From an uncultured Ralstonia sp. (GTDB lineage: Bacteria > Pseudomonadota > Gammaproteobacteria > Burkholderiales > Burkholderiaceae): a DNA stretch of 64,000 nt. The stretch lies in assembly GCA_913056305.1 (NCBI GenBank), contig CAJXMR010000002.1, forward strand, positions 1 to 64,000. The letters are read 5' to 3'. The notes beneath the pieces are model-generated. The model saw only the letters and a program-made list of their open reading frames with translations. It had not been told where the DNA came from and made no database searches. Each line of letters starts with the position of its first letter. Position 1 is the first letter of the stretch. A program made the position numbers and the translations under genes. This document shows positions 1 to 64,000 of the stretch, one piece after another.

Positions 1-772
1 AGATGCGCAGCGGATCGGTCTGCGCCAGCGTGAACAGCTCGCGGTTGGCGCCCGCGTTGCCGGCGTTGACCAGCGCACCCACGTCGACATTGCGCTTGGT
101 GACCACGCCCGCGAACGGCGCCACGATGCGGCGGAAGCCCTGCAGCTCCTGCAGGCGGCGCACGTTGGCCTCGGCGGCGGCCAGGTCGGCCTGCGACTGG
201 TTGGCGGCGCTGCTGCGCTCATCCAGCTCCTGCTGCGAGACGGCGTCTTTCTGGCGCAGGTTTTGCCAGCGCGTGAGCGAGGTCTGTGCGAGCGCGCGGC
301 GCGCGGCGGCCTGGTTGCGTGCGGCCTGCGCCTGGTTCAGCTCCTGGTCGACTTCCGGCGTGTCGAGCAGGGCCAGTACTTCGCCTTTCTCGACATGGGC
401 GCCGATGTCCTTGAACCAGCGCAGCACGTAGCCGTTGGTGCGCGCGTAGATGGGCGATTCGACAAAGCCCTGCAGCGTGCCCGGCAGCGTCAGCTCGCGG
501 CCACCGGCTGCTGGCTTGGGCACGATGGTGTTGACGTAGCGCGTCGATTGCGAGGCCACCTGCCGCTCCAGCGCATGCGCGTTGTAATAGCGGCTCACCA
601 GCGTGCGCACCGCACCCAGCGCCAGCAGCACGGCAACGACGACCAGCACCCAGCGCGCCCGGCGCATGGCGCGGCCGCGGTCGACCTGCTCGATCGGGTC
701 GACCGTGACGTGGTGGTGCGGCGGGCCTTCCGCCAGATGCCCGGAATGGGTGCCGGTGGTTTGCTCAGACAT
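1..772 (-). CDS. RND efflux membrane-fusion (periplasmic adaptor) protein, 3' end outside window
   Basis: Reads on the minus strand from an ATG at 770-772 and runs off the window start without a stop (about 257 codons visible). After a His-rich cytoplasmic N-terminus there is one membrane anchor (WVLVVVAVLLALGAV), then the HlyD/AcrA pattern: a first lipoyl half (GTLQGFVESPIYARTNGYV), a long Ala/Gln-rich helical hairpin, and a second lipoyl half (RRIVAPFAGVVTKRNVDVG). Such adaptors bridge an inner-membrane RND pump to an outer-membrane channel. Its start overlaps the end of the permease gene by 8 nt, so the two are translationally coupled; a channel gene probably follows outside the window. 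The substrate cannot be told from the sequence. Confidence 0.9.
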   Translation of the reverse strand, partial: MSEQTTGTHSGHLAEGPPHHHVTVDPIEQVDRGRAMRRARWVLVVVAVLLALGAVRTLVSRYYNAHALERQVASQSTRYVNTIVPKPAAGGRELTLPGTLQGFVESPIYARTNGYVLRWFKDIGAHVEKGEVLALLDTPEVDQELNQAQAARNQAAARRALAQTSLTRWQNLRQKDAVSQQELDERSSAANQSQADLAAAEANVRRLQELQGFRRIVAPFAGVVTKRNVDVGALVNAGNAGANRELFTLAQTDPLRI

Positions 773-3700
773 GTCCTTCGCTTCCCCGCAAATTGGTACG
801 TCCGGCGGCGCGCCGCTGCAATCTGTTGTGCACGCTGGCAAACACCACCGGAACAAAAAACAAGGTCGAAACCGTGGCGAACAGCAGCCCGCCGATCACC
901 GCGCGGCCCAGCGGCGCGTTCTGCTCGGCGCCTTCGCCCAGGCCCAGCGCCATCGGCACCATGCCGATGATCATCGCCAGGGCAGTCATCAGCACTGGGC
1001 GCAGGCGTGTGGAGCCTGCTTCCAGCGCTGCCTGCACCGGTGCGATGCCGTCATGCAAGCGCTCGCGCGCAAACGAGATCAGCAGGATCGAGTTGGCTGT
1101 GGCGACACCCATCGTCATGATCGCCCCTGTGAGCGACGGCACCGACAGCGTAGTCCCGGTCGTGAACAGCATCCATGCAATGCCCGCCAGCGCCGCCGGC
1201 AGCGCCGTCACGATGATCAGCGGGTCGATCCACGACTGGAAGTTCACCACGATCAGCAGGTAGACCAGCACGATCGCCATCACCAGCCCGACGCCCAGGC
1301 CGATGAAGGACGACTGCATCGTGCGCACCTGGCCACGCACCGTGATTTGCGCGCCGCGCGGCAGCTTGGGGCGGATCTCGTCGACGGCCTTCTGCACGTC
1401 CTTGGCGACCGCGCCCAGGTCGCGCCCCTGCACCGAGGCATAGACATCCACCACCGGCGTGATGTCGTAGTGCGACACCACCTGCGGCTGCACCCCCGGG
1501 CTCACCTGCACCAGGTTGCCGAGCAACTGCGGACCGCCCGGCTGCGCGGCGCCGCCGCCCGCGCCGGCCACCGGCGTGCGCAGCAGGGCGTCGAGCGAGT
1601 CGACCCGGTATTGTGGGCTCTGCACCGCCACCTGGTAGACCACGCCGTTGACGGGGTTCAGCCAGAAGGTGGGCGAGGTCTGGAAGCTGGAGCTGAGCGA
1701 CACCAGCAGGTTCTGCGCCACGTCGCGCCCCTGCAGACCGACCTGCTGGATGCGCGTGCGGTCCATGTTGACAGCAAGCGTGGGCTGGTCGAAGCGCTGG
1801 TGCACGTGGGTGTCCACCGCGCCGGGAATCTGCTTGATGCGGTTGACCAGCATGCCCGCCAATTGCTGGTTGGTCGCGACGTCCGCCCCCGAGAACTGCA
1901 CGTCGATGGCCGACGGCAGCCCGAAGTTCAGGATCTGGCTGACGATATCCGCTGGCTGGAAAGCGAACTCGACACCGGGGAAGCGCTTGGGCAGCTCTTC
2001 GCGCAGGCGGCGCACATACTCCGCGCTGGGTTTGCGCTCGCCCTCGTGCAAGGCGATCAGGATCTCGCCATCCAGCGTGCCGATGGTGCCGGCGTTGCTG
2101 TACGACAGGTTGATGCCCGAGTTGGGCACGCCCAGGTTGTCGAGCAGGGTGCCCAGCTCGTTCTTGGGGATGAGGGTGCGGATGGCGGCTTCCACCTCGT
2201 CGGCCAGACGCGCGGTCTCTTCGATGCGCAGGCCCGACGGCGCGCGCATGTGCAGGCGGATCTGGCCGGCGTCCACATCGGGGAAGAAGTCGCGGCCGAG
2301 CACCAGAACCAGCGCGCACGACGCCACGCAGAAGCCGAGGAACGATAGCGCGAACGTGCGACGGTGCTCCAGCAATACGCCCAGGATGGCGGCGTAGTTG
2401 CCGCGCATGTGCTCGAACTGCGTGTTGAAGGCCAGGTAGATGCGACGCATCACATTGGGCTTCTTGGCGTCTTCGGTATGGCCGGTCATCAGCATCATCA
2501 CCAGCGTCGGCACCAGCGTGCGCGAGAGCACGTACGACGCCAGCATGGCGAAGATCACCGCCTCGGCCATCGGCACGAACAGGTAGCGCGCCACGCCGGT
2601 CAGGAAGAACATCGGCACGAACACGATGCAGATGCAAATGGTCGACACGAAGGCCGGCACCGCAATCTCAGCTGCGCCGTCGAGGATGGCGGTGACTGGC
2701 GCCTTGCCCTCGTGCAGGTGGCGCTCGATGTTCTCGATGGTGACGGTGGCGTCGTCCACCAAGATGCCGACCGCCAGCGCCAGGCCGCCCAGCGTCATCA
2801 GGTTGATGGTCTCGCCCAGCAGGTGCAGGACGATGATCGACGACAGAATCGACAGCGGAATCGACACGGCGATGATCGCCGTGCTGCGCCAGTTGCCGAG
2901 GAACAGCAGGATCATGGCTGCTGTCAGGCACGCGGCGATGATCGCCTCGCGGATCACCCCCTCGATGGCCGCTTTGACGAACAGCGATTGGTCAAACAGC
3001 GGCGTGATCTTGATGTCCTGCGGCAGCACCGACGCGGCCACCGGCAGCAGCTTGTAGATGTTGCTGACGATATCGAGCGTGGAGGCGCCGCCGTTCTTCA
3101 GGATGGACAACAGCACGCCGCGCTGGCCGTCCTGGCGCACCACGTTGGTCTGTGGCGAGAAGCCGTCGCGCACGTTGGCCACGTCGCCCAGGAACAGCGT
3201 GGCGCCGTTGCTGGTCTTGACCGGCATGGCGTTGAGTTGGGCGATGGTGCCAGGCGTGCCGTTGAGCGACACGGCGTATTCGGAGGCGTCGATCTTCTGC
3301 GTGCCGGCGGGCAGGATCAGGTTCTGCGCGCTCACCGCGTTGACGATGTCGGTGGGCGTGAGGCCCTGCGCCAGCAGCTTCTGCGTATCCAGGTCGACCG
3401 TGATCTGGCGGCTCTTGCCGCCGTACGGGAACGGCACCGCGATGCCCGGCACCGTGATCAGGCGCGGGCGCAGGAAGTTCAGCGTCGCGTCATTGAGCTC
3501 CTGCTCCGACAACGTGTTGGACGACAGCCCCAACTGCAGGATCGGGATGCTGGAGGCGGAGTACTTGATCACCAGCGGCGGCGTGGTGCCCGGCGGCAGC
3601 TGCCGCACCTGCGCCTGCGAGATCGCCACGATCTGCGCCAGCGCGGTCTGGATATTGGCGGTCGGCTGGAAGAAGACCTTGATGATGGCGACGCCGCCCA

Positions 3701-3956
3701 GCGACTGCGACTCGATGTGCTCGATGTCGTTGACGGTGGTCGTCAGGCTGCGCTCGGTGACGGTGACGATGCGGTCGGCCATCTCCTTGGACGGCAGCCC
3801 GTTGTAGTTCCAGATGATGCTGCAGACCGGAATGTCGATTTCCGGAAAGATGTCCGTCGCCATGCGCATTAGCACGAACGGCGTGGCCAGCAGAATCAGC
3901 AGCGCCAGGACGATGAAGGTCAGCGGCCTTCGCAGCGCGAGTTGGACGATCCACAT
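765..3956 (-). CDS. RND multidrug efflux permease (HAE1/AcrB family)
   Basis: 1063 residues, the usual length of a hydrophobe/amphiphile RND pump. The N-terminus MWIVQLALRRPLTFIVLALL is typical of the first membrane helix, followed by the first periplasmic loop (DIFPEIDIPV). The paired aspartates of the proton relay lie near residue 400 in LAVGILVDDATVTIENIERH. A second half-repeat begins near residue 530, and the last helices carry GVATANSILLISFARE. It would export small hydrophobic compounds using the proton gradient, with the adaptor encoded directly downstream. The MarR gene upstream is on the same strand 182 bp away, so its repressor may also act here, but that is inference. Confidence 0.93.
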   Translation of the reverse strand: MWIVQLALRRPLTFIVLALLILLATPFVLMRMATDIFPEIDIPVCSIIWNYNGLPSKEMADRIVTVTERSLTTTVNDIEHIESQSLGGVAIIKVFFQPTANIQTALAQIVAISQAQVRQLPPGTTPPLVIKYSASSIPILQLGLSSNTLSEQELNDATLNFLRPRLITVPGIAVPFPYGGKSRQITVDLDTQKLLAQGLTPTDIVNAVSAQNLILPAGTQKIDASEYAVSLNGTPGTIAQLNAMPVKTSNGATLFLGDVANVRDGFSPQTNVVRQDGQRGVLLSILKNGGASTLDIVSNIYKLLPVAASVLPQDIKITPLFDQSLFVKAAIEGVIREAIIAACLTAAMILLFLGNWRSTAIIAVSIPLSILSSIIVLHLLGETINLMTLGGLALAVGILVDDATVTIENIERHLHEGKAPVTAILDGAAEIAVPAFVSTICICIVFVPMFFLTGVARYLFVPMAEAVIFAMLASYVLSRTLVPTLVMMLMTGHTEDAKKPNVMRRIYLAFNTQFEHMRGNYAAILGVLLEHRRTFALSFLGFCVASCALVLVLGRDFFPDVDAGQIRLHMRAPSGLRIEETARLADEVEAAIRTLIPKNELGTLLDNLGVPNSGINLSYSNAGTIGTLDGEILIALHEGERKPSAEYVRRLREELPKRFPGVEFAFQPADIVSQILNFGLPSAIDVQFSGADVATNQQLAGMLVNRIKQIPGAVDTHVHQRFDQPTLAVNMDRTRIQQVGLQGRDVAQNLLVSLSSSFQTSPTFWLNPVNGVVYQVAVQSPQYRVDSLDALLRTPVAGAGGGAAQPGGPQLLGNLVQVSPGVQPQVVSHYDITPVVDVYASVQGRDLGAVAKDVQKAVDEIRPKLPRGAQITVRGQVRTMQSSFIGLGVGLVMAIVLVYLLIVVNFQSWIDPLIIVTALPAALAGIAWMLFTTGTTLSVPSLTGAIMTMGVATANSILLISFARERLHDGIAPVQAALEAGSTRLRPVLMTALAMIIGMVPMALGLGEGAEQNAPLGRAVIGGLLFATVSTLFFVPVVFASVHNRLQRRAAGRTNLRGSEGHV

Positions 3957-4138
3957 GGTGGTGAGAGAGCTGCGGGCGGTGCGTCGATGGGGGCGTGGGC
4001 CGCTCTGACCGGCGGCGACTAATCATTCTAGCGCCGCGATGCCGCGATAAGAATGTTCCTATGATCAGACATTATTACAGTGCATAACGGCGCTTGCCGG
4101 GGCAGCTGAAGGCCCTGTCCCCCGCGCGGATGATGCCT

Positions 4139-4615
4139 TCAGCGCAGGTTGCGCGCGCACTGCAACAGCAGGTCGTGCAGCAGACCGGCGTGCTCGGCGT
4201 CGATCCCCTGCAGCATCTCCTGCTCCAGCTGGCGGACGGCTTCATCACAGAGCGCCAGCAGTGCAAGTGCTTCGTCGGTGAGGCCCAGCATGACGATGCG
4301 GCCGTGCGTCGGGTCCGGCGTGCGCGTGACCCAGCCGCGCGCTTCCATCGTCTTCACCACTTCGTTGGCCGATTGCGGCGACATGAACGAGCGCTCCGCC
4401 AGTTGCGCGTTCGACAGGCTGCCGCGCGCGTGCAACACCGACAGCGCGGTGAACTGCGGCACCGTCAGCCCGTGCGGTGCCAACGCCTCGCCCAGGCGGC
4501 GCTTGACGATGCGATCCGTACGGCCGATCAGGTAGGGCAGTCGGGCGGATGTTGCCGGAGCAGCATCCTGCGTGGGTTGCGGTGCGTTGGGGAGGATCTT
4601 CTTGGTGGCCGCCAT
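4139..4615 (-). CDS. MarR-family regulator, probable repressor of the ferulate genes
   Basis: 158 residues with the MarR winged-helix fold: dimerisation helix (YLIGRTDRIVKRRLGEAL), recognition region LSNAQLAERSFMSPQSANEVV, and wing with the family-typical ARGWVTRTPDPTHGR. It is transcribed divergently from the hydroxycinnamoyl-CoA hydratase/lyase gene, and a perfect 19-bp palindrome lies between them. MarR proteins of ferulate clusters (FerC in Sphingobium, FerR in Pseudomonas) are relieved by the CoA thioesters of hydroxycinnamates, so the same role is the best guess here. The neighbouring RND pump genes downstream on the same strand are an alternative target. Confidence 0.85.
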   Translation of the reverse strand: MAATKKILPNAPQPTQDAAPATSARLPYLIGRTDRIVKRRLGEALAPHGLTVPQFTALSVLHARGSLSNAQLAERSFMSPQSANEVVKTMEARGWVTRTPDPTHGRIVMLGLTDEALALLALCDEAVRQLEQEMLQGIDAEHAGLLHDLLLQCARNLR

Positions 4616-4700
4616 GGCGTGTGGGGTGCGTCGCAGCTTGCAGATGTGCGCATTCTGCTACGTGTCATCCAGATCAGGGTTTACGGCAATGATAATCTCC

Positions 4701-4729
4701 TTGTTATATCAGGCTACCTGATATTAAAT
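4701..4729 (+). promoter_or_regulatory. Probable MarR operator (perfect 19-bp palindrome) over a possible ech promoter
   Basis: ATATCAGG-CTA-CCTGATAT at 4706-4724 is a perfect 8-3-8 inverted repeat in an AT-rich stretch between marR and the hydratase/lyase gene. It lies between a plausible -35 (TTGTTA, 4701-4706) and -10 (TTAAAT, 4724-4729) with 17-bp spacing, so a bound dimer would block RNA polymerase moving towards the catabolic genes. The inverted repeat is seen directly; the promoter assignment and the identity of the bound protein are inferred from position. Confidence 0.75.
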
Positions 4730-4817
4730 GGCCACCAAGCCAGCACGCACCGCACGCATCGCGGTCCGTGCCGCAGGTTGAGTGAATTCAGCAAGCCGAC
4801 AGATCAAGGAGATGGAA

Positions 4818-5651
4818 ATGGCTGACTACCAAGGGCGCTGGCAGACCGTGGACGTGAAGGTGGACCAGGGCATCGCCTGGGTCACGTTCAACCGCCCCGA
4901 GAAGCGTAACGCGATGAGCCCAACGCTCAACGCCGAGATGATCCAGGTGCTCGAAGCGCTGGAACTCGACGTCGACGCCCGCGTGCTGGTGCTGACCGGC
5001 GCCGGCGATGCGTGGACTGCCGGCATGGACCTGAAGGAATACTTCCGCGAGGTCGACGCCGGCCCCGAGATCCTGCAAGAGAAGATCCGCCGCGATGCCT
5101 GCCAGTGGCAGTGGAAGCTGCTGCGCATGTACGCCAAGCCGACCATCGCGATGGTCAACGGCTGGTGCTTCGGCGGCGGGTTCTCGCCGCTGGTGGCGTG
5201 CGACCTCGCCATCGCCGCGGATGAAGCCGTGTTTGGCCTGTCGGAAATCAACTGGGGCATTCCGCCGGGCAACCTCGTCAGCAAGGCCATGGCCGATACC
5301 GTGGGCCACCGCCAGGCGCTGTACTACATCATGACCGGCGACACCTTCACCGGCCAGCAGGCCGCCGCCATGGGCCTTGTGAACGAGAGCGTGCCGCGCG
5401 TCCACCTGCGTGCCCGCACCGTGGCGGTGGCCGAGAAGCTGCTCGAAAAGAACCCCGTGGTGCTGCGCGCCGCCAAGCACGGCTTCAAGCGCAGCCGCGA
5501 GCTGACCTGGGAGCAGAACGAGGACTACCTGTACGCCAAGCTGGACCAGGCCACGCTGCGCGATCCCGAGCACGGCCGCGAGCAGGGCTTGAAGCAGTTC
5601 CTCGACGAGAAGTCGATCAAGCCGGGCCTGCAGGCGTACAAGCGCGCCTGA
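4818..5651 (+). CDS. ech: p-Hydroxycinnamoyl-CoA hydratase/lyase (feruloyl-CoA to vanillin)
   Basis: 277-residue crotonase-fold enzyme that hydrates feruloyl-, caffeoyl- or p-coumaroyl-CoA and then cleaves off acetyl-CoA, giving vanillin or the matching aldehyde. The start at 4818 has AAGGAG six bases upstream; the in-frame ATG at 4812 sits directly against that site. With this start, residues known to matter in Pseudomonas HCHL fall at the same numbers: Tyr75 (KEYF), Ser123, Glu143 (SEINWGIPPGN) and Tyr239. It heads a co-directional run with vanillin dehydrogenase and feruloyl-CoA synthase and follows the probable MarR operator. Confidence 0.96.
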   Translation: MADYQGRWQTVDVKVDQGIAWVTFNRPEKRNAMSPTLNAEMIQVLEALELDVDARVLVLTGAGDAWTAGMDLKEYFREVDAGPEILQEKIRRDACQWQWKLLRMYAKPTIAMVNGWCFGGGFSPLVACDLAIAADEAVFGLSEINWGIPPGNLVSKAMADTVGHRQALYYIMTGDTFTGQQAAAMGLVNESVPRVHLRARTVAVAEKLLEKNPVVLRAAKHGFKRSRELTWEQNEDYLYAKLDQATLRDPEHGREQGLKQFLDEKSIKPGLQAYKRA

Positions 5652-5734
5652 TCCGATCACCGATCACGTTCACCACGCCCCCAAATCCATCGCGCAGGCG
5701 CGCGAACACAGCGCGCCGCCCCGGAGACGATTCC

Positions 5735-7186
5735 ATGCATGACGTGCCCCTGCTGATCGGCGGACAAAGCCGGCCGGCTGCTAACGGCGCCACCTACGAG
5801 CGCCGCAACCCCGTGACTGATGCGCCGGTTTCGCGCGCGCCTGCTGCAACGCCGGACGACGCGGATGCCGCCGTGCAGGCCGCCGCCGAGGCCTTCCCCG
5901 CGTGGGCCGCGCTGCCGCCGGGCGAGCGCCGTAGGCGCTTGCTGAAGGCGGCTGACCTGATGGACCAGCACACCGATGCCTTCATCCGCATCGGCGTGGC
6001 CGAGACGGGCGCGATGCCCAACTGGATCGGCTTCAACGTCATGCTGGCCGCCAACATGCTGCGTGAGGCGGCCGCCATGACCACGCAGATCGACGGCAGC
6101 GTGATCCCGTCGGATGTGCCCGGCAACTTTGCCATGGCGGTGCGCCAGCCGTGCGGCGTGGTGCTCGGCATTGCGCCGTGGAATGCGCCGGTCATTCTCG
6201 GCACGCGCGCGCTTGCGATGCCGCTGGCATGCGGCAATACGGTGGTGCTCAAGGCCTCCGAGGCATGCCCCGGCGTGCATCGGCTGATCGGCACCGTGCT
6301 GCACGAGGCGGGGCTGGGCGATGGCGTGGTCAATGTCGTGACTAACGCGCCGGCGGATGCTGCGCAGGTGGTCGAGCGCCTGATCGCGCATCCGGCCGTG
6401 CGGCGCGTGAACTTCACCGGCTCCACGCACGTGGGGCGCATCATCGCGCAGCATGCTGCGCGGCACCTGAAGCCGGCGCTGCTGGAGCTGGGCGGCAAGG
6501 CGCCGGTGGTGGTGCTCGACGATGCCGACCTCGATGCAGTGGTCGATGCCGTGGCCTTTGGCGCGTTCTTCAACCAGGGGCAGATCTGCATGTCGACCGA
6601 GCGCGTGATTGCCGATCGCAAGATTGCCGATGCGCTGGTCGACAAGCTGGCCGCCAAGGCGCGCACGCTGCGTGCCGGTGACCCGACCGACCCGACATCC
6701 GTGCTAGGCGCGATGGTCAGCATAGATGCCGCCAAGCGCGTGCAGGCGCTCGTTGAAGACGCCCGCGCGCACGGCGCCGCGTTGCCGGTGGGCCTGCACG
6801 TGGACGGCGCCATCGTGCAGCCGGCGATCGTCGATGGCGTGACGCCGGCCATGCGGCTGTACCGCGAGGAATCGTTCGGCCCGGTGGTGACGGTGGCGTG
6901 TGTAGACGGCGATGAGGACGCGATCCGCCTGGCCAACGACAGCGAATACGGCTTGTCGGCCTCGGTGTTCAGCCGCGACGTCTCGCGCGCGATGCAGGTG
7001 GCGCAACGGATCGAATCCGGCATCTGCCACATCAACGGCCCGACCGTGCATGACGAGGCGCAGATGCCGTTCGGCGGCGTGAAGAGCAGCGGCTATGGCC
7101 GCTTCGGCGGCAAGGCATCGATCGCGGAGTTCACCGAGCTGCGTTGGGTGACGCTGCAGAACACGCCGCGCCACTACCCGATCTGA
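5735..7186 (+). CDS. vdh: Vanillin dehydrogenase (aldehyde dehydrogenase superfamily)
   Basis: 483 residues, standard ALDH length. Visible motifs: cofactor-binding GIAPWNAPVILGTRAL, the FTGSTHVGR turn, general base Glu251 in LELGGKAP, and nucleophile Cys285 in FNQGQICMSTERV. It oxidises vanillin (and probably 4-hydroxybenzaldehyde) to the acid using NAD(P). The specific assignment rests on position between the aldehyde-producing hydratase/lyase and feruloyl-CoA synthase, and on the short N-terminal arm shared with bacterial Vdh proteins. No vanillate demethylase (vanAB) is in this window, so the next step must be encoded elsewhere. Confidence 0.93.
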   Translation: MHDVPLLIGGQSRPAANGATYERRNPVTDAPVSRAPAATPDDADAAVQAAAEAFPAWAALPPGERRRRLLKAADLMDQHTDAFIRIGVAETGAMPNWIGFNVMLAANMLREAAAMTTQIDGSVIPSDVPGNFAMAVRQPCGVVLGIAPWNAPVILGTRALAMPLACGNTVVLKASEACPGVHRLIGTVLHEAGLGDGVVNVVTNAPADAAQVVERLIAHPAVRRVNFTGSTHVGRIIAQHAARHLKPALLELGGKAPVVVLDDADLDAVVDAVAFGAFFNQGQICMSTERVIADRKIADALVDKLAAKARTLRAGDPTDPTSVLGAMVSIDAAKRVQALVEDARAHGAALPVGLHVDGAIVQPAIVDGVTPAMRLYREESFGPVVTVACVDGDEDAIRLANDSEYGLSASVFSRDVSRAMQVAQRIESGICHINGPTVHDEAQMPFGGVKSSGYGRFGGKASIAEFTELRWVTLQNTPRHYPI

Positions 7187-7244
7187 AGTTCCGCAGCCGC
7201 CCATCCAACACCATAACCAGGGCGGCGCTTTCAGGAGACAAGAC

Positions 7245-9131
7245 GTGGATCACGTCGAGATGCAGGTCCAGACCGGGCATCACACGCCGCCCCCGGCCGG
7301 TGTGCCCTATCGCCCCGTTGCCGTGCACGACGCGCCGGTGCGCTGCGAGACCGACGGCGCCGTCTGGCACGTGCGCAATACCGAGCCGCTGGCCGACCAT
7401 CCGCAGCGCATGACCGATTGCCTCGTGGCGGGCGCCCAGCGTCACCCGGAGCGCGTGCTGGCTGCGCGGCGCGGGCCGGACGGCGTCTGGATCAAGCTGA
7501 CCTACCGCGAGATGCTGGAGCGCGCCCGTGCAATCGGCCAGGCGCTGTTGGACCGTGGCGTGTCTGCCGAGCGCCCGCTCGCGATCCTGTCCGGCAATGA
7601 CCTGGAGCATCTGCAGTTGGCGCTGGGCGCGATGTGGGCGGGCGTGCCCTACGCGCCGGTGTCGCCGCCATATGCGCTGGTGTCGACCGATTTCGGCAAG
7701 CTGCGGCACGTGTTCGACGTGCTCACGCCGGGGCTCGTGTATGCGGCGGATGGCGGCGCCTTCGACAAGGCCATCGACGCGGTGGTGCCGGAGGGCATCG
7801 AGGTCATCACGCGCGATGGTGTGCTGCCGGGCCGTACGGTCACCGCCTTCGATACGCTGCTGCAGACACCCGTGACCACGGCCGACGCCGCACAGGCCGA
7901 CGTCGGGCCCGACACGCTGGTGAAGATCCTCTTCACCTCGGGCTCCACGCGTAGCCCTAAGGCCGTGCCGACCACGCACCGCATGCTGTGCAGCAACCAG
8001 CAGATGCTGCGCCAGACCATTCCCGAATTTGCCAAGGAACCGCCGGTGCTGGTGGACTGGCTGCCCTGGAACCACACCTTCGGCGGCAGCCACAACGTCG
8101 GCATCGTGCTCTACAACGGCGGCACGCTGTTTATCGACGATGGCCGACCGGTGCCCGGCAAGTTCGACGAGACCCTGCGCAACCTGCACGAGATCGCGCC
8201 CACGGCGTACTTCAACGTGCCGAAGGGTTGGGAGGAGCTGGGGCTGGCGCTGGAGCGGGACGCCGCGCTGCGCGAGATGTTTTTCTCGCGCGTGAAGCTC
8301 TACTTCTTCGGCGGCGCGGGCCTGTCGCAGGAGGCGTGGGACCGGCTGGAGCGCGTGACCGGCGAGCACTGCGGCGAGCGCATCCGGATCATGGCCGGCC
8401 TGGGCATGACCGAGACCTCGCCGTGCTGCCTGTTCACCACCGGCCCGATCATGCGCGCGGGCTATGTCGGCACGCCGGCGCCGGGCTGCGAGTTGAAGCT
8501 CGTGCCGGTGGGCGGCAAGCTAGAAGCGCGCTTTCGCGGGCCGCACGTGATGCGCGGCTATTGGCGCCTGGGCGAAGAATCGGCCGCGCCCGTCTTCGAC
8601 GAAGAGGGCTACTACTGCAGCGGCGATGCATTGCGCTTCTTCGATCCGGCGCATCCCGAGAAGGGCTTGGTCTTCGACGGCCGCATCGCTGAAGACTTCA
8701 AGCTCAGCTCCGGCACCTTCGTGAGCGTCGGCCCGCTGCGTGCACGGGTGATCGCCAGCGGCGCACCGCATGTGCAGGATGTGGTGATCGCCGGCATGAA
8801 CCGTGACGACATCGGCTTGCTGGTGTTTCCGCAGATGGAGTCGTGCCGGTGCCTATCCGGCCTGCCGCCAACTGCGGGCGTGGCCGATGTGCTGGCCGCA
8901 CCGGCGGTGCGCGTCGCGTTTGCCGCGCTGCTGCGCACACTGAACGCCACGGCCACCGGCAGCGCGACGCGCGTGGCGCGGCTGCTGCTGCTCGACGCGC
9001 CGCCGTCGCTGGACCGTGGCGAGATCACCGACAAGGGCACGCTGAATCAGCGCGCCGTGCTGACCCACCGTGCAGACCGCGTCGACGCACTGTATCGCGA
9101 GGGCGATCCCGCCGTGATCCGCGCAGGCTGA
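7245..9131 (+). CDS. fcs: Feruloyl-CoA synthase (ANL superfamily)
   Basis: 628 residues from a GTG start that has AGGAGA six bases upstream. It activates ferulate and related hydroxycinnamates to CoA thioesters with ATP, supplying the substrate of the hydratase/lyase two genes upstream. ANL motifs are present: the phosphate loop FTSGSTRSPKAVP (from residue 230), GMTETSP (from residue 387), and the C-terminal lysine region GEITDKGTLNQRA with Lys597 as the likely adenylation lysine. The phosphate loop reads TRSPK rather than the more common TG-PK. Same strand and close spacing suggest one transcript with ech and vdh. Confidence 0.94.
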   Translation: MDHVEMQVQTGHHTPPPAGVPYRPVAVHDAPVRCETDGAVWHVRNTEPLADHPQRMTDCLVAGAQRHPERVLAARRGPDGVWIKLTYREMLERARAIGQALLDRGVSAERPLAILSGNDLEHLQLALGAMWAGVPYAPVSPPYALVSTDFGKLRHVFDVLTPGLVYAADGGAFDKAIDAVVPEGIEVITRDGVLPGRTVTAFDTLLQTPVTTADAAQADVGPDTLVKILFTSGSTRSPKAVPTTHRMLCSNQQMLRQTIPEFAKEPPVLVDWLPWNHTFGGSHNVGIVLYNGGTLFIDDGRPVPGKFDETLRNLHEIAPTAYFNVPKGWEELGLALERDAALREMFFSRVKLYFFGGAGLSQEAWDRLERVTGEHCGERIRIMAGLGMTETSPCCLFTTGPIMRAGYVGTPAPGCELKLVPVGGKLEARFRGPHVMRGYWRLGEESAAPVFDEEGYYCSGDALRFFDPAHPEKGLVFDGRIAEDFKLSSGTFVSVGPLRARVIASGAPHVQDVVIAGMNRDDIGLLVFPQMESCRCLSGLPPTAGVADVLAAPAVRVAFAALLRTLNATATGSATRVARLLLLDAPPSLDRGEITDKGTLNQRAVLTHRADRVDALYREGDPAVIRAG

Positions 9132-9199
9132 CTTAGCCGTACTCGCAACGCATCAGACCGAACCGGCACAGACCGGTTTATCCACCCAGGAGGAGACTC

Positions 9200-10927
9200 A
9201 TGAAGACCGTCATGTCACGGGGCATGGCGCTGGCCGCGCTCGCCCTTGCGCTGAGCTGCGCCGGCTGCAACGACGATAGCGCAGGCGACACGCTGCCACA
9301 GCTCACCGCCGCCACCGGCATGAACCTCGCCGCCACGTGCGAGAGCTTTACCGGCAAGCTGAGCTTTGCCAACACCAACGTCACCGCCATCTCGACGGTC
9401 GCTGCTGGCACCTTGAACGTGGCCGGCAGCGCCGTTCCCGAGCACTGCCTGATCACCGGCACGATGAACACGCGGGTGAGCCCGGTGGATGGCAAGACTT
9501 ACGCCATTGGCTTCGAAATGCGCCTGCCCAAGGCCTGGAACGGCCGCTTCTACTACCAAGCCAACGGCGGGCTCGATGGCTCGGTGCTGACGGCACTCGG
9601 TGCGCTGGGCGGCGGGCCGATCAGCAGTGCGCTGGGCGCTGGGTTTGCCGCCATCAGTTCGGACGCGGGGCACAACGGCAGCCAGGTACCGCTGTTCGGC
9701 CTGGACCCGCAAGCGCGCCTGGACTACGGCTACAACGCCGTCGCCACGCTCACGCCGATGGCCAAGTCGATGATCGCGCAGGTGTATGGCAAGGCACCGG
9801 ATCGCAGCTACTTCGGTGGCTGCTCGAACGGCGGGCGCCATGCGATGGTGGCGGCCGCGCGTTCGGCCAATGCGTACGACGGCATTCTCGCCGGCGATCC
9901 TGGCTTCCACCTGCCAAAGGCGGCCATCAACGAGGTGTACAGCGCGCAGCAGCTGGCGACGGTGGCGACCGGCAACACGAGTGCTGGCACGCCCGACATC
10001 ACCACCTCGCTCACCACCACGGAGCGCGCCATGGTGGCCAGCCACATCCTCGCCAAATGCGATGCGCTGGACGGCACCACCGATGGCATGGTGAACAACC
10101 TCGCAGCCTGCCAGTCGGCCTTCAGCCTTGCCACCGACGTGCCAACTTGCGCAGGCACGCGTGACGGCACCTGCCTTACCGCCGCGCAGAAGACCGTGGT
10201 CGCCAACCTGTTTGCCGGCGCGCGCAACAGCGCGGGGCAGGCGCTGTACTCGGGCTTTCCGTTCGATGCCGGCATCAGCGGCAGCAACTGGGCTGGGTGG
10301 AAGCAGGGCAACTCGATCAAGCTCGATCCGGCGGCGCTGGCCTTTGTCTTCACCACCACGCCGCAGCCGGCTTCGGCGATCACCTCGCTCACGGCCTACG
10401 GGCTGGCGTTCAGCATGGATACCGACGCGCCCAAGATTTTCGCCACCGACGCCACGTATACCGAATCGGCGTGGTCGTTCATGACGCCGCCCGACGAGAC
10501 CAACCTCAGCACGCTCAAGCTGCGCGGCGCCAAGCTGATGGTCTATCACGGCACCAGTGATCCGGTGTTCTCCTCCGACGACACCACCAACTGGTATCAG
10601 CGCCTGGCCGCCGCCAATGGTGGCGACGCCAGCAACTTTGCACGCTTCTATCCGGTGCCCGGCATGAACCACTGCTCGGGCGGCCCGACTGCCGACCAGT
10701 TCGACATGCTGACCCCGCTGGTGGCCTGGGTGGAGCAGGGCGTCGCCCCCGACAGCGTGGTCGCCACCGCGCGCGGGTCGTCCAACGCCGTGCCCAACAC
10801 CGAAGTGCCGAGCGACTGGAACGCCGCAGGCCATGACCGCACGCGCCCGCTGTGCGCCTATCCCAAGATGGCGCGCTACATCGGCACCGGCAACATCAAC
10901 GACGCGTCCAGCTTCCGCTGCGAATGA
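9200..10927 (+). CDS. Exported tannase/feruloyl-esterase-family hydrolase
   Basis: 575 residues with an N-terminal export signal ending in a Cys-containing stretch (LALSCAGC), so it is exported and possibly a lipoprotein, although the lipobox is not canonical. The family hallmark CS-D-HC is clear: Cys208-Ser209 in GGCSNGGRH, Asp454 in GTSDPVF, and His491-Cys492 in GMNHCSGG; in fungal feruloyl esterase B this arrangement joins Ser and His through a disulfide. It would release ferulate or related acids from esters outside the cytoplasm. Placement between feruloyl-CoA synthase and a transporter supports that. Mono(hydroxyethyl)terephthalate-like esters and tannins are alternative substrates for this family. 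Confidence 0.88.
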   Translation: MKTVMSRGMALAALALALSCAGCNDDSAGDTLPQLTAATGMNLAATCESFTGKLSFANTNVTAISTVAAGTLNVAGSAVPEHCLITGTMNTRVSPVDGKTYAIGFEMRLPKAWNGRFYYQANGGLDGSVLTALGALGGGPISSALGAGFAAISSDAGHNGSQVPLFGLDPQARLDYGYNAVATLTPMAKSMIAQVYGKAPDRSYFGGCSNGGRHAMVAAARSANAYDGILAGDPGFHLPKAAINEVYSAQQLATVATGNTSAGTPDITTSLTTTERAMVASHILAKCDALDGTTDGMVNNLAACQSAFSLATDVPTCAGTRDGTCLTAAQKTVVANLFAGARNSAGQALYSGFPFDAGISGSNWAGWKQGNSIKLDPAALAFVFTTTPQPASAITSLTAYGLAFSMDTDAPKIFATDATYTESAWSFMTPPDETNLSTLKLRGAKLMVYHGTSDPVFSSDDTTNWYQRLAAANGGDASNFARFYPVPGMNHCSGGPTADQFDMLTPLVAWVEQGVAPDSVVATARGSSNAVPNTEVPSDWNAAGHDRTRPLCAYPKMARYIGTGNINDASSFRCE

Positions 10928-10977
10928 CGTCCGCCCCGCAACCATTCGGCCATCCCCAACATCCGGAAGGAGACGCC

Positions 10978-12207
10978 ATGCAATCCACCACCCCTACGAC
11001 ACTGCGCCGGGAGGCCGCCGGCCCCGGCGTCGCCATGACCCTTGGGCTGTGTTTCATCGTCGCGCTGCTGGAGGGGCTCGACCTGCAATCGATCGGCGTG
11101 GCCGCGCCGCGCATGGCGCGCGAGTTCGGCCTGTCGGTCGGGCAGATGGGCCTGGCTTTCAGCGCGGGCACCTTCGGCCTGCTGCCCGGCGCCATGCTGG
11201 GCGGGCGCCTGGCCGATCGCATCGGCCGCAAGCGCGTGCTGATCCTGGCCACGGCGCTGTTTGGCCTCTTCTCGATCGCCACCGCGCAGGTGTGGGATTT
11301 CAACAGCCTCCTGATGATTCGCGTGGCCACCGGCATCGGCCTGGGCGCGGCCATGCCCAACCTGATCGCGCTGTGCGCCGAGGCCGTGCCCACGCGCCTG
11401 CGCAACACCGCCGTGAGCGTGATGTACTGCGGCATTCCGTTCGGCGGGGCCATCGCGGCGGTGGTCGGCATGCTGAGCACGGGCGATAGCGGCTGGCGCC
11501 ACATCTTCTACGTGGGCGGTTTTGGCCCGCTGGTGGTGGTGCCCCTGTTGCTGACGCTACAGGAGTCGCGCCGTTTCGACAGTGCGCAGCGAGGCGCCGG
11601 TGCCATCCAGCCGCCGCCGGTGTCATGGGCGCTGTTCGGCGAACGGCGCCTGGCGGCCACGCTGTGCCTGTGGGTCAGCTATTTCTTCACGCTGATCGTG
11701 CTGTATTTCCTGCTCAACTGGCTGCCCTCGTTGATGGCCGCGCAGGGGCTAAGTCGCCCGCAGGTGGGCATGGTGCAGATCCTCTTCAATATCGGCGGCG
11801 GCGCGGGGGCGCTGGGTATCGGCATGCTGATGGACGCGGCGCGTCCGCGTTGGGTGGTGTCGGGCATGTACGTGGGCATCATCGCTGCGCTGTCGCTGCT
11901 GGCGGCGGCCGGGGGCATGGCATCGATGTCGGCGGGCGCCTTCATGGCGGGGCTGTTCGTGATCGGCGCGCAGTCGGTGCTGTATGCGCTGGCCGCAGCG
12001 TACTACCCGACGGCGGTGCGCGGCACCGGCGTGGGCGCGGCGGTGGCGGTAGGCCGGCTGGGCTCGATCGCCGGGCCGCTGTTGGCCGGACAGCTGCTGG
12101 CGATGGGGCAGCACTCGACCACAATCATTGGGGCGAGCATCCCCGTCACCATCGTCGCCGCGCTGGCTGCGCTGCTGCTGCTCAAGCGGCCGCGCGCGCA
12201 GGACTAG
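10978..12207 (+). CDS. MFS transporter, aromatic-acid/H+ symporter type
   Basis: 409 residues from the ATG at 10978, preceded by GGAAGGAG. About twelve hydrophobic segments; the loop between helices 2 and 3 carries the MFS signature GGRLADRIGRKRVL, and helix 1 has the acidic GLDLQSIGVAAP typical of the AAHS family (PcaK/MhpT/BenK-like). The expected substrate, from position, is ferulate, p-coumarate or another phenylpropenoid. It follows the exported esterase by 50 bp and precedes the porin, so esterase, porin and carrier look like one acquisition unit. Confidence 0.88.
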   Translation: MQSTTPTTLRREAAGPGVAMTLGLCFIVALLEGLDLQSIGVAAPRMAREFGLSVGQMGLAFSAGTFGLLPGAMLGGRLADRIGRKRVLILATALFGLFSIATAQVWDFNSLLMIRVATGIGLGAAMPNLIALCAEAVPTRLRNTAVSVMYCGIPFGGAIAAVVGMLSTGDSGWRHIFYVGGFGPLVVVPLLLTLQESRRFDSAQRGAGAIQPPPVSWALFGERRLAATLCLWVSYFFTLIVLYFLLNWLPSLMAAQGLSRPQVGMVQILFNIGGGAGALGIGMLMDAARPRWVVSGMYVGIIAALSLLAAAGGMASMSAGAFMAGLFVIGAQSVLYALAAAYYPTAVRGTGVGAAVAVGRLGSIAGPLLAGQLLAMGQHSTTIIGASIPVTIVAALAALLLLKRPRAQD

Positions 12208-12221
12208 CGCATCCCACCTTC

Positions 12222-12243
12222 GCGCCATCTGTCCGGATGGCGC
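12222..12243 (+). terminator. Small hairpin after the MFS gene
   Basis: GCGCCATC-tgtccg-GATGGCGC forms an 8-bp perfect stem 15 bp after the MFS stop codon. Only a short TTCC follows, so it is a weak or factor-assisted terminator at best. Confidence 0.35.
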
Positions 12244-12316
12244 TTCCACGCATTCCAAACCGCTAGCCCGCCAGACATGGGGGGCGGGACCGGCTCGACC
12301 CTAGGAGGGGCCCCTC

Positions 12317-13462
12317 ATGCTGCACACCACTTCGCGCGCCAACGTAGCGCGCCTGCGCTGCCTCGCCCTGGCGGCGCTTGCACTTGCCAGCGGCGCGGCC
12401 AGCGCGCAGAGCGTCACGCTCTACGGCCTGATCGACACCGGCATCGAATACGTCAGCCACGCCAATGCCAACGGCAACGGTCTCGTGCGTATCCCCGCCG
12501 TGACGGGCACGCTGCCTTCACGCTGGGGCCTGCGCGGCACGGAAGACCTTGGCAACGGCATCAAGGCCGTGTTCATGCTGGAGAGCGGCTTCAACACCAA
12601 TACCGGCACGTCTGGCCAGGGCGGGCGCCTGTTTGGTCGCCAGGCGTGGGTGGGCTTGGCCAGCGACTATGGCACCGTCACGCTGGGCCGCCAGTACAGC
12701 ATGGTCTTCTTGTCGCTGGCCGACGCTGACGTCCTCGGCCCCAGCCAATACGCGATTGGCTCGCTTGACGCGTACATCCCCAACGCGCGCACCGACAACA
12801 CGGTGGCCTACAAAGGCACCTTCGGCGGTTTGACGGTGGGCGCGACGTACTCGTTCGGCCGCGATGCCGCCGGCGGTGTGCCGGCCTCCGGCACCTGCGC
12901 CGGGCAGCAGGCAGGCAGCGCATCGTCGTGCCGCACGGTGTCGGCGATGGTGAAATACGATGCCGCCACCTTCGGCATGGCGGGCGCCTTCGAAGAGCAG
13001 CGCGGCGGCACCGGTGCCACAGCCTTCTTCTTCAACGGCAGCGCGCCGATCCCGTTTGCCGACGCCGGCGACAAGGACCGCCGCATCGTCGCCAACGGCT
13101 ACGTGAAGCTCGGTGGCGCCAAGCTCGGCGTCGGCTGGATCCGCCGCGACGTGGTCGTTCCCACGGGCGACGTGCGCTCCAACCTCTACTTCGTCAACGG
13201 CAGCACTCCGCTCACCGGTGCGCTCACGCTGGATGCCGGCCTATTCCGCATCATCAATGCGGACCAGAGCCGCAGCGCGACCATGGCAGTGCTGCGCGGT
13301 GTCTACGCGCTGTCCAAGCGCACCGCACTCTACGCGCAGACAGGCTATCTGTGGAACAGCGCCAATGCGCAGTACTCGGTCAGCGGGGGCGGCGGCGGTA
13401 CCACGCCGGGCAAGGGTATGAACCAGCTCGGGGCGATGGTGGGGATGCGGACGGCGTTCTGA
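12317..13462 (+). CDS. Outer-membrane porin (Gram-negative OmpC-like, Burkholderia type)
   Basis: 381 residues. A cleavable signal peptide ends at GAASA-QS, followed by the family opening SVTLYGLIDTGIEYV and SRWGLRGTEDLGNGIKAVF; the mature chain alternates polar and hydrophobic residues as in a 16-strand barrel and ends in phenylalanine (GMRTAF), the signal for BAM insertion. GGAGG lies 9 bp before the ATG. It probably forms a trimeric diffusion pore; being downstream of the ferulate genes it may let aromatic acids or esters reach the periplasm, but substrate preference is inference. Confidence 0.93.
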   Translation: MLHTTSRANVARLRCLALAALALASGAASAQSVTLYGLIDTGIEYVSHANANGNGLVRIPAVTGTLPSRWGLRGTEDLGNGIKAVFMLESGFNTNTGTSGQGGRLFGRQAWVGLASDYGTVTLGRQYSMVFLSLADADVLGPSQYAIGSLDAYIPNARTDNTVAYKGTFGGLTVGATYSFGRDAAGGVPASGTCAGQQAGSASSCRTVSAMVKYDAATFGMAGAFEEQRGGTGATAFFFNGSAPIPFADAGDKDRRIVANGYVKLGGAKLGVGWIRRDVVVPTGDVRSNLYFVNGSTPLTGALTLDAGLFRIINADQSRSATMAVLRGVYALSKRTALYAQTGYLWNSANAQYSVSGGGGGTTPGKGMNQLGAMVGMRTAF

Positions 13463-13583
13463 GGTGGAGGTGATGAGGTGGTCGTCTGGCCCAGGCATCG
13501 ACAGATGTGACAACGGCAACGCGTGGGGCGGCGGATTTCGCGCGATAATCATCCGCTTTAGCGTCCCATCTCTGCCCGCCGCC

Positions 13584-14822
13584 ATGAAACCCGGACTGAC
13601 CACCGCCCTCCTGCACGCCGACCGCGAGGCCGGCAACGAGCACTACGCCGTCCACAAGCCGCTGCATACGTCCACCACCTACGGCTATACCGACACGCGC
13701 GAGCTGATCGACGTGTTCCAGGGCAAGCCCGGCTACACCTACGCGCGCCAGGGCAACCCGACCACGGCCGCGCTGGAAGCCAAGATCACGATGATGGAAG
13801 ACGGCCTGGCGACGTCGTGCTTCGCCACCGGCATGGCCGCCGTGGTGGCGGTGTTTTCGACCATGCTGCGTGCGGGCGACCACGTGGTGTCCAGTGCCTT
13901 CCTGTTCGGCAACACCAACAGCGTGTTCGAGACGCTGCGGCACATGGGCGTGGAGGTGACCTTTGTCGATGCCACCTCCGCCCAGGCCGTGGCCGATGCC
14001 ATCCAGCCGAATACGCGCCTGGTGTTCGTGGAAACCATCGCCAACCCGCGCACACAGGTGGCGGACTTGAAGGGCATCGGCGCGATCTGCAAGGCGCGCG
14101 GCCTGCTGTATGTGGTCGACAGCACGATGACCTCGCCGTGGCTGTTCCGCGGGCGCGATGTGCAGGCCAGCCTGGTGGTGCACTCGCTGTCGAAGTACAT
14201 CGGCGGCCACGGCAATGCGCTGGGCGGCGCGGTGGTCGATACCGGCCTGTTCGACTGGACGACGTATCCGAACATCTTCCCGGCCTACCGCAAGGCCAAG
14301 CCGGAAATGCAGGGCATCCAGCAGATCCGCAAGAAGGGTCTGCGCGATCAGGGCGCGACGCTCATTGCGGACGCCGCACACCGCATCGCCATCGGCGCCG
14401 AGACCATGGCCCTGCGCGTGGACCGCACCTGCAGCAACGCGCTGGCCCTGGCCCGCACGCTGGCCGCGCACCCGAAGGTCGCGCGCGTCTACTACCCCGG
14501 CCTGCCCGAGCACCCCGAGCATGCCCGCGCCACCGAGCTGTTCCGCCACTACGGGGGCCTGCTGAGCTTCGAGCTGGTGGACGGCGCCGACTATGTCGAC
14601 ATGCTCAACCACCTGCGCTACGCCGTGCGCGCCACCCACCTGGGCGACACGCGCACGCTGGTGATTCCCGTCGCACCGACCATCTATTGGGAGATGGGCG
14701 CCGAGCGCCGCGCGTCGATGGGCATTGCCGATTCGCTGGTGCGTGTATCGGTCGGCATCGAGGATGAGGCGGACCTGCTGGCGGACTTTACGCAGGCACT
14801 GGACGCGACCAGCGTGGCTTGA
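13584..14822 (+). CDS. Cys/Met-metabolism PLP enzyme (cystathionine gamma-synthase family)
   Basis: 412 residues, fold-type I PLP enzyme. Visible are the tyrosine/arginine phosphate clamp of the adjacent subunit (YTYARQGNPTT), the cofactor pocket (SCFATGMAAV), Asp in VVDSTMTSPW and the Schiff-base Lys204 in VHSLSKYIGGHGNA. The family includes cystathionine gamma-synthase, gamma- and beta-lyases and O-acylhomoserine sulfhydrylase; sequence alone does not separate these well. It stands alone between the porin and the salicylate operon and has no evident metabolic link to either. An ATG at 13584 matches the family N-terminus (KPGLTTALLHADRE). Confidence 0.85.
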   Translation: MKPGLTTALLHADREAGNEHYAVHKPLHTSTTYGYTDTRELIDVFQGKPGYTYARQGNPTTAALEAKITMMEDGLATSCFATGMAAVVAVFSTMLRAGDHVVSSAFLFGNTNSVFETLRHMGVEVTFVDATSAQAVADAIQPNTRLVFVETIANPRTQVADLKGIGAICKARGLLYVVDSTMTSPWLFRGRDVQASLVVHSLSKYIGGHGNALGGAVVDTGLFDWTTYPNIFPAYRKAKPEMQGIQQIRKKGLRDQGATLIADAAHRIAIGAETMALRVDRTCSNALALARTLAAHPKVARVYYPGLPEHPEHARATELFRHYGGLLSFELVDGADYVDMLNHLRYAVRATHLGDTRTLVIPVAPTIYWEMGAERRASMGIADSLVRVSVGIEDEADLLADFTQALDATSVA

Positions 14823-14835
14823 GTCGTCCCCGCTC

Positions 14836-14869
14836 CGCGACCTTGCACCTCCCGAGTGCGCGGGTCGCG
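14836..14869. terminator. Hairpin between convergent genes
   Basis: CGCGACC and GGTCGCG form the outer stem with an inner GCAC/GTGC helix, exactly in the gap between the PLP enzyme gene (+) and nagL (-). There is no clear T-run on either side, so termination in both directions is a guess from position. Confidence 0.4.
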
Positions 14870-14882
14870 AAGCTGTCGGGCA

Positions 14883-15524
14883 TCAGGCCGTGAAATCCGG
14901 CTGCCGCGCGGGGGCGGCGTCCATAAAGGCCGGGTGCGTGATGGCGTGTGCGTAGACTGCCATTGCGCGTTCAAAGCGGTCGAGCGGACAGCCCGCGCGC
15001 AACGCGTTGGCAATCTGCGGCACCAGCGTCACGTCCGCCAGCGTGGGTGCGTCGCCGAAGCACCACGGGCCACGGCCATAGCGTGCAAGCAAGCGTTCGA
15101 CCGTCGCCAGCCCTTCGTCGATCCAATGCCGGTACCACGCGTCCTTCTGCTCCGGCGTCACCTTCAACACTTCCTGCAGATAGCGCAGCACGCGCAGGTT
15201 GTTGACGGGATGGATGTCGCAGGCGATGGCGTTGACTAGCTCCAGCATGCGTGCCCGCTGCAGCGGCTCGCGCGGAATGAGGCGCGGCTCAGGGTGACGT
15301 GCATCGAGGTAATCGAGGATCGCCAGCGACTGGCTCAAGCGCACATCGCCCTCGACCCAAGCCGGCACGCTCGCAGATGGATTGACCTGCCCGACATAGG
15401 CGTCAGCACGGTGCTCGCCCGCGCGGATGTTGACCGGCACGGTGTCATACGGCAGCCCCTTGAGGGCCAGCGCGATGCGCACGCGATATGACGTCGAGCT
15501 GTTGAAGAAGCTGTAGAGCTGCAT
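14883..15524 (-). CDS. nagL: Maleylpyruvate isomerase (glutathione-dependent, zeta-class GST)
   Basis: 213 residues with the zeta-class thioredoxin-like N-domain (LYSFFNSSTSYRVRIALALKGLPY) and an all-helical C-domain containing CDIHPVNNLRVLRYL, typical of maleylpyruvate/maleylacetoacetate isomerases. The active-site motif reads SSTSYRVR, lacking the cysteine of the eukaryotic SSCSWRVR; NagL of Ralstonia sp. U2 also has Thr there as I recall. It converts maleylpyruvate from gentisate cleavage into fumarylpyruvate. It is the last gene of the nag operon, 11 bp after nagK. Confidence 0.92.
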   Translation of the reverse strand: MQLYSFFNSSTSYRVRIALALKGLPYDTVPVNIRAGEHRADAYVGQVNPSASVPAWVEGDVRLSQSLAILDYLDARHPEPRLIPREPLQRARMLELVNAIACDIHPVNNLRVLRYLQEVLKVTPEQKDAWYRHWIDEGLATVERLLARYGRGPWCFGDAPTLADVTLVPQIANALRAGCPLDRFERAMAVYAHAITHPAFMDAAPARQPDFTA

Positions 15525-15535
15525 GGCGCGGCCAC

Positions 15536-16249
15536 TCAGACGATGCGGGCTTTCAGCTCGCCCAGGCCATCGATGCCCGTGACGATGTTGTCGCCCGGCT
15601 TGACGGCGCCCACGCCTTCCGGTGTGCCCGTGTAGATCACGTCGCCTGGCTCCAGCCGGAAGAACTGCGACAGGTACGCCACCGTTTCCGCCACCGACCA
15701 GATCAGGTGCGACACGTCGCTGCGCTGCTTCGACTCACCGTTGACGGTCAGCCAGATGCCGGCCTGCTGCGGGTGGCCAACCTCGCTGGCCGGGTGGATC
15801 GGGCCCATCGGCGCGGAGACATCGAAGGCCTTGCCGATCTCCCACGGGCGGCCCATCTCGCGCATCTTCATCTGCAGGTCGCGCCGGGTCATGTCCAGGC
15901 CGACGGCGTAGCCCCAGACGTAGTCGAGCGCGCTGTCCAAGGGGATGTCGGCACCGGATTTGCCGATCACGGCCACCAGCTCGGCTTCGTAGTGGTAGTT
16001 CTGCGTTTGCGACGGATAGGGCAGGTCCAGGGTTTGTCCATCGGCCACCGGCACGATGGCGTCGGCGGGCTTGCAGAAGAAGAAGGGCGGCTCGCGATCG
16101 GGGTCAAAGCCCATCTCGCGCGCGTGCGCGGCGTAGTTGCGGCCGACGCAGTAGACGCGGCGCACGGCAAACTGCGCGTCGCTGCCGGCAACGGGAACGG
16201 CGGTGAGGGCGGGGGGCGTGAAGACGTAGGTCATAGCGGGTTCAGTCAT
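15536..16249 (-). CDS. nagK: Fumarylpyruvate hydrolase (FAH family)
   Basis: 237 residues from the ATG at 16249 (an in-frame ATG at 16234 would give 232; neither has a strong ribosome site). FAH-fold motifs: CVGRNYAAHAREMG, FFFCKPADAIV, the metal-ligand region HYEAELVAVIGK, and the GDVIYTGTPEGVGAVKPGD signature. It hydrolyses fumarylpyruvate to fumarate and pyruvate, the final step of gentisate degradation. The open frame extends upstream into nagI, but that extension has no homology to this family and overlaps nagI in another frame. Confidence 0.93.
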   Translation of the reverse strand: MTEPAMTYVFTPPALTAVPVAGSDAQFAVRRVYCVGRNYAAHAREMGFDPDREPPFFFCKPADAIVPVADGQTLDLPYPSQTQNYHYEAELVAVIGKSGADIPLDSALDYVWGYAVGLDMTRRDLQMKMREMGRPWEIGKAFDVSAPMGPIHPASEVGHPQQAGIWLTVNGESKQRSDVSHLIWSVAETVAYLSQFFRLEPGDVIYTGTPEGVGAVKPGDNIVTGIDGLGELKARIV

Positions 16250-16319
16250 GTCGCAAGGGTGAGCAGGGCCGGCGGCAGCGCCGGTTCGCGCGCCGCAGCG
16301 GCATTTGGGGTCGGTCGAA

Positions 16320-17366
16320 TCAGGTGCGCGCTTCGCGCAGCAGGTTGAGTGCGGCCAGCACGGGCCGGTCGGAGTAGCTGAACAGCACGGCGTTCTCCTG
16401 CGCGCTGAGCTGCACCGGCGCCCACGACGGGGCGACGAATACATCGCGCGGCTCAAACGCGAACTGCGCCTCGCCGATACGTACCGTGCCTCGGCCTTCC
16501 ACCACGCTGTACACGGTGGCATCGGTGCCGCGGTAGGTCTTGCCCGCGAAGCCCTTCGGCAGAAACTGCATGAACGTGGCGATGGTCGGCATCGGCCAGC
16601 CGCCGGTGGCAGGGTTGACGTAGCGCAGCTTGACGCCGTCCCATGGGTCCAGCTCGCCATGGCGGTGGAGCGTGTCCAGCGCCTCGCGCGAGCGCTCGTA
16701 GGGGTAGCTGAAGATCGGTGAGGTCGGGTCGCTCACCTTGTGGCGCACCGGCACCATGTTGTGGCCGAAGCGAGCGAAGCTGTCGCCCTCCGGCCGCATC
16801 ACAGGCTGCTGCGCTTCCGGGTAGTTCTCCGCAAAGCCGGCGTCGAACTGCTGCACGAGCGGAATATCGAGGCCATCCAGCCACACCACCGGCTCGCCGC
16901 CTTCGTCCACGCGCGGGCAACCGTGGTCATGCCAGGTCCACGAGGGCGTGATGATGAAATCGCCGGGATGCATCGTCGTGCGCTCGCCGTTCACCGCCGT
17001 CCATGCGCCCCGGCCTTCGACGATGAAGCGCAGCGCCGATTGCGTGTGCCGATGGCTCGGTGCAATCTCGCCCGGCAGGATCAGCTGCAGGCCGGCATAC
17101 AGCGTGGAGGTGATGCTGGCCTTGCCCGGCAGCCCCGGGTTCTCCAGGATCAGCACGCGGCGTACGGCTTCCTCCGCGCTGATGACGGCGCCGGCCTGCA
17201 TCACCAGCGGGCGGATCGCGTCGTACTTCCAGAGGGCAGGCACGATGCGCGGGCGCGGCTCGCGCGGCACCAGCGCGTGGAGCGATTCCAACAGCGGCGC
17301 CAGGCCCTTCCCGTCGAGTTGCGCATAGTAGGCGTCGCGGCTCGCTTGCAGCGTTGGCGAAGTCAT
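16320..17366 (-). CDS. nagI: Gentisate 1,2-dioxygenase
   Basis: 348 residues, bicupin. The first cupin carries the iron-binding pair His105 and His107 in [17 protein letters not shown], with a downstream His in the WTWHDHG region; the second cupin ([20 protein letters not shown]) is degenerate, as usual in this family. It opens the gentisate ring to maleylpyruvate with O2 and Fe(II). TAAGGAG lies just before the ATG, and nagAb ends 9 bp upstream. It links salicylate 5-hydroxylase upstream to the isomerase and hydrolase downstream. Confidence 0.95.
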
Positions 17367-17375
17367 GGCGGCTCC

Positions 17376-17687
17376 TTACAGCGCGACGAAGACGTGACCG
17401 TCCTCGATCTTGATCGGGAAGGTCTGCACGTCGCTGGCCAGCGGCTCACACAGCGCCTTGCCCGAGCGCACGTCGAACTTACCCTGGTGCAACGGGCATT
17501 CGATTTCGTAGCCGTCCAGGAAGCCGTCGCACAGCCGCGCGTGGCCGTGCGTGCAGACGTTGTCGGTGGCGAACACCTCGCCCGCGACGTGGTACACCGC
17601 GATCTCCGCATCGCCTGCGTTGACGGCAATCACATCGTCGTCGGGCAGGTCGGAAACGCTCAGAATCTTCAGCCAGGTCTTGGTCAT
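17376..17687 (-). CDS. nagAb: Rieske [2Fe-2S] ferredoxin of salicylate 5-hydroxylase
   Basis: 103 residues. The Rieske ligands are Cys45-x-His47 (NVCTHGHARLCDG) and Cys64-x2-His67 (CPLHQGKFD). It carries electrons from the NagAa reductase to the NagGH oxygenase. The start at 17687 follows GAGGTG and lies 8 bp after nagH. The frame is open far upstream but that part overlaps nagH and has no ferredoxin features. Length and motif spacing match the biphenyl/naphthalene-type ferredoxins. Confidence 0.94.
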   Translation of the reverse strand: MTKTWLKILSVSDLPDDDVIAVNAGDAEIAVYHVAGEVFATDNVCTHGHARLCDGFLDGYEIECPLHQGKFDVRSGKALCEPLASDVQTFPIKIEDGHVFVAL

Positions 17688-17695
17688 GGCACACC

Positions 17696-18178
17696 TCAAA
17701 TCGGATAGATGATCGAGTTGGGGATCATTTCGCTGTCGAACACGCAGGTGCGCGACTTCAGCTTCAACCCGGCCTCGGTGCGGACGATGGAGTCGATGTA
17801 GCGCCCGACGTTGAACACCGTGGACAGCTCGTCGGGCTTGGTACGGAACACGGCGTAGTTGGCCTGGGCGTCGATGCGGTCTGCGTCGACGTGCAGCACC
17901 TGCGGCAGGCCGACCACGTGGCGCTGGTAGTAAGGGTCGTGGAAGATGGTTTCCGTGATGCCGTAGATGCGGTCGCGGAGCATGCCCTTGCTTTCGAACG
18001 AGAGCGTGGCGAGCGGAAAGCCGCGGTCGTGGTTCTCGCGCGGCTGCACCTTGTAGGTGCAGTCGTCGACGAAGAGGTCGGTCCACTGGTCCCAGTCTGC
18101 GTTGTCCACGGCTGCGGCATAGCGGGTGTAGAGATCCAGCAGCTGCTGGTAGGTCGAAAAATCGAGCGTATCGGGCAT
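17696..18178 (-). CDS. nagH: Salicylate 5-hydroxylase small (beta) subunit
   Basis: 160 residues of the ring-hydroxylating dioxygenase beta-subunit family (SnoaL-like cone), with [19 protein letters not shown] near the N-terminus and DNRT-type core residues replaced by [14 protein letters not shown]. Beta subunits are structural partners of the alpha subunit. A single base separates its ATG from the nagG stop, so the two are translationally coupled. Confidence 0.93.
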
Positions 18179-18179
18179 G

Positions 18180-19436
18180 TCAGACCTCCATCACCTTGCG
18201 CCAGTATTCGTACATGCCACGGATCAGCGTTTCCGTGACCATGTGGTCGGTATCGCCCACCTCGCGGCCGCCGAGTTCGACCACAGTCCGGTGACTGGGC
18301 TTCTGTTCGAAGCCTTCCTGCGAAAACTCGATGACCTCGCCATCGTCCGCCGAGACGAAGCCGGCGGGCCCGAACAGGTTGGCCTGGCGCAGCCGGCGCT
18401 GCGTCATCTCCTCGGTATCGTCTTCAAAGCCGAAATGCGTCCAGACGAAGTCGAACGAGCCGTGGCCGTTCGGTTGGATGTGCCGCGTCGAGACGGAGTT
18501 GACCTGCTGCTGGAGGATCACGCTCGGGAAGACCGTCATCATCACGGCCGTCGGTGTGCCCCACCAGGGTTCATGCACGACGTCGAGGAAGCGGTCGTCA
18601 TGCAGCGTCATCTTTTCCTTGAAGCTCGACACGCCGGAGGTCACCGCGCCCTTGCCGCCGGTGCCGCGCGTGGAGATCATCGCGGCGTGACGATGCAGCG
18701 CGTCCATCTTCAGCTCCGATTTGTTGTCGGCCCGCCAGAGCCCGAACGTGACGAACCAGGTGTGCAGCAGGCCCGGGTGGTAGGGGTCCTTGATGTTCTC
18801 CTGCATCAGCTTCCAGTTGCCCGGGATGCGCTGGCGGTTGTAGCCGAGGATCTTCAGCTTGCGCCCATCGAACACGCGGTCGAAATAGCCCAGGATGGTC
18901 GGGCCGAGAAACGCCTCCAGCGACGGTAGCGCATGATCGAACGACGCAAAGATGACGCCGTTGCGCACCGCCACGTTCAGCTGCGTCAGGCCATGTTCCT
19001 TGGGGTCGAAGTCGGCCGGCATGCCGCCCTGCACCTTGCCGTCGGCTTTGACACCACGCCGGAACGGCACGCCAATCAGGTTGCCCTTCAGGTCGTAGTT
19101 CCACTGGTGGTAGGGACAGGTGAATTCCTTGCGGTTGCCGGACTTTTCGCGGCAGAAGCGCACGCCCCGGTGCGCGCAGACGTTCTCCACCACGGCAATG
19201 GCGTTGTCAGGTGTGCGCGTGACGATGACCGAGCGTTCGCCGATCACCGTGCGCTTGAAATCGCCCACGTTGGGAATCTCCGCTTCCAGGCCGACGTAGC
19301 ACCAGTGGCTGTTGTAGAACAGTCGCTCCAGCTCGCGCTGGTAGATCTCGTCTTCGGTATAGGCGCGGAACGGAATCCGGCTTGAGCCGTCGTCCTTCCA
19401 GAGTGGCCTCGAGAAGGTGAGGGTCGACTCCTGCAT
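18180..19436 (-). CDS. nagG: Salicylate 5-hydroxylase large (alpha) oxygenase subunit
   Basis: 418 residues. The N-terminal Rieske domain has Cys87-x-His89 ([11 protein letters not shown]) and Cys107-x2-His110 ([10 protein letters not shown]). The C-terminal catalytic domain contains [16 protein letters not shown], with the two His iron ligands and the Asp that bridges electron transfer between subunits. Together with NagH, NagAb and NagAa it hydroxylates salicylate to gentisate. Its presence next to gentisate dioxygenase, with no naphthalene dioxygenase genes around, indicates that salicylate itself is the growth substrate. Confidence 0.95.
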
Positions 19437-19463
19437 GGTGTGTCTCCGAGTTTTGTATTGAAG

Positions 19464-20450
19464 TCAGACGCCCACGGCGTAGAACGCGTCTGCGTAGATG
19501 TGTTCGGCCAGCACGCCGCGCTGGCGCAGCAGGAGGCTTGCGGCGTCCACCATGACCGGCGCGCCGGCCAGGTAGGCGCGCCAGCCTGCGAGGCTTGGCC
19601 AGTCGCTCGCGACGGCTTCGGTGACGACGCCCGAGCGGTATCGCGCATCCACATTGGAGGCGGCCACCACCACGTGCGTGTGCAGATTCGGCAGGCGCTC
19701 GCGCAGCGCATCGAGCCAATGCGTGCCATAGACATCGATGGGTGCGCGCACACCAAAGTAGACGTGGACGGGATTGGTCATGCCCGCATCGGCCATGCCC
19801 CGCAGGATGGAGAGGATGGGCGCCAGCCCGGTCCCGCCCGCAACGCAGAGGATCGGGGCCGCATGCCTGCGGCGCAGGTAGGCCGTGCCCAGCGGGCCGC
19901 TGACGCGCACCTCGTCTCCGACCTTGAGCTCGCTGGCGATATAGGACGTCACGCGCCCGTCCGGGACCACGCGGACATGGAACTCCAGCGCATGCCCCGC
20001 GTTGGCAACCGCCATCGAATACGGCCGGGCATGCTTCGGGGTGAACTGCAGCGTCGCGTACTGGCCCGGCGAGTAATCAAGCGGCTTTGCCAGGTCCAGG
20101 CGGATGCGCTTGATGTCGTGGGTCATGTCTTCGATGGCGGCGACCTTCGACTTGATGATCTTCGCCGGGTGCACGACCACCTCATCGACCTCGGGCAATT
20201 CGATCGCACAGTCCTCGACCAGCGTCGTCTGGCAGGCCAGCACGATCTGGCCCGAGGCGGAGGGCCCGTTCATGTCGGTGCCGCCGGTGACGGCCACGTT
20301 GCCGGAGAGGACCCGGCAGCGGCACGTGCCGCAGCGGCCGGCCATGCAACTGTACGAGATGGGCACCTGATTCGTGCGCAGCACTTCGAGCAGGTTATCG
20401 CCCGAGCACGCGCTGACGATGCGCTGCAGTGGGGTGACGGTGACGTCCAT
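19464..20450 (-). CDS. nagAa: Ferredoxin reductase of salicylate 5-hydroxylase
   Basis: 328 residues. The N-terminal plant-type [2Fe-2S] domain has Cys35-x4-Cys40-x2-Cys43 (SCMAGRCGTC) and Cys73 (LACQT). It is followed by the FAD domain (ARPYSMA) and the NAD domain (VAGGTGLAPILSIL). It passes electrons from NAD(P)H to the NagAb Rieske ferredoxin. It is the first gene of the operon, and its promoter and the NagR-like palindrome lie in the 131 bp between it and nagR. Confidence 0.94.
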   Translation of the reverse strand: MDVTVTPLQRIVSACSGDNLLEVLRTNQVPISYSCMAGRCGTCRCRVLSGNVAVTGGTDMNGPSASGQIVLACQTTLVEDCAIELPEVDEVVVHPAKIIKSKVAAIEDMTHDIKRIRLDLAKPLDYSPGQYATLQFTPKHARPYSMAVANAGHALEFHVRVVPDGRVTSYIASELKVGDEVRVSGPLGTAYLRRRHAAPILCVAGGTGLAPILSILRGMADAGMTNPVHVYFGVRAPIDVYGTHWLDALRERLPNLHTHVVVAASNVDARYRSGVVTEAVASDWPSLAGWRAYLAGAPVMVDAASLLLRQRGVLAEHIYADAFYAVGV

Positions 20451-20511
20451 GTGCCAGTGTCTCCGGGCCGGTCGTTATGGGTGTGGACGCATGATGACGA
20501 CCTTGACGTCA

Positions 20512-20540
20512 TACATAAATAGAAGCACCCTGATGTGTCA
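20512..20540 (-). promoter_or_regulatory. Probable promoter of the nag operon
   Basis: On the minus strand TGACAC (complement of 20535-20540) and TATGTA (complement of 20512-20517) are separated by 17 bp and placed about 60 bp before nagAa. The -35 is imperfect, as expected for an activator-dependent promoter, and the NagR-like palindrome abuts it upstream. Confidence 0.55.
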
Positions 20541-20557
20541 TATCACCCGCAGTGATA
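20541..20557. promoter_or_regulatory. NagR-like (LysR-type) binding palindrome
   Basis: TATCAC-CCGCA-GTGATA is a perfect 6-5-6 inverted repeat between the divergent nagAa and nagR genes. It resembles the NahR/NagR site (ATTCACGCT-N2-TGAT) in its CAC...TGAT core. It touches the proposed nagAa -35 element and ends 24 bp before the nagR start, so one site could activate the operon and autoregulate nagR. Confidence 0.7.
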
Positions 20558-20581
20558 ATGCAAAACGACAGGGGACACGCT

Positions 20582-21484
20582 GTGGAACTCCAAGATATCG
20601 ACCTCAACCTGCTGGTCGTCTTCAATGAACTGCTCCGGCAACGTCGCGTCTCGGCCGTGGCGGAAACGCTGGGCATCTCGCAGCCGGCGATCAGCAATGC
20701 GCTGAACCGGCTGCGCAAGCTCATGGGGGACGAGCTCTTCATCCGCACGTCCAAAGGCATGGTGCCCACGCCGTTCTCGGAAACGCTCGCCGAGCCGATC
20801 GCCTACGCGCTCGGGGCGATCTACAACTCCCTGAACACCACCGCGAAGTTCGATCCGCAGACCAGCACGCGCGCCTTCACCCTCGCGATGACGGACATCG
20901 GTGAGATCTACTTCCTGCCGACCTTGATGCGCAGGCTCGCGAAGGACGCGCCGGGCGTCACGATCAGCACGGTGCGCAACCATACCGATACGCTGCGCGA
21001 AGAGATGGAGGCGGGCCGCGTCGATCTCGCCATCGGCTTCCTGCCGGATCTGAAGGCGGGCTTCTTCCAGCGCAGGTTGTTTCGGCAGCGCTACGTGTGC
21101 CTGTTCCGCAAGGGCCATCCACTCGCCAAGAGCGGCATGACCATGAAGGGGTTTCTGGAGGCGGAACATGTGTCGATCGTCGCCGAGGGGACCGGGCACG
21201 GCATGGTCGACGCGACCATCCTGCGGGCAGGCTTGTCCCGGCGCGTCAGCCTGCGGGTGCCGCACTTCATTGCGCTGGGGCACATCCTGCAATCGACGGA
21301 CATGATCGCGGTGGTGCCCGAGGCCTATGCGACGCGTACGCTCAAGCCGTTCGATCTCGATACGGCAGCTTGTCCGGTCAAGATTCCGGACATCACCATC
21401 AACGTCCTGTGGCACGCGCGCAATCATCGCGAGCCGGCCAATCAATGGCTGCGGCAGCTGCTGTTCGAGATGTTCGCGATCTAG
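20582..21484 (+). CDS. nagR: LysR-type activator of salicylate catabolism
   Basis: 300 residues from the GTG at 20582, which has AGGGGA six bases upstream and begins VELQDIDLNLLVVFNELL, aligning with the NahR/NagR N-terminus. The helix-turn-helix is VSAVAETLGISQPAISNALNRL. The effector domain shares long NahR-like strings from memory (FTLAMTDIGEIYF, GFFQRRLF, YVCLFRKGHP, GTGHGMVD, VPHFIALGHILQ). NahR/NagR activate with salicylate as effector, matching the divergent salicylate operon. Possible earlier starts (GTG 20552, ATG 20558) lie at or next to the operator palindrome and are less likely. Confidence 0.93.
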   Translation: MELQDIDLNLLVVFNELLRQRRVSAVAETLGISQPAISNALNRLRKLMGDELFIRTSKGMVPTPFSETLAEPIAYALGAIYNSLNTTAKFDPQTSTRAFTLAMTDIGEIYFLPTLMRRLAKDAPGVTISTVRNHTDTLREEMEAGRVDLAIGFLPDLKAGFFQRRLFRQRYVCLFRKGHPLAKSGMTMKGFLEAEHVSIVAEGTGHGMVDATILRAGLSRRVSLRVPHFIALGHILQSTDMIAVVPEAYATRTLKPFDLDTAACPVKIPDITINVLWHARNHREPANQWLRQLLFEMFAI

Positions 21485-21517
21485 GCAGACAGGCGGGGCA
21501 GTGCGTCCGTGGTGTGC

Positions 21518-21544
21518 AAAAAATGGCACGCCATGCGGCGTGCC
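21518..21544 (-). terminator. Rho-independent terminator of the MFS gene, possibly bidirectional
   Basis: GGCACGCC-atgc-GGCGTGCC is a perfect 8-bp stem. Read on the minus strand it is followed by ATTTTTT (the complement of AAAAAAT at 21518-21524), a textbook terminator just after the stop of the MFS gene. On the plus strand it is followed by a pyrimidine-rich stretch and may also end nagR transcripts. Confidence 0.85.
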
Positions 21545-21572
21545 GCGGTTCTTCTTGTTGTGGTGACAGCGA

Positions 21573-22928
21573 TTACGTCCCCTCGGAGGCAACCGGCAGC
21601 GTGTTGCCGGCCTCGGCGGGTCTGGCCTGCGCGCCGCACAGGAAGATGGCGAACGATGCGATAGCCGCCGGCACGGCGACGATGAGCAACAGCAGCTGGA
21701 AGCCGATGTTGGCGGTCAGCAGCACGCCGTCCACCAGCGCGCCGCACACCGAGCCGAGGCGGCCCACGCCCAGTGCCCAGCTGATGCCGGTCACGCGGCT
21801 GGCGGTCGGGTAGAACTGGGCCGCGAAAGCATTCGCGCCGATCTGCGAACCGCTGATGCAGAAACCGACGCCCGTGACGGCGAAGGCGAGCATCGCACCG
21901 TGCGCGACGCCGGTCAGTGCGAGGAAGACCGCACCGAGGCCGTAGGTGCAGCACAGCACCACCGGCGCAGGATACTTGTCCATCAGGCGTCCGATGATCA
22001 GGGCGCCGATCGTTCCGCCCACCTGGTACATCACCGCAATGCGCGACGCCAACGCCAGGGAGACGCCGCCCGCGTGGATCAGCGTGGGCAGCCAGTTTGT
22101 CAGAAGATAGACGATCAGCAGGCTCATGAAGAACACTGCCCACAGCAACAGGGTTCCCGTGCGGAAAGCAGGGAGGAAGAGTTGCCTGACGGGCGAGCCC
22201 TGCGCCTGCGTCTCGTGCAATACGAAGCGGGTGTCCGGCGTGACCACCAGTGGCGCAATCCGGTTGAGCAGCTTGCCGACTGCTGCGGTTTCACCCCCCT
22301 TGGATGCCAGATACCGCACCGACTCCGGCAGCGCGAAGGCCATCACCGGAACGAGCACGAGCGGGACCAGCCCCCCGAACAGCAGGACGCTGCGCCAGCC
22401 GTAGTCCGGCACCAGCTGTGCGGCGACGATGCCGCCGAAGCCCGAGCCGAGCGTGAAGCCGCAGAACATCACCGTGGTGAGGAACGACCGTCGGCGCTCG
22501 GGGCAGTACTCGGAGGTCAGCGCGATGGCGTTGGGCATGGCGCCGCCAAGGCCAAGCCCCGTCAGGAAACGCAGCACGACGAGTGCGCCCACGCTTGGCG
22601 CGAACGCCGCCGCCACGCTGGCAATACCGAAGGCGGCGACCGTGATCAACAGGGTGCGCTTGCGCCCGATGCGATCGGCCAGCGGTCCGAAGGCCAGCGC
22701 CCCGACCATGAGCCCGGCGAGCCCGGCGCTGAAGACGGTGCCCAGCACGGTCGGGCTCACGTGCCAGTCTTGCACCAGGGCGGGCGCAATGAAGCCGACG
22801 CAGGCCGTGTCGAATCCGTCAATGGCGACGATGAAGAAGCACAACAGGACCACGCGCCATTGGAAGGCGGAGAAGGGTTGCCTGTCGAGCCACGCGCGCA
22901 GGTCAATCGAAGAAGGGTGGGGCAGCAT
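21573..22928 (-). CDS. MFS transporter of aromatic acids (AAHS family)
   Basis: 451 residues, twelve predicted membrane segments. Helix 1 has the AAHS signature acidic motif (IVAIDGFDTACVGFIAPAL) and the helix 2-3 loop has GPLADRIGRKRTLL. PcaK/BenK/GenK-type carriers bring in 4-hydroxybenzoate, benzoate or gentisate with protons. Its place next to nagR and the salicylate/gentisate operon suggests salicylate or gentisate uptake. AGGAGAC precedes the ATG. It is convergent with nagR and has its own terminator. Confidence 0.88.
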   Translation of the reverse strand: MLPHPSSIDLRAWLDRQPFSAFQWRVVLLCFFIVAIDGFDTACVGFIAPALVQDWHVSPTVLGTVFSAGLAGLMVGALAFGPLADRIGRKRTLLITVAAFGIASVAAAFAPSVGALVVLRFLTGLGLGGAMPNAIALTSEYCPERRRSFLTTVMFCGFTLGSGFGGIVAAQLVPDYGWRSVLLFGGLVPLVLVPVMAFALPESVRYLASKGGETAAVGKLLNRIAPLVVTPDTRFVLHETQAQGSPVRQLFLPAFRTGTLLLWAVFFMSLLIVYLLTNWLPTLIHAGGVSLALASRIAVMYQVGGTIGALIIGRLMDKYPAPVVLCCTYGLGAVFLALTGVAHGAMLAFAVTGVGFCISGSQIGANAFAAQFYPTASRVTGISWALGVGRLGSVCGALVDGVLLTANIGFQLLLLIVAVPAAIASFAIFLCGAQARPAEAGNTLPVASEGT

Positions 22929-23072
22929 GATGTCTCCTCAGTCTTTGTTATGCGCGCCAAGGTAGCGGGCGCTGAGGAGACGCGTCCAGTCGAACGGTGA
23001 ATGCGCGTCATTCACCAGATTGATACTGGGGGAGGCGTGGTGAGATCCGGGCGGAGCTTGCCCGGTCAAGGG

Positions 23073-23423
23073 TCAGCGGAAGAACAGCTCCCGCATGCCG
23101 AAGGTGTGATGCGCCTCGGCCGCCATCAGCAGCATCAGCACCAGCAGGCACAGAGGTGGGATCAGGATGGCGTACACCAGTGCCAGCCGCTCCCACATCA
23201 TGTGCATGAACACGGACACGATCAGCCCTGCCTTGGCGATCATGAGCACGATGATCAGTGTCCAGCGCATCAGGCCCTGCACCCGGAAGTAATCCACCAG
23301 GTACGACAAGGTGCTCAGCACGAACAGCAGGCCCCAGATCTTCAGGTAGATGCCGATGGGGTGCTGCTGGCCATGGGCGCCGGCTGGTGTGCCGGATGCG
23401 TGGGACGGGTCGGTGTGGTCCAT
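23073..23423 (-). CDS. Cytochrome c oxidase subunit IV-type small membrane protein
   Basis: 116 residues with three hydrophobic segments (IWGLLFVLSTLSYLVDYF, LIIVLMIAKAGLIVSVFMHMMWE, LVYAILIPPLCLLVLMLLM), matching the prokaryotic COX4/CyoD-like family in length and in the conserved KAGLIVSVFMHM segment. It is the last gene of the oxidase operon, 8 bp after subunit III. It probably stabilises the complex. The frame is open further upstream over the previous gene, but the family begins here. Confidence 0.85.
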   Translation of the reverse strand: MDHTDPSHASGTPAGAHGQQHPIGIYLKIWGLLFVLSTLSYLVDYFRVQGLMRWTLIIVLMIAKAGLIVSVFMHMMWERLALVYAILIPPLCLLVLMLLMAAEAHHTFGMRELFFR

Positions 23424-23431
23424 GGTCTGTC

Positions 23432-24136
23432 TCACCACAAATAGAACAGCGCAAAGATGAACACCCAGACGAGATCGACGAAGTGCCAGTACAGGCCCGC
23501 GATCTCGACGATCTGGAAGTTGCCGTGCTCGGCGAAGCCCGGCTGCAGGATCTTGCGCGCGATCAGCAGCAGGTAGATCACGCCGCAGGTCACGTGAAAG
23601 CCGTGGAAGCCCGTGATCATGAAAAAGCACGCGCCAAACTGCGCCGCGCCCAGCGGGTTGCCCCACGGGCGGATGCCCTCGTGCACGATCAGTTTGGTCC
23701 ATTCGAAGGCCTGCATCGACACGAAGGTCGCGCCCAGCAGCGCGGTCGCCAGCATCAGGGCGGCGGCGCGGCGGGCATTGCGCCGGTAGCCGAAGTTGAC
23801 CGCCATCGCCATGGTGCCGCTGCTGCTGATCAGCACGAAGGTCATGATGGCGATCAGCAGCAAGGGCACCTCGACGCCACCCACCGACAAGCCGAACACC
23901 TTGGACGGGTCGGGCCACGGTGCCGTGGTCGACATGCGCACCGTCATGTAGCCGATCAGGAAGCTGCTGAAGATGAAGGTGTCCGACAGCAGGAAGATCC
24001 ACATCATGGCCTTGCCCCACGGCACCTTGAAGGCTTCGCGGTCGGCCGACCAGTCGTTGACGATGCCGTGCCAGCCTTGGGGTAGCGCGTCCGGCAGGGC
24101 TTCGGTGGAATCGGTCGGGAGCGTGGGCGTGCTCAT
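23432..24136 (-). CDS. ctaE: Cytochrome c oxidase subunit III
   Basis: 234 residues, heme-copper oxidase subunit III family: WIFLLSDTFIFSSFLIGY in the first helix, EWTKLI and GFHGFHVTCGVIYLLLIARK in later helices, and the C-terminal VEIAGLYWHFVDLVWVFIFALFYLW that is the strongest signature of this subunit. Its ATG overlaps the stop of the upstream gene as ATGA (24133-24136). Confidence 0.92.
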   Translation of the reverse strand: MSTPTLPTDSTEALPDALPQGWHGIVNDWSADREAFKVPWGKAMMWIFLLSDTFIFSSFLIGYMTVRMSTTAPWPDPSKVFGLSVGGVEVPLLLIAIMTFVLISSSGTMAMAVNFGYRRNARRAAALMLATALLGATFVSMQAFEWTKLIVHEGIRPWGNPLGAAQFGACFFMITGFHGFHVTCGVIYLLLIARKILQPGFAEHGNFQIVEIAGLYWHFVDLVWVFIFALFYLW

Positions 24137-24744
24137 GGCGCGGCTCCGTACAAGGGCCCGCAGATGGCGGTGACGAAGGCGGGCGTGACCCACCACATCA
24201 CCGCCAGCAGCACGAGCCACACGGCCAGCAGGAAGTGCCAGTAGGTGGCGCACAGGGCGACGGCGCGGCGGGTGCGCTCCAGGTCCCCACTGTGCAGGCG
24301 TGCAACCGTGGCGCCCCAGGCGATCAGGCCACCGATCACGTGGGCGGCGTGCAGGCCGGTGAAGACATAGAGGAAGCTGTTGGATGGGTTGACCGTCACG
24401 CCTTGTCCGGCAGCCGACAGTTGCTGCCACGCCGTCCATTGGCCGAGCACGAACAGGGCCGCCAGTGCGCCGCCTGCCAGCAGCCAGGCTGTGCGTCGCA
24501 GGTTCGCCTGCCGCGCCATCTGCATCGCCATGCTGGCCAGCACCAGCACGCCGGTGTTCCACCACAGCAGCGTTGGATGCGGAACCGGCATCCAGTCCGG
24601 TTCGCGCATGCGCATCGCATAGGCGAGGATCAGCAGCGAGAACAGTGTCGTGACGACGCCCATGAAGACGCGCAGCCCAATGCGGCCTGCGCTGGGCAGC
24701 ACGGGCGGTGTGTCGGGCGCGAAATGGCGGGGCAGGGTGGTCAT
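24133..24744 (-). CDS. Second COX3-like subunit of the oxidase operon
   Basis: 203 residues with about five membrane helices. Its C-terminal half is COX3-like: FLYVFTGLHAAHVIGGLIAWGATVAR and CATYWHFLLAVWLVLLAVMWW mirror the HxxHV and YWHFVD helices of subunit III, though the Asp of YWHFVD is replaced (YWHFLLA). It overlaps both neighbours by 4 nt (ATGA junctions with subunit I and subunit III), so it is co-translated with them. It could be a second, diverged subunit III or an assembly partner; some caa3 operons carry such a pair. Confidence 0.8.
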   Translation of the reverse strand: MTTLPRHFAPDTPPVLPSAGRIGLRVFMGVVTTLFSLLILAYAMRMREPDWMPVPHPTLLWWNTGVLVLASMAMQMARQANLRRTAWLLAGGALAALFVLGQWTAWQQLSAAGQGVTVNPSNSFLYVFTGLHAAHVIGGLIAWGATVARLHSGDLERTRRAVALCATYWHFLLAVWLVLLAVMWWVTPAFVTAICGPLYGAAP

Positions 24745-26501
24745 GCGCGAGCCTCACCGGTGTGGAGGGGCACCGTGCTCGGCGTAGCCTCCGGAGAGGG
24801 CGGCTCGTTCTGCGGCACGAAGTCTTCCGTGCGGTCGGGCGGGCTGTACTCATACGCCCAGCGATAGACCACCGGCGGCGTCGGCCCCCAGTTGCCGTGC
24901 ACGGGTGGCGTTTGCGGGGTCTGCCATTCGAGCGTGGTGGCGCGCCAGGGGTTGCCATCGGCGCGCTTGCCGCGCACCAGGCTCCACGCCAGGTTGAAGA
25001 GGAACAGCAGTTGCGCCGCCCCCACCACCAGCGCGATCACGGTGATGAACGTATTCAGCGTCTGCGCCGAGGCCGGGATGAAGCTGTAGCCCTCATACGC
25101 GTAGTACCGGCGCGGCATGCCCAACACGCCCAAGTAGTGCATCGGGAAGTAGATCAGGTACGTGCCGATGAAGGTGATCCAGAAATGCGCGCGGCCCAGC
25201 GTGTCGTTGAGCATGCGGCCCGTCACCTTCGGATACCAGTGGTAGATGCCGCCGAACACCACCAGGATCGGCGACACGCCCATCACCATGTGGAAGTGCG
25301 CCACCACGAAGTACGTGTTCGATAGCGGAATGTCCACGCTCACGTTGCCGAGGAACAGGCCCGTCAGCCCGCCGATCACGAAGGTGCTGATGAAGCCGAT
25401 GGCGAACAGCATCGGCACGGTCAGGTGGATGTCGCCGCGCCACAGTGTGAGCACCCAGTTGTAGACCTTGAGCGCCGTCGGGATGGCGATGATGAGCGTG
25501 GTGGTGGCAAAGAAGAAGCCGAAATACGGGTTCATGCCCGCCACGAACATGTGGTGCGCCCACACCACGAACGACAGCACCCCGATGATGATGATGGCCC
25601 ACACCATCATCTTGTAGCCGAAGATGTTCTTGCGCGCGTGCGTGCTGATGAGGTCCGACACGATGCCGAACGCGGGCAGTGCGACGATGTACACCTCCGG
25701 ATGCCCGAAGAACCAGAACAGGTGCTGGAACAGCAGCGGGCTGCCGCCAGCATGGTTCAGATGCTGCCCCATCGACACCACCGCCGGCACGAAGAAACTG
25801 GTGCCCAGCGTCTTGTCGAGCAGCATCATGATGGCCGACACGAACAGCGCCGGAAACGCCAGCAGCGCCAGGATGGTCGCCATGAGGATGCCCCACACGG
25901 AGAGCGGCATGCGCAGCAGCGTCATGCCGCGCGTGCGCGCCTGCAGCGTGGTGGTCACGTAGTTGAGCCCGCCCATCGTCGCCGCCACGATGAAGATCGC
26001 CAGCGACACCAGCATCAGCACGATGCCCAAGTCCGTGCCCGGCGTGCCAGGCAGGATGGCCTGCGGCGGATACAGCGTCCAGCCCGCGCCGGTGGGCCCG
26101 CCCGGCACAAAGAAGCTCGCCACCAGCACCAGCACGGCCACCAGGTAGACCCAGTAGCTGAGCATGTTCAGGAACGGGAACACCATGTCGCGCGCGCCCA
26201 GCATCAGCGGGATCAGGTAGTTGCCGAAGCCGCCCAGGAACAGCGCCGTGAGCAGGTAGATCACCATGATCATCCCGTGCATGGTGACGAACTGGTAGTA
26301 GTGGTTGGCGTCGATGAAGGCGAACTTGCCCGGAAAGCCCAGCTGCAGCCGCATCAGGTTCGACAGCACGAGCCCCACCAGCCCGATGGCGATGGCCGTG
26401 AGCGAATACTGCACCGCGATGACCTTGTGGTCCTGGCTCCAGACGTAGCGCGTCCAGAAGCTCTGCGGGCCGTGGTCGAGATCGGTGTGCGCGTAGGGCA
26501 T
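24741..26501 (-). CDS. ctaD: Cytochrome c oxidase subunit I (A1-type heme-copper oxidase)
   Basis: 586 residues. Key features: heme ligand region (YYQFVTMHGMIMVIYLL), the D-channel GNYLIPLMLGARDMVFPFLN, the A1-type GHPEVYI with Glu269, the CuB His pair in VVWAHHMFVAGM, and the heme ligands in NTYFVVAHFHMVMG. This is the catalytic, proton-pumping subunit reducing O2 to water. GAGGAGG lies before the ATG, 12 bp after subunit II. The C-terminus has a 60-residue Pro-rich extension beyond the last helix. Confidence 0.95.
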   Translation of the reverse strand: MPYAHTDLDHGPQSFWTRYVWSQDHKVIAVQYSLTAIAIGLVGLVLSNLMRLQLGFPGKFAFIDANHYYQFVTMHGMIMVIYLLTALFLGGFGNYLIPLMLGARDMVFPFLNMLSYWVYLVAVLVLVASFFVPGGPTGAGWTLYPPQAILPGTPGTDLGIVLMLVSLAIFIVAATMGGLNYVTTTLQARTRGMTLLRMPLSVWGILMATILALLAFPALFVSAIMMLLDKTLGTSFFVPAVVSMGQHLNHAGGSPLLFQHLFWFFGHPEVYIVALPAFGIVSDLISTHARKNIFGYKMMVWAIIIIGVLSFVVWAHHMFVAGMNPYFGFFFATTTLIIAIPTALKVYNWVLTLWRGDIHLTVPMLFAIGFISTFVIGGLTGLFLGNVSVDIPLSNTYFVVAHFHMVMGVSPILVVFGGIYHWYPKVTGRMLNDTLGRAHFWITFIGTYLIYFPMHYLGVLGMPRRYYAYEGYSFIPASAQTLNTFITVIALVVGAAQLLFLFNLAWSLVRGKRADGNPWRATTLEWQTPQTPPVHGNWGPTPPVVYRWAYEYSPPDRTEDFVPQNEPPSPEATPSTVPLHTGEARA

Positions 26502-26513
26502 TGTTCCTCCTCG

Positions 26514-27695
26514 CTACGGTTTGGCCGCGTTGGTGGGTGGCGGTCCACCTTGCGTCTTGATGTACGCCACCAGCGCAGACAGCTCCTGATCGGTCAGATC
26601 GAAGTTCGGCATGATCGGGGCGAAGCCTTTCACCACGCGCGCCTTCGGGTCGCGGATGAAGGTGCGCAGGTAAGCCTCGTCGACATGCGCGGTGCTGCCG
26701 TCGGCCATGGTTTCGGTCTTGCCGTAGAGACCCTTCCACGTGGGGCCGACGCTGGGGCTGCCGTCCACGCTGTGGCAGGCGACGCAGCCCTTGGCCTGCG
26801 CAAGCGTCTTCCCTTGGTCGGCCAATGCCTGCGCACTGCCGCCAGCCGCGGCCGGTGCAGCCTGCACCTTGGCACGCTGGCTCTGCTCGAAGGTGGTCTG
26901 CTGCTGCAGCCAGCGCGTGAACGACGCCTCGTCTTCCACCACCACCACGCCGCGCATGTTGGAGTGGCCGATGCCGCAGAGCTGCGCGCACAGGATGTCG
27001 TAGCGGCCCACCTTGGTGGGCGTGAACCAGAAGCTGGTGATCATGCCCGGCACCATGTTCATGCGCGCGCGGAACGGCGGCACGTAGAAGTCGTGCAGCA
27101 CGTCGCGCGAGCGTGCCAGCACCTGGATCGGCCGGTTGAGCGGCAGGTGCAGCTCGGGCACTTCAATCAGGTAGTTGTCGCGCCCGTTCGGATCGGCCGG
27201 GTTCATGCCGAACGGGTTGTCGTTGGTCATGTAGCGCACGTCGGTCGTGCCGAGCTTGCCGCCGGGCCCGGCAAAGCGGAAGCGCCATTGCCACTGCTGG
27301 CCGAGCACTTCCAGCTGCAGCACGTTGGGCGGTGGCCGCACGTATTCCGCATAGACGAAGAGCCCTGGCGCCAGCAGCGCCGCCACCCCCACCGCCGTCA
27401 CGCCGATGAGCCACCACTCCAGCCGCTTGTTGTGCGGCTCGTAGGTGGCGCGATGGCCCTCGCGATGCCGGTAGCGCAGCAGCGCCACCACCATGAACAG
27501 GTTGATTGCAATGAAGAGCGCGCCGGTGATGACGATGGTGATCGTCAGCGTGTCGTCCATGCGGACCCAGTTGGAGGCGATCGGGGTGATCCACCACGGG
27601 CTGGCAAAGTGAAACCCCACCGCCAGGACGACGATCAGGACCAACGCAATCGCAAGCGCCATGAGCCACCCCGCTATGCGCCACACGCTACCCAA
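26514..27695 (-). CDS. ctaC: Cytochrome c oxidase subunit II with fused cytochrome c domain (caa3 type)
   Basis: 393 residues. Two membrane helices lead to the cupredoxin domain with CuA ligands Cys236, Cys240, His244 and Met247 (CAQLCGIGHSNM), then a linker and a C-terminal class I cytochrome c with heme motif CVACH (304-308) and Met in FAPIMPNF. The fused heme domain defines a caa3 oxidase that accepts electrons directly from cytochrome c or the bc1 complex. The start is TTG at 27695 with AGAGGA seven bases upstream; GTG 27686 and ATG 27662 are alternatives. No heme A synthase or Cox11-type assembly genes are adjacent. Confidence 0.93.
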   Translation of the reverse strand: MGSVWRIAGWLMALAIALVLIVVLAVGFHFASPWWITPIASNWVRMDDTLTITIVITGALFIAINLFMVVALLRYRHREGHRATYEPHNKRLEWWLIGVTAVGVAALLAPGLFVYAEYVRPPPNVLQLEVLGQQWQWRFRFAGPGGKLGTTDVRYMTNDNPFGMNPADPNGRDNYLIEVPELHLPLNRPIQVLARSRDVLHDFYVPPFRARMNMVPGMITSFWFTPTKVGRYDILCAQLCGIGHSNMRGVVVVEDEASFTRWLQQQTTFEQSQRAKVQAAPAAAGGSAQALADQGKTLAQAKGCVACHSVDGSPSVGPTWKGLYGKTETMADGSTAHVDEAYLRTFIRDPKARVVKGFAPIMPNFDLTDQELSALVAYIKTQGGPPPTNAAKP

Positions 27696-27810
27696 AGGCT
27701 AGTCCTCTGATGTGCATCGTGCAAGGCAGCGGAAAGAGGAAGTACGCCCCGCGTGCGTCTTGTGGGAACGGACGGCGCGAACGGGCGGGCGGCGTGTTGC
27801 GGCGCAATGC

Positions 27811-27850
27811 AAAACGGCCGCCGCCGGCATCGGTTGCCGGTGGCGGCCGT
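27811..27850 (-). terminator. Rho-independent terminator upstream of the oxidase operon
   Basis: ACGGCCGCC...GGCGGCCGT with an inner CCGGCA/TGCCGG helix gives a long GC-rich stem ending, on the minus strand, in TTTT (complement of 27811-27814). It lies 50 bp after the 170-aa membrane protein gene and before subunit II, so the oxidase operon should have its own promoter in 27696-27810. Confidence 0.8.
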
Positions 27851-27900
27851 CTCCCGAGCGCGCCGCTTGGTATGCGGCGCCGCAGGATGTCAGCGCCGCG

Positions 27901-28413
27901 TCACTGTGTCGGTGCCTGCATACGTCGTTCCAGCATGCCGTACGTGATGGCCGCCACCACGCCAAACAGCAGGTTTGCCAGCAGCGGTCCGGAGCCCCGC
28001 TCCGAGGCAAACCACGGGAACACCACCGTCATGACATAGAAGTTCCAGACATACGCCACGATCCCAAACGCCACGCCGACGGCGGCTTCCATGCCGACGC
28101 TCGAGTCAAAGTGGAAGGGCGCGATGACGGCGCCAAGGATCATCCCCATGATGGCGCCGAGCACGAAGTGCAGCACCAGCGCTGTCGCCACGATGCCAAA
28201 GCTGAACAGCGACATCTGCTCCAGCGCGCTCGGGCCCATGACCATGGCCGCGATCTTGTGCGTCGGGCGCCACGGGCTTTCATTGAGCACCATGGTCGAC
28301 CAGAAGAACTCCAGCACGATCACCAGTGCGCCACCCACGACGCCGGCCACCGCGGCCGCGAGCCAGTCGGGCATGCGGCGCTCCCAATGGTGCGATTGCA
28401 TGTGCAGTTCCAT
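27901..28413 (-). CDS. Small integral membrane protein of unknown function
   Basis: 170 residues with a short cytoplasmic start, then four to five hydrophobic segments (LAAAVAGVVGGALVIVLEFFW; LFSFGIVATALVLHFVLGAIMGMILGAVI; VGVAFGIVAYVWNFYVMTVVF; LLANLLFGVVAAITYGML). I do not recognise a named family. Spaced Gly/Ala residues suggest close helix packing. AAGGAGG lies 7 bp before the ATG, so translation is well supported. It precedes the oxidase operon on the same strand but is separated from it by a strong terminator, so a functional link is only possible, not shown. Confidence 0.8.
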   Translation of the reverse strand: MELHMQSHHWERRMPDWLAAAVAGVVGGALVIVLEFFWSTMVLNESPWRPTHKIAAMVMGPSALEQMSLFSFGIVATALVLHFVLGAIMGMILGAVIAPFHFDSSVGMEAAVGVAFGIVAYVWNFYVMTVVFPWFASERGSGPLLANLLFGVVAAITYGMLERRMQAPTQ

Positions 28414-28513
28414 AGAACCTCCTTGCTGATGTATTCACGTCAGCACTTAAGAATCGGAAGCGCCACTCGCCCTGCTCCAGAGCGCCACTCGCATAAGTGC
28501 TTCTTTGCGTAGT

Positions 28514-28969
28514 TCAGTCTGGCAGATACGGGTGCCAACGCAAGGTGCAAAAACCCGCCGCGTCGCAGAGGACAACTGCGTTTTGTTCGAAGTGGAGCAT
28601 CAGCGTGTCTGCGGTGGTCACATCGTCGATGAACAACAGCAGGCTGGGTTCGGGCGTCCATGTTGAGGCTGCGTCATCGGGCGGGCCGCCAACGCCCGCG
28701 AGCCACGATAGGCCGCGTGCGATGGCCCAGGCAAGCAGCTCGGTCTGGCGCGCGGCGTTCTCGTGCGCGCTGACCGCATGCGAGAACGGCTGGTGCGCCG
28801 TCACGAACACTGCCCACGGCGTACCGGCCTGCGCGAGCAGTGCCGCCACGCTCGGGCTGGCGGCGTCGATGGGCAGCAGCACGTCACCCTGCGGCGTGTC
28901 GACGCAATAACGCGCGACGCGGTAGGCGGCGATCAACTCGGGCGAGAGAGCAGGCGGATGGCGGTGCAT
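28514..28969 (-). CDS. DUF3293-domain protein
   Basis: 151 residues from the ATG at 28969. Begins LIAAYRVARYCVDTPQGDVLL and contains VFVTAHQPFSHAVSAHENAARQTELLAWAI, the pattern of DUF3293 (usually ITAWNP followed by N-x2-R). Function unknown; the family is soluble and often near stress genes. It is divergent from the universal stress protein gene across 134 bp. The frame stays open upstream of 28969, but that stretch does not resemble the family. Confidence 0.78.
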   Translation of the reverse strand: MHRHPPALSPELIAAYRVARYCVDTPQGDVLLPIDAASPSVAALLAQAGTPWAVFVTAHQPFSHAVSAHENAARQTELLAWAIARGLSWLAGVGGPPDDAASTWTPEPSLLLFIDDVTTADTLMLHFEQNAVVLCDAAGFCTLRWHPYLPD

Positions 28970-29103
28970 TGTTGCGTCGCATGGTCGCGGCCATCTGATT
29001 TGGCGCAACGCAAAAGGGCCGTGGATGTCACAGAATAGCGTCTGGCCGGCCCAACCGTGCCATAGCAAGATTCCGACAACGACTCTCCTGTGAGGCTTGA
29101 ACC

Positions 29104-29559
29104 ATGTACAACAAGATCCTGGTCGCCGTAGACGGCAGCGAAACCAGCAAACTGGCCCTGGCCGAAGCCGTGCGCCTGGCCAAGGCATTCCACGGCACCG
29201 TGCGCGCCGTGTACATCGTCGACAGCCCGGCCATGCTGTTCGATGTCGGTTATTACGATCCGAGCGAACTGCGCAAGTCGTTCATCCAGGCCGGCACGAC
29301 ATTGCTGGAAGAAACCGCTGCCGCACTCACCAAGGAAGGCGTGACGCAGGAAACCGCCCTGGTGGAAACCGAGGGCGTGGGTGAAGACGTGGCCGCAGCC
29401 CTGCAGCGCGACGCCGCCAAGTGGGGCGCCGAAGTGGTGGTGGTTGGCACGCATGGCCGCCGCGGCCTGGCCCATGCCATGCTGGGCAGCGTGGCGGAGA
29501 AGTTCATCCGTGTGGCCACCACGCCAGTGCTGCTGGTGCGCGGGTCCGCCAAGGGCTGA
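29104..29559 (+). CDS. Universal stress protein (UspA family, nucleotide-binding type)
   Basis: 151 residues. Starts MYNKILVAVDGSETSKLALA and ends with VVGTHGRRGLAHAMLGSVAEKFIRVATTPVLLVR, which carries the G-x2-G-x9-G-S motif of ATP-binding Usp proteins. Such small cytosolic dimers accumulate under starvation, oxidative or respiratory stress; the exact role varies. CTCCTGTGAGG precedes the start. It appears monocistronic. Confidence 0.92.
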   Translation: MYNKILVAVDGSETSKLALAEAVRLAKAFHGTVRAVYIVDSPAMLFDVGYYDPSELRKSFIQAGTTLLEETAAALTKEGVTQETALVETEGVGEDVAAALQRDAAKWGAEVVVVGTHGRRGLAHAMLGSVAEKFIRVATTPVLLVRGSAKG

Positions 29560-29696
29560 GGCCTCGGTCGCCGCGCGGGCGGGGGCTCGGTGTCGTTCGT
29601 TGACCCATCGCGGTCACTGGACTTCCGCCAGCGCGGACGCGTGCCAACTGCCGCATCCGTCCGAGCCGGATATCCTATCGGGATGACAGCCCGCTG

Positions 29697-29716
29697 CCTG
29701 ACCGGCTCCGGTCAGG
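29697..29716. terminator. Short hairpin between usp and the yceH-like gene
   Basis: CCTGACCGG-ct-CCGGTCAGG is a perfect 9-bp inverted repeat with no T-run, about 140 bp after usp and 32 bp before the next start codon. It may be a weak terminator or a 5' leader structure of the following gene. Confidence 0.35.
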
Positions 29717-29748
29717 TTCGCCCCCAACGTATCCATCGCCATACCACT

Positions 29749-30447
29749 ATGAACGTCAATCCGGACGCCCCTGCGCGCCGCGCCATCCGCACCCTGACCG
29801 CTCTTGAAGGGCGCGTGCTCGGCGTCCTGGTCGAGAAGCAACACACCGTGCCCGACACCTACCCGCTGACGCTCAACGCGCTGGCTGCCGGCTGCAATCA
29901 GAAAACCGCGCGCGCCCCGGTGATGACGGTCACCGAAGCCGAGATCCTCACGGCCATCGACGGACTGAAATCGCTGAGTCTGGTCATGGAAGGCAGCAGC
30001 AGTCGCGTGCCGCGCTTCGAGCACAACATCAATCGTGTGCTTGGCGTGCCCAGCCAATCCATCGCGTTGCTCACTGTGCTGCTCCTGCGCGGCCCGCAGA
30101 CGGCGGCCGAGCTTCGACTGAACGCCGCGAGGCTGCATGCCTTTGCCGACATCTCGTCAGTCGAAGCGTTTCTGGAGGAGTTGGCCGCGAACGATCCACC
30201 CTACGTCGTGAAGTTGCCGCGAACGCCGGGGGAGCGTGAAAGTCGTTGGGCTCATTTGTTGTGCGGCGCAGTCACGCTAGCCGAAATGCGGCAGGGCGGC
30301 GCCGTCGACGAGACCATCGCGCCTTCCGAATTCGAAGCGCTGAAAGCCGAGCAGAAGCGATTGGCCGACAAGGTGGTCCGGCTTCAGGCGCTCGTCGAGC
30401 AGATGGCAGAGGAGCTGGGCATCGCGATTGACAAATCGGCGCTGTAA
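29749..30447 (+). CDS. YceH-family (DUF480) protein
   Basis: 232 residues from the ATG at 29749. DUF480 features are plain: LTALEGRVLGVLVEKQHTVPDTYPLTLNAL followed by AGCNQKTARAPVM (first winged helix), then FEHNINRVLGV and LLRGPQTAAELRLNAARLHAF (second winged helix), and a C-terminal coiled coil (EFEALKAEQKRLADKVVRLQALVEQM). The tandem winged helices suggest nucleic-acid binding but the function is not established. It converges on edd with 124 bp between the two; I see nothing assignable in that gap. Confidence 0.9.
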   Translation: MNVNPDAPARRAIRTLTALEGRVLGVLVEKQHTVPDTYPLTLNALAAGCNQKTARAPVMTVTEAEILTAIDGLKSLSLVMEGSSSRVPRFEHNINRVLGVPSQSIALLTVLLLRGPQTAAELRLNAARLHAFADISSVEAFLEELAANDPPYVVKLPRTPGERESRWAHLLCGAVTLAEMRQGGAVDETIAPSEFEALKAEQKRLADKVVRLQALVEQMAEELGIAIDKSAL

Positions 30448-30571
30448 CTGCATACCACTACGCGTTTCTTTGCCGGCAGGCGAAAGAAAGTGAATCGGCC
30501 CCGGCAGGGACGGCGCCGGTGTGAATCACCCAGCCCCGCCCCGGTAAAGGGCCGACACAGCAGCCGCTAAC

Positions 30572-32422
30572 TCACGCGCCGGCCGACACGAACAGCGTGC
30601 AGGCGCCTTCCTCCGCCGCCGACACATTGCGGCGGAAGCCCGAGAACAGGTCCCGCCCAACACCCGCGTGATAGTGCGCCAGCTCCGGCGTGCTCACCTG
30701 GCGGGCATTCCATTCTGCTTCCGGCACCCGCACCGACAGCGTGCCGGCTTCCGCATCCAGCACCATGATGTCACCGTCGCGCACACGCGCCAGCGGCCCG
30801 CCATTGAGCGCCTCCGGCGTGACGTGGATCGCCGCCGGCACCTTGCCCGATGCGCCCGACATGCGGCCGTCCGTCACCAGCGCCACCTTGAAGCCGCGCT
30901 CCTGCAGTACCGACAGCGTGGGCGTGAGCTTGTGCAGCTCAGGCATGCCATTGGCTGCGGGGCCCTGATACGGCAGCACAGCGATGAAATCGCGCTCCAG
31001 CTCGCCGGCCTTGAAGGCGTGGATCAGATCATCCTGCGCATGGAAGACGCGCGCCGGGGCTTCCACGACACGGTGCTCCGGCTTGACCGCCGACACCTTG
31101 ATGACCGAGCGCCCCAGGTTGCCGTCCAGGACCCGCAGGCCGCCGTCCGGCGAGAACGGCTCGGCCACGCCGCGCACGATGTTGGTATCGAGCGAAGCCG
31201 CTGCGCCGTCGCGCCACACCAGCCGCATTTTGCCGTCCATGTCTTGCAGGAAGGGCTCCTGCGCGTGGCGGCGCAAGCCCTTGCCCATCACGGTGGTCAC
31301 GTCGTCGTGCAGCAGGCCCGCGTCGATCAGTTCGCGGATCACGATCGACAGGCCACCCGCCGCCTGGAACTCGTTCACGTCTGCCTTGCCGTTCGGGTAC
31401 ACGCGCGCCAGCAGTGGCACCACGGCGGACAGTTCATCAAAGTCATCCCACGTGAGCAGGATGCCCGCCGCACGCGCCATGGCGATCAGGTGCAGCGTGT
31501 GGTTGGTCGAGCCGCCCGTGGCCAGCAGGCCGACGATGCCGTTGACGAAGGCGCGCTCGTCCAGTACATCGGCGATGGGCGTGAACTGCTCGCCGCCATG
31601 GACGAGCTTGAGCACCTGGCGCGCAGACTCACGCGTGAGTGCCTCGCGCAGCGGCGTGTTCGGGTTGATGAAGGCGGTGCCCGGCAGGTGCAGGCCCATG
31701 ATCTCCATCAGCATCTGGTTGGAGTTGGCCGTGCCATAGAACGTACAGGTGCCGGCGCCGTGGTACGACTTGGATTCGGCCTCCAGCAGGTCGGCGCGCG
31801 AGAGCTTGCCCTCGGCGTAGCGCTGGCGCGTCTGGGCCTTCTCGTCGTTGCTCATGCCGGTGGTCATGGGGCCGCCCGGCACGAACACGGCCGGCAGGTG
31901 GCCGAACGACAGCGCGCCGATCACGAGGCCGGGCACGATCTTGTCGCACACGCCCAGGTACAGCGCCGCGTCGAACATCTGATGCGACAGCGCGACGGCG
32001 GTCGACAACGCAATCGTGTCGCGCGAGAACAGCGACAGCTCCATGCCGTCCTGCCCCTGCGTCACGCCATCGCACATGGCCGGCACGCCGCCGGCAAACT
32101 GCGCGGTGCCGCCGGCTTCCAGCGCGGTCTCCTTGATCCACGCCGGATACACCTCCAGCGGCTGGTGTGCGGAGAGCATGTCGTTGTAGGCCGAGACGAT
32201 GCCGATGTTCGGCCGCTCCAGCGCCTTCAGGCGGATCTTCGCCTCGCCCGGCATCGCCGCGAAGCCGTGGGCGAGGTTGGTGCACGAGAGCAGCGAGCGC
32301 TCGACCTTGCGGCCGGCGTTCTTGCGGGTGACGTCCAGATAGGCCTGACGGGGGCCGCGGCTGCGGTCGATGATGCGCTGGGTGACGTCGGCCACGACGT
32401 CGTGCAGGCGGTGCAGGGCCAT
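30572..32422 (-). CDS. edd: 6-Phosphogluconate dehydratase
   Basis: 616 residues of the IlvD/Edd [4Fe-4S] dehydratase family. Edd-type strings are visible: [77 protein letters not shown] and [18 protein letters not shown], with cysteines in LSCTN, AMCDGV and GTCTFYG as likely cluster ligands. It makes 2-keto-3-deoxy-6-phosphogluconate, the committing step of the Entner-Doudoroff pathway; the aldolase (eda) is not in this window. The ATG at 32422 has AGGAGA seven bases upstream. It is divergent from zwf, with HexR-like sites between them. Confidence 0.94.
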
Positions 32423-32467
32423 GCGGGTTCTCCTGGTGGGGGTCCGGATCGGATCGGGACGGAATGC

Positions 32468-32482
32468 TGTAATTTTCCTACA
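32468..32482. promoter_or_regulatory. HexR-like site, edd-proximal
   Basis: TGTAATTTTCCTACA resembles the HexR palindrome (TGTAAT-N3-ATTACA) with TGTA and TACA ends intact and two inner mismatches. It lies 45 bp before the edd start codon, where bound repressor could block edd transcription. Confidence 0.6.
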
Positions 32483-32540
32483 AACTGGCCGGTCGTGGGG
32501 CAGGGTTTTCCACAGGTGCCCAGGTAGCCTCAACGGCCTA

Positions 32541-32557
32541 GCACGCGAATTGCGTGC
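32541..32557. promoter_or_regulatory. Inverted repeat in the edd-zwf intergenic region
   Basis: GCACGC-GAATT-GCGTGC is a perfect 6-5-6 inverted repeat midway between edd and zwf. It does not match the HexR pattern, so it may be the site of a second regulator or a small hairpin; no function is assigned. Confidence 0.4.
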
Positions 32558-32645
32558 CGCAAGGAGGCTGAAAAGGCTTGGGATCTCGTCAATTCTCAGG
32601 CGGAAAGCGATTGCTTGGGCAGTCGCATGAACGCCTTGCTCGTGA

Positions 32646-32660
32646 TGTAGTAATACTACA
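32646..32660. promoter_or_regulatory. HexR operator, zwf-proximal (perfect palindrome)
   Basis: TGTAGTA-A-TACTACA is a perfect 15-bp palindrome fitting the HexR pattern TGTARTNNNAYTACA. It sits in the spacer between a possible -35 (TTGCTC, 32637-32642) and -10-like CAAAAT, about 120 bp before zwf. HexR releases DNA on binding 2-keto-3-deoxy-6-phosphogluconate, the product of Edd. hexR itself is encoded at the far end of this cluster. Confidence 0.8.
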
Positions 32661-32781
32661 AAATGGACGGGAAAAGCACGTTGTACTGCTAGCCGCCACA
32701 AATCGCGCTCACAATGAACCGACGCGTTCATGTGCGTTACCTAGGCTAGCCTAATCGATGGCTCACACACAGGAGATGACG

Positions 32782-34250
<1,469 letters not shown>

Positions 34251-34251
<1 letters not shown>

Positions 34252-34955
34252 TGGTCATGGAATGGCACGCAATGCCTGACGCGCAGACCCAGGTGGCGCA
34301 GTTGGCCGACGCCGTCGCCGACACGCTCACCCGCGTGATCGGCACGCACGGCAGTGCATGCCTGGCGGTGTCGGGCGGGCGTTCGCCGATTCCACTGTTT
34401 GCCGCGTTGCGCACGCGGCCGCTGCGCTGGGCGGACGTGGCGATCACGCTGGTCGACGAGCGCGCCGTGCCGCCCGACCACGCCGACAGCAACGCGCGCC
34501 TGGTGCGCGAACATCTGCTGCAGGATGCCGCCGCTGCAGCACGCTTCTTTCCGCTGGTGCTGTCGCCGCACGTGCACGGCGGCTCGGTGGACGTGGATGC
34601 GTGCGTGGCCACGGCCAACGATCCGTTCCAGCAACCTGACGTGGCGATTCTCGGCATGGGCGACGACGGGCATACGGCCTCGCTGTTTCCCGATGCGGCG
34701 GAGCTGGGCGAGGGCATCGACCGCGCACGGCCGCCGGCTTACCTGCCGGTGCGCCCGGGCGCCGCGCCGCACCGGCGCATCAGCCTGAACCTGTCGGCGC
34801 TGTGCGCGGCGCGCTCGCTGTTTCTCGCCATTGGCGGGGAGGCCAAGCGCGCCGTGTTCGACCGGGCCGCGCAAGGCGAGGCGCAGCACGCGCTGCCGGT
34901 CAGCTATGTCATTCATCAGCGGGAGGTACCGCTCGATGTCTATTGGACTGCATGA
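34251..34955 (+). CDS. pgl: 6-Phosphogluconolactonase (DevB/SOL type)
   Basis: 234 residues of the NagB-like hydrolase family. Markers: CLAVSGGRSPIPLFAAL, ITLVDERAVPPDHADSNARLV, and the signature ILGMGDDGHTASLFPDA. It hydrolyses 6-phosphogluconolactone to 6-phosphogluconate between Zwf and Edd. Its start overlaps the zwf stop by one base with AGGAG five bases before it. A structurally unrelated lactonase-type propeller occurs at 58.8 kb but is Tat-exported and unlikely to duplicate this role. Confidence 0.94.
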
Positions 34956-34983
34956 AGTTGGCGTAGGCGACACGAAGGAAGCG

Positions 34984-35991
34984 ATGGCGTACCCGCGCCT
35001 GGTTGGGGATATCGGCGCCACCAACGCGCGCTTTGCGCTGGAGATGGCGCCAATGCGGCTGGCCCATATTGATGTGCGGAAGGGCGACGACTACCCGTCG
35101 CTGGAAGCGGCGATGCGCGCGTATCTCGCCTCGCTGCCGCCCGAGATCGCCGCGGCTGGTGTGCGCCATGCGGCCATCGGCATCGCCAACCCGGTGCTGG
35201 GCGACCAGATTCGCATGACCAACCGCGACTGGGCGTTTTCCATCGAGGCCATGCGCCAGTCGCTCGGTTTCGACACCTTTGTCGTGCTCAACGACTTTGC
35301 CGCGCTGGCGCATTCGCTGCCTTACCTGAGTGCCGACGAACTGCAGCAGGTGGGCGGCGGCGCGTGCGTGGCCGATGCTCCGCGCGCGCTGCTGGGCGCG
35401 GGCACTGGCCTAGGCGTGGGCTCGTTGCTGCCGACGCCGGACGGCCGCTTCATTGCCGTGGCAGGCGAGGGCGGGCACGTGGCGTTCTCGCCGATGAACG
35501 ACGAGGAAGTCGCCATCTGGCACTTCGCACGCGAGCGCTTCGGCCATGTGTCGGCCGAGAGGCTGATCTCGGGCATGGGGCTGGAGCTGATCTATGAGGC
35601 GCTGGGCGCGTGCTTCGACCTGTGGCAACAGGGCCCCGCCGTGCGCCGCGCCGCCGACATCACCGCCATCGCCCTGGGCGAGACGGACGACAAAGTGGGC
35701 GACCACGCCCGCTGCCGCTATGCCGTCGATACCTTCTGCGCCTTCCTCGGCACGGTGGCGGCCAACCTGGCGGTCACGCTGGGCGCGCGCGGTGGCGTCT
35801 ACATCGGCGGCGGCATTGTGCCGCGCCTGGGCGCCACCTTCGCCAATTCACCGTTCCGCCGCCGCTTTGAAGACAAGGGCCGCTTCTCCGGCTACGTGGC
35901 GGCGATGCCGGTGTATGTCATCCACGCGCCCTATCCCGCGCTGATTGGGCTGTGCGCGGCGATGGACCATGCCGTGGCAAACGGACACTGA
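34984..35991 (+). CDS. glk: Glucokinase
   Basis: 335 residues from the ATG at 34984 (AAGGA nearby); an earlier ATG at 34936 with GGGAGG would add 16 poorly conserved residues and overlap pgl by 20 bp. Bacterial glucokinase motifs: phosphate loop RLVGDIGATNARFALE, catalytic VLNDFAALAHSLPYL, ALLGAGTGLGVGSL, AGEGGHVAFSP and VYIGGGIVPR. It phosphorylates glucose with ATP, feeding Zwf. In Burkholderia glucokinase is fused to a HexR/RpiR domain; here the regulator is a separate, convergent gene. Confidence 0.94.
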   Translation: MAYPRLVGDIGATNARFALEMAPMRLAHIDVRKGDDYPSLEAAMRAYLASLPPEIAAAGVRHAAIGIANPVLGDQIRMTNRDWAFSIEAMRQSLGFDTFVVLNDFAALAHSLPYLSADELQQVGGGACVADAPRALLGAGTGLGVGSLLPTPDGRFIAVAGEGGHVAFSPMNDEEVAIWHFARERFGHVSAERLISGMGLELIYEALGACFDLWQQGPAVRRAADITAIALGETDDKVGDHARCRYAVDTFCAFLGTVAANLAVTLGARGGVYIGGGIVPRLGATFANSPFRRRFEDKGRFSGYVAAMPVYVIHAPYPALIGLCAAMDHAVANGH

Positions 35992-36006
35992 GCCGGCCGG
36001 CTCAAC

Positions 36007-36843
36007 TCACTCCGGCTGATCGGCCAGCCCGGCAGTGCTGCCTTTGCGCAGCGCCGTCTCCAGCACCAGCGCATCGAGTAGCGCGAGGTGCAGCAGGCGT
36101 GCCACCATGGAGCGGTCCGCGACGGCGGCCTCCACACTGGCGGGCAGCGTGACGTCGGCCAGCGCGGCCAGGCGGCTGCCCGGCGCCGTCACGGCAATCA
36201 CGCGCACGCCCAGCTCGCGCACGCGCTCCACCGCCGTCTGCAGCTCGGGCAGGTCGCCCGACTTGGAGATGGCGATCACCACGTCCCCCGCCTGCAGCAC
36301 GTTCAACGACATCGACACCAGATACGGATCGCTGTACGCATTGGCAGCGATGCCGTAGCGGAAGAACTTGGTCTGCGCGTCGCGCGCCACCACGCCGGAG
36401 CTGCCGAAGCCGTAAAGGTCGATGCGGTGCGCGGCATCCACCAGCGCCACCGCGGCGTCGAGCGCGTGCGCATCGAGCTGGTCGCGCAGCGTGGCCAGCG
36501 CGTCGATGGTGTCCTGCAGGACGCGCGTGCCGGCAGCGGGCGCCTTGCGGGCCGGGGCGGTATCGCGCGGCACGTTGCCCTGCGCCAGCCGCAGCTTGAA
36601 ATCCGACAGGCCGTGGCAGCCCATCGAGCGGCAGAAGCGGATCACGGTCGGCTGGCTCACGCCGGCCTCGCGTGCGATGGCCGCCACCGGCAGGCTCAGC
36701 ACCGTACCGGGCTGGCGCAGCACCCAATCGGCCACCTGCCGCTCCGCTGGCGAGAGCGTCGGGCGCGCGGCGCGGATGCGTTCGCGCAGGTCGGTGCCGG
36801 GGTTGTCTGTGGTGGGTGGCGTTGTGGCGGGCAGGGCGCTCAT
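36007..36843 (-). CDS. hexR: HexR-type RpiR-family repressor of hexose metabolism
   Basis: 278 residues from the ATG at 36843. N-terminal RpiR winged helix (LSPAERQVADWVLRQPGTVL; AREAGVSQPTVIRFCRSMGC) and C-terminal SIS sugar-phosphate domain (RIDLYGFGSSGVVARDAQTKFFR; DVVIAISKSGDLPEL). HexR represses zwf/edd/glk genes and is relieved by 2-keto-3-deoxy-6-phosphogluconate. The neighbouring operon and the operators between edd and zwf support this specific assignment. It converges on glk with only 15 bp between stops. The frame is open upstream to 37032, without homology. Confidence 0.9.
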   Translation of the reverse strand: MSALPATTPPTTDNPGTDLRERIRAARPTLSPAERQVADWVLRQPGTVLSLPVAAIAREAGVSQPTVIRFCRSMGCHGLSDFKLRLAQGNVPRDTAPARKAPAAGTRVLQDTIDALATLRDQLDAHALDAAVALVDAAHRIDLYGFGSSGVVARDAQTKFFRYGIAANAYSDPYLVSMSLNVLQAGDVVIAISKSGDLPELQTAVERVRELGVRVIAVTAPGSRLAALADVTLPASVEAAVADRSMVARLLHLALLDALVLETALRKGSTAGLADQPE

Positions 36844-37059
36844 CTGCGCGGGTTTCGGGTGACGGATCGCATCACGATAAAGGCAAGCGCAGCGCCATGC
36901 AACCGGAGGCTGCGCCCCCTCGTAGGACGTGCGGGCTCCGGTTGCAACTGCATGAATTTGCACTTTCCTCAGGCCGGATCGCTCGGTACGTTGAACGGCA
37001 CCCTCGGCGCCACAAGCGCTTGGGTCCGACAACGTCGTACCTCCTTAAAAGGACTTCCG

Positions 37060-38799
37060 ATGATCCGTACTGCCACCCCCATGCAGCACCTGTCCTCGCT
37101 GTGCCGGCAACTGGCCTGCGCCTGGCCGCTCGCGCTGGCCGCCGGTGCGGCGCACGCCGCCACCCCTGTAGCCACCGATTGGGTCGACACCCACACCCGG
37201 GCCTTTGTGACCGGCCCGCAACTGATGGCGCGCGGCGCCGCCAATGAACTCGCCACGGGCCAGACCGCCGATGTGCTGATCAGCCTCAAGCTGCGCAATG
37301 CGGCCCAGCTCAAGACCCTGGCGCGCGACGTCAACAACCCGCGCAGCGCGCACTACCGCAAGTTCCTCACCCACGAGCAGTTCCTGGCCGAACACGCCCC
37401 CACCGAGGCGCAGGTGCAGGCAGTGGTGAGCTACCTGCGCAAGAACGGTTTCATCAACATCGAGGTGGCGCCCAACCGGCTGCTGGTGTCGGCGCGGGGC
37501 ACGGCGGGCACGGTCAAGACCGCGTTCAACACGCCGCTGGTGCACTACCAGTTGGCCGGCCGGGCAGGGTTTGCCAACTCGGCGCGGGCCCAGGTGCCGC
37601 GCGAGCTGGGCGGCATCGTCGGCTCGGTGCTGGGCCTGCAGAGCGTGGCGCGCGCGCGTCCGCTGCTGCACGTGGGCGATGTGGCCGAGGCGCGCACGCT
37701 GGCGGCCGGCACGGCCACCGGCCACTCGCCGTCGGAATTCCCGGCGCTGTACGGTGCCATCGGCGTGCCGACGGCCAAGGGCACGACGGTCGGCATCGTC
37801 ACCATCGGCGGCGTGTCGCAAACATTGCGTGACCTGCGCACCTTCACCAGCAGCAACGGCTATGCGGCCGTCAGCACGCAAACCATCAAGACCAACGGCA
37901 CCAGCGGCAACTACACCGACGACCAGGAAGGCCAGGGCGAGTGGAACCTCGACAGCCAGTCGGTGGTGGGTGCGGCCGGCGGCGCGGTCGGCAAGCTGGC
38001 GTTCTACATGGCCGACCTCAATGCCTCGGGCAACACCGGCCTCACGCAGGCCTTCAACAAGGCCGTGACGGACAACACCGCCAAGGTCATCAACGTGTCG
38101 CTCGGCTGGTGCGAGGCCGATGCCAGCGCCGACGGCACGCTCGACGCCGAAGAGCAGATCTTCACCCAGGCCGCGGCGCAGGGGCAGACCTTCTCGGTGT
38201 CGTCCGGCGACGAGGGCGTCTACGAGTGCAACAACCGCGGCTATCCGAACGGTGCCAACTACACGGTGTCGTGGCCGGCTGCATCGCCGCACGTGCTGGC
38301 CATCGGCGGCACGACGCTGTACACGAATGGCGGCGCGTTCGGTAGCGAGACGGTATGGAACGAAGGGCTCGACGCTAACGGCAAGCTGTGGGCGACCGGT
38401 GGCGGCATCAGCACGATCCTGCCGGCGCCGACTTGGCAGAGCGGCAGCAACCGGCAGTTGCCCGATGTGTCGTTCGATGCTGCGCAGGGTACGGGCGCCT
38501 TGATCTACAACTACGGGCAGTTGCAGCAGATCGGTGGCACCAGCCTGTCGGCGCCGCTGTTCACCGGTTTCTGGGCGCGCATCCTGGCGGCCAATGGCAG
38601 CAATCTGGGTTTCCCGGCGCAACGCTTGTATAACGCCATCCCCGCCAATGCGTCGCTGCTGCAATACGACGTGGTATCGGGCAACAACGGCTACCAGGGC
38701 TACGGCTACAACGCGGCCCAGGGCTGGGACTACCCGACCGGCTGGGGCAGCCTGAACATCGGCGCGCTGAACCAGCTCATCCAGTCGGGCGGGTTCTGA
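37060..38799 (+). CDS. Secreted S53 (sedolisin/kumamolisin-type) serine-carboxyl peptidase
   Basis: 579 residues from the ATG at 37060 (AAAAGGA before it). A signal peptide ends at GAAHA-AT. A pro-kumamolisin activation domain follows (residues about 40-190: RNPRSAHYRKFL-like SAHYRKFLTHEQFLAEHAPT). The catalytic domain shows the S53 residues Glu294 and Asp298 (GEWNLD) and Ser495 (GGTSLSAP), and a C-terminal Ca-site-like YDVVSGNNGYQGYGYNAAQGWDYPTGWGS. Such enzymes mature by self-cleavage and work at acidic pH outside the cell. It is divergent from hexR and unrelated to sugar metabolism, so it is probably an independent exoenzyme. Confidence 0.93.
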   Translation: MIRTATPMQHLSSLCRQLACAWPLALAAGAAHAATPVATDWVDTHTRAFVTGPQLMARGAANELATGQTADVLISLKLRNAAQLKTLARDVNNPRSAHYRKFLTHEQFLAEHAPTEAQVQAVVSYLRKNGFINIEVAPNRLLVSARGTAGTVKTAFNTPLVHYQLAGRAGFANSARAQVPRELGGIVGSVLGLQSVARARPLLHVGDVAEARTLAAGTATGHSPSEFPALYGAIGVPTAKGTTVGIVTIGGVSQTLRDLRTFTSSNGYAAVSTQTIKTNGTSGNYTDDQEGQGEWNLDSQSVVGAAGGAVGKLAFYMADLNASGNTGLTQAFNKAVTDNTAKVINVSLGWCEADASADGTLDAEEQIFTQAAAQGQTFSVSSGDEGVYECNNRGYPNGANYTVSWPAASPHVLAIGGTTLYTNGGAFGSETVWNEGLDANGKLWATGGGISTILPAPTWQSGSNRQLPDVSFDAAQGTGALIYNYGQLQQIGGTSLSAPLFTGFWARILAANGSNLGFPAQRLYNAIPANASLLQYDVVSGNNGYQGYGYNAAQGWDYPTGWGSLNIGALNQLIQSGGF

Positions 38800-38815
38800 G
38801 CCACGCGAGGAGGTT

Positions 38816-38839
38816 GGCGGCCGGCGTCGCCCGGCCGCC
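38816..38839. terminator. Hairpin between convergent peptidase and MarR genes
   Basis: GGCGGCCGG-cgtcgc-CCGGCCGCC is a perfect 9-bp GC stem in the 41-bp gap between stops. No T-run is present on either side; it may act as a bidirectional, factor-assisted terminator. Confidence 0.5.
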
Positions 38840-38840
38840 G

Positions 38841-39449
38841 CTAGAGCGCCGGCGGCTCGGCCAGGTGGCGCTTGAGCTTGCCCAGCAGGCTGGAGAGCTG
38901 GGCTTGCTCTTCGCGCGCCAGCCCGTCGAACAGGGCGATCACCCACTGCTCGTGCAGTGCCGCCATCTCGGCAAATTGGGCCTTGCCCTTGGGCGTCAGG
39001 CAGACGGTGTAGGCACGCCGGTCGCGCGGGTCGTCGCGGCGCTCGATCAGGCCCTCTTCGACCAGCCGATCGGCGATGCCCGTCACGTTGCCGCCCGAGA
39101 CCATCAGCAGCCGCGACAGGTCGCGCATCTTCAGCCCTTCCGGATGCCGCTCGAGCTGCGCCATCAGGTCAAAGCGCGGCAGGGTGGTTTCAAAGCGGGT
39201 GCGCAGCGCGTTGCGCAACTGCGTTTCGACCAGGCTGTGGCAGGTCAGCAACCGCAGCCACAGGCGCAATGCACCGTGATTGCCCGCGGGCACGCCGTCC
39301 GCTTCGGGGTGGGTGGCCGCGGCCACGTCGCCTGATGGCGCGGCCTTGCGTCTGCTGGTGTTGCGCGGTGATTTCACGATGCCTGCCAAATGCTGCAGGG
39401 CCGTGCCCTGCTTGCCCCGCATCTTACTGGACGCCCCATGGGTTGGCAT
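38841..39449 (-). CDS. MarR-family regulator at the end of the liv-type operon
   Basis: 202 residues with a basic, Ser/Pro-rich N-terminal arm of about 55 residues and a full MarR domain: LWLRLLTCHSLVETQLRNAL, GLKMRDLSRLLMVSGGNVTGI (recognition helix), and the wing LIERRDDPRDRRAYTVCLTPKG. GGAGA precedes the ATG at 39449; an in-frame ATG at 39422 would shorten the arm. It follows the alpha/beta hydrolase gene by 54 bp on the same strand, so it is probably the last gene of the transporter operon and may sense the transported compound or its hydrolysis product. Confidence 0.85.
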   Translation of the reverse strand: MPTHGASSKMRGKQGTALQHLAGIVKSPRNTSRRKAAPSGDVAAATHPEADGVPAGNHGALRLWLRLLTCHSLVETQLRNALRTRFETTLPRFDLMAQLERHPEGLKMRDLSRLLMVSGGNVTGIADRLVEEGLIERRDDPRDRRAYTVCLTPKGKAQFAEMAALHEQWVIALFDGLAREEQAQLSSLLGKLKRHLAEPPAL

Positions 39450-39503
39450 GTCGGTCTCCGCTGGTCGGCTTGGGCGCGTTTCGTCCCAGGTGTGGGCCCG
39501 GTT

Positions 39504-40368
39504 TCAGGCCCGGCAGATTTCGATCAATTCGAGCGCCGCCTGGAACAACGGCGTCTGCGGCTGGGCAAAGGCCTCGCACAGGCTGACGTGGTCGTCGGCC
39601 GGCATGTCGACCGCGCCGCGCCAGCAATCGGGCCATGCACCGGCCAGCAGCGCCAGCTGGCGCTTGAACTCGCGGCTCTCGCGGCCGCCCACCGCGCCGA
39701 TCAGCGGCGTATCGGCCACGGGCCGCAGGTGGATCGGGCTCAGGGCGGCGATGCGTTCCGGCGTGAAATCGAGGTCGCTGTGCAGGAAGGGCACGTGCGC
39801 CAGCGGCGCGAGGTCGGCCAGCGGCGACAGCGCGATGCCGCCCGCCACCAGCCGCGCCGGCAGTGTCCGGTCCAGCGCCGGCCAATCCGTCGCGAGTGCC
39901 ATGCAGGTCAGGTGCCCGCCCGCCGAGTGGCCAGCCACCACGATGCGGCGGCGGTCGATGCCGAAGGCATCGGCCTGCCGGTACAGCCAGGCGATGGCGC
40001 GCCGCGTTTGATCCACGATGGTGTCCAGCGTCGTCGCGGGCGCCAGGCCGTAGTTGACGATGGCCACCGACACGCCGCGCTGCACATAGGCCGGCGCCGC
40101 CCAGGTGAAGTCGTCCTTGTGCAGGCGCCGCCAGAAACCACCGTGCAGGAAGACCAGCAGCGGCGCCGCATGCGGGCCGGTGTCAGCGCAGAAGAGGTCG
40201 AGCTGCTCCGCCGCGCCGGGCCCATACGCGAGGTTGTAGTGGCCGGGCAGGTCGTTGCGCACCGTACGGGCGCGCTCGCCCCACGCTGCCAAGGTCGACG
40301 CAAACGCCGGGACGAAGGCGGAGACATCGTATTCGCGCGCGAGGTCAAGCCCTGGCGCGGGCATCGGT

Positions 40369-40379
<11 letters not shown>
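39504..40379 (-). CDS. Alpha/beta hydrolase (kynurenine formamidase/carboxylesterase-like)
   Basis: 291 residues without an export signal. The oxyanion motif VFLHGGFWRR and the nucleophile motif VAGHSAGGHL place it with hormone-sensitive-lipase/arylformamidase-like esterases; Asp and His are expected late in the chain (DMPADDHVSLCEAF supplies the His). Its ATG at 40379 overlaps the end of the ABC ATPase gene by 11 nt, so it belongs to the transporter operon. A likely role is to cleave an ester or amide brought in by that transporter; the substrate is unknown. Confidence 0.82.
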
Positions 40380-41079
<700 letters not shown>

Positions 41080-41080
41080 G

Positions 41081-41878
41081 TCAGGCCACCGTTGCGTTGG
41101 CGGGTTTGGCTTCGTCGGCCTCATCGGCTTCCTCGGCTTCATCGCCGAGATAGGCCTGGATGACGTCCGGGTTGGCGCGGATCGCCTCCGGCGTGCCGGT
41201 GGCGATCACGTGGCCGGCCACCAGCACCGAGATGCGGTCGGCCAGGCGGAACACCGCGTCCATGTCGTGCTCGACCAGCACGATGGCGTAGGTGCCGCGC
41301 AGCGCGTCGATCAGCTCGGCCATTCGCTGCGACTCTTCCGGGTCGGTGCCGGCCATCGGCTCGTCGAGCAGCAGCACGGCCGGCTTGCACGCCAGCGCCA
41401 TGCCCAGCTCCAGCGCGCGTTGCTTGCCGTGCGAGAGCGTGCCGACCACGCGGTCCAGCGCATCGGCCAGGCCGACGACGTGGGCGGTCTCCTGCGCCAC
41501 GGCATCCAACGCCGATTCATCGGCCACCACGCCCAGCACGTCGAACGAATGGCCGGTGCGCGCCTGGGCCGCGAGCGCCAGGTTCTCTCGCACCGTCAGG
41601 CGCGGGAAGAGCGTCGTGATCTGGTACGAGCGCGCGATGCCGGCCGCCACGCGCTGGTGCACGCGCAGGCGCGTGACGTCGTTGCCGTTGAACAGGATGC
41701 GCCCGCTGTCCGAGGCCAGCTCACCCGAGAGCTGCGCCAGCAGCGTGGTCTTGCCCGCGCCGTTGGGGCCGATCAGCGCATGCACTTCGCCGGCGGCGAT
41801 CTCCAGATTGCAGTCGTTGGTGGCGACGAGGCCGCCAAAGCGCTTGAACAGGCGGTCCACCTGCAGGATCGGGTTCAT
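41081..41878 (-). CDS. livG: Branched-chain-type ABC transporter ATPase, LivG-like
   Basis: 265 residues. Walker A GPNGAGKTTLL, signature LSHGKQRALELGMALA, Walker B AVLLLDEPMAGTDPEESQ, and the LivG-type FPRLTVRENLALAA. The signature reads LSHGK where most ABC proteins have LSGG(E/Q); LivG proteins often show this. After the usual end there is an acidic, repetitive tail EEADEADEAKPANATVA, encoded by near-repeats of GGCTTCxTC on the plus strand. Its start overlaps the permease stop as ATGA. Confidence 0.92.
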   Translation of the reverse strand: MNPILQVDRLFKRFGGLVATNDCNLEIAAGEVHALIGPNGAGKTTLLAQLSGELASDSGRILFNGNDVTRLRVHQRVAAGIARSYQITTLFPRLTVRENLALAAQARTGHSFDVLGVVADESALDAVAQETAHVVGLADALDRVVGTLSHGKQRALELGMALACKPAVLLLDEPMAGTDPEESQRMAELIDALRGTYAIVLVEHDMDAVFRLADRISVLVAGHVIATGTPEAIRANPDVIQAYLGDEAEEADEADEAKPANATVA

Positions 41879-42885
41879 TGCGCACCTCCGCGCCGCAGCG
41901 CGGCTGCCAGCCGGCCGCGCAGGCTCATCACGCCATTGGGCGCGACCATCACGATCAACAGCAGCAGCGCGCCGAGTACGAGGTTCCAATGCTCGGTCTG
42001 CGTGGAAATAACTTCTTCCAGCAGCAGGAAGATCGCCGCGCCGGAAATACCACCCCAGAAGTAGCCCGAGCCGCCCAGGATCACCATCACCATCAGCAGG
42101 CCGGACTGCTGCCACGTGAGCGTGTGCGGCGTGACGCCCATGCTGAGGTTGGCCAGCAGCGCGCCCGCCAGCCCTGCCAGGCCGCCCGACAGCGTGAACG
42201 CCATCAGCTTGAGCCGATAGACCGGGTAGCCGATGGCCGCCATGCGCCGCTCGTTCTCGCGGATGGCGACCAGCGCCCGCCCAAAGCGCGAGGCGACCAG
42301 GCGGTAAAGCAGGGCAAACGCCAGGCCCGCGACGAACAGGACGAAGTAGTAGAAGACCAGGTCGTTTTCCAGCGACAGGCCGGGCACGCTCAGGCGCGCC
42401 GTCAGCTGCAGGCCGTCGTCGCCGCCGAGCGCTGGCAGCGACACCGCCAGCAGGTACAGCAACTGCGCAAAGGCCAGCGTGATCATGATGAAGTAGACGC
42501 CGCTGGTGCGCAGGCTGGCCGCCCCGATCAGCAACGCGGCCAGCGCGGCCACGGCCACGGCCGCCGGCACGGCCAGCCAGGCCGCCTCCACGCCGTGGCT
42601 GGCGAGGAAGGCCACGGTATAGGCACCGGTGCCCAGGAACGCCGCATGCCCGAGGCTGATCATGCCGCCGTAGCCGAGCGCTACGTTGAGCGCGCTGGCG
42701 GCCAGCGCCAGGATCAGGATGCGCGTGCCGAGCGTGATGTAGAAGTCCGCACCGATGCCCTGCATCACCAGAGGGTAGAGCGCGAGGCCCACCACCGCCG
42801 CAAGCGCGGTCCAGGCACCCGGCAGGCCGGCGGTCAAGGGCGTTTCGGCCGGTTGCAGACGCAGTAAGGATGATTGTTGCGACAT
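41875..42885 (-). CDS. livM: Branched-chain-type ABC transporter permease, LivM-like
   Basis: 336 residues with about ten hydrophobic segments and the LivM signatures ALAASALNVALGYGGMISLGHAAFLGTGAY and VAIRENERRMAAIGYPVYRLKL. The start at 42885 lies 5 bp after the livH stop. The frame is open upstream over livH but only this part matches the family. Confidence 0.92.
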   Translation of the reverse strand: MSQQSSLLRLQPAETPLTAGLPGAWTALAAVVGLALYPLVMQGIGADFYITLGTRILILALAASALNVALGYGGMISLGHAAFLGTGAYTVAFLASHGVEAAWLAVPAAVAVAALAALLIGAASLRTSGVYFIMITLAFAQLLYLLAVSLPALGGDDGLQLTARLSVPGLSLENDLVFYYFVLFVAGLAFALLYRLVASRFGRALVAIRENERRMAAIGYPVYRLKLMAFTLSGGLAGLAGALLANLSMGVTPHTLTWQQSGLLMVMVILGGSGYFWGGISGAAIFLLLEEVISTQTEHWNLVLGALLLLIVMVAPNGVMSLRGRLAAALRRGGAQ

Positions 42886-42890
42886 GCCGG

Positions 42891-43808
42891 TCACCCCCGC
42901 GCCGGAAAGAGGCCCTTGGGCCGGAAGAACAGGATGCCGACCATCAGCAGGCTCACCAGCATCGATGCCAGCGTGGCGCCCAGCGTGGCCGCCTCCGACA
43001 CCGCCAGCGCCTTGAGCAGCGTGGTCATCACCAGTCGGCCCAGCGTATCGATCATGCCCACCAGCAGCGCCCCGACCAGCGCGCCGCGCATCGACCCGAT
43101 GCCACCGATCACGATCACCTCGAACGCCGGGATCAGGATCGATTCGCCCATGCCGACCGACACCGACAGCAGCGGCCCGAGCAGCGCCCCCGCCAGCGCG
43201 CACAGCGCGGCACCGAGTGCAAACACGAAGGTGAACAGTGGCTGCACGCGCACGCCCATGGTGGCAGCCATGATCGGGTTCGATGCCCCGGCGCGGATCC
43301 ACATGCCGAGCCGCGTCTTGTTGACCAGCACATACAGCCCCACCGCCACCGCCAAGCCCACGGCAATGATCACCAGGCGGTACAGCGGGTACTGCAGATC
43401 GTCGCCCAGCAGGTTGACGGAGCCGGACAGGCTCTCCGGCATGCCGATCATCAGCGGCTGCGCGCCGAACAGCATCTTGGTGGCTTCGTTGGCGATCAGG
43501 ATCAGCGCAAAGGTGGCCAGCACCTGCGACAGATGCGGCATGCGCTGCAGGCGCTGGTAGAGCACCTTCTCCAGCACCGCACCGAGCAGCGCCGTGGCCA
43601 CGATCGCGAGCAGCAGCGCGCCGAAGAAGTTGTGTACGAGCTGATAGAACGCGGCAGCCAGGAAGGCGCCGATCATGTACAGCGAGCCGTGCGCCAGGTT
43701 GATCAAGTCCATGATGCCGAACACGAGCGTCAGCCCGGCCGCCAGCAGGAAGAGCATCAGCCCGTACTGCAGGCCGTTGAGGAACTGTTCAAGAATCAAT
43801 GCCAGCAT
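42891..43808 (-). CDS. livH: Branched-chain-type ABC transporter permease, LivH-like
   Basis: 305 residues: EQFLNGLQYGLMLFLLAAGLTLVFGIMDLINLAHGSLYMIGAFLA is the classic LivH opening, and SVGMGESILIPAFEVIVIGGIGSMRGALVGAL its late signature. It forms the inner-membrane channel with LivM. About 100 bp separate it from the binding-protein gene upstream. Confidence 0.93.
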   Translation of the reverse strand: MLALILEQFLNGLQYGLMLFLLAAGLTLVFGIMDLINLAHGSLYMIGAFLAAAFYQLVHNFFGALLLAIVATALLGAVLEKVLYQRLQRMPHLSQVLATFALILIANEATKMLFGAQPLMIGMPESLSGSVNLLGDDLQYPLYRLVIIAVGLAVAVGLYVLVNKTRLGMWIRAGASNPIMAATMGVRVQPLFTFVFALGAALCALAGALLGPLLSVSVGMGESILIPAFEVIVIGGIGSMRGALVGALLVGMIDTLGRLVMTTLLKALAVSEAATLGATLASMLVSLLMVGILFFRPKGLFPARG

Positions 43809-43908
43809 GACGAATGCGCGGAGCGCGAAGCAGGACAGACGAGACAGCAGGGCAGACGTAGACGTGCCGCTGCGCGCGATCGTCGCAGCGGCATGAAGGC
43901 TGGCGCCG

Positions 43909-45075
43909 TTACTTCATCTTGCACTCGGCCACGTACGTATCCACCAGCTTGTCGGCCACCTTGCCGATGTACTTGTTGCTGACGCTGCCGTCGGCGTTCT
44001 TCACCACTTCGCGCAGGTAATAGGCCTGCTCCGGATAGTGGTTGGGGCCGAAACGGTATTCGCCGCGCGTGGTGGGCGCCTTGACGGTTTCCAGGGCGTG
44101 GCGCAGCGCCGCCTTGTCGCCCAGCTTGCCGCCGGTCTGCTTGACGGCCGCGTCGATCAGCAGCGCGGCGTCGTAGCCCTGCGAGGCATACAGCGTGGGC
44201 ATGCGGCCGTATTCCTTCTGGAAGTCGGTGACGAACTGCTTGTTGGTGGGGTTGTCCATCTCGCGATACCAGTGCGAGGTGTTGTAGATGCCCTCCATGG
44301 CCGGGCCCACGGCCTTCACGACATCTTCATCGGCGGAGAAGCCAGGCGCGTACAGCGGCGTCTTCTTGAGCAGGCCCGACTGCGCGTACTGCTTGATGAA
44401 GTTCACGCCCATCGCGCCGGGCAGGAAGACGTACACCGCGTCGGCATTGGCGGCGCGGATCTGCGCGATCTCGGCGGCGTAGTCGAGCTGGCCGAGCTTG
44501 GTCATGATCTCGTCGGCCACCGTGCCCTTGTAGTAGTGCTTGACGCCCGCCAGCGCATCCTTGCCGCCGGGGTAGTTGGGCGCCAGCAGCACGGCGCGCT
44601 TGATGCCCTTGTCCTGCATGTACTTGCCCATGGCCTCGTGCAGGTTGTCGTTCTGCCAGGCCACGTTGAAGAAGTACGGATTGCATTGCGCGCCGGCGTA
44701 CTGGCTCGGGCCCGCGTTGGCCGAGACGTAGAAGGTCTGCGCGTTGAAGAACGCCGGACCCACCGCCAGCATGATGTTGGAGAAGACGACGCCGGTGCCG
44801 ATGTCGACCTTGTCCTTCTTGAGGAAGCGCTCGGCGATTTGCTTGCCGGTTTCTGGGTTCTGCGCGTCGTCGGCGATCAGCACCTCGGCGGGCAGGCCGC
44901 CGAGCTTCTTGTCCAGCCGCTTGAGTGCCAGGTTGAAGCCGTCGCGGATGTCGATGCCCAGGCTCGCGCCCGGGCCGGAGAGCGTGGTCATCATGCCGAT
45001 CTTGATGCCGTCGGCGGCGGTGGCGCTGGCGGCCAGTGCAGACAGCGCAGCGGCAACAACGAGTGGCTTGAACAT
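43909..45075 (-). CDS. livK: Periplasmic type-I substrate-binding protein of the liv-type transporter
   Basis: 388 residues. A signal peptide ends at ASATA-AD, then GIKIGMMTTLSGPGASLGIDIRDGFNLALKRL, typical of Peripla_BP_6. The long, aromatic-rich chain is closer in style to binding proteins for aromatic acids or amides than to enteric LivK, but ligand identity cannot be read off. It is the first gene of the operon; the start at 45075 has GGAGGAGAC upstream and a good promoter is found about 180 bp before it. Confidence 0.9.
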   Translation of the reverse strand: MFKPLVVAAALSALAASATAADGIKIGMMTTLSGPGASLGIDIRDGFNLALKRLDKKLGGLPAEVLIADDAQNPETGKQIAERFLKKDKVDIGTGVVFSNIMLAVGPAFFNAQTFYVSANAGPSQYAGAQCNPYFFNVAWQNDNLHEAMGKYMQDKGIKRAVLLAPNYPGGKDALAGVKHYYKGTVADEIMTKLGQLDYAAEIAQIRAANADAVYVFLPGAMGVNFIKQYAQSGLLKKTPLYAPGFSADEDVVKAVGPAMEGIYNTSHWYREMDNPTNKQFVTDFQKEYGRMPTLYASQGYDAALLIDAAVKQTGGKLGDKAALRHALETVKAPTTRGEYRFGPNHYPEQAYYLREVVKNADGSVSNKYIGKVADKLVDTYVAECKMK

Positions 45076-45585
45076 GGTGTCTCCTCCGTGTCGGGGTGGG
45101 TGCGGCTCACAGGGGTGCGGCTCGGGTTGAAGCGGTGCGGTTGACCGCGTGCCCTGCGCGTGGTGTGCGGCAAAGCGGGGCGTGCCGGGGTACGGCGATG
45201 CCGAGTCATGCGGGGCCAAGCGCGGTGACGCCGGCCCAGATTGTTTGAATATGATTAATTTATGTATGAACTATTTAGGGTGTCAATTGCTCGCCGCTCG
45301 GGGTTTTCACCGTTCTGATCGGCCGGCGATCGTCTGTCGCCGAGCGCGGCGTGCATCGGTCCGACGGCCCCGGGGCGCACGCCAGCTGCATTTGCGCGGT
45401 ACGGGCGCTGCGTCATTGCAGCGCAGCAGGGAGGCGAAAGGGGCGGTGTGGGCGCCTTGCCTTTTTCGGATGAGGGGGTAAACCAGAGGCACAGCGCGTG
45501 GCGGCGGTGCTGGTGCTGGCCGCGTGCGCAACGGACGCGGACCGCGGTCTTACAATGCGCATTCCCCGGCTCTTTTTCTTCTGAC
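45076..45585. other. 510-bp divergent intergenic region between livK and the two-component system
   Basis: No convincing gene. It holds a strikingly AT-rich island (45241-45290) with a promoter pointing towards livK. The half nearer the response regulator is GC-rich; an in-frame GTG/ATG extension of the regulator is open here but its translation is basic and unlike the receiver family, so I treat it as non-coding. Confidence 0.6.
45257..45286 (-). promoter_or_regulatory. Strong sigma70-type promoter of the liv-type operon
   Basis: On the minus strand a perfect TTGACA (complement of 45281-45286) is followed after 18 bp by TAAATT (complement of 45257-45262). The expected transcript would have a leader of about 175 nt before livK. 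Confidence 0.65.
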
Positions 45586-46332
45586 ATGCGCGTACTCCTG
45601 GTCGAAGACGACGACATGATTGGCGACAGCGTGCGCAAGGGTTTGCGCCACGACGGCTTTGCCATCGACTGGGTGCGCGACGGCGAAGCGGCCATCCACG
45701 CCGTGACCGCGCCGGGCGCCGCCATGGGTGCCGCTGGCGCCGAACCAGGCGCCACCATGTTCGACCTGATGCTGCTCGACCTCGGCCTGCCCAAGCGCGA
45801 CGGGCTGGAGGTGGTGCGCGAAGTGCGCCAGCGCGGCATCCCGATCCCGATCCTGATCCTCACCGCGCGCGATGCGGTGGCCGACCGCGTGGCCGGCCTC
45901 AATGCGGGCGCGGACGATTACCTCGTCAAGCCGTTCGACCTGCAGGAGCTGGCCGCGCGCATGCACGCGCTGCTGCGCCGCCAGGGTGGCCGCGCCGATC
46001 CGCTGATGCGCCATGGCGAGGTGCTGCTCAACCCCGTCACGCGCGAGGTGCTGCGCGCGGGGCTGCCGGTCAAGCTGTCGGGGCGCGAGTTTGCGGTGCT
46101 GCATGCGCTGCTGTCGCGGCCGGGCAAGGTGTGGTCGATCGCGCAGCTGCAAGACAACCTCTACGGCTGGGATGACGAGGTCGGCAGCAACACGGTGGAG
46201 GTCTACATCCACGCGTTGCGCAAGAAGCTGGGCAGTCACTTCATCCAGAACATCCGCGGCGTGGGGTATGTGATCCCGCGTGAGACGGCCGCGTCGCCTG
46301 CGGAACCGGGCGGCAGCGAAGAAGATCAATAG
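45586..46332 (+). CDS. OmpR/PhoB-family response regulator (PmrA/QseB-like)
   Basis: 248 residues from the ATG at 45586. Receiver acidic pair in VEDDDMI, phosphoacceptor Asp65 in DLMLLDLGLPKRDG, and the switch Lys in DYLVKPFD; then a winged helix (LSGREFAVLHALLSRPGKVWS; SNTVEVYIHALRKKLG). The phosphoacceptor is normally near residue 51; here an Ala/Gly-rich insert of about 14 residues (roughly 42-57) lies before it. Its kinase follows 6 bp downstream, and a PmrA-like direct repeat stands before the protease gene that follows the pair. Confidence 0.92.
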   Translation: MRVLLVEDDDMIGDSVRKGLRHDGFAIDWVRDGEAAIHAVTAPGAAMGAAGAEPGATMFDLMLLDLGLPKRDGLEVVREVRQRGIPIPILILTARDAVADRVAGLNAGADDYLVKPFDLQELAARMHALLRRQGGRADPLMRHGEVLLNPVTREVLRAGLPVKLSGREFAVLHALLSRPGKVWSIAQLQDNLYGWDDEVGSNTVEVYIHALRKKLGSHFIQNIRGVGYVIPRETAASPAEPGGSEEDQ

Positions 46333-46338
46333 CCCACC

Positions 46339-47655
46339 ATGCAATCGATTCGCAAAACCTTGTTGTGGTGGCTCTCGGGCGGCCTGCTCGCGGGCATCGT
46401 CGCCGCCACCGTGCTCATTTACGCGCAGGCCCGTCAGGAGGCCAACGCGCTGTTCGACTACCAGATGCAGCAGGTGGCCGCCGCGCTGCCCAGCCAGTGG
46501 ATCGAGCCGCCACCGCCCGCGCTGGCCGCCATCGCGCGCGACGACGATGTGGTGATCCGCATCTGGGACGACAGCGGCCGCAGCCTCTACCTCTCGCACG
46601 CGCGGCCGGACCTGCCCGACCGGGCCGAGCTGGGCTTCTCCGATGTCGTCACGCCGGAAGGGCAGTGGCGCGTGTACAGCGTCGCTTTCGGGCCGGCGGT
46701 GGTGCAGATCGCGCAGCCGTACAGCGCGCGCCATGAGGTGGCGGCGCGCATGGCACTGCGCACCGTCGCGCCGCTGCTGATCCTGCTGCCGCTGCTGGGC
46801 TGGCTGGTGTGGCTGGCGGTGGGGCGCGGCCTCTCGCCGCTGGGCACGGTGGCGCGTCAGGTGCAGGCGCGCGATGCCGCCGCGCTGTCGCCGTTGCCCA
46901 CGCACGGGCTGCCTGACGAGATCCGCCCGCTCACCACCGCGCTGAACGACCTGCTGGTGCGCCTGGGCGATGCGCTGGCGCACCAGCGCGCCTTCGTCGC
47001 CGATGCGGCGCATGCGCTGCGCACGCCGCTGGCCGCGCTCAAGCTGCAGCTGCAGGTGGCCGACCGCGCGCAGAACGACGACGAACGCCGCACCGCCCTC
47101 GCCGACCTGCACCGCGGCGTGGAGCGCATGATCCGCCTGGTCGGCCAACTGCTGACGCTGGCGCGCCAGGAGCCCGGTGCTGCCGACACGCAGCGCGGCA
47201 CGGTCGCGCTCGATGCCATCGCCGCCGATGTGGTGGCCGAGATGGCGCCGGCTGCGCTGCACAAGCACATCGATCTCGGCATCGATGTCGAATCGCAGCC
47301 GGCGACCATCTCCGGCAACGCGGATGCGCTGCGCGTGCTGCTGGTCAACCTGGTCGACAACGCGATCTGCTGCTGCCCCGAGGGCGCGCGCATCGATGTC
47401 TCGACGGCAAGCACGTCCGACGGTGGCGCGCAACTGGTGGTGGAAGACAACGGCCCCGGCATCCCAGCCGGGGAGCGCGAGCGCGTGCTCGATCGGTTCT
47501 ACCGGCCGGCACAGGCGCCCACCGGCGGCAGCGGCCTGGGCCTGGCCATCGTGCGCGAGATCGCGCAGGCGCACGACGCCGCGCTGGCGCTGGAAGAACG
47601 CGAGGGCGGAGGGCTGCGGGTGGTGCTGCGGTTTCCGTTCCGCATGGCAGCCTAG
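46339..47655 (+). CDS. Sensor histidine kinase (PmrB/QseC-like)
   Basis: 438 residues. Helix 1 (LLWWLSGGLLAGIVAATVLIYA), a periplasmic domain of about 120 residues, helix 2 (APLLILLPLLGWLVWLAVGRGL), a HAMP-like linker, the H-box FVADAAHALRTPLAALKLQL with His225, N-box LLVNLVDNAI and G-boxes DNGPGIPAGE and GGSGLGLAIV. It should phosphorylate the adjacent regulator in response to an envelope signal. The periplasmic part (IRIWDDSGRSLYLSHARPDL) is of the 2CSK_N type seen in QseC/PmrB-like kinases. Confidence 0.92.
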   Translation: MQSIRKTLLWWLSGGLLAGIVAATVLIYAQARQEANALFDYQMQQVAAALPSQWIEPPPPALAAIARDDDVVIRIWDDSGRSLYLSHARPDLPDRAELGFSDVVTPEGQWRVYSVAFGPAVVQIAQPYSARHEVAARMALRTVAPLLILLPLLGWLVWLAVGRGLSPLGTVARQVQARDAAALSPLPTHGLPDEIRPLTTALNDLLVRLGDALAHQRAFVADAAHALRTPLAALKLQLQVADRAQNDDERRTALADLHRGVERMIRLVGQLLTLARQEPGAADTQRGTVALDAIAADVVAEMAPAALHKHIDLGIDVESQPATISGNADALRVLLVNLVDNAICCCPEGARIDVSTASTSDGGAQLVVEDNGPGIPAGERERVLDRFYRPAQAPTGGSGLGLAIVREIAQAHDAALALEEREGGGLRVVLRFPFRMAA

Positions 47656-47692
47656 GGCCTAGAAACACATCGTTGCATGTGACGCCCAAGCC

Positions 47693-47709
47693 TTTAAGTC
47701 TCGTTTAAG
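47693..47709 (+). promoter_or_regulatory. PmrA/QseB-like direct repeat (response-regulator box)
   Basis: TTTAAG-TCTCG-TTTAAG matches the PmrA-type consensus YTTAAK-N5-YTTAAK exactly, with half-sites one helical turn apart. It lies 37 bp after the kinase gene and about 90 bp before the protease gene, so the adjacent regulator probably controls the protease. Confidence 0.75.
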
Positions 47710-47797
47710 TCTGCCCGCCTACGATGCCTGCAACCGATGGGCACGACAGGCGACCTTGCCGGCCGTGGCCCTCGCACCAGCATGAGAGGACACGACA

Positions 47798-49267
47798 ATG
47801 ACGCGTCAAACCCTGGCACGCAGCGCGGCCGGCCTGGCCGCAGTGATCGCCGTTGCGGGCGGCTATGCCTATCTGCAGAAAGACATGATCTCGCACGCGG
47901 TGGCGGCGCCCCTGGCAGCCGCTGCCGCGCCTGCGGCAACGGCCCCGGTGGCCGTGGCGGCGCCGATGGATTTCTCCGGCATCGTCGAGCGCTACGGCCC
48001 GGCGGTGGTCAACATCAGCACCACGGCGCACGCACAGCGCACCGGCATGCAGGGCCTGCCGCCCGGCATGAGCCCGGACGATCCGTTTGCCGAGTTCTTC
48101 AAGCGTTTCATGCCGCAGGTGCCGCAGCAGCAGGGCGACCAGCTCGTGCGTGGTCTGGGCTCGGGCTTCATCGTCTCGGCCGATGGGCTGATCCTGACCA
48201 ACGCGCACGTGGTCGACGGCGCGCAGGAGGTCAACGTCAAGCTGACTGACCGCCGCGAGTTCAAGGCCCGCGTGCTGGGCGTCGACAAGCAATCCGACGT
48301 GGCGGTGCTGCGCATCTCGGCCAACAACCTGCCGATCGTGCAGATCGGCAGCCCGGCCAACACCAAGGTGGGTGAGCCGGTGCTGGCGATTGGCTCGCCG
48401 TACGGCTTCGAGAACACCGTCACGGCGGGCATCGTGAGCGCCAAGTCGCGCTCGCTGCCCGACGATACCTACGTGCCCTTCATCCAGACCGACGTGGCCG
48501 TCAACCCCGGCAACTCGGGCGGCCCGCTGTTCAATCAGCGCGGCGAGGTGATCGGCATCAACTCGCAGATCTACAGCCAGACCGGCGGCTACCAGGGCCT
48601 GTCGTTTGCCGTGCCGATCGACGTGGCGATGAAGGTCGAGCAGCAGCTCGTGGCCACCGGCAAGGTCACGCGAGGCCGGCTGGGCATTGCGGTGCAGGAG
48701 GTCAACCAGGCGCTGGCCGATTCCTTCAAGCTGCCCAAGCCCGAGGGCGCGCTGGTCAACTCGGTGGAGAAGGACGGCCCAGCCGCCCGCGCCGGCCTGC
48801 AGCCCGGCGACGTGATCCTGCAGATCGGCGACGCGCGCATCGACCATTCGGGCGATCTGCCCGAACAGGTGGCCGAGATCAAGCCGGGCACCGCCGTGCC
48901 ACTGCAGATCATGCGTCAGGGCAAGCCGACCACGCTGTCGGTAACGGTGGGTGCGGCCAAGGACACCAAGGTGGCCGCCAAGGATGCCGCCACCCCCGAT
49001 CAAGGCCGCCTGGGCCTGGCGGTGCGCCCGCTGCAGCCCGAAGAAAAGCGCCAGAGCGGCCTGCCCGGCGGCCTGGTGGTGATGGATGCGACGGGGCCCG
49101 CCGCCAAGGTCGGCATCCAGCCGGGGGATGTGATCCTGTCGCTCAACGGCACGCCGGTGTCGAGTGCGCAGGAGCTGCGCACCCTGGTGGATCGGGCCGG
49201 CAAGCACGTTGCCCTGTTGGTGCAGCGCGACGACACGAAGATCTTCGTGCCACTGGACCTGGGTTAA
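47798..49267 (+). CDS. Periplasmic DegP/DegQ-type serine protease (HtrA family)
   Basis: 489 residues. N-terminal membrane/signal segment (SAAGLAAVIAVAGGYAYL), trypsin-like domain with triad His137 (LTNAHVVDG), Asp167 (KQSDVAVLRI) and Ser240 (NPGNSGGPLFN), followed by two PDZ domains (about 290-370 and 405-485; the second ends in a GDVILSLNGTPV loop). It degrades or refolds damaged envelope proteins. It follows the two-component genes and a PmrA-like box, so it is a likely target of that system, as HtrA genes are in several envelope-stress circuits. A strong terminator follows. Confidence 0.94.
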   Translation: MTRQTLARSAAGLAAVIAVAGGYAYLQKDMISHAVAAPLAAAAAPAATAPVAVAAPMDFSGIVERYGPAVVNISTTAHAQRTGMQGLPPGMSPDDPFAEFFKRFMPQVPQQQGDQLVRGLGSGFIVSADGLILTNAHVVDGAQEVNVKLTDRREFKARVLGVDKQSDVAVLRISANNLPIVQIGSPANTKVGEPVLAIGSPYGFENTVTAGIVSAKSRSLPDDTYVPFIQTDVAVNPGNSGGPLFNQRGEVIGINSQIYSQTGGYQGLSFAVPIDVAMKVEQQLVATGKVTRGRLGIAVQEVNQALADSFKLPKPEGALVNSVEKDGPAARAGLQPGDVILQIGDARIDHSGDLPEQVAEIKPGTAVPLQIMRQGKPTTLSVTVGAAKDTKVAAKDAATPDQGRLGLAVRPLQPEEKRQSGLPGGLVVMDATGPAAKVGIQPGDVILSLNGTPVSSAQELRTLVDRAGKHVALLVQRDDTKIFVPLDLG

Positions 49268-49303
49268 GCCAGGATCGATCGGAATTACGGACTTTGCATG
49301 TTG

Positions 49304-49340
49304 CGGCGCGCGCCTGGAAACGGGCCGCGCCGTTTTTCTT
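49304..49340 (+). terminator. Rho-independent terminator of the protease gene
   Basis: CGGCGCG/CGCGCCG outer stem plus CGCC(T)/(G)GGCG inner pairs around GGAAAC, followed by TTTTTCTTT at 49333-49341, 37 bp after the stop codon. Confidence 0.85.
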
Positions 49341-49562
49341 TGGCGCGCGGTTTGCCGTGCGCGTTGATGGGGCGCAAAGTCCCTTCACGCCGCTCTGGCT
49401 AGCTACGTTTCTTTACGATTTAATACGAAGTATCCGAATGCGCACCGCATCGGCTGCTTCCAGTGGCTGATACGTCACGCGTTCGGTCGTAAAGGACCTG
49501 TTGTTCCACGGCTCATCGCGTCTGCTGGCCGGATGGCAACGATCCATCGCCCCGAGCACGAC

Positions 49563-50060
49563 ATGCATTTCGCCCGCACCCGCAAGAGACTGACCGCCTG
49601 GCTTGGCCTGGCGGCGATGGTGCTCGTGTTCTTCGCGCCGGTGGTGAGCCAGCAGCTTGCATTGCACGCGCTGCATACGGCAGCCGAGCATGCTGTGCCG
49701 CCCTGCGAGGCGCAGCCGATGGCCGCCGCCGACTGCGAAATGCCGGCCGATCATCACATGTCGGCCGGGCACGAGATGCCGGTCGAGCACCAGATGCCGG
49801 CCGAACACCACATGCTGGCCGGGCATCACATGCCGGTCGAGCACTCCGCGCCGGCTGACCATCACACGCCAGCCGACCATCACGCGGCATGTGGCTATTG
49901 CGACCTGCTGGCGCACCACGTGCCTGCGCCGCTGCCGATCGTGCCGATGGCGCAGCCTGCGCCCGACCATGCGCTGGCGTGGCGGGCGGCGTCCGAACGC
50001 CTCGCCGTGCACGAGGTGCGGCACGCCGGGCGGCCCCGCGATTCTCCTTTCCTCGCCTGA
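49563..50060 (+). CDS. DUF2946 protein with His/Met-rich hexapeptide repeats, probable metal (copper) binding
   Basis: 165 residues from the ATG at 49563 (an in-frame ATG at 49533 is possible). An export helix (TAWLGLAAMVLVFFAPVVSQ) is followed by HALHTAAEH and the DUF2946-typical Cys pair CGYCDLLAHH at 110-113. Between them, residues 60-107 are eight six-residue repeats of the type MPAEHH. His and Met spacing of this kind binds copper or silver in periplasmic proteins, and DUF2946 genes often lie near copper genes; both points are family knowledge, the copper role here is inference. The next two genes also carry Cys motifs. Confidence 0.85.
   Translation: MHFARTRKRLTAWLGLAAMVLVFFAPVVSQQLALHALHTAAEHAVPPCEAQPMAAADCEMPADHHMSAGHEMPVEHQMPAEHHMLAGHHMPVEHSAPADHHTPADHHAACGYCDLLAHHVPAPLPIVPMAQPAPDHALAWRAASERLAVHEVRHAGRPRDSPFLA
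49740..49883 (+). repeat. 18-bp coding tandem repeat, 8 units
   Basis: Eight in-frame 18-bp units encode MPADHH, MSAGHE, MPVEHQ, MPAEHH, MLAGHH, MPVEHS, APADHH and TPADHH. Units have diverged at synonymous and non-synonymous positions; the last two have lost Met. The array could change in copy number by slippage and so vary between strains. Confidence 0.9.
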
Positions 50061-50200
50061 TCACACCCGTTTGGACGGCCTTCCCGCGCAGCATTGGTGC
50101 CGCGCGGGCGTCGGCCGCCATCCAACTAGAACATAGCGCGCGACGCATCCGGCCGTAGTCCGGACGCGCGTTCGCGCACGATCAAGGGTGAGGAAACCTC

Positions 50201-51262
50201 ATGAAAACGCAACCGAAGACCCTCAGGCGAGCCATGCTGCTCGCCTGTGCCGCCGGCCTGTTCGCGCCGGTCGCGGCGCACGCCTGCGCCACCTGTGGCT
50301 GCTCGCTCAGCACCGATGCCGCGATGGGCTACTCCGCCATCCCGGGCTGGCGCATCAGCCTGGACTACTCGTATATCCCCCAGAACCAGCTGCGCAGCGG
50401 CACCGGGTCGGTCACGCCGGCGCAAGTGGCGGCCATCAATGACGCGGGCGGCAACCAGGAGGTCGAGCGCCAGACCATCAACCGCTACATCAACCTCGGC
50501 ATCCACTACAGCCCGAACAGCAGCTGGAACTTCAGCGCGATCGTGCCGTACGTTGAGCGCGGGCACACCACCTACGGCGCGGTCACGTCGGATCAAATCA
50601 CGCCCGCCAACATCAGCGGCGCCAACGCCAACGGCCTGGGCGACATCAAGCTGATCGCCAGCTACCAGGGCATCCTGCCCACGCACAACCTGGGCGTGCA
50701 ACTGGGCGTCAAGCTGCCGACTGGCCGCTACGGCGGGCAGAACACGCTGACCGGTGCCACGGTCGGGCGCAACCCGGTGTTCTTCAACAGCGGGCCCAAC
50801 GCGGCGGGCGGGCAGGCCCTGGACACCAGCCTGCAGCCCGGTACCGGCAGCACCGACCTGATCCTGGGCGCCTACTACTACCAGCCCGTCAGCCAGGATT
50901 TCGACGCCTTCGTCAACGGCCAATTCCAGGCGGCCGTGCAGCAAAGGTTGCGCGACACCGGCGCCGACTTCCGCCCCGGCAACACCGCCACCATGAGCTT
51001 TGGCCTGCGTTACGAGGCCAATCCGCACGTCGTGCCGCAGCTGCAGTTCAACGTCACGCGCAAGAACGCCGACAAGGGCGCGTTGGCCGATACCACCAAC
51101 ACGGCCGGCACGGTGGTGTACCTGTCGCCGGGCGTGACGGTGAGCGTGGCGCACAACATGCAGGTCTATGCCTTCCTGCAGAAGGCGGTGTACAGCAACT
51201 TGCAGGGCTACCAGCTGTTCCCGCGCTGGTCGGGCACCGTGGGAGCCAGCTATGCGTTCTGA
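50201..51262 (+). CDS. Exported outer-membrane beta-barrel protein with N-terminal CxxCxC motif
   Basis: 353 residues. A signal peptide ends near VAAHA, directly followed by [11 protein letters not shown], which puts three closely spaced cysteines at the mature N-terminus. The rest alternates aromatic and polar residues ([62 protein letters not shown]) and ends in GTVGASYAF, as expected for a transporter-like outer-membrane barrel. The CxxCxC could bind a metal or be kept reduced by the thioredoxin encoded next. GAGG lies before the ATG. Substrate unknown. Confidence 0.85.
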
Positions 51263-51809
51263 AGTGGAGATGCCTTCAACGCAAGCCTGGTCGCGGCGTG
51301 GGTGGCTGCGGGCGGCCGGCGCGCTGGCGCTGGGCGCCGGGCTGGCAGGTCGGCAACCCGAGGCGCAGGCGGCCAGCCTGGAGGTGGGGCGGCCAGCGCC
51401 GCCCCTGACCCTGCGCACCCTGGACGGGCACAGCATCGCCACCGAAGACCTGCGCGGCAAGGTGGTGGTGCTGACCTTCTGGGCGACGTGGTGCGAGCCC
51501 TGCCGCCAGGAGCTGCCGCTGCTGTCGGCCTACGCCGCGCGCCATGCCGACCGCGGCCTGCGCGTGCTCGGCTTCAGCCTGGACGAACCGGGCGAGCTGG
51601 CGGCGGTGCGTGAGGTGGCGGCAGGGCTGAGCTTTCCGGTGGGCCTGCTCGGCAGCCCCTACGCCGGGGGCTACGGCCGGGTCTGGCGGATCCCCGTGAA
51701 CTTCACGATCGACCGCAACGGCATGCTGGCCGACAACGGCTGGGACACGCGCGACGCCGCCTGGACCGCCGAGCGCCTGGAGCGCGTTGTCACACCGCTG
51801 TTGCGCTGA
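51252..51809 (+). CDS. TlpA/ResA-like thiol-disulfide oxidoreductase with Tat-type signal
   Basis: 185 residues from the ATG at 51252, which has GGGAG six bases upstream and overlaps the preceding gene by 11 nt. A twin-arginine motif ([20 protein letters not shown]) suggests export. The AhpC/TSA-Redoxin core shows [23 protein letters not shown] with the active pair Cys81/Cys84 and the cis-Pro region [13 protein letters not shown]. Such proteins reduce periplasmic cysteines, for example those of copper or heme delivery proteins. Coupled to the CxxCxC barrel gene, it may serve those cysteines. Confidence 0.88.
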
Positions 51810-51972
51810 CGGCGCAGACTGCTGGCCACCGCGCGGGCGCCGTCGAGCGTGCCTGCGCGGCGCCAGCATTGACTTCGCACGTGCCGTTTCCCGCGAAGGC
51901 AGGTATCATGCGGGCTACGCGCCGTTTTCGTCTGCAAAGCCAGCAACGGCGCGGTGAGCTGAGCGCACGACG

Positions 51973-52323
51973 ATGGATTTCAACCCCGATCTGGAAGGTT
52001 TGCCGCTGTTCGCCAAACCCGCATTCGGCTGGGAGGAACCGGCGTCGGCGTCGTCAGCGGACACCCCGCCTGCCAAACCCCGCCGCCCGCGCCAATGGCG
52101 TGGTCCCATCACACACTGGGAACGCGGCTACCGCTCCCATTACTACCGCGACAAGCGCGGCAAGAAGCTCGGCGAGATCCACTTGAGCACGCGCGGCCAA
52201 CTGCCGCTGGTGTACCGCTGGCTGGCTGGCACGCTCTCAGGCGTGGAGGGCTCGCTGTCGCACGCCCGCCTGCGGGTGGAAGAGTCCATCGGGTTTGGGA
52301 TGCGGCAGATGGCGCTGTTCTGA
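51973..52323 (+). CDS. Small conserved protein of unknown function
   Basis: 116 residues, soluble, rich in Arg and Trp: a Pro/Ala-rich N-terminal third, then RQWRGPITHWERGYRSHYYRD and KLGEIHLSTRGQLPLVYRW. I do not recognise a domain. The start is chosen because the chain begins with a compact MDFNPDLEGLPLF; upstream there is only a weak ribosome site. Codon use is like the neighbours, supporting a real gene. Confidence 0.6.
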   Translation: MDFNPDLEGLPLFAKPAFGWEEPASASSADTPPAKPRRPRQWRGPITHWERGYRSHYYRDKRGKKLGEIHLSTRGQLPLVYRWLAGTLSGVEGSLSHARLRVEESIGFGMRQMALF

Positions 52324-52424
52324 GGCGCACCTTCCTTCCGTATGTGACCGCGCGGTGTGCCCTGGCCTGCCTTGGGCGCGAAAATTGCGTCTCCACGGTG
52401 TTCACCGCCACCAGGAGCGCCGCC

Positions 52425-52769
52425 ATGACCATGCTCGTTCGCGTCTACACCGATCACGCCGCCGCAGAAGCCGCCCGGCAGGCCGTGCTCAACACCGGGC
52501 TGCGCGCGGATTGCGTCGCGCTGTCGTTCCAGGGCGACGAAGCCGGCGCCCTGCGCGGCAATTTCCTCTCCGGCGACTACGAGCCGCGTGGCGCCTGGGC
52601 GGAAACCTATGAAAGCAAATTCCAGAACGTCGAACTGGGCGGCCGGTTTGTGCTGACGGTCGAGGCTCGGCCCGAGCAGGTTGGGCCGGCTGAGGCCGTG
52701 CTCTCCGCCTCGGGCGGCAATGCGGTGGACGACCTCTGCCCGGGCGGCGTGCCACCGCGCGCAAACTGA
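52425..52769 (+). CDS. Small hypothetical protein
   Basis: 114 residues from the ATG at 52425 with AGGAG seven bases upstream (an in-frame ATG follows at 52431). Begins MTMLVRVYTDHAAAEAARQAVL and contains FVLTVEARPEQVGPAEAVL, a beta-alpha-beta pattern like small stress-related or flavin-free ferredoxin-like proteins of the Burkholderiales, but I cannot name a family. No membrane segment. Confidence 0.6.
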   Translation: MTMLVRVYTDHAAAEAARQAVLNTGLRADCVALSFQGDEAGALRGNFLSGDYEPRGAWAETYESKFQNVELGGRFVLTVEARPEQVGPAEAVLSASGGNAVDDLCPGGVPPRAN

Positions 52770-52842
52770 GCGTGAGCTGGCCGGTGCCTGGGCCGGGGCG
52801 CCAGTAGAATGCACGTCGGCATTCCAGCACAGGAGACCCGGT

Positions 52843-53289
52843 TTGACGGCCATTCCCGACACTCTGCAATGCACCTGCGCTCGCGTCCGGTTGCGCATTG
52901 CCGGGGCGCCCGCCGCGCGCGCCCACTGCCATTGCAACGCCTGCCGCGACTTCTACGGCACGCCGGTGCTCTCCGCCACCGCGTGGGACCCGGCCAACGT
53001 CACCATCGAACACGGCGCCGACAGTCTCGCCGCCTTCCAGCACCCCACGCGCCAGCTCAAGCGGCATTTCTGCCGGCACTGCGGCGAGACGCTGTTCGGC
53101 AACAACCGGCTCGGCATGGTGGTCATCCCCAACAGCCTGTTTGCGCGCGCCGCCGGCAATGCATTGCCCGCCGCGCTGCAGCCGACCCTGCATCTGTTCT
53201 ATCGGCACCGCGTGGTGGACGTGGTGGATACGCTGCCTAAGTATCTGGATGGGTGGGACGGGCTGCTGCACGAGCCCGAGCCGGTTTAG
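52843..53289 (+). CDS. GFA-family (glutathione-dependent formaldehyde-activating-like) zinc protein
   Basis: 148 residues from a TTG start at 52843 with AGGAGA six bases upstream; earlier in-frame ATGs translate into sequence unlike the family. Cys pattern of GFA/CENP-V proteins: QCTCARVRL, AHCHCNACRDFYG and FCRHCGETLFGNN, which bind two zinc ions. Founding members react with S-hydroxymethylglutathione, but most GFA proteins have no known activity. Short spacing to the next gene (9 bp) suggests co-transcription. Confidence 0.82.
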   Translation: MTAIPDTLQCTCARVRLRIAGAPAARAHCHCNACRDFYGTPVLSATAWDPANVTIEHGADSLAAFQHPTRQLKRHFCRHCGETLFGNNRLGMVVIPNSLFARAAGNALPAALQPTLHLFYRHRVVDVVDTLPKYLDGWDGLLHEPEPV

Positions 53290-53298
53290 GCGGTGCGC

Positions 53299-54387
53299 AT
53301 GCGGCCTGATCGCCCGCGCATCGCCATCCTGTACCAGGCGCTGCCGCCGCCGGTAATCGACGGCCTGCGCAAGGACGCCAAGCCCGGCGGCTATGCCGAC
53401 AGCGGCGCGGATATCGGCTTCACGCTGCGGCAGGCCGGCTACGACCTGCTCACACCGGTGCCCGCGCCCGACCCCGCGCGGACGATGGACTGGGTGTTTC
53501 CCGACACCGCCGAGGGCATTGCCGATGCGCTTGCGCGCGGCGCCACGCTGCTGTGGGCCAACACCGTGCTGTTCGCGGGGCATCCACTTGAAGACGTCCT
53601 GCACAAGGTTTGGGTGGTCGGGCAACACCCCAGGCGCCAGCAGGACGTCGACGACAAGTTCGCCACCAACGCGTTGCTACGTGCGCACGGCTTGCCCGTG
53701 GCCGCGTCCTGCCTGGCCGGCCACGAGCCGATCGACGGTGTGCCGCCCGTGCACGCCATCGACGCCGGCATGCTGCGCACGCTGGGCCTCGCCTTCCCGC
53801 TGATCGTCAAACCCGTACGCGGGCGCGGCAGCCAGGGCGTGACGCTGGTGCGCGACCTGGCGGCGTTCCACGGGGCCACGCGTGCGCTGCTCGACGGCGG
53901 GGCGTTTGGCAATGCGCTCATCGTCGAGGAATTTCTCGACGGGCAGGAGCTGACCGTGACAGTGATGCCCCGTCAGGCCGATCTGCCCGCGCCCTACAGC
54001 AGCGACATCGCCAGCGCCTTGCCGCCGGTGCGCCGCTTCAACCATGACGACGGCGTCGCACCCTACAACGGCGTGGTGGCCGTCACGCAGAACAGCGCCG
54101 TCCTCACCCCCGCAGAAGCCGAAGCGCCCGCCGTGCGCGCGCTCATCGGCGATTGCCTGCGCGCCTATGCGCTGGTTGGCGCCCGCGCGCCGATCCGCAT
54201 CGATTGCCGCGCGGATGCGCATGGGCGCTACAAGCTGTTCGATCTGAACATGAAGCCGAACATGACCGGCGCCGGGCGGCCGGGGCGGGAAGCGGAGGAC
54301 AGCTTGTCGGCGATCGCGGCGCGGGGGTTGGGGTGGGGCTATGCCGATCTGCTGGCGAGGATGGCGAGCGGCAGTTGGCGGGAGTGA
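53299..54387 (+). CDS. ATP-grasp ligase-like protein of unknown specificity
   Basis: 362 residues from the ATG at 53299 (GTG 53293 possible). ATP-grasp elements: LIVKPVRGRGSQGVTLV near residue 170, NALIVEEFLDGQELTVTVMP near 209, and the metal-binding end FDLNMKPNMTGAGRPGREAEDSL near 315, close to the D-alanine-D-alanine ligase/biotin-carboxylase pattern. These enzymes join a carboxylate to an amine or thiol with ATP. The N-terminal domain (ADIGFTLRQAGYDLLTP) is a Rossmann-like pre-ATP-grasp fold. Substrate unknown; the GFA gene just upstream is the only neighbour on the strand. Confidence 0.8.
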   Translation: MRPDRPRIAILYQALPPPVIDGLRKDAKPGGYADSGADIGFTLRQAGYDLLTPVPAPDPARTMDWVFPDTAEGIADALARGATLLWANTVLFAGHPLEDVLHKVWVVGQHPRRQQDVDDKFATNALLRAHGLPVAASCLAGHEPIDGVPPVHAIDAGMLRTLGLAFPLIVKPVRGRGSQGVTLVRDLAAFHGATRALLDGGAFGNALIVEEFLDGQELTVTVMPRQADLPAPYSSDIASALPPVRRFNHDDGVAPYNGVVAVTQNSAVLTPAEAEAPAVRALIGDCLRAYALVGARAPIRIDCRADAHGRYKLFDLNMKPNMTGAGRPGREAEDSLSAIAARGLGWGYADLLARMASGSWRE

Positions 54388-54396
54388 ACCCCGAGG

Positions 54397-55122
54397 TTAC
54401 GGCGCAACGGAAACGCCGCTGATGGCGTGCCGCTGGAGCGCCGCTGCGACAAAGCCCGACGCCTTCATCTCTTCGACAAAGCGGGCCACGTAGGCCGCAG
54501 CGCCCTCGCCCCGGCTGGTGGGCACGCCCATCGCCTGGCGGATCACCATGAAGCGCTCGCCCAGCAGGCGCAGGCCCGGCACGTGCGCGGCGTCCGCTTC
54601 GAGTTGCTGCTTGACGCCGGCCGCCACCTCGCACCCCGATTCGAGAAAGGTCTGCACCACCGTGGGCGAGGTCGGCGCGCGGACGATCTCTGCATGCTGC
54701 AGCTCACGCGTGAGGAACAGGTCATACGCGCTGCCCTTGCCGACCACGACGCGGGTGCCGGCGTGGTCCACCTCCGCATTGCTGCGGATGGGCGAATCGT
54801 CGCGCACGAGGTAGTAGCCCTCGATCAGCACGTACGGCTCGGTAAAGGCGATGCTCGCGGCGCGGCGCGGGTCGATGGCGAAGAAGCCGATGTCGGCCTG
54901 CTCCTGCGAGACGGCATCGACCGATTTGCCGGCTGCATCGACTACCACCAGTTGCAGCTCGACGCCCAGCCGCTCGGCAAGGGTGCGCGCCAGGTCAACG
55001 GACACGCCGATAGCCTGCCCCTGCGCATCCAACCCCGCAAGAATCGGATTGCCCGTGTTGATGGAAGCGCGCAGGGCGCCCGTGGGTGCCAGGGCGGCAA
55101 GCAGGGTCGAATCGATAGACAT
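54397..55122 (-). CDS. Signal-less solute-binding protein (SBP family 3)
   Basis: 241 residues, complete type-II binding-protein fold: GALRASINTGNPILAG, IGVSVDLARTLAERLGVELQLV, DIGFFAIDPRRAASIAFTEPYVLIEGYYLV and RVVVGKGSAYDLFL. These usually sit in the periplasm and feed polar amino-acid ABC transporters. Here the chain begins right at the fold, with no signal peptide and no room for one because the GntR gene ends 11 bp upstream, and no permease or ATPase genes are near. It may be a cytosolic ligand-binding partner of the regulator, or a remnant. Confidence 0.78.
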   Translation of the reverse strand: MSIDSTLLAALAPTGALRASINTGNPILAGLDAQGQAIGVSVDLARTLAERLGVELQLVVVDAAGKSVDAVSQEQADIGFFAIDPRRAASIAFTEPYVLIEGYYLVRDDSPIRSNAEVDHAGTRVVVGKGSAYDLFLTRELQHAEIVRAPTSPTVVQTFLESGCEVAAGVKQQLEADAAHVPGLRLLGERFMVIRQAMGVPTSRGEGAAAYVARFVEEMKASGFVAAALQRHAISGVSVAP

Positions 55123-55133
55123 GTGGGGGCCGG

Positions 55134-56042
55134 CTAGGGAGTGAGGATGCTCGAAATCTTGGAGATCGCGTCGAGCGTGTGGCGCAGGTGCGCGCGCATC
55201 ATGACCGAGGCCTCTTCGTTGCGCTCGCGTTCGAGCAGGTCGAGGATGGCAAGGTGTTGCCTGGCATGTTCCGGATAGCGCTCGCGGTGCTGCATCGAGC
55301 GGTAAGACAGCAGACGGCGCACGCGATTGACGCGGCGGATGGTGTCAACGAAGAACGCGTTGCCGGAGGCCTCGACCAGTGATTCGTGAAAGCGCACGCC
55401 GCGGTCGTGGAGCTGGTCGGCGGTGTCGGTTTCGATGCCGCCGGCAAGCAGGTGGTTCTCGGCCGCGCGCAGCCGCTCGATGACGCGCGGGTCGAGCCGG
55501 TAGCCGGGCTCCAGCAGCGCGGCTGGCTCCAGCGCCAGCCGCAGGCGGTACGACTGCAGCAGGCTGTCGGGCGTGGTCAGCATGGTCGAGAACTGCCAGC
55601 CGTAGCCCGGCTTGCGCTCGGCCCACCCCTCTTGCGCGATGCGGCCCAGCACGGCGTTGAGTTGTGTGGTGGTCAAGCCATAGCGCGTGCGGATCGTTTG
55701 CTCGGCAAACGCGTCGGGCAGCAGGCCTTTGAGGCGGTCGTCGGCGATCTGGAAATAGGCGCGGCTCACCAGGTCGGTTTCGTCCAGGCCGAGTTCGGAG
55801 GCGACCACCGAAGCGGGCGCCGTCACTGGCTTGGCGACGAAGTAGCCGCGATTCTTCTCGCGCGCCAGGATGCCTTTTTCGTGCAGCAGCGCCAGCGCCT
55901 CGTTCACGGGCGAGCGCGAGACGCGCAGCCGGTCGGCGATCATCTGGGCGGGCAGGTGCGAGCCGACTTCCAAGCCATCGGTCTGGATGAGATCGACGAT
56001 TTGCGTGGCGATGGGGCGGTCGTGCTTCATGGCGCAGGTCAT
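55134..56042 (-). CDS. GntR-family regulator with two winged-helix regions
   Basis: 302 residues from the ATG at 56042 (ATG 56030, or a TTG overlapping the aconitase stop, are alternatives; no strong ribosome site marks any). First GntR winged helix: IVDLIQTDGLEVGSHLPAQMIADRLRVSRSPVNEALALLHEKG with wing REKNRGYFV. A second, similar segment follows (RLKGLLPDAFAEQTIRTRYGLTTTQLNAVLGRIAQEGWAERKPGYGWQF). The last 130 residues are an FCD-type helical effector domain (LRLALEPAALLEP; RGVRFHESLVEASGN). It probably senses a carboxylic acid and controls the adjacent aconitase and the divergent lactonase/MFS genes. Confidence 0.82.
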   Translation of the reverse strand: MTCAMKHDRPIATQIVDLIQTDGLEVGSHLPAQMIADRLRVSRSPVNEALALLHEKGILAREKNRGYFVAKPVTAPASVVASELGLDETDLVSRAYFQIADDRLKGLLPDAFAEQTIRTRYGLTTTQLNAVLGRIAQEGWAERKPGYGWQFSTMLTTPDSLLQSYRLRLALEPAALLEPGYRLDPRVIERLRAAENHLLAGGIETDTADQLHDRGVRFHESLVEASGNAFFVDTIRRVNRVRRLLSYRSMQHRERYPEHARQHLAILDLLERERNEEASVMMRAHLRHTLDAISKISSILTP

Positions 56043-56065
56043 GGCGGCACGGGCATCTGCAGCGC

Positions 56066-58717
56066 TCAAGCGGGGGCGGTCGAAGGTTGCCCCGCCAGCC
56101 CGGCCAAGGTCTCGCCGAGGATCGAGGGGATCACGCCGCCACGGCGCAGCAAGGCCGTCTCGAGTTGCGTCTCCACGGCTGCTGTGGCGACGAAGGCGTC
56201 CACACGGCCGTCGGCTCGCATGATGCGGACCGGGACGTCACAGCGCGGCGTGATCCGCTCCGGCAACGCCGAGATGTGGATCGTGTCGCCCGTGCGAACG
56301 TTCAACGCTTGCGGACTCACCCCCGCCGGAAACCGCAGCGGCAGGATGCCCATGCCAATCAAATTGGAACGGTGAATGCGCTCGAAGCTTACCGCAATGA
56401 CCGCCCGGATCCCGAGCAGGCGCTGTCCCTTGGCGGCCCAGTCGCGCGACGAGCCCGCGCCATAGCGCGCGCCGGCCAGCAGCACGACGGAGGCGCCTTC
56501 GTCGTGATAGCGCCAGGCGGCCTCGTGGATGGGCATGACCTCGCCGCTGGGCGCGTGCACGGTGTGGGCGACCGGCACGTCGGGCGCCAGCAGGTTCACC
56601 AGCGTCTTGCTGTAGAACGCGGCGCGCACCATGACCTCCCAGTTGCCACGGCGGGAAGCGAAGACGTTCAGATCGTTGCGGTCATCCCCCCGCGCGACCA
56701 GGAATTCGGCCACGAAGCTCTCCTTCGGGATGGCGCTGGCCGGGGAGATGTGGTCGGTGGTGATGTCGTCGCCCAGCACGAGCAGCGGATGGGCATCGTA
56801 GTCGCCGAGCTGGGTGCCGGCGTCCAGCGAGGCGAACGGCGGGCGGCGCAATGCGGTGGATTGCGCATCCCACGGGTAGCGCGGGGTGTCGGGTGCGTCG
56901 ATGGCCGCCCACATCGGGCTGGTGGTGGCCATGGCGAAGGCGCGGCGGTAATCCGTGGGCGACGTCCCGTGCTGGACCAGCGCTTCGATCTCCTCACGCG
57001 TCGGCCACAAGTCGCGCAAGTACACAGGTGTGTCGTCATCGGTGGTTTGCAGCGGCTCGCGACTCAGGTCGAGCGCCGCGTCGCCCGCCAGCGCAAACGC
57101 GATCACCAGCGGCGGCGACATGATGAAGCCGAGGCTCAAGTCCGGATGCACACGGCCGGGGAAGTTGCGGTTGCCCGACAGCACGGCCACCGGTGCCACC
57201 GACGCCACCCCGCCTTGCGCGATGGCGTGCTGGATCGGTGCGGTCAGCGGACCGGAGTTGCCGATGCACGTGGTGCAGCCGAACCCGACGATGTCGAAGC
57301 CCACGGCGGACAAATCCTCGATGAGCCCGGCGCGCTGCAGATATTCGGCTGCGGCGGGCGATCCCGGCGCCAGCGAGGTCTTGACCCAGGCCGGCACGCG
57401 CAGCCCTCGTTCGCGGGCGCGGCGTGCCACCAGACCGGCGGCGATGAGCTGCGCCGGGTCCGACGTGTTGGTGCAACTCGTGATCGCGGCGATGGCCACG
57501 GGATACGCGGGCAAGGCGCCATCGGATCGGGGGTGCGTGGCCACTGCGGCCAACGCGCGCCCCGTCTCGGTATAGGGCAGCAGATCCTGCGGCCGGCGTG
57601 GCCCCGCCACGTGCAGATGCACGGTGCCCAGGTCGATCTCGATCACGCGCGTATAGCGCGGCGCGTTGTCCGGATCGAACCACAGGCCGGCGCGACGGTG
57701 CAGTGCCTCCACCTGCGCGATGGCCGCCTCCGACCGCCCGGTCGCCCGCAGGTAGGCGAGCGTCTGCGCATCGACGGGGAAGTAGCCGGTCGTGGCGCCG
57801 TACTCGGGCGCCATGTTGGCGACAACGGACCGCTCGCCCGCCGTGAGCGTGGCCACGCCAGGGCCGAAGAACTCGACAAATTCGCCCGACACGCCGATGT
57901 CGCGCAGCGCCTTGGTCACTGTCAGTGCCAGGTCCGTGGCCGACGACCCCGCCGGCAGCACACCGTGCAGGCGCACGCCGATCACGTTGGGAATGCGCTG
58001 CATGACCGGCATGCCGAACATCACCGTCTGCGCCTCCAGCCCACCCACGCCCCAGCCGAGCACGCCGATGCCGTTGACCATCGGCGTATGGCTGTCGGTG
58101 CCGATCAGGGTGTCCGGCACCAGCCACGGCGCGCCGTCAATGGTCTGCACGGTGGCCACCGTCGCCAGTTGCTCCAGGTTGATGGTGTGCATGATCCCCG
58201 TGCCCGGCGGGTGGATGCGCACGCCGCGCAGCGCTTTCGATGCCCAGCGCAGAAAGCGGTAGCGCTCGGCGTTGCGGCGCATCTCGGTCTGCAGATTGCG
58301 CGTGGCGGCATCGGGCTGCGCGTAGTGCTCGACCGCCAGTGAGTGGTCGACCGACACGTCCACCGGCAGCACCGGGTTCAGCGCGGCCGGGTCGGCGCCG
58401 GCTTCCGCCAGCGCATCGCGCATCGCGGCGATATCCACCAGCGCGGGCGTGCTGGTCGTGTCGTGCATCAGCACGCGGTTCGGCTGGAAGGCGATCTCCT
58501 CCTCGCTGGTGCCGGCGTCCAGCCAGCGCAGCACGCCGTTCACCGCGCGCTGGCGTTCCTCACCTGCTGTGTTCCGGATCATGTTCTCCAGCAGCAGCCT
58601 CAGCACAACGGGCAGCCGCATGAGCGTGCTGCCGAACATCGCGGGCAGATCGACGTAGTGGTAGGTGACGTCGCCGACGCTCACCGACGCTCGGGGAGGG
58701 GGGTAGGTGTTTTCCAT
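56066..58717 (-). CDS. Aconitase-family hydratase (AcnA-like)
   Basis: 883 residues from the ATG at 58717 (an upstream ATG at 58753 would add 12). AcnA/IRP features: LPVVLRLLLENMIRN, PPGTGIMHTINLEQLA, LIGTDSHTPMVNGIGVLGWGVGGLEAQ, the Fe-S ligands in AITSCTNTSD and FGCTTCIGNSGPL, VLGDDITTDHISPASAIP, and ARYGAGSSRDWAAKGQRLLG. The general AcnA fold is certain, but many positions differ from the housekeeping enzyme (IHPPGTGIMHTIN instead of the usual FPPGTGIVHQVN), and the setting with a GntR regulator, lactonase and carrier suggests a specialised tricarboxylate or methylated substrate rather than the citric acid cycle. Confidence 0.88.
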   Translation of the reverse strand: MENTYPPPRASVSVGDVTYHYVDLPAMFGSTLMRLPVVLRLLLENMIRNTAGEERQRAVNGVLRWLDAGTSEEEIAFQPNRVLMHDTTSTPALVDIAAMRDALAEAGADPAALNPVLPVDVSVDHSLAVEHYAQPDAATRNLQTEMRRNAERYRFLRWASKALRGVRIHPPGTGIMHTINLEQLATVATVQTIDGAPWLVPDTLIGTDSHTPMVNGIGVLGWGVGGLEAQTVMFGMPVMQRIPNVIGVRLHGVLPAGSSATDLALTVTKALRDIGVSGEFVEFFGPGVATLTAGERSVVANMAPEYGATTGYFPVDAQTLAYLRATGRSEAAIAQVEALHRRAGLWFDPDNAPRYTRVIEIDLGTVHLHVAGPRRPQDLLPYTETGRALAAVATHPRSDGALPAYPVAIAAITSCTNTSDPAQLIAAGLVARRARERGLRVPAWVKTSLAPGSPAAAEYLQRAGLIEDLSAVGFDIVGFGCTTCIGNSGPLTAPIQHAIAQGGVASVAPVAVLSGNRNFPGRVHPDLSLGFIMSPPLVIAFALAGDAALDLSREPLQTTDDDTPVYLRDLWPTREEIEALVQHGTSPTDYRRAFAMATTSPMWAAIDAPDTPRYPWDAQSTALRRPPFASLDAGTQLGDYDAHPLLVLGDDITTDHISPASAIPKESFVAEFLVARGDDRNDLNVFASRRGNWEVMVRAAFYSKTLVNLLAPDVPVAHTVHAPSGEVMPIHEAAWRYHDEGASVVLLAGARYGAGSSRDWAAKGQRLLGIRAVIAVSFERIHRSNLIGMGILPLRFPAGVSPQALNVRTGDTIHISALPERITPRCDVPVRIMRADGRVDAFVATAAVETQLETALLRRGGVIPSILGETLAGLAGQPSTAPA

Positions 58718-58807
58718 GAGTGAATTTTTGCACGTGTTTACGGAAAAATGCAATCAAGTGGAAACCCGAACCCCGGCCATTCCCGACAACGACACCTGGA
58801 GACACGC

Positions 58808-60046
58808 ATGACACCGGCCCCCGCCGACCCCACACCTCACCTTGAGCCAAGCCCCTCGCGGCGGTGTCTGCTGCAGGCCGCGTTGTCCACCGGCGCGCTG
58901 GCGGCCGCGGGCGTGCCGGCCGCAGTGGCGGCCTCGGTGGCAACCGGCGCGCACCTCATCTCAACGACTTCAAAACCCATGGATATGTTTGCCTATGTGG
59001 GCTCGCGCACTACGCGCGAGCGCAACGCCCGCGGCGACGGGATCAGCGTGTTCCGCGTCGACCCGCGCACCGCCGCGCTTGAACCCGTGCAGCTCGTGAA
59101 AGACCTGGTGAATCCCTCGTTCCTGGCGATGAACCGGGCGGGCGATCGCCTCTACACCGTGCATGGCGACCTGAGCGACATCAGCGCCTTTGCCGTCGAC
59201 CGGGCAAGCGGCCAGCTCACCTTCATCAACCAGCAGAGCACGCAGGGCAAGAACCCCGTGCACCTGGCAATCGACCCGTCGGGCCGCTTCATGGTGGTGA
59301 CCAACCACATTGGCGCGAGCCTGGCCGTGCTGCCGATTGCCGCCGACGGCGCGCTCGGCGAGGTCATGCAACGGGTCAAGCTCGACGGCCCCATTGGCCC
59401 GCACCGCTTCGAGCAGAAGCAGGCCAAGCCGCATTTCAACCCGTTCGACCCGACCGGCCGCTTCATCATCGTGCCGGACAAGGGGCTGGACCGGACCTTC
59501 GCCTTCCGCTTTGCCGAGGGCCGCCTCACGCCTGCCGCGCCCAGCTTCGTGGCAGCGCGCGAAGGCGCCGGCCCGCGCCACGTGGCGTTCCACCCGAACG
59601 GCCGCTTCGCCTATGTCATCAACGAGCTGGATTCCACCGTCACCACGTACGGCTACGATGGCGCCACCGCCGCGCTCACGCCGTTGCAGGTGCTGCCATC
59701 ACTGCCGGACACCTTCACCGGCAACAGCCGCGCCTCCGAGATCACGGTGGATGCCGCGGGCCGCTTCGTCTACGCATCGAACCGCGGCGACGACAGCATC
59801 GCGGTGTTCCGCATCGACGCCGCAACAGGCCTGCTGCATTTCGCGGGTGCCGACAAGACCGGCGGGCGCACGCCGCGCTTCTTCACCATCGCCCCGGGCG
59901 GCCGCTTCCTGTACGCGCTGAACGAAGACAGCGACAGCATCGTCGCCCTCGCCATCGACGTGCACAGCGGGCGCCTGCGCCCGACCGGCATCAGCGTGCA
60001 GAGCGGCAGCCCGGTCTGCATGGTGTTCTCCGCGCAGCAGGCTTGA
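58808..60046 (+). CDS. Lactonase-family seven-bladed beta-propeller with Tat signal
   Basis: 412 residues from the ATG at 58808, TGGAGA six bases upstream. The N-terminus has a twin-arginine signal (SRRCLLQAALSTGALAAAG). The mature part is the Lactonase/YbhE family (6-phosphogluconolactonase or carboxymuconate cyclase type): repeated blades such as GDGISVFRVDPRTAAL, KNPVHLAIDPSGRFMVVTN, GAGPRHVAFHPNGRFAYVINELDSTVTTY and RGDDSIAVFRID. Periplasmic location argues against a role on phosphorylated sugars. With the aconitase and ACS carrier nearby, it may open a lactone of an imported acid. Confidence 0.86.
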   Translation: MTPAPADPTPHLEPSPSRRCLLQAALSTGALAAAGVPAAVAASVATGAHLISTTSKPMDMFAYVGSRTTRERNARGDGISVFRVDPRTAALEPVQLVKDLVNPSFLAMNRAGDRLYTVHGDLSDISAFAVDRASGQLTFINQQSTQGKNPVHLAIDPSGRFMVVTNHIGASLAVLPIAADGALGEVMQRVKLDGPIGPHRFEQKQAKPHFNPFDPTGRFIIVPDKGLDRTFAFRFAEGRLTPAAPSFVAAREGAGPRHVAFHPNGRFAYVINELDSTVTTYGYDGATAALTPLQVLPSLPDTFTGNSRASEITVDAAGRFVYASNRGDDSIAVFRIDAATGLLHFAGADKTGGRTPRFFTIAPGGRFLYALNEDSDSIVALAIDVHSGRLRPTGISVQSGSPVCMVFSAQQA

Positions 60047-60056
60047 GGAGCGCGAC

Positions 60057-61403
60057 ATGTCCAACGCTCAAACCTCGATGCACACGATGGCCACGCCGGC
60101 GCAGGCCGCGCCCGACGAACGCGCGATCGTGCGCAAGATCACCTGGCGCATCCTCCCGTTCGTCTTCGTGCTGTACATCATCTCGTACCTTGACCGTGCC
60201 AACATCGGCTACGCGGCGCTGCAGATGAACAAGGAACTCGCGCTCAGCAGCGAGGCCTTCGGCTTCGTCTCGGGCATCTTCTTTATCGGCTACTTCCTGT
60301 TCGAGGTGCCCAGCAACGTTATGCTCAACCGCTTTGGTGCGCGCCGCTGGATCGCGCGGATCCTGGTGACGTGGGGCATCGTGGCGATGGTGTCGGCGTT
60401 CGTGCAGAGCGCCACGCAGTTGTACGTGCTGCGCTTCCTGCTGGGCGTGGCGGAGGCCGGGTTCTTTCCGGGCATCATCGTCTACCTGACGTACTGGTTC
60501 CGCGCGCGCGAGCTGGCGACCACGGTGGCGCTGTTCACCGCCGCCATTCCCGTCTCGTACATCATCGGCGCGCCACTCTCCACGTGGATCATGGACAACG
60601 TCCACTGGCTCCAATGGAGCGGCTGGCGCTGGATGCTGCTGCTCGAAGGCGCGCCAGCCGTGATCGGCGGCGTGCTCTGCTACTGCTACCTGGCCGATCG
60701 CCCGAAGGACGCGCGCTGGCTGTCGGCAGCCGAACGCGACTGGCTGCTGGCCGAACTGGAGCGTGACAGACAAGCTCGCCCCGCCGCTGCGCACCTTGGC
60801 ACGTTCAAGGTGATGGCCAACCCGAAGGTGCTGTACCTGTCGTTCATCTACTTCGTCTACCAGTGCGGCAGCCTCGGCATCGGCTACTGGATGCCGCAGA
60901 TCATCAAAGGCTTCTCGGCCAGGCTGTCGCATACGGAGGTTGGGCTGATTGCCATGCTGCCGTATGTGTTTGCAACGGCGGTGATGATCTGGTGGTCGCG
61001 CCGCTCCGACCGGCATGCCGAGCGCCGGTTGCATTCGGCCATTCCGCTGGGCGTGGCGGCGCTGGCCTTTGTGGGCGCCGGCTTTATCGGCAACCCTGCC
61101 TTGGCGATGGCGATGATCTGCCTGAGCCTGGCTGGCCTGTACGCGTTCAAATCGCCGTTCTGGGCGTTGCCGACGCTGTTCCTGACGCGCTCCACCGCGG
61201 CCGTGTCGATTGCCGTGATCAACTCCGTGGGCAACCTCGGCGGCTTTGTCGGGCCGTTTGCCATTGGCTATCTGAAAGGCCAGACGCACAGCACCACGGC
61301 CGGGCTGCTGTTCCTGGCGGGGCTGCTTACGGTGTCGTTTGTCATGACGTTGCTCTTGCGCGTGAGCGAGGCTGCCACCGCCGGCTTGTCGCAAGGCGGC
61401 TGA
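60057..61403 (+). CDS. MFS transporter, anion:cation symporter (ACS) family
   Basis: 448 residues. The opening RKITWRILPFVFVLYIISYLDRANIGYAAL is diagnostic of the ACS family (tartrate, glucarate, phthalate, 4-hydroxyphenylacetate carriers), with MLNRFGARRWIARILVTWG in the loop after helix 2. GAGGAG lies just before the ATG, 10 bp after the lactonase stop, so the two form an operon. It probably imports an organic anion that the neighbouring hydratase and lactonase process. Confidence 0.9.
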   Translation: MSNAQTSMHTMATPAQAAPDERAIVRKITWRILPFVFVLYIISYLDRANIGYAALQMNKELALSSEAFGFVSGIFFIGYFLFEVPSNVMLNRFGARRWIARILVTWGIVAMVSAFVQSATQLYVLRFLLGVAEAGFFPGIIVYLTYWFRARELATTVALFTAAIPVSYIIGAPLSTWIMDNVHWLQWSGWRWMLLLEGAPAVIGGVLCYCYLADRPKDARWLSAAERDWLLAELERDRQARPAAAHLGTFKVMANPKVLYLSFIYFVYQCGSLGIGYWMPQIIKGFSARLSHTEVGLIAMLPYVFATAVMIWWSRRSDRHAERRLHSAIPLGVAALAFVGAGFIGNPALAMAMICLSLAGLYAFKSPFWALPTLFLTRSTAAVSIAVINSVGNLGGFVGPFAIGYLKGQTHSTTAGLLFLAGLLTVSFVMTLLLRVSEAATAGLSQGG

Positions 61404-61431
61404 GCGTCGGTGTGGGCGCGCTCGTCGCGTT

Positions 61432-61469
61432 GGCGCGGGTGCTCTCCTACATGGGAGAGCACCCGCGCC
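61432..61469. terminator. 16-bp perfect hairpin between convergent genes
   Basis: GGCGCGGGTGCTCTCC and its exact complement are separated by TACATG, 28 bp after the MFS stop and 60 bp from the end of the phosphoesterase gene. The stem is unusually long and perfect but has no T-run on either strand, so it may stop both transcripts with help from Rho or may serve to protect mRNA 3' ends. Confidence 0.6.
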
Positions 61470-61529
61470 TCGGACATCGGCTGCTGCCGTGCGCCGATCG
61501 AGTCTTGCAACGCGATCGGCCATCCAGGC

Positions 61530-63299
61530 TCAGTTGTCGTGATCATCCCCCTGATCGCCGTCATGATCGAAGTCGAACAGGGTCATCAGATCGCCGATGG
61601 CGGGGCGGTTACTGGGGACGTACCTGTTCCCATCTTCGTGCCGAGGATTGGGCAGATTGTCGCGACTGCGCCCCGACAAGGCGCTCAGGCCCCAGTTCTT
61701 TTCGATGAATTTCAGCAACGAGGCATGGTCCGCGTAGGTATGGTCCACGTGCCCCTTCTTGGCCCAGGGCGACACCGCCAGCAACGGAATGCGGGTGCCA
61801 TCGCCAAAGAAGTCCACCGGTTGGATGTAGCCGGAATCGTAGTAGCCTCCTCCTTCATCCACTGTGATGAGCACCGCGGTCTGCTTCCAGAGTTGTGGGT
61901 TGCTCCTGACGCGGTCCACCAGGTCGGCGACGAAATTCTCGAACTCCGACATCTTGGCGTTGGCCGGATGCCCAGCCTGACTCTCGAACGGACGCACGAA
62001 GGCGACCGACGGGAACTGGTCGGCATGCATCAGATCGCTGTAGAGCTCGGGTACGCCCTGCAGATTGCCTTTCAGCGACGTCGTCATGATCGACGCGAAG
62101 CCGGTGAACGGATCGCAGATGCCGCAGTATTCGGCGGTCGTCTTGGTCGGCTCGCGGCCGCCGCTGTACCACTTCCATGGAATCTTCTTGGCCGAGAGGG
62201 CGTCTGCGATGGTCGGTATGGTCTGCGGCGGCAGCGTGAACTGCGTCGCGCCGAGCGGCTTGGCCTTGCCGTCGAAGGTGTAGCCGAGGCCGTAATTGTT
62301 GACGAGGTAATACCGGCCCGCGTCGCAATTGCCGTTGCGGAACGGTTGGCCCGGCGGGCTCTTGATGAAGCTCATGATGACGCCCACGCCCGGCTGGCTC
62401 GCGTCGCTGCAGTTCACGTAGGAGCCGCCCGTATAGCCGTCTTTCGTGTACCAGTTGTTGGTGCCGGGCTTCGGATTCGGATTCTCGATCTGGTTGTCGA
62501 ACGGTTTGGCCGGGGTGCCGTTCTGATTGAAATACGCGACGTCGCCTGTGGCGATGGCCATGAAGTTCGCCCCGGTGCCACCCATGATCGCCTGGTGGTA
62601 GTTGTCGCTCAGCGCATAGCGCCGGGCCAGCTTCTGGAATTTGGGCGCATCGCCGGTGCTCATGTTGTAGAAGCCCAGCGCTTCGCCACCTTGCATGGTG
62701 TTGTTCGGCCCGTAGCTGGGCGGGTTGAAGGCGTTGTCGGGGCCGATACCGGTGACGACGCCGACCCAGGCGAACAGATCGTGCTTGCCAACGTCCACCT
62801 GCTGCCACATCTGGAAGAAGCGGTGCGGCGGGTCGCCAACGAAGGAGTCGTAGGGCACGTACTTGGTGATCTGGAACGGCCCGGGTTTCAAATTGGCGGG
62901 AAAGCGCACGTCGGGCACGCCGGGGGGCAGGCCCGTTGCATAGGTGGTCTGCGGTTGCGGCAGGAAGGAGAAGGGCCCGGTGATCGCCGGGTCGATGCGG
63001 TAGACGCTCGTATTGCCCGCCTGCTGCTGAACCGCCTTCGAGAAGTTCGGGCCGGGGCTGCCGTCTGCGTTGATGATGCCCTGCGAGAGCAGGTTGTGGA
63101 CCATCTGACCCTTGCCGGGCTTGTAGCCGCCGAAGAGATTGTCGAAGGTATGGTTCTCGCCGATCACGATGATCACGTGCTTGATCGGTGTTGCGGTGGG
63201 CGGCGTGCTGTCTGCGAATGCGCGGGGCGCTGGCACGAGTGCGATTGCCGCGGCACTGATCGCCATGACATGGATCACTTTCCGGAACTTGGGCTGCAT
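61530..63299 (-). CDS. Secreted phospholipase C/acid phosphatase-type phosphoesterase
   Basis: 589 residues from the ATG at 63299, with GGAGG eight bases upstream. A signal peptide ends at PRAFA-DS. The phosphoesterase (AcpA/PLC) core starts at once: TPIKHVIIVIGENHTFDNLFGGY, with Glu-Asn-His-Thr as the metal and nucleophile region, followed by MIMGGTGANFMAIATGD, FVRPFESQAGHPANAKMSE and ITVDEGGGYYDSGYIQPVDFFGDGTRIPLLAVSPW. The C-terminus is rich in Asp (FDFDHDGDQGDDHDN), which could bind calcium. It would release phosphate from phospholipids or phosphomonoesters outside the cell; which one is not clear. Confidence 0.9.
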   Translation of the reverse strand: MQPKFRKVIHVMAISAAAIALVPAPRAFADSTPPTATPIKHVIIVIGENHTFDNLFGGYKPGKGQMVHNLLSQGIINADGSPGPNFSKAVQQQAGNTSVYRIDPAITGPFSFLPQPQTTYATGLPPGVPDVRFPANLKPGPFQITKYVPYDSFVGDPPHRFFQMWQQVDVGKHDLFAWVGVVTGIGPDNAFNPPSYGPNNTMQGGEALGFYNMSTGDAPKFQKLARRYALSDNYHQAIMGGTGANFMAIATGDVAYFNQNGTPAKPFDNQIENPNPKPGTNNWYTKDGYTGGSYVNCSDASQPGVGVIMSFIKSPPGQPFRNGNCDAGRYYLVNNYGLGYTFDGKAKPLGATQFTLPPQTIPTIADALSAKKIPWKWYSGGREPTKTTAEYCGICDPFTGFASIMTTSLKGNLQGVPELYSDLMHADQFPSVAFVRPFESQAGHPANAKMSEFENFVADLVDRVRSNPQLWKQTAVLITVDEGGGYYDSGYIQPVDFFGDGTRIPLLAVSPWAKKGHVDHTYADHASLLKFIEKNWGLSALSGRSRDNLPNPRHEDGNRYVPSNRPAIGDLMTLFDFDHDGDQGDDHDN

Positions 63300-63629
63300 A
63301 ACGGGGACCTCCATCCAGGTTTGCGGGCGCAAAGGGGGGCTGCGCAGCGCCAAGTAAAGGACGCGCGAATGAAGAATCCATGTCAAAGGTTGAATACCGC
63401 GTAGCGGCGCCGGATGGGCCGCAGCGTTGTGTTGGGCGAGCGCGATGGGCATCCTGATGCACTGGCCGCGGTGGACTACTCTGTAGCAGGGCCGGCTGCA
63501 TCTGTGCCCGCAGCAATGGCGAGAGCAGGGCGACACGCACATCCTCCGTGCCCAACGAAGGCGCGCATCGCAAGAACGATCGGCTCGTCACGTGAGCGCA
63601 ACTGCCCAGCCGGCCGAAGGGGAGGCGCC
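63300..63629. other. Divergent intergenic region between two exoenzyme genes
   Basis: 330 bp between the phosphoesterase (-) and the GDSL esterase (+). The minus frame continues open through it, but the translation is Cys/Arg-rich and unlike any export signal, so I read it as non-coding. I see no strong promoter or operator. Confidence 0.5.
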
Positions 63630-64000
63630 ATGCAAGGAATCCATGACAAGGTTTGCGCTGCAATGCTTGCCGCGGCGGTTGCATTGCTTGCCGCATGCGG
63701 TGGGGGTGGAGCAGGCTCGGGCAATGGCGGTGGCATGACTGCCCCGCCGGGTGGCGTTCAGCTGCAAGTGGTCTCATTCGGCGACAGCCTGTCGGACGTC
63801 GGGACCTATGCGCCAATCGCGAACGCGGCGGGTGGCGGGCGTTTCACGACCAACCCGGGGCAAGTGTGGACGCAAGATGTCGCGCAATACTACGGCGACA
63901 CGTTGAGCGCGGCGTTTACGATCGACCTCACACGTGCATTGACTGCGCAGGGCGGACTCGGCTACGCGGAGGGTGGTTCGACGGTTGCGACGCCGGCCAA
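63630..64000 (+). CDS. GDSL-family esterase/lipase lipoprotein, 3' end outside window
   Basis: Open from the ATG at 63630 (GGGGAGG before it) to the window end, 123 complete codons. A lipoprotein signal ends in LLAAC at Cys23, followed by a Gly/Ser-rich linker and then VVSFGDSLSDVGTY, the GDSL block with nucleophile Ser53. The Asn-Pro-Gly (TTNPGQVWTQDVAQYYG) segment matches outer-membrane-bound GDSL esterases. It presumably hydrolyses lipids or polymer esters outside the cell. Divergent from the phosphoesterase gene. Confidence 0.85.
   Translation, partial: MQGIHDKVCAAMLAAAVALLAACGGGGAGSGNGGGMTAPPGGVQLQVVSFGDSLSDVGTYAPIANAAGGGRFTTNPGQVWTQDVAQYYGDTLSAAFTIDLTRALTAQGGLGYAEGGSTVATPA

What the first reader, a model, noticed from the sequence alone, without database searches (positions are those of the whole stretch)
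49563..51809. Candidate undescribed metal-handling trio: His/Met-repeat protein, CxxCxC barrel and TlpA-like thioredoxin
Three neighbouring exported proteins each carry metal or thiol chemistry: the repeat protein, an outer-membrane barrel with CATCGC at its mature N-terminus, and a CEPC thioredoxin whose gene overlaps the barrel gene. The arrangement suggests capture of a soft metal, passage through or sensing at the outer membrane, and thiol upkeep. I know of no described system with exactly this set.
Basis: inference. Interest (0 to 1): 0.75.

Follow-up and report, generated by a model that had tools for sequence, protein, structure and literature searches.

The report
Copper-sensing leader controlling a membrane barrel
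The three genes look like a copper-uptake unit in which the first makes a throw-away sensor peptide whose stalled ribosome probably uncovers the start signal of a little-known outer-membrane barrel that is paired with a thiol-reducing helper.

Summary
The three proteins are real and correctly placed. The reading changes. The His/Met "repeat protein" is a DUF2946 (CruR-type) leader: CXXC, 45 residues, RDSP, 3 residues, the geometry of the copper-responsive arrest peptide CruR with RAPP altered to RDSP. Its repeats are an 18-nt tandem array that 11 aligned relatives lack. New here: the leader's last codons are complementary to the next gene's ribosome-binding site. True pairs beat swapped pairs in 52 of 59 non-redundant leaders (z -8.8), including 18 DUF2946 leaders drawn without regard to the barrel; 121 ordinary gene pairs give z -0.7 to -1.5. 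A ribosome stalled on the leader would unmask the barrel gene. Barrel (CxxCGC, PF13557/FapF-like) and TlpA form a unit: both in the same 8 of 16 Ralstonia genomes, TlpA downstream in 63 of 80 relatives. Copper is indicated by neighbours in some relatives: PCuAC (once fused to TlpA), TonB receptors, PepSY_TM, CopC/CopD. Barrel function (copper entry or hand-off) is inference; the structure prediction never finished.

The parts
49563..50060 (+). DUF2946 (CruR-type) exported leader peptide, 165 aa
   Evidence: PF11162 36.3 bits over cut-off 23.7; alignment with relatives
49740..49876 (+). 18-nt tandem array (7.6 copies) that encodes the His/Met repeats
   Evidence: the 11 aligned relatives have 1-2 units by pattern count
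49890..49901 (+). CXXC (CGYC) codons, putative copper sensor site
   Evidence: read; spacing of 45 aa to RDSP computed
50037..50048 (+). RDSP codons, in the place of the RAPP arrest motif, 3 residues before the end
   Evidence: RAPP role from PMC9426467 section 9
50048..50058 (+). leader-tail anti-Shine-Dalgarno segment (uuuccucgccu)
   Evidence: duplex -17.4 kcal/mol with the barrel ribosome-binding site
50186..50196 (+). Shine-Dalgarno segment of the barrel gene (gggugaggaaa), paired with the leader tail
50201..51262 (+). outer-membrane beta-barrel, PF13557/FapF-like, 353 aa
50285..50302 (+). CATCGC codons, Cys triad at the predicted mature N-terminus
51252..51809 (+). TlpA/ResA-like thioredoxin with twin-arginine-like signal (SRRGWL), overlapping the barrel gene
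   Evidence: adjacency in relatives
51489..51503 (+). WCEPC active-site codons of the TlpA-like protein
   Evidence: read; WCxPC in 60 of 63 relatives

Best explanation
A copper-responsive translational attenuator in front of a copper-acquisition pair. (1) While the DUF2946 leader is being made, its CXXC senses copper; [quoted passage not shown] (2) New step proposed here: the ribosome held there covers the leader's last codons, which otherwise pair with the Shine-Dalgarno of the barrel gene; the barrel and the overlapping tlpA are then translated. With copper the leader is finished, the ribosome leaves and the site is masked again (Rho termination, shown for B. pertussis CruR, may follow). 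(3) The barrel carries a CxxCGC triad at its periplasmic N-terminus that binds Cu(I) arriving at the outer membrane and passes it on, for instance to PCu(A)C; TlpA keeps the triad reduced, as periplasmic thioredoxins do for copper sites of the oxidase pathway. Shown by computation: leader geometry, leader-tail/SD complementarity, gene linkage, copper neighbours in some relatives. Inferred: arrest by RDSP, direction of the copper response, barrel as copper route, TlpA substrate.
For: Leader: PF11162 match; CXXC-45-RDSP-3, the CruR spacing; a leader upstream of the barrel in 59 of 80 loci (38 with CXXC, 21 without); R[AGDS]PP near the C-terminus in 51 of 99 ORFs of 100-300 aa just upstream of the barrel against 11 of 2139 other ORFs of the same stretches, four of the 11 being DUF2946 leaders themselves. 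Masking: matched against swapped pairs z -5.97 (41 barrel leaders), z -6.11 (18 other DUF2946 leaders), z -8.76 for all 59 (52 of 59 better than swapped mean); synonymous recoding of the tail weakens it (Wilcoxon p 1.2e-5; window: 4% of 300 variants as good); 121 ordinary gene pairs z -0.74 and -1.53, and z -1.45 for the 104 with longer gaps; computed SD openness in the window 0.02 free against 0.32 with the ribosome at RDSP, mean 0.24 to 0.39 over 60 loci, up in 48. Unit: barrel, TlpA and this leader in the same 8 of 16 genus genomes; TlpA downstream in 63 of 80 and adjacent, either strand, in 16 of 26 further loci. Copper: L024 leader-PepSY_TM-PCuAC-leader-TonB receptor-barrel-TlpA next to CopC/CopD; PCuAC in 14 of 80 stretches; TlpA-PCuAC fusion; OprC-type receptor and Cu-ATPase neighbours in one locus each.
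Against: The window's own motif is RDSP, not RAPP; changing both Pro to Ala in CruR abolished downstream expression, so arrest by RDSP is unproven. 21 of 80 loci have no leader by my test and 21 more lack CXXC. Rho, not SD masking, is the published CruR mechanism. One control segment of the leader (-60..-28) shows a weak signal (all 59: z -1.97, p 0.025; also z -1.69), and ordinary gene pairs reach p 0.07 in two of three versions. In one close relative (L019) modelled openness falls slightly on stalling. In the 26 order-level loci only 6 showed the leader by the test (plus L133, where it precedes PCuAC), and of 12 barrel loci in the phylum sample only 3 have both leader and same-strand TlpA. 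66 of 80 stretches show no PCuAC match. No experiment on metal response of this barrel was found; no structure was obtained.
Confidence: 0.66

Rival explanations
1. CruR exactly as published: the leader acts only through Rho-dependent termination between leader and barrel; the tail/SD complementarity is incidental.
For: Rho mechanism shown for B. pertussis CruR (PMC9426467 section 7); moderate C>G stretches in the window (78-nt windows starting about 49801-49901 and 50001-50081).
Against: Complementarity is specific to matched leader/gene pairs, near absent in other leader segments and not significant in ordinary gene pairs; synonymous codon choice favours it.
Confidence: 0.2
2. CutF-type polarity: copper strengthens the arrest, so the barrel and TlpA are induced by copper and serve detoxification or repair of oxidised thiols.
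For: CutF of Rhodobacter works this way with a masked cutO Shine-Dalgarno (PMC9973294); a review calls CutF DUF2946-like (PMC10502375 passage).
Against: CXXC and 45-residue spacing are those of CruR, not the CxxxC of CutF; the copper neighbours found are mainly acquisition and delivery genes (TonB receptors, PepSY_TM, PCuAC, CopC/CopD), though a Cu-ATPase also occurs.
Confidence: 0.15
3. One reading: the His/Met-repeat protein is a periplasmic metal-capturing protein that hands metal to the barrel.
For: The window protein holds 22 His and 10 Met in 165 aa and looks exported by sequence.
Against: Repeats are an 18-nt array; close relatives with 87-89% identical barrels have 8-9 His and 1-2 units; conserved are the signal segment, CXXC and the C-terminus; leader pairwise dN/dS 0.24-0.47 against 0.05-0.16 for the barrel.
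Confidence: 0.07
4. The barrel is not a copper channel but a periplasm-facing assembly or electron-transfer protein whose Cys triad is a disulfide switch served by TlpA.
For: Its only solved relative by profile, FapF, exports amyloid (recalled; hit); only thiol chemistry, not metal binding, is directly readable from the sequence.
Against: Recurrent copper neighbours in several lineages and a copper-type leader.
Confidence: 0.25

Closest known systems
CruR-BfrG(CrtA)-CrpH operon of Bordetella pertussis (Roy 2022, PMC9426467; passages of PMC12914433, PMC13038864)
   Same: DUF2946 leader first, CXXC to RAPP-position spacing of 45, 3 residues to the end, long intergenic region (140 nt here, 162 there), outer-membrane barrel second.
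   Different: Second gene there is a 22-strand TonB-dependent receptor, here a small barrel without TonB-receptor domains and with a Cys triad; third gene there PepSY_TM, here TlpA; RDSP for RAPP; masked Shine-Dalgarno proposed here, Rho termination shown there.
CutF-CutO-CutG of Rhodobacter capsulatus (PMC9973294)
   Same: Exported leader; Shine-Dalgarno of the next gene masked and opened by a stalled ribosome.
   Different: CxxxC and Pro-rich end there; stem-loop lies between the genes there, while here the masking strand is the leader's own last codons; client is a multicopper oxidase there.
SecM-secA and other RAPP/RAGP arrest peptides (passages of PMC10987492; section 13 and passages of PMC12992588)
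   Same: C-terminal arrest motif in an exported small protein that uncovers the next gene's Shine-Dalgarno.
   Different: SecM monitors protein export; here metal is the likely signal. RDPP was partly permissive in ApdA/ApdP; RDSP was not in the passages I read.
TlpA/PCuAC/ScoI copper delivery to cytochrome oxidase (passage in PMC13038864)
   Same: Periplasmic thioredoxin plus copper chaperone; TlpA-PCuAC fusion next to the barrel in L135.
   Different: The proposed thiol client is an outer-membrane barrel.
FapF, Pseudomonas outer-membrane amyloid transporter (PDB 5o65, 5o67, 5o68)
   Same: Only solved relative found by profile search below E 0.01 (E 4e-4).
   Different: The Cys triad lies outside the aligned stretch (profile 69-289); very low similarity.

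Membership tests
DUF2946 (Pfam PF11162) | score over Pfam gathering cut-off | tested here: met
   36.3 bits against 23.7
CruR (functional type) | CXXC motif | tested here: met
   CGYC at residues 110-113
CruR (functional type) | C-terminal RAPP arrest motif | tested here: not met
   RDSP in the window; RAPP, RGPP or RDPP in most relatives with a leader, RDSP in 6 of 80 loci. Hence not filed as CruR; 'works like CruR' is kept as inference
CruR (functional type) | 45 residues between the motifs, within one or two | tested here: met
   45 in the window; 44-46 in 37 of 38 relatives with CXXC as printed; the 38th (L062, printed 40) is 45 when counted to its final RGPP
CruR (functional type) | copper-dependent, Rho-dependent control | not testable with these tools
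   needs expression data
CutF (functional type) | CxxxC, and Pro-Pro within the last 15 residues | tested here: not met
   CxxC; end ...HAGRPRDSPFLA; criteria
CutF (functional type) | masked Shine-Dalgarno of the next gene | tested here: met
   computed openness 0.02, fold z -2.70; computation only
TlpA/ResA-type thioredoxin | AhpC-TSA/Redoxin domain with WCxxC | tested here: met
   PF00578 66.4 bits over 26; WCEPC
TlpA/ResA-type thioredoxin | NCBIfam curated cut-off for ResA or TlpA | tested here: not met
   ResA 73.9 of 170, TlpA 49.7 of 230; so TlpA-like, not filed as TlpA
PF13557 outer-membrane barrels | Pfam cut-off | tested here: inconclusive
   window protein no match; 25 of 62 alignment members match at E<=0.1, best 2.4e-10
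TonB-dependent copper receptors (OprC, CrtA) | plug and 22-strand barrel domains | tested here: not met
   no Plug or TonB_dep_Rec match in the 353-aa protein at E<=1
Outer-membrane copper channel | copper transport | not testable with these tools
   needs uptake assays; structure job unfinished

The most novel reading that the evidence does not exclude
DUF2946/CruR leaders across Pseudomonadota share one built-in switch: the leader's own last codons are an anti-Shine-Dalgarno for the next gene, so a metal-sensing nascent chain directly gates translation; and one client is a new, TonB-independent family of outer-membrane copper-entry barrels that carry a Cu(I)-binding Cys triad on the periplasmic side, kept reduced by a dedicated TlpA and unloaded by PCu(A)C.
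Probability: 0.35. Interest if true: 0.82.

Novelty: new variant of a known kind. Interest (0 to 1): 0.66.

Why it matters
PMC12914433 states that few copper-specific outer-membrane transporters are known and that those belong to the TonB-dependent superfamily (passage). A recurrent, leader-controlled barrel without TonB-receptor domains and with its own thiol reductase would add a second kind of copper entry or hand-off at the outer membrane. The leader-tail/Shine-Dalgarno complementarity, found also in DUF2946 loci drawn without regard to the barrel, offers a simple testable link between the published CruR (termination) and CutF (masking) mechanisms.

Tried and rejected
Rejected or empty: lipoprotein anchoring of the barrel Cys (0 of 77 lipoboxes); Rfam element in 49200-52000 (0 hits); intrinsic terminator or consensus promoter by simple scan (0 found); similar DNA in the plasmid collection (no megablast match); peroxiredoxin role of the third gene (WCxPC in 60 of 63 relatives). 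The first comparison of leader tails with other windows of the same leader (mean z -1.19 over 60; in 16 of 60 at most one control window was as good) was not trusted because Pro codons feed any Shine-Dalgarno; it was replaced by matched/swapped, synonymous and ordinary-pair tests. In one search the pattern printed TTPP/TSPP for L042, L046, L062; the sequences end in RAPP, RAPP, RGPP motifs. The first pattern for the Cys motif was faulty and was redone. Barrel and next-gene start codons were chosen by rule (best Shine-Dalgarno, ATG favoured), not by annotation, and the stall position was set by rule for all loci. In one search, one of 30 loci (L192, cut by a contig end) was dropped; L195, whose tail does not look like a leader end, was kept; the next genes were not scanned for families. 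From the order survey only the 30 best-scoring places were fetched as loci, 26 of them new. No random-locus background was run for PCuAC neighbours. Barrel/TlpA distance correlation r 0.79 over 58 loci is also expected from shared species history.

Full report
What is there. The window most likely lies in a Ralstonia genome (inference: the closest barrels are from Ralstonia and Burkholderiaceae records, 83-88% identical). Three co-directional genes, 49563-51809, encode a 165-aa exported-looking DUF2946 protein, a 353-aa outer-membrane barrel and a 185-aa TlpA-like thioredoxin whose start lies inside the barrel's end. The genes upstream have response-regulator, sensor-kinase and DegP-type protease domains; I saw nothing that links them to the trio.

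The first gene is a leader peptide by what can be read. DUF2946 is the family of CruR, a copper-responsive upstream ORF of Bordetella pertussis that is proposed to sense copper by a nascent CXXC and to stall at a C-terminal RAPP, with 45 residues between the motifs and three after (PMC9426467: abstract and sections 5-11 read). Arrest of CruR was shown in vitro (PMC12992588: section 13 and passages). The window leader has CGYC, 45 residues, RDSP, three residues. RDSP departs from RAPP; relatives show RAPP, RGPP, RDPP and RDSP. RDPP was partly permissive for related arrest peptides; I found nothing on RDSP in the passages read. The same genome has a second leader, with RAPP, in front of a TonB-receptor-like gene (the receptor was read by eye, not scanned).

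Leader and barrel belong together. Of 80 loci found with the barrel profile (the best 80 of 406 confirmed relatives), 45 have a DUF2946-like ORF upstream by my profile and 59 have a leader when RxPP-ending small ORFs are included, 38 of them with CXXC. As a control, R[AGDS]PP within seven residues of the end occurs in 51 of 99 ORFs of 100-300 aa ending just upstream of the barrel and in 11 of 2139 others on the same stretches; four of the 11 are themselves DUF2946 leaders. In an even sample of 398 Pseudomonadota genomes 13 have the barrel; of the 12 other than the window's, 7 have a leader, 5 have TlpA next on the same strand (a sixth convergent), 2 have PCuAC, and only 3 have both leader and same-strand TlpA.

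A masking helix, apparently new. Folding 50040-50230 showed the leader's last codons paired with the barrel's Shine-Dalgarno (z -2.70). I tested whether this is specific. Taking the last eight codons (stop included) plus eight bases of each leader and the -20..+3 region of the next gene, true partners pair better than partners swapped between loci: z -5.31 over 41 loci non-redundant by barrel, z -5.97 over 41 loci non-redundant by leader. In 29 of 30 fetched DUF2946 loci (the best-scoring ones of 349 genomes of the phylum; many next genes look like TonB receptors or PepSY_TM proteins from their first residues, not scanned), z is -8.55, and -6.11 for the 18 that are non-redundant. Over all 59, 52 true pairs beat their swapped mean. 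Controls: leader segment -100..-68 z -0.63 (all 59); segment -60..-28 z -1.97 (p 0.025), a weak signal I cannot exclude as base composition or a longer helix; intergenic +10..+42 z -0.21 and 0.10; 121 ordinary co-directional gene pairs z -0.74 (p 0.23; 56 of 121 better), or z -1.53 (p 0.07) without the eight extra bases and z -1.45 (p 0.07) for the 104 with longer gaps. Synonymous recoding of the tail with the next gene's codon usage weakens the pairing (Wilcoxon p 1.2e-5 over 59; 41 barrel leaders p 2e-5, 18 others p 0.04; window in the best 4%). Modelled openness of the window's Shine-Dalgarno rises from 0.02 to 0.32 when a ribosome is placed at RDSP, and only to 0.08 when it is 30 nt upstream; over 60 loci the mean goes from 0.24 to 0.39 (up in 48; L019, a close relative, goes slightly down) and is 0.25 for the upstream position. 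The masked-site principle is known from SecM (PMC10987492 passages) and, with an intergenic stem-loop, from CutF (PMC9973294 abstract, sections 10-12 and passages). For CruR the published mechanism is Rho-dependent termination; the listing counts no occurrence of Shine-Dalgarno in that paper. I searched the held library for DUF2946 (10 papers), DUF2946 with copper (7), CruR with copper and Bordetella (6), DUF2946 with TlpA (0) and for copper, arrest peptide, Shine-Dalgarno and uORF (19 with at least three of four terms, 15 listed) and saw no report of this pairing in what I opened or in the listings; subscription papers are not held.

Barrel and TlpA. Within the genus, the barrel is in 8 of 16 genomes (including the window's), this TlpA in the same 8 and this leader in the same 8, while all 16 keep another DUF2946 leader: the trio is present or absent together. 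TlpA lies downstream on the same strand in 63 of 80 loci. In 26 further loci (from the 30 best-scoring places in 399 Burkholderiales genomes, 81 of which have a barrel), TlpA is adjacent in 16, six on the same strand and ten convergent, while a leader was seen in 6. A distant barrel on a Nitrospirota plasmid also has TlpA two genes on. The triad CxxCGC is present in 77 of 80 and sits where signal peptidase I should leave it at the very N-terminus; N-termini of such barrels face the periplasm (general knowledge). Periplasmic thioredoxins reduce copper-site cysteines before metal insertion in the oxidase pathway (passage of PMC13038864).

Copper. In L024 (Burkholderia guangdongensis) the order is leader, PepSY_TM, PCuAC, leader, TonB receptor, barrel, TlpA; facing it on the other strand lie leader, a second PF13557-like barrel (20.4 bits, just under the cut-off of 22), CopC and CopD. 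PCuAC matches lie in 14 of 80 stretches, CopC/CopD in 2; PCuAC lies beside the barrel in L119 and L133 and, as a TlpA-PCuAC fusion, in L135; an OprC-type receptor (TIGR01778, 450.7 bits over about half the model; cut-off 472 for the whole) lies beside the barrel in L120 and a copper-type P-ATPase in L127. No neighbour that I classified indicated another metal, but neighbours were classified only in selected loci.

Judgement. The regulatory part is a member of DUF2946 that works like CruR with a CutF/SecM-like masking step; I do not file it as CruR because its RAPP is altered. The barrel is a PF13557/FapF-like protein of unknown structure; copper entry or hand-off is the best inference, not a result. 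The AlphaFold job was accepted and was unfinished at every collection.

Noticed in passing
L024:7750-10469 (minus): A second DUF2946 leader heads another PF13557-like barrel (20.4 bits, cut-off 22) followed by CopC and CopD, so such barrels may be a recurrent partner of copper import genes.
   Followed up: partly
L135:2174-3133: TlpA and PCu(A)C copper chaperone fused in one 319-aa protein directly after the barrel.
   Followed up: yes
L068, L069, L071, L072, L074-L080, L084, L088 (upstream of the barrel): Leaders that keep RAPP/RGPP but lack CXXC (the second Cys is gone where I looked), some very His-rich; they may sense differently.
   Followed up: partly
L040-L046, L051 (Thiomonas and kin, upstream of the barrel): RAPP-ending small proteins with a PYC motif and no DUF2946 match in the one member scanned (L046), ahead of barrel, PCuAC (7 of these 8) and TlpA.
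   Followed up: partly
L001:1232-1639: Second DUF2946 leader of the window's genome, with RAPP, in front of a TonB-receptor-like gene whose Shine-Dalgarno its tail can also pair with (-16.1 kcal/mol; 4 of 45 control windows as low).
   Followed up: yes
L111, L112 (Candidatus Manganitrophus plasmids): Distant barrel, then (in L111) a protein with a weak beta-propeller match or (in L112) several small hypothetical proteins, then TlpA, with Tn3 transposase pieces upstream.
   Followed up: partly
window 49740-49876: 18-nt tandem array inside a reading frame, coding His/Met repeats; a likely source of strain variation.
   Followed up: yes
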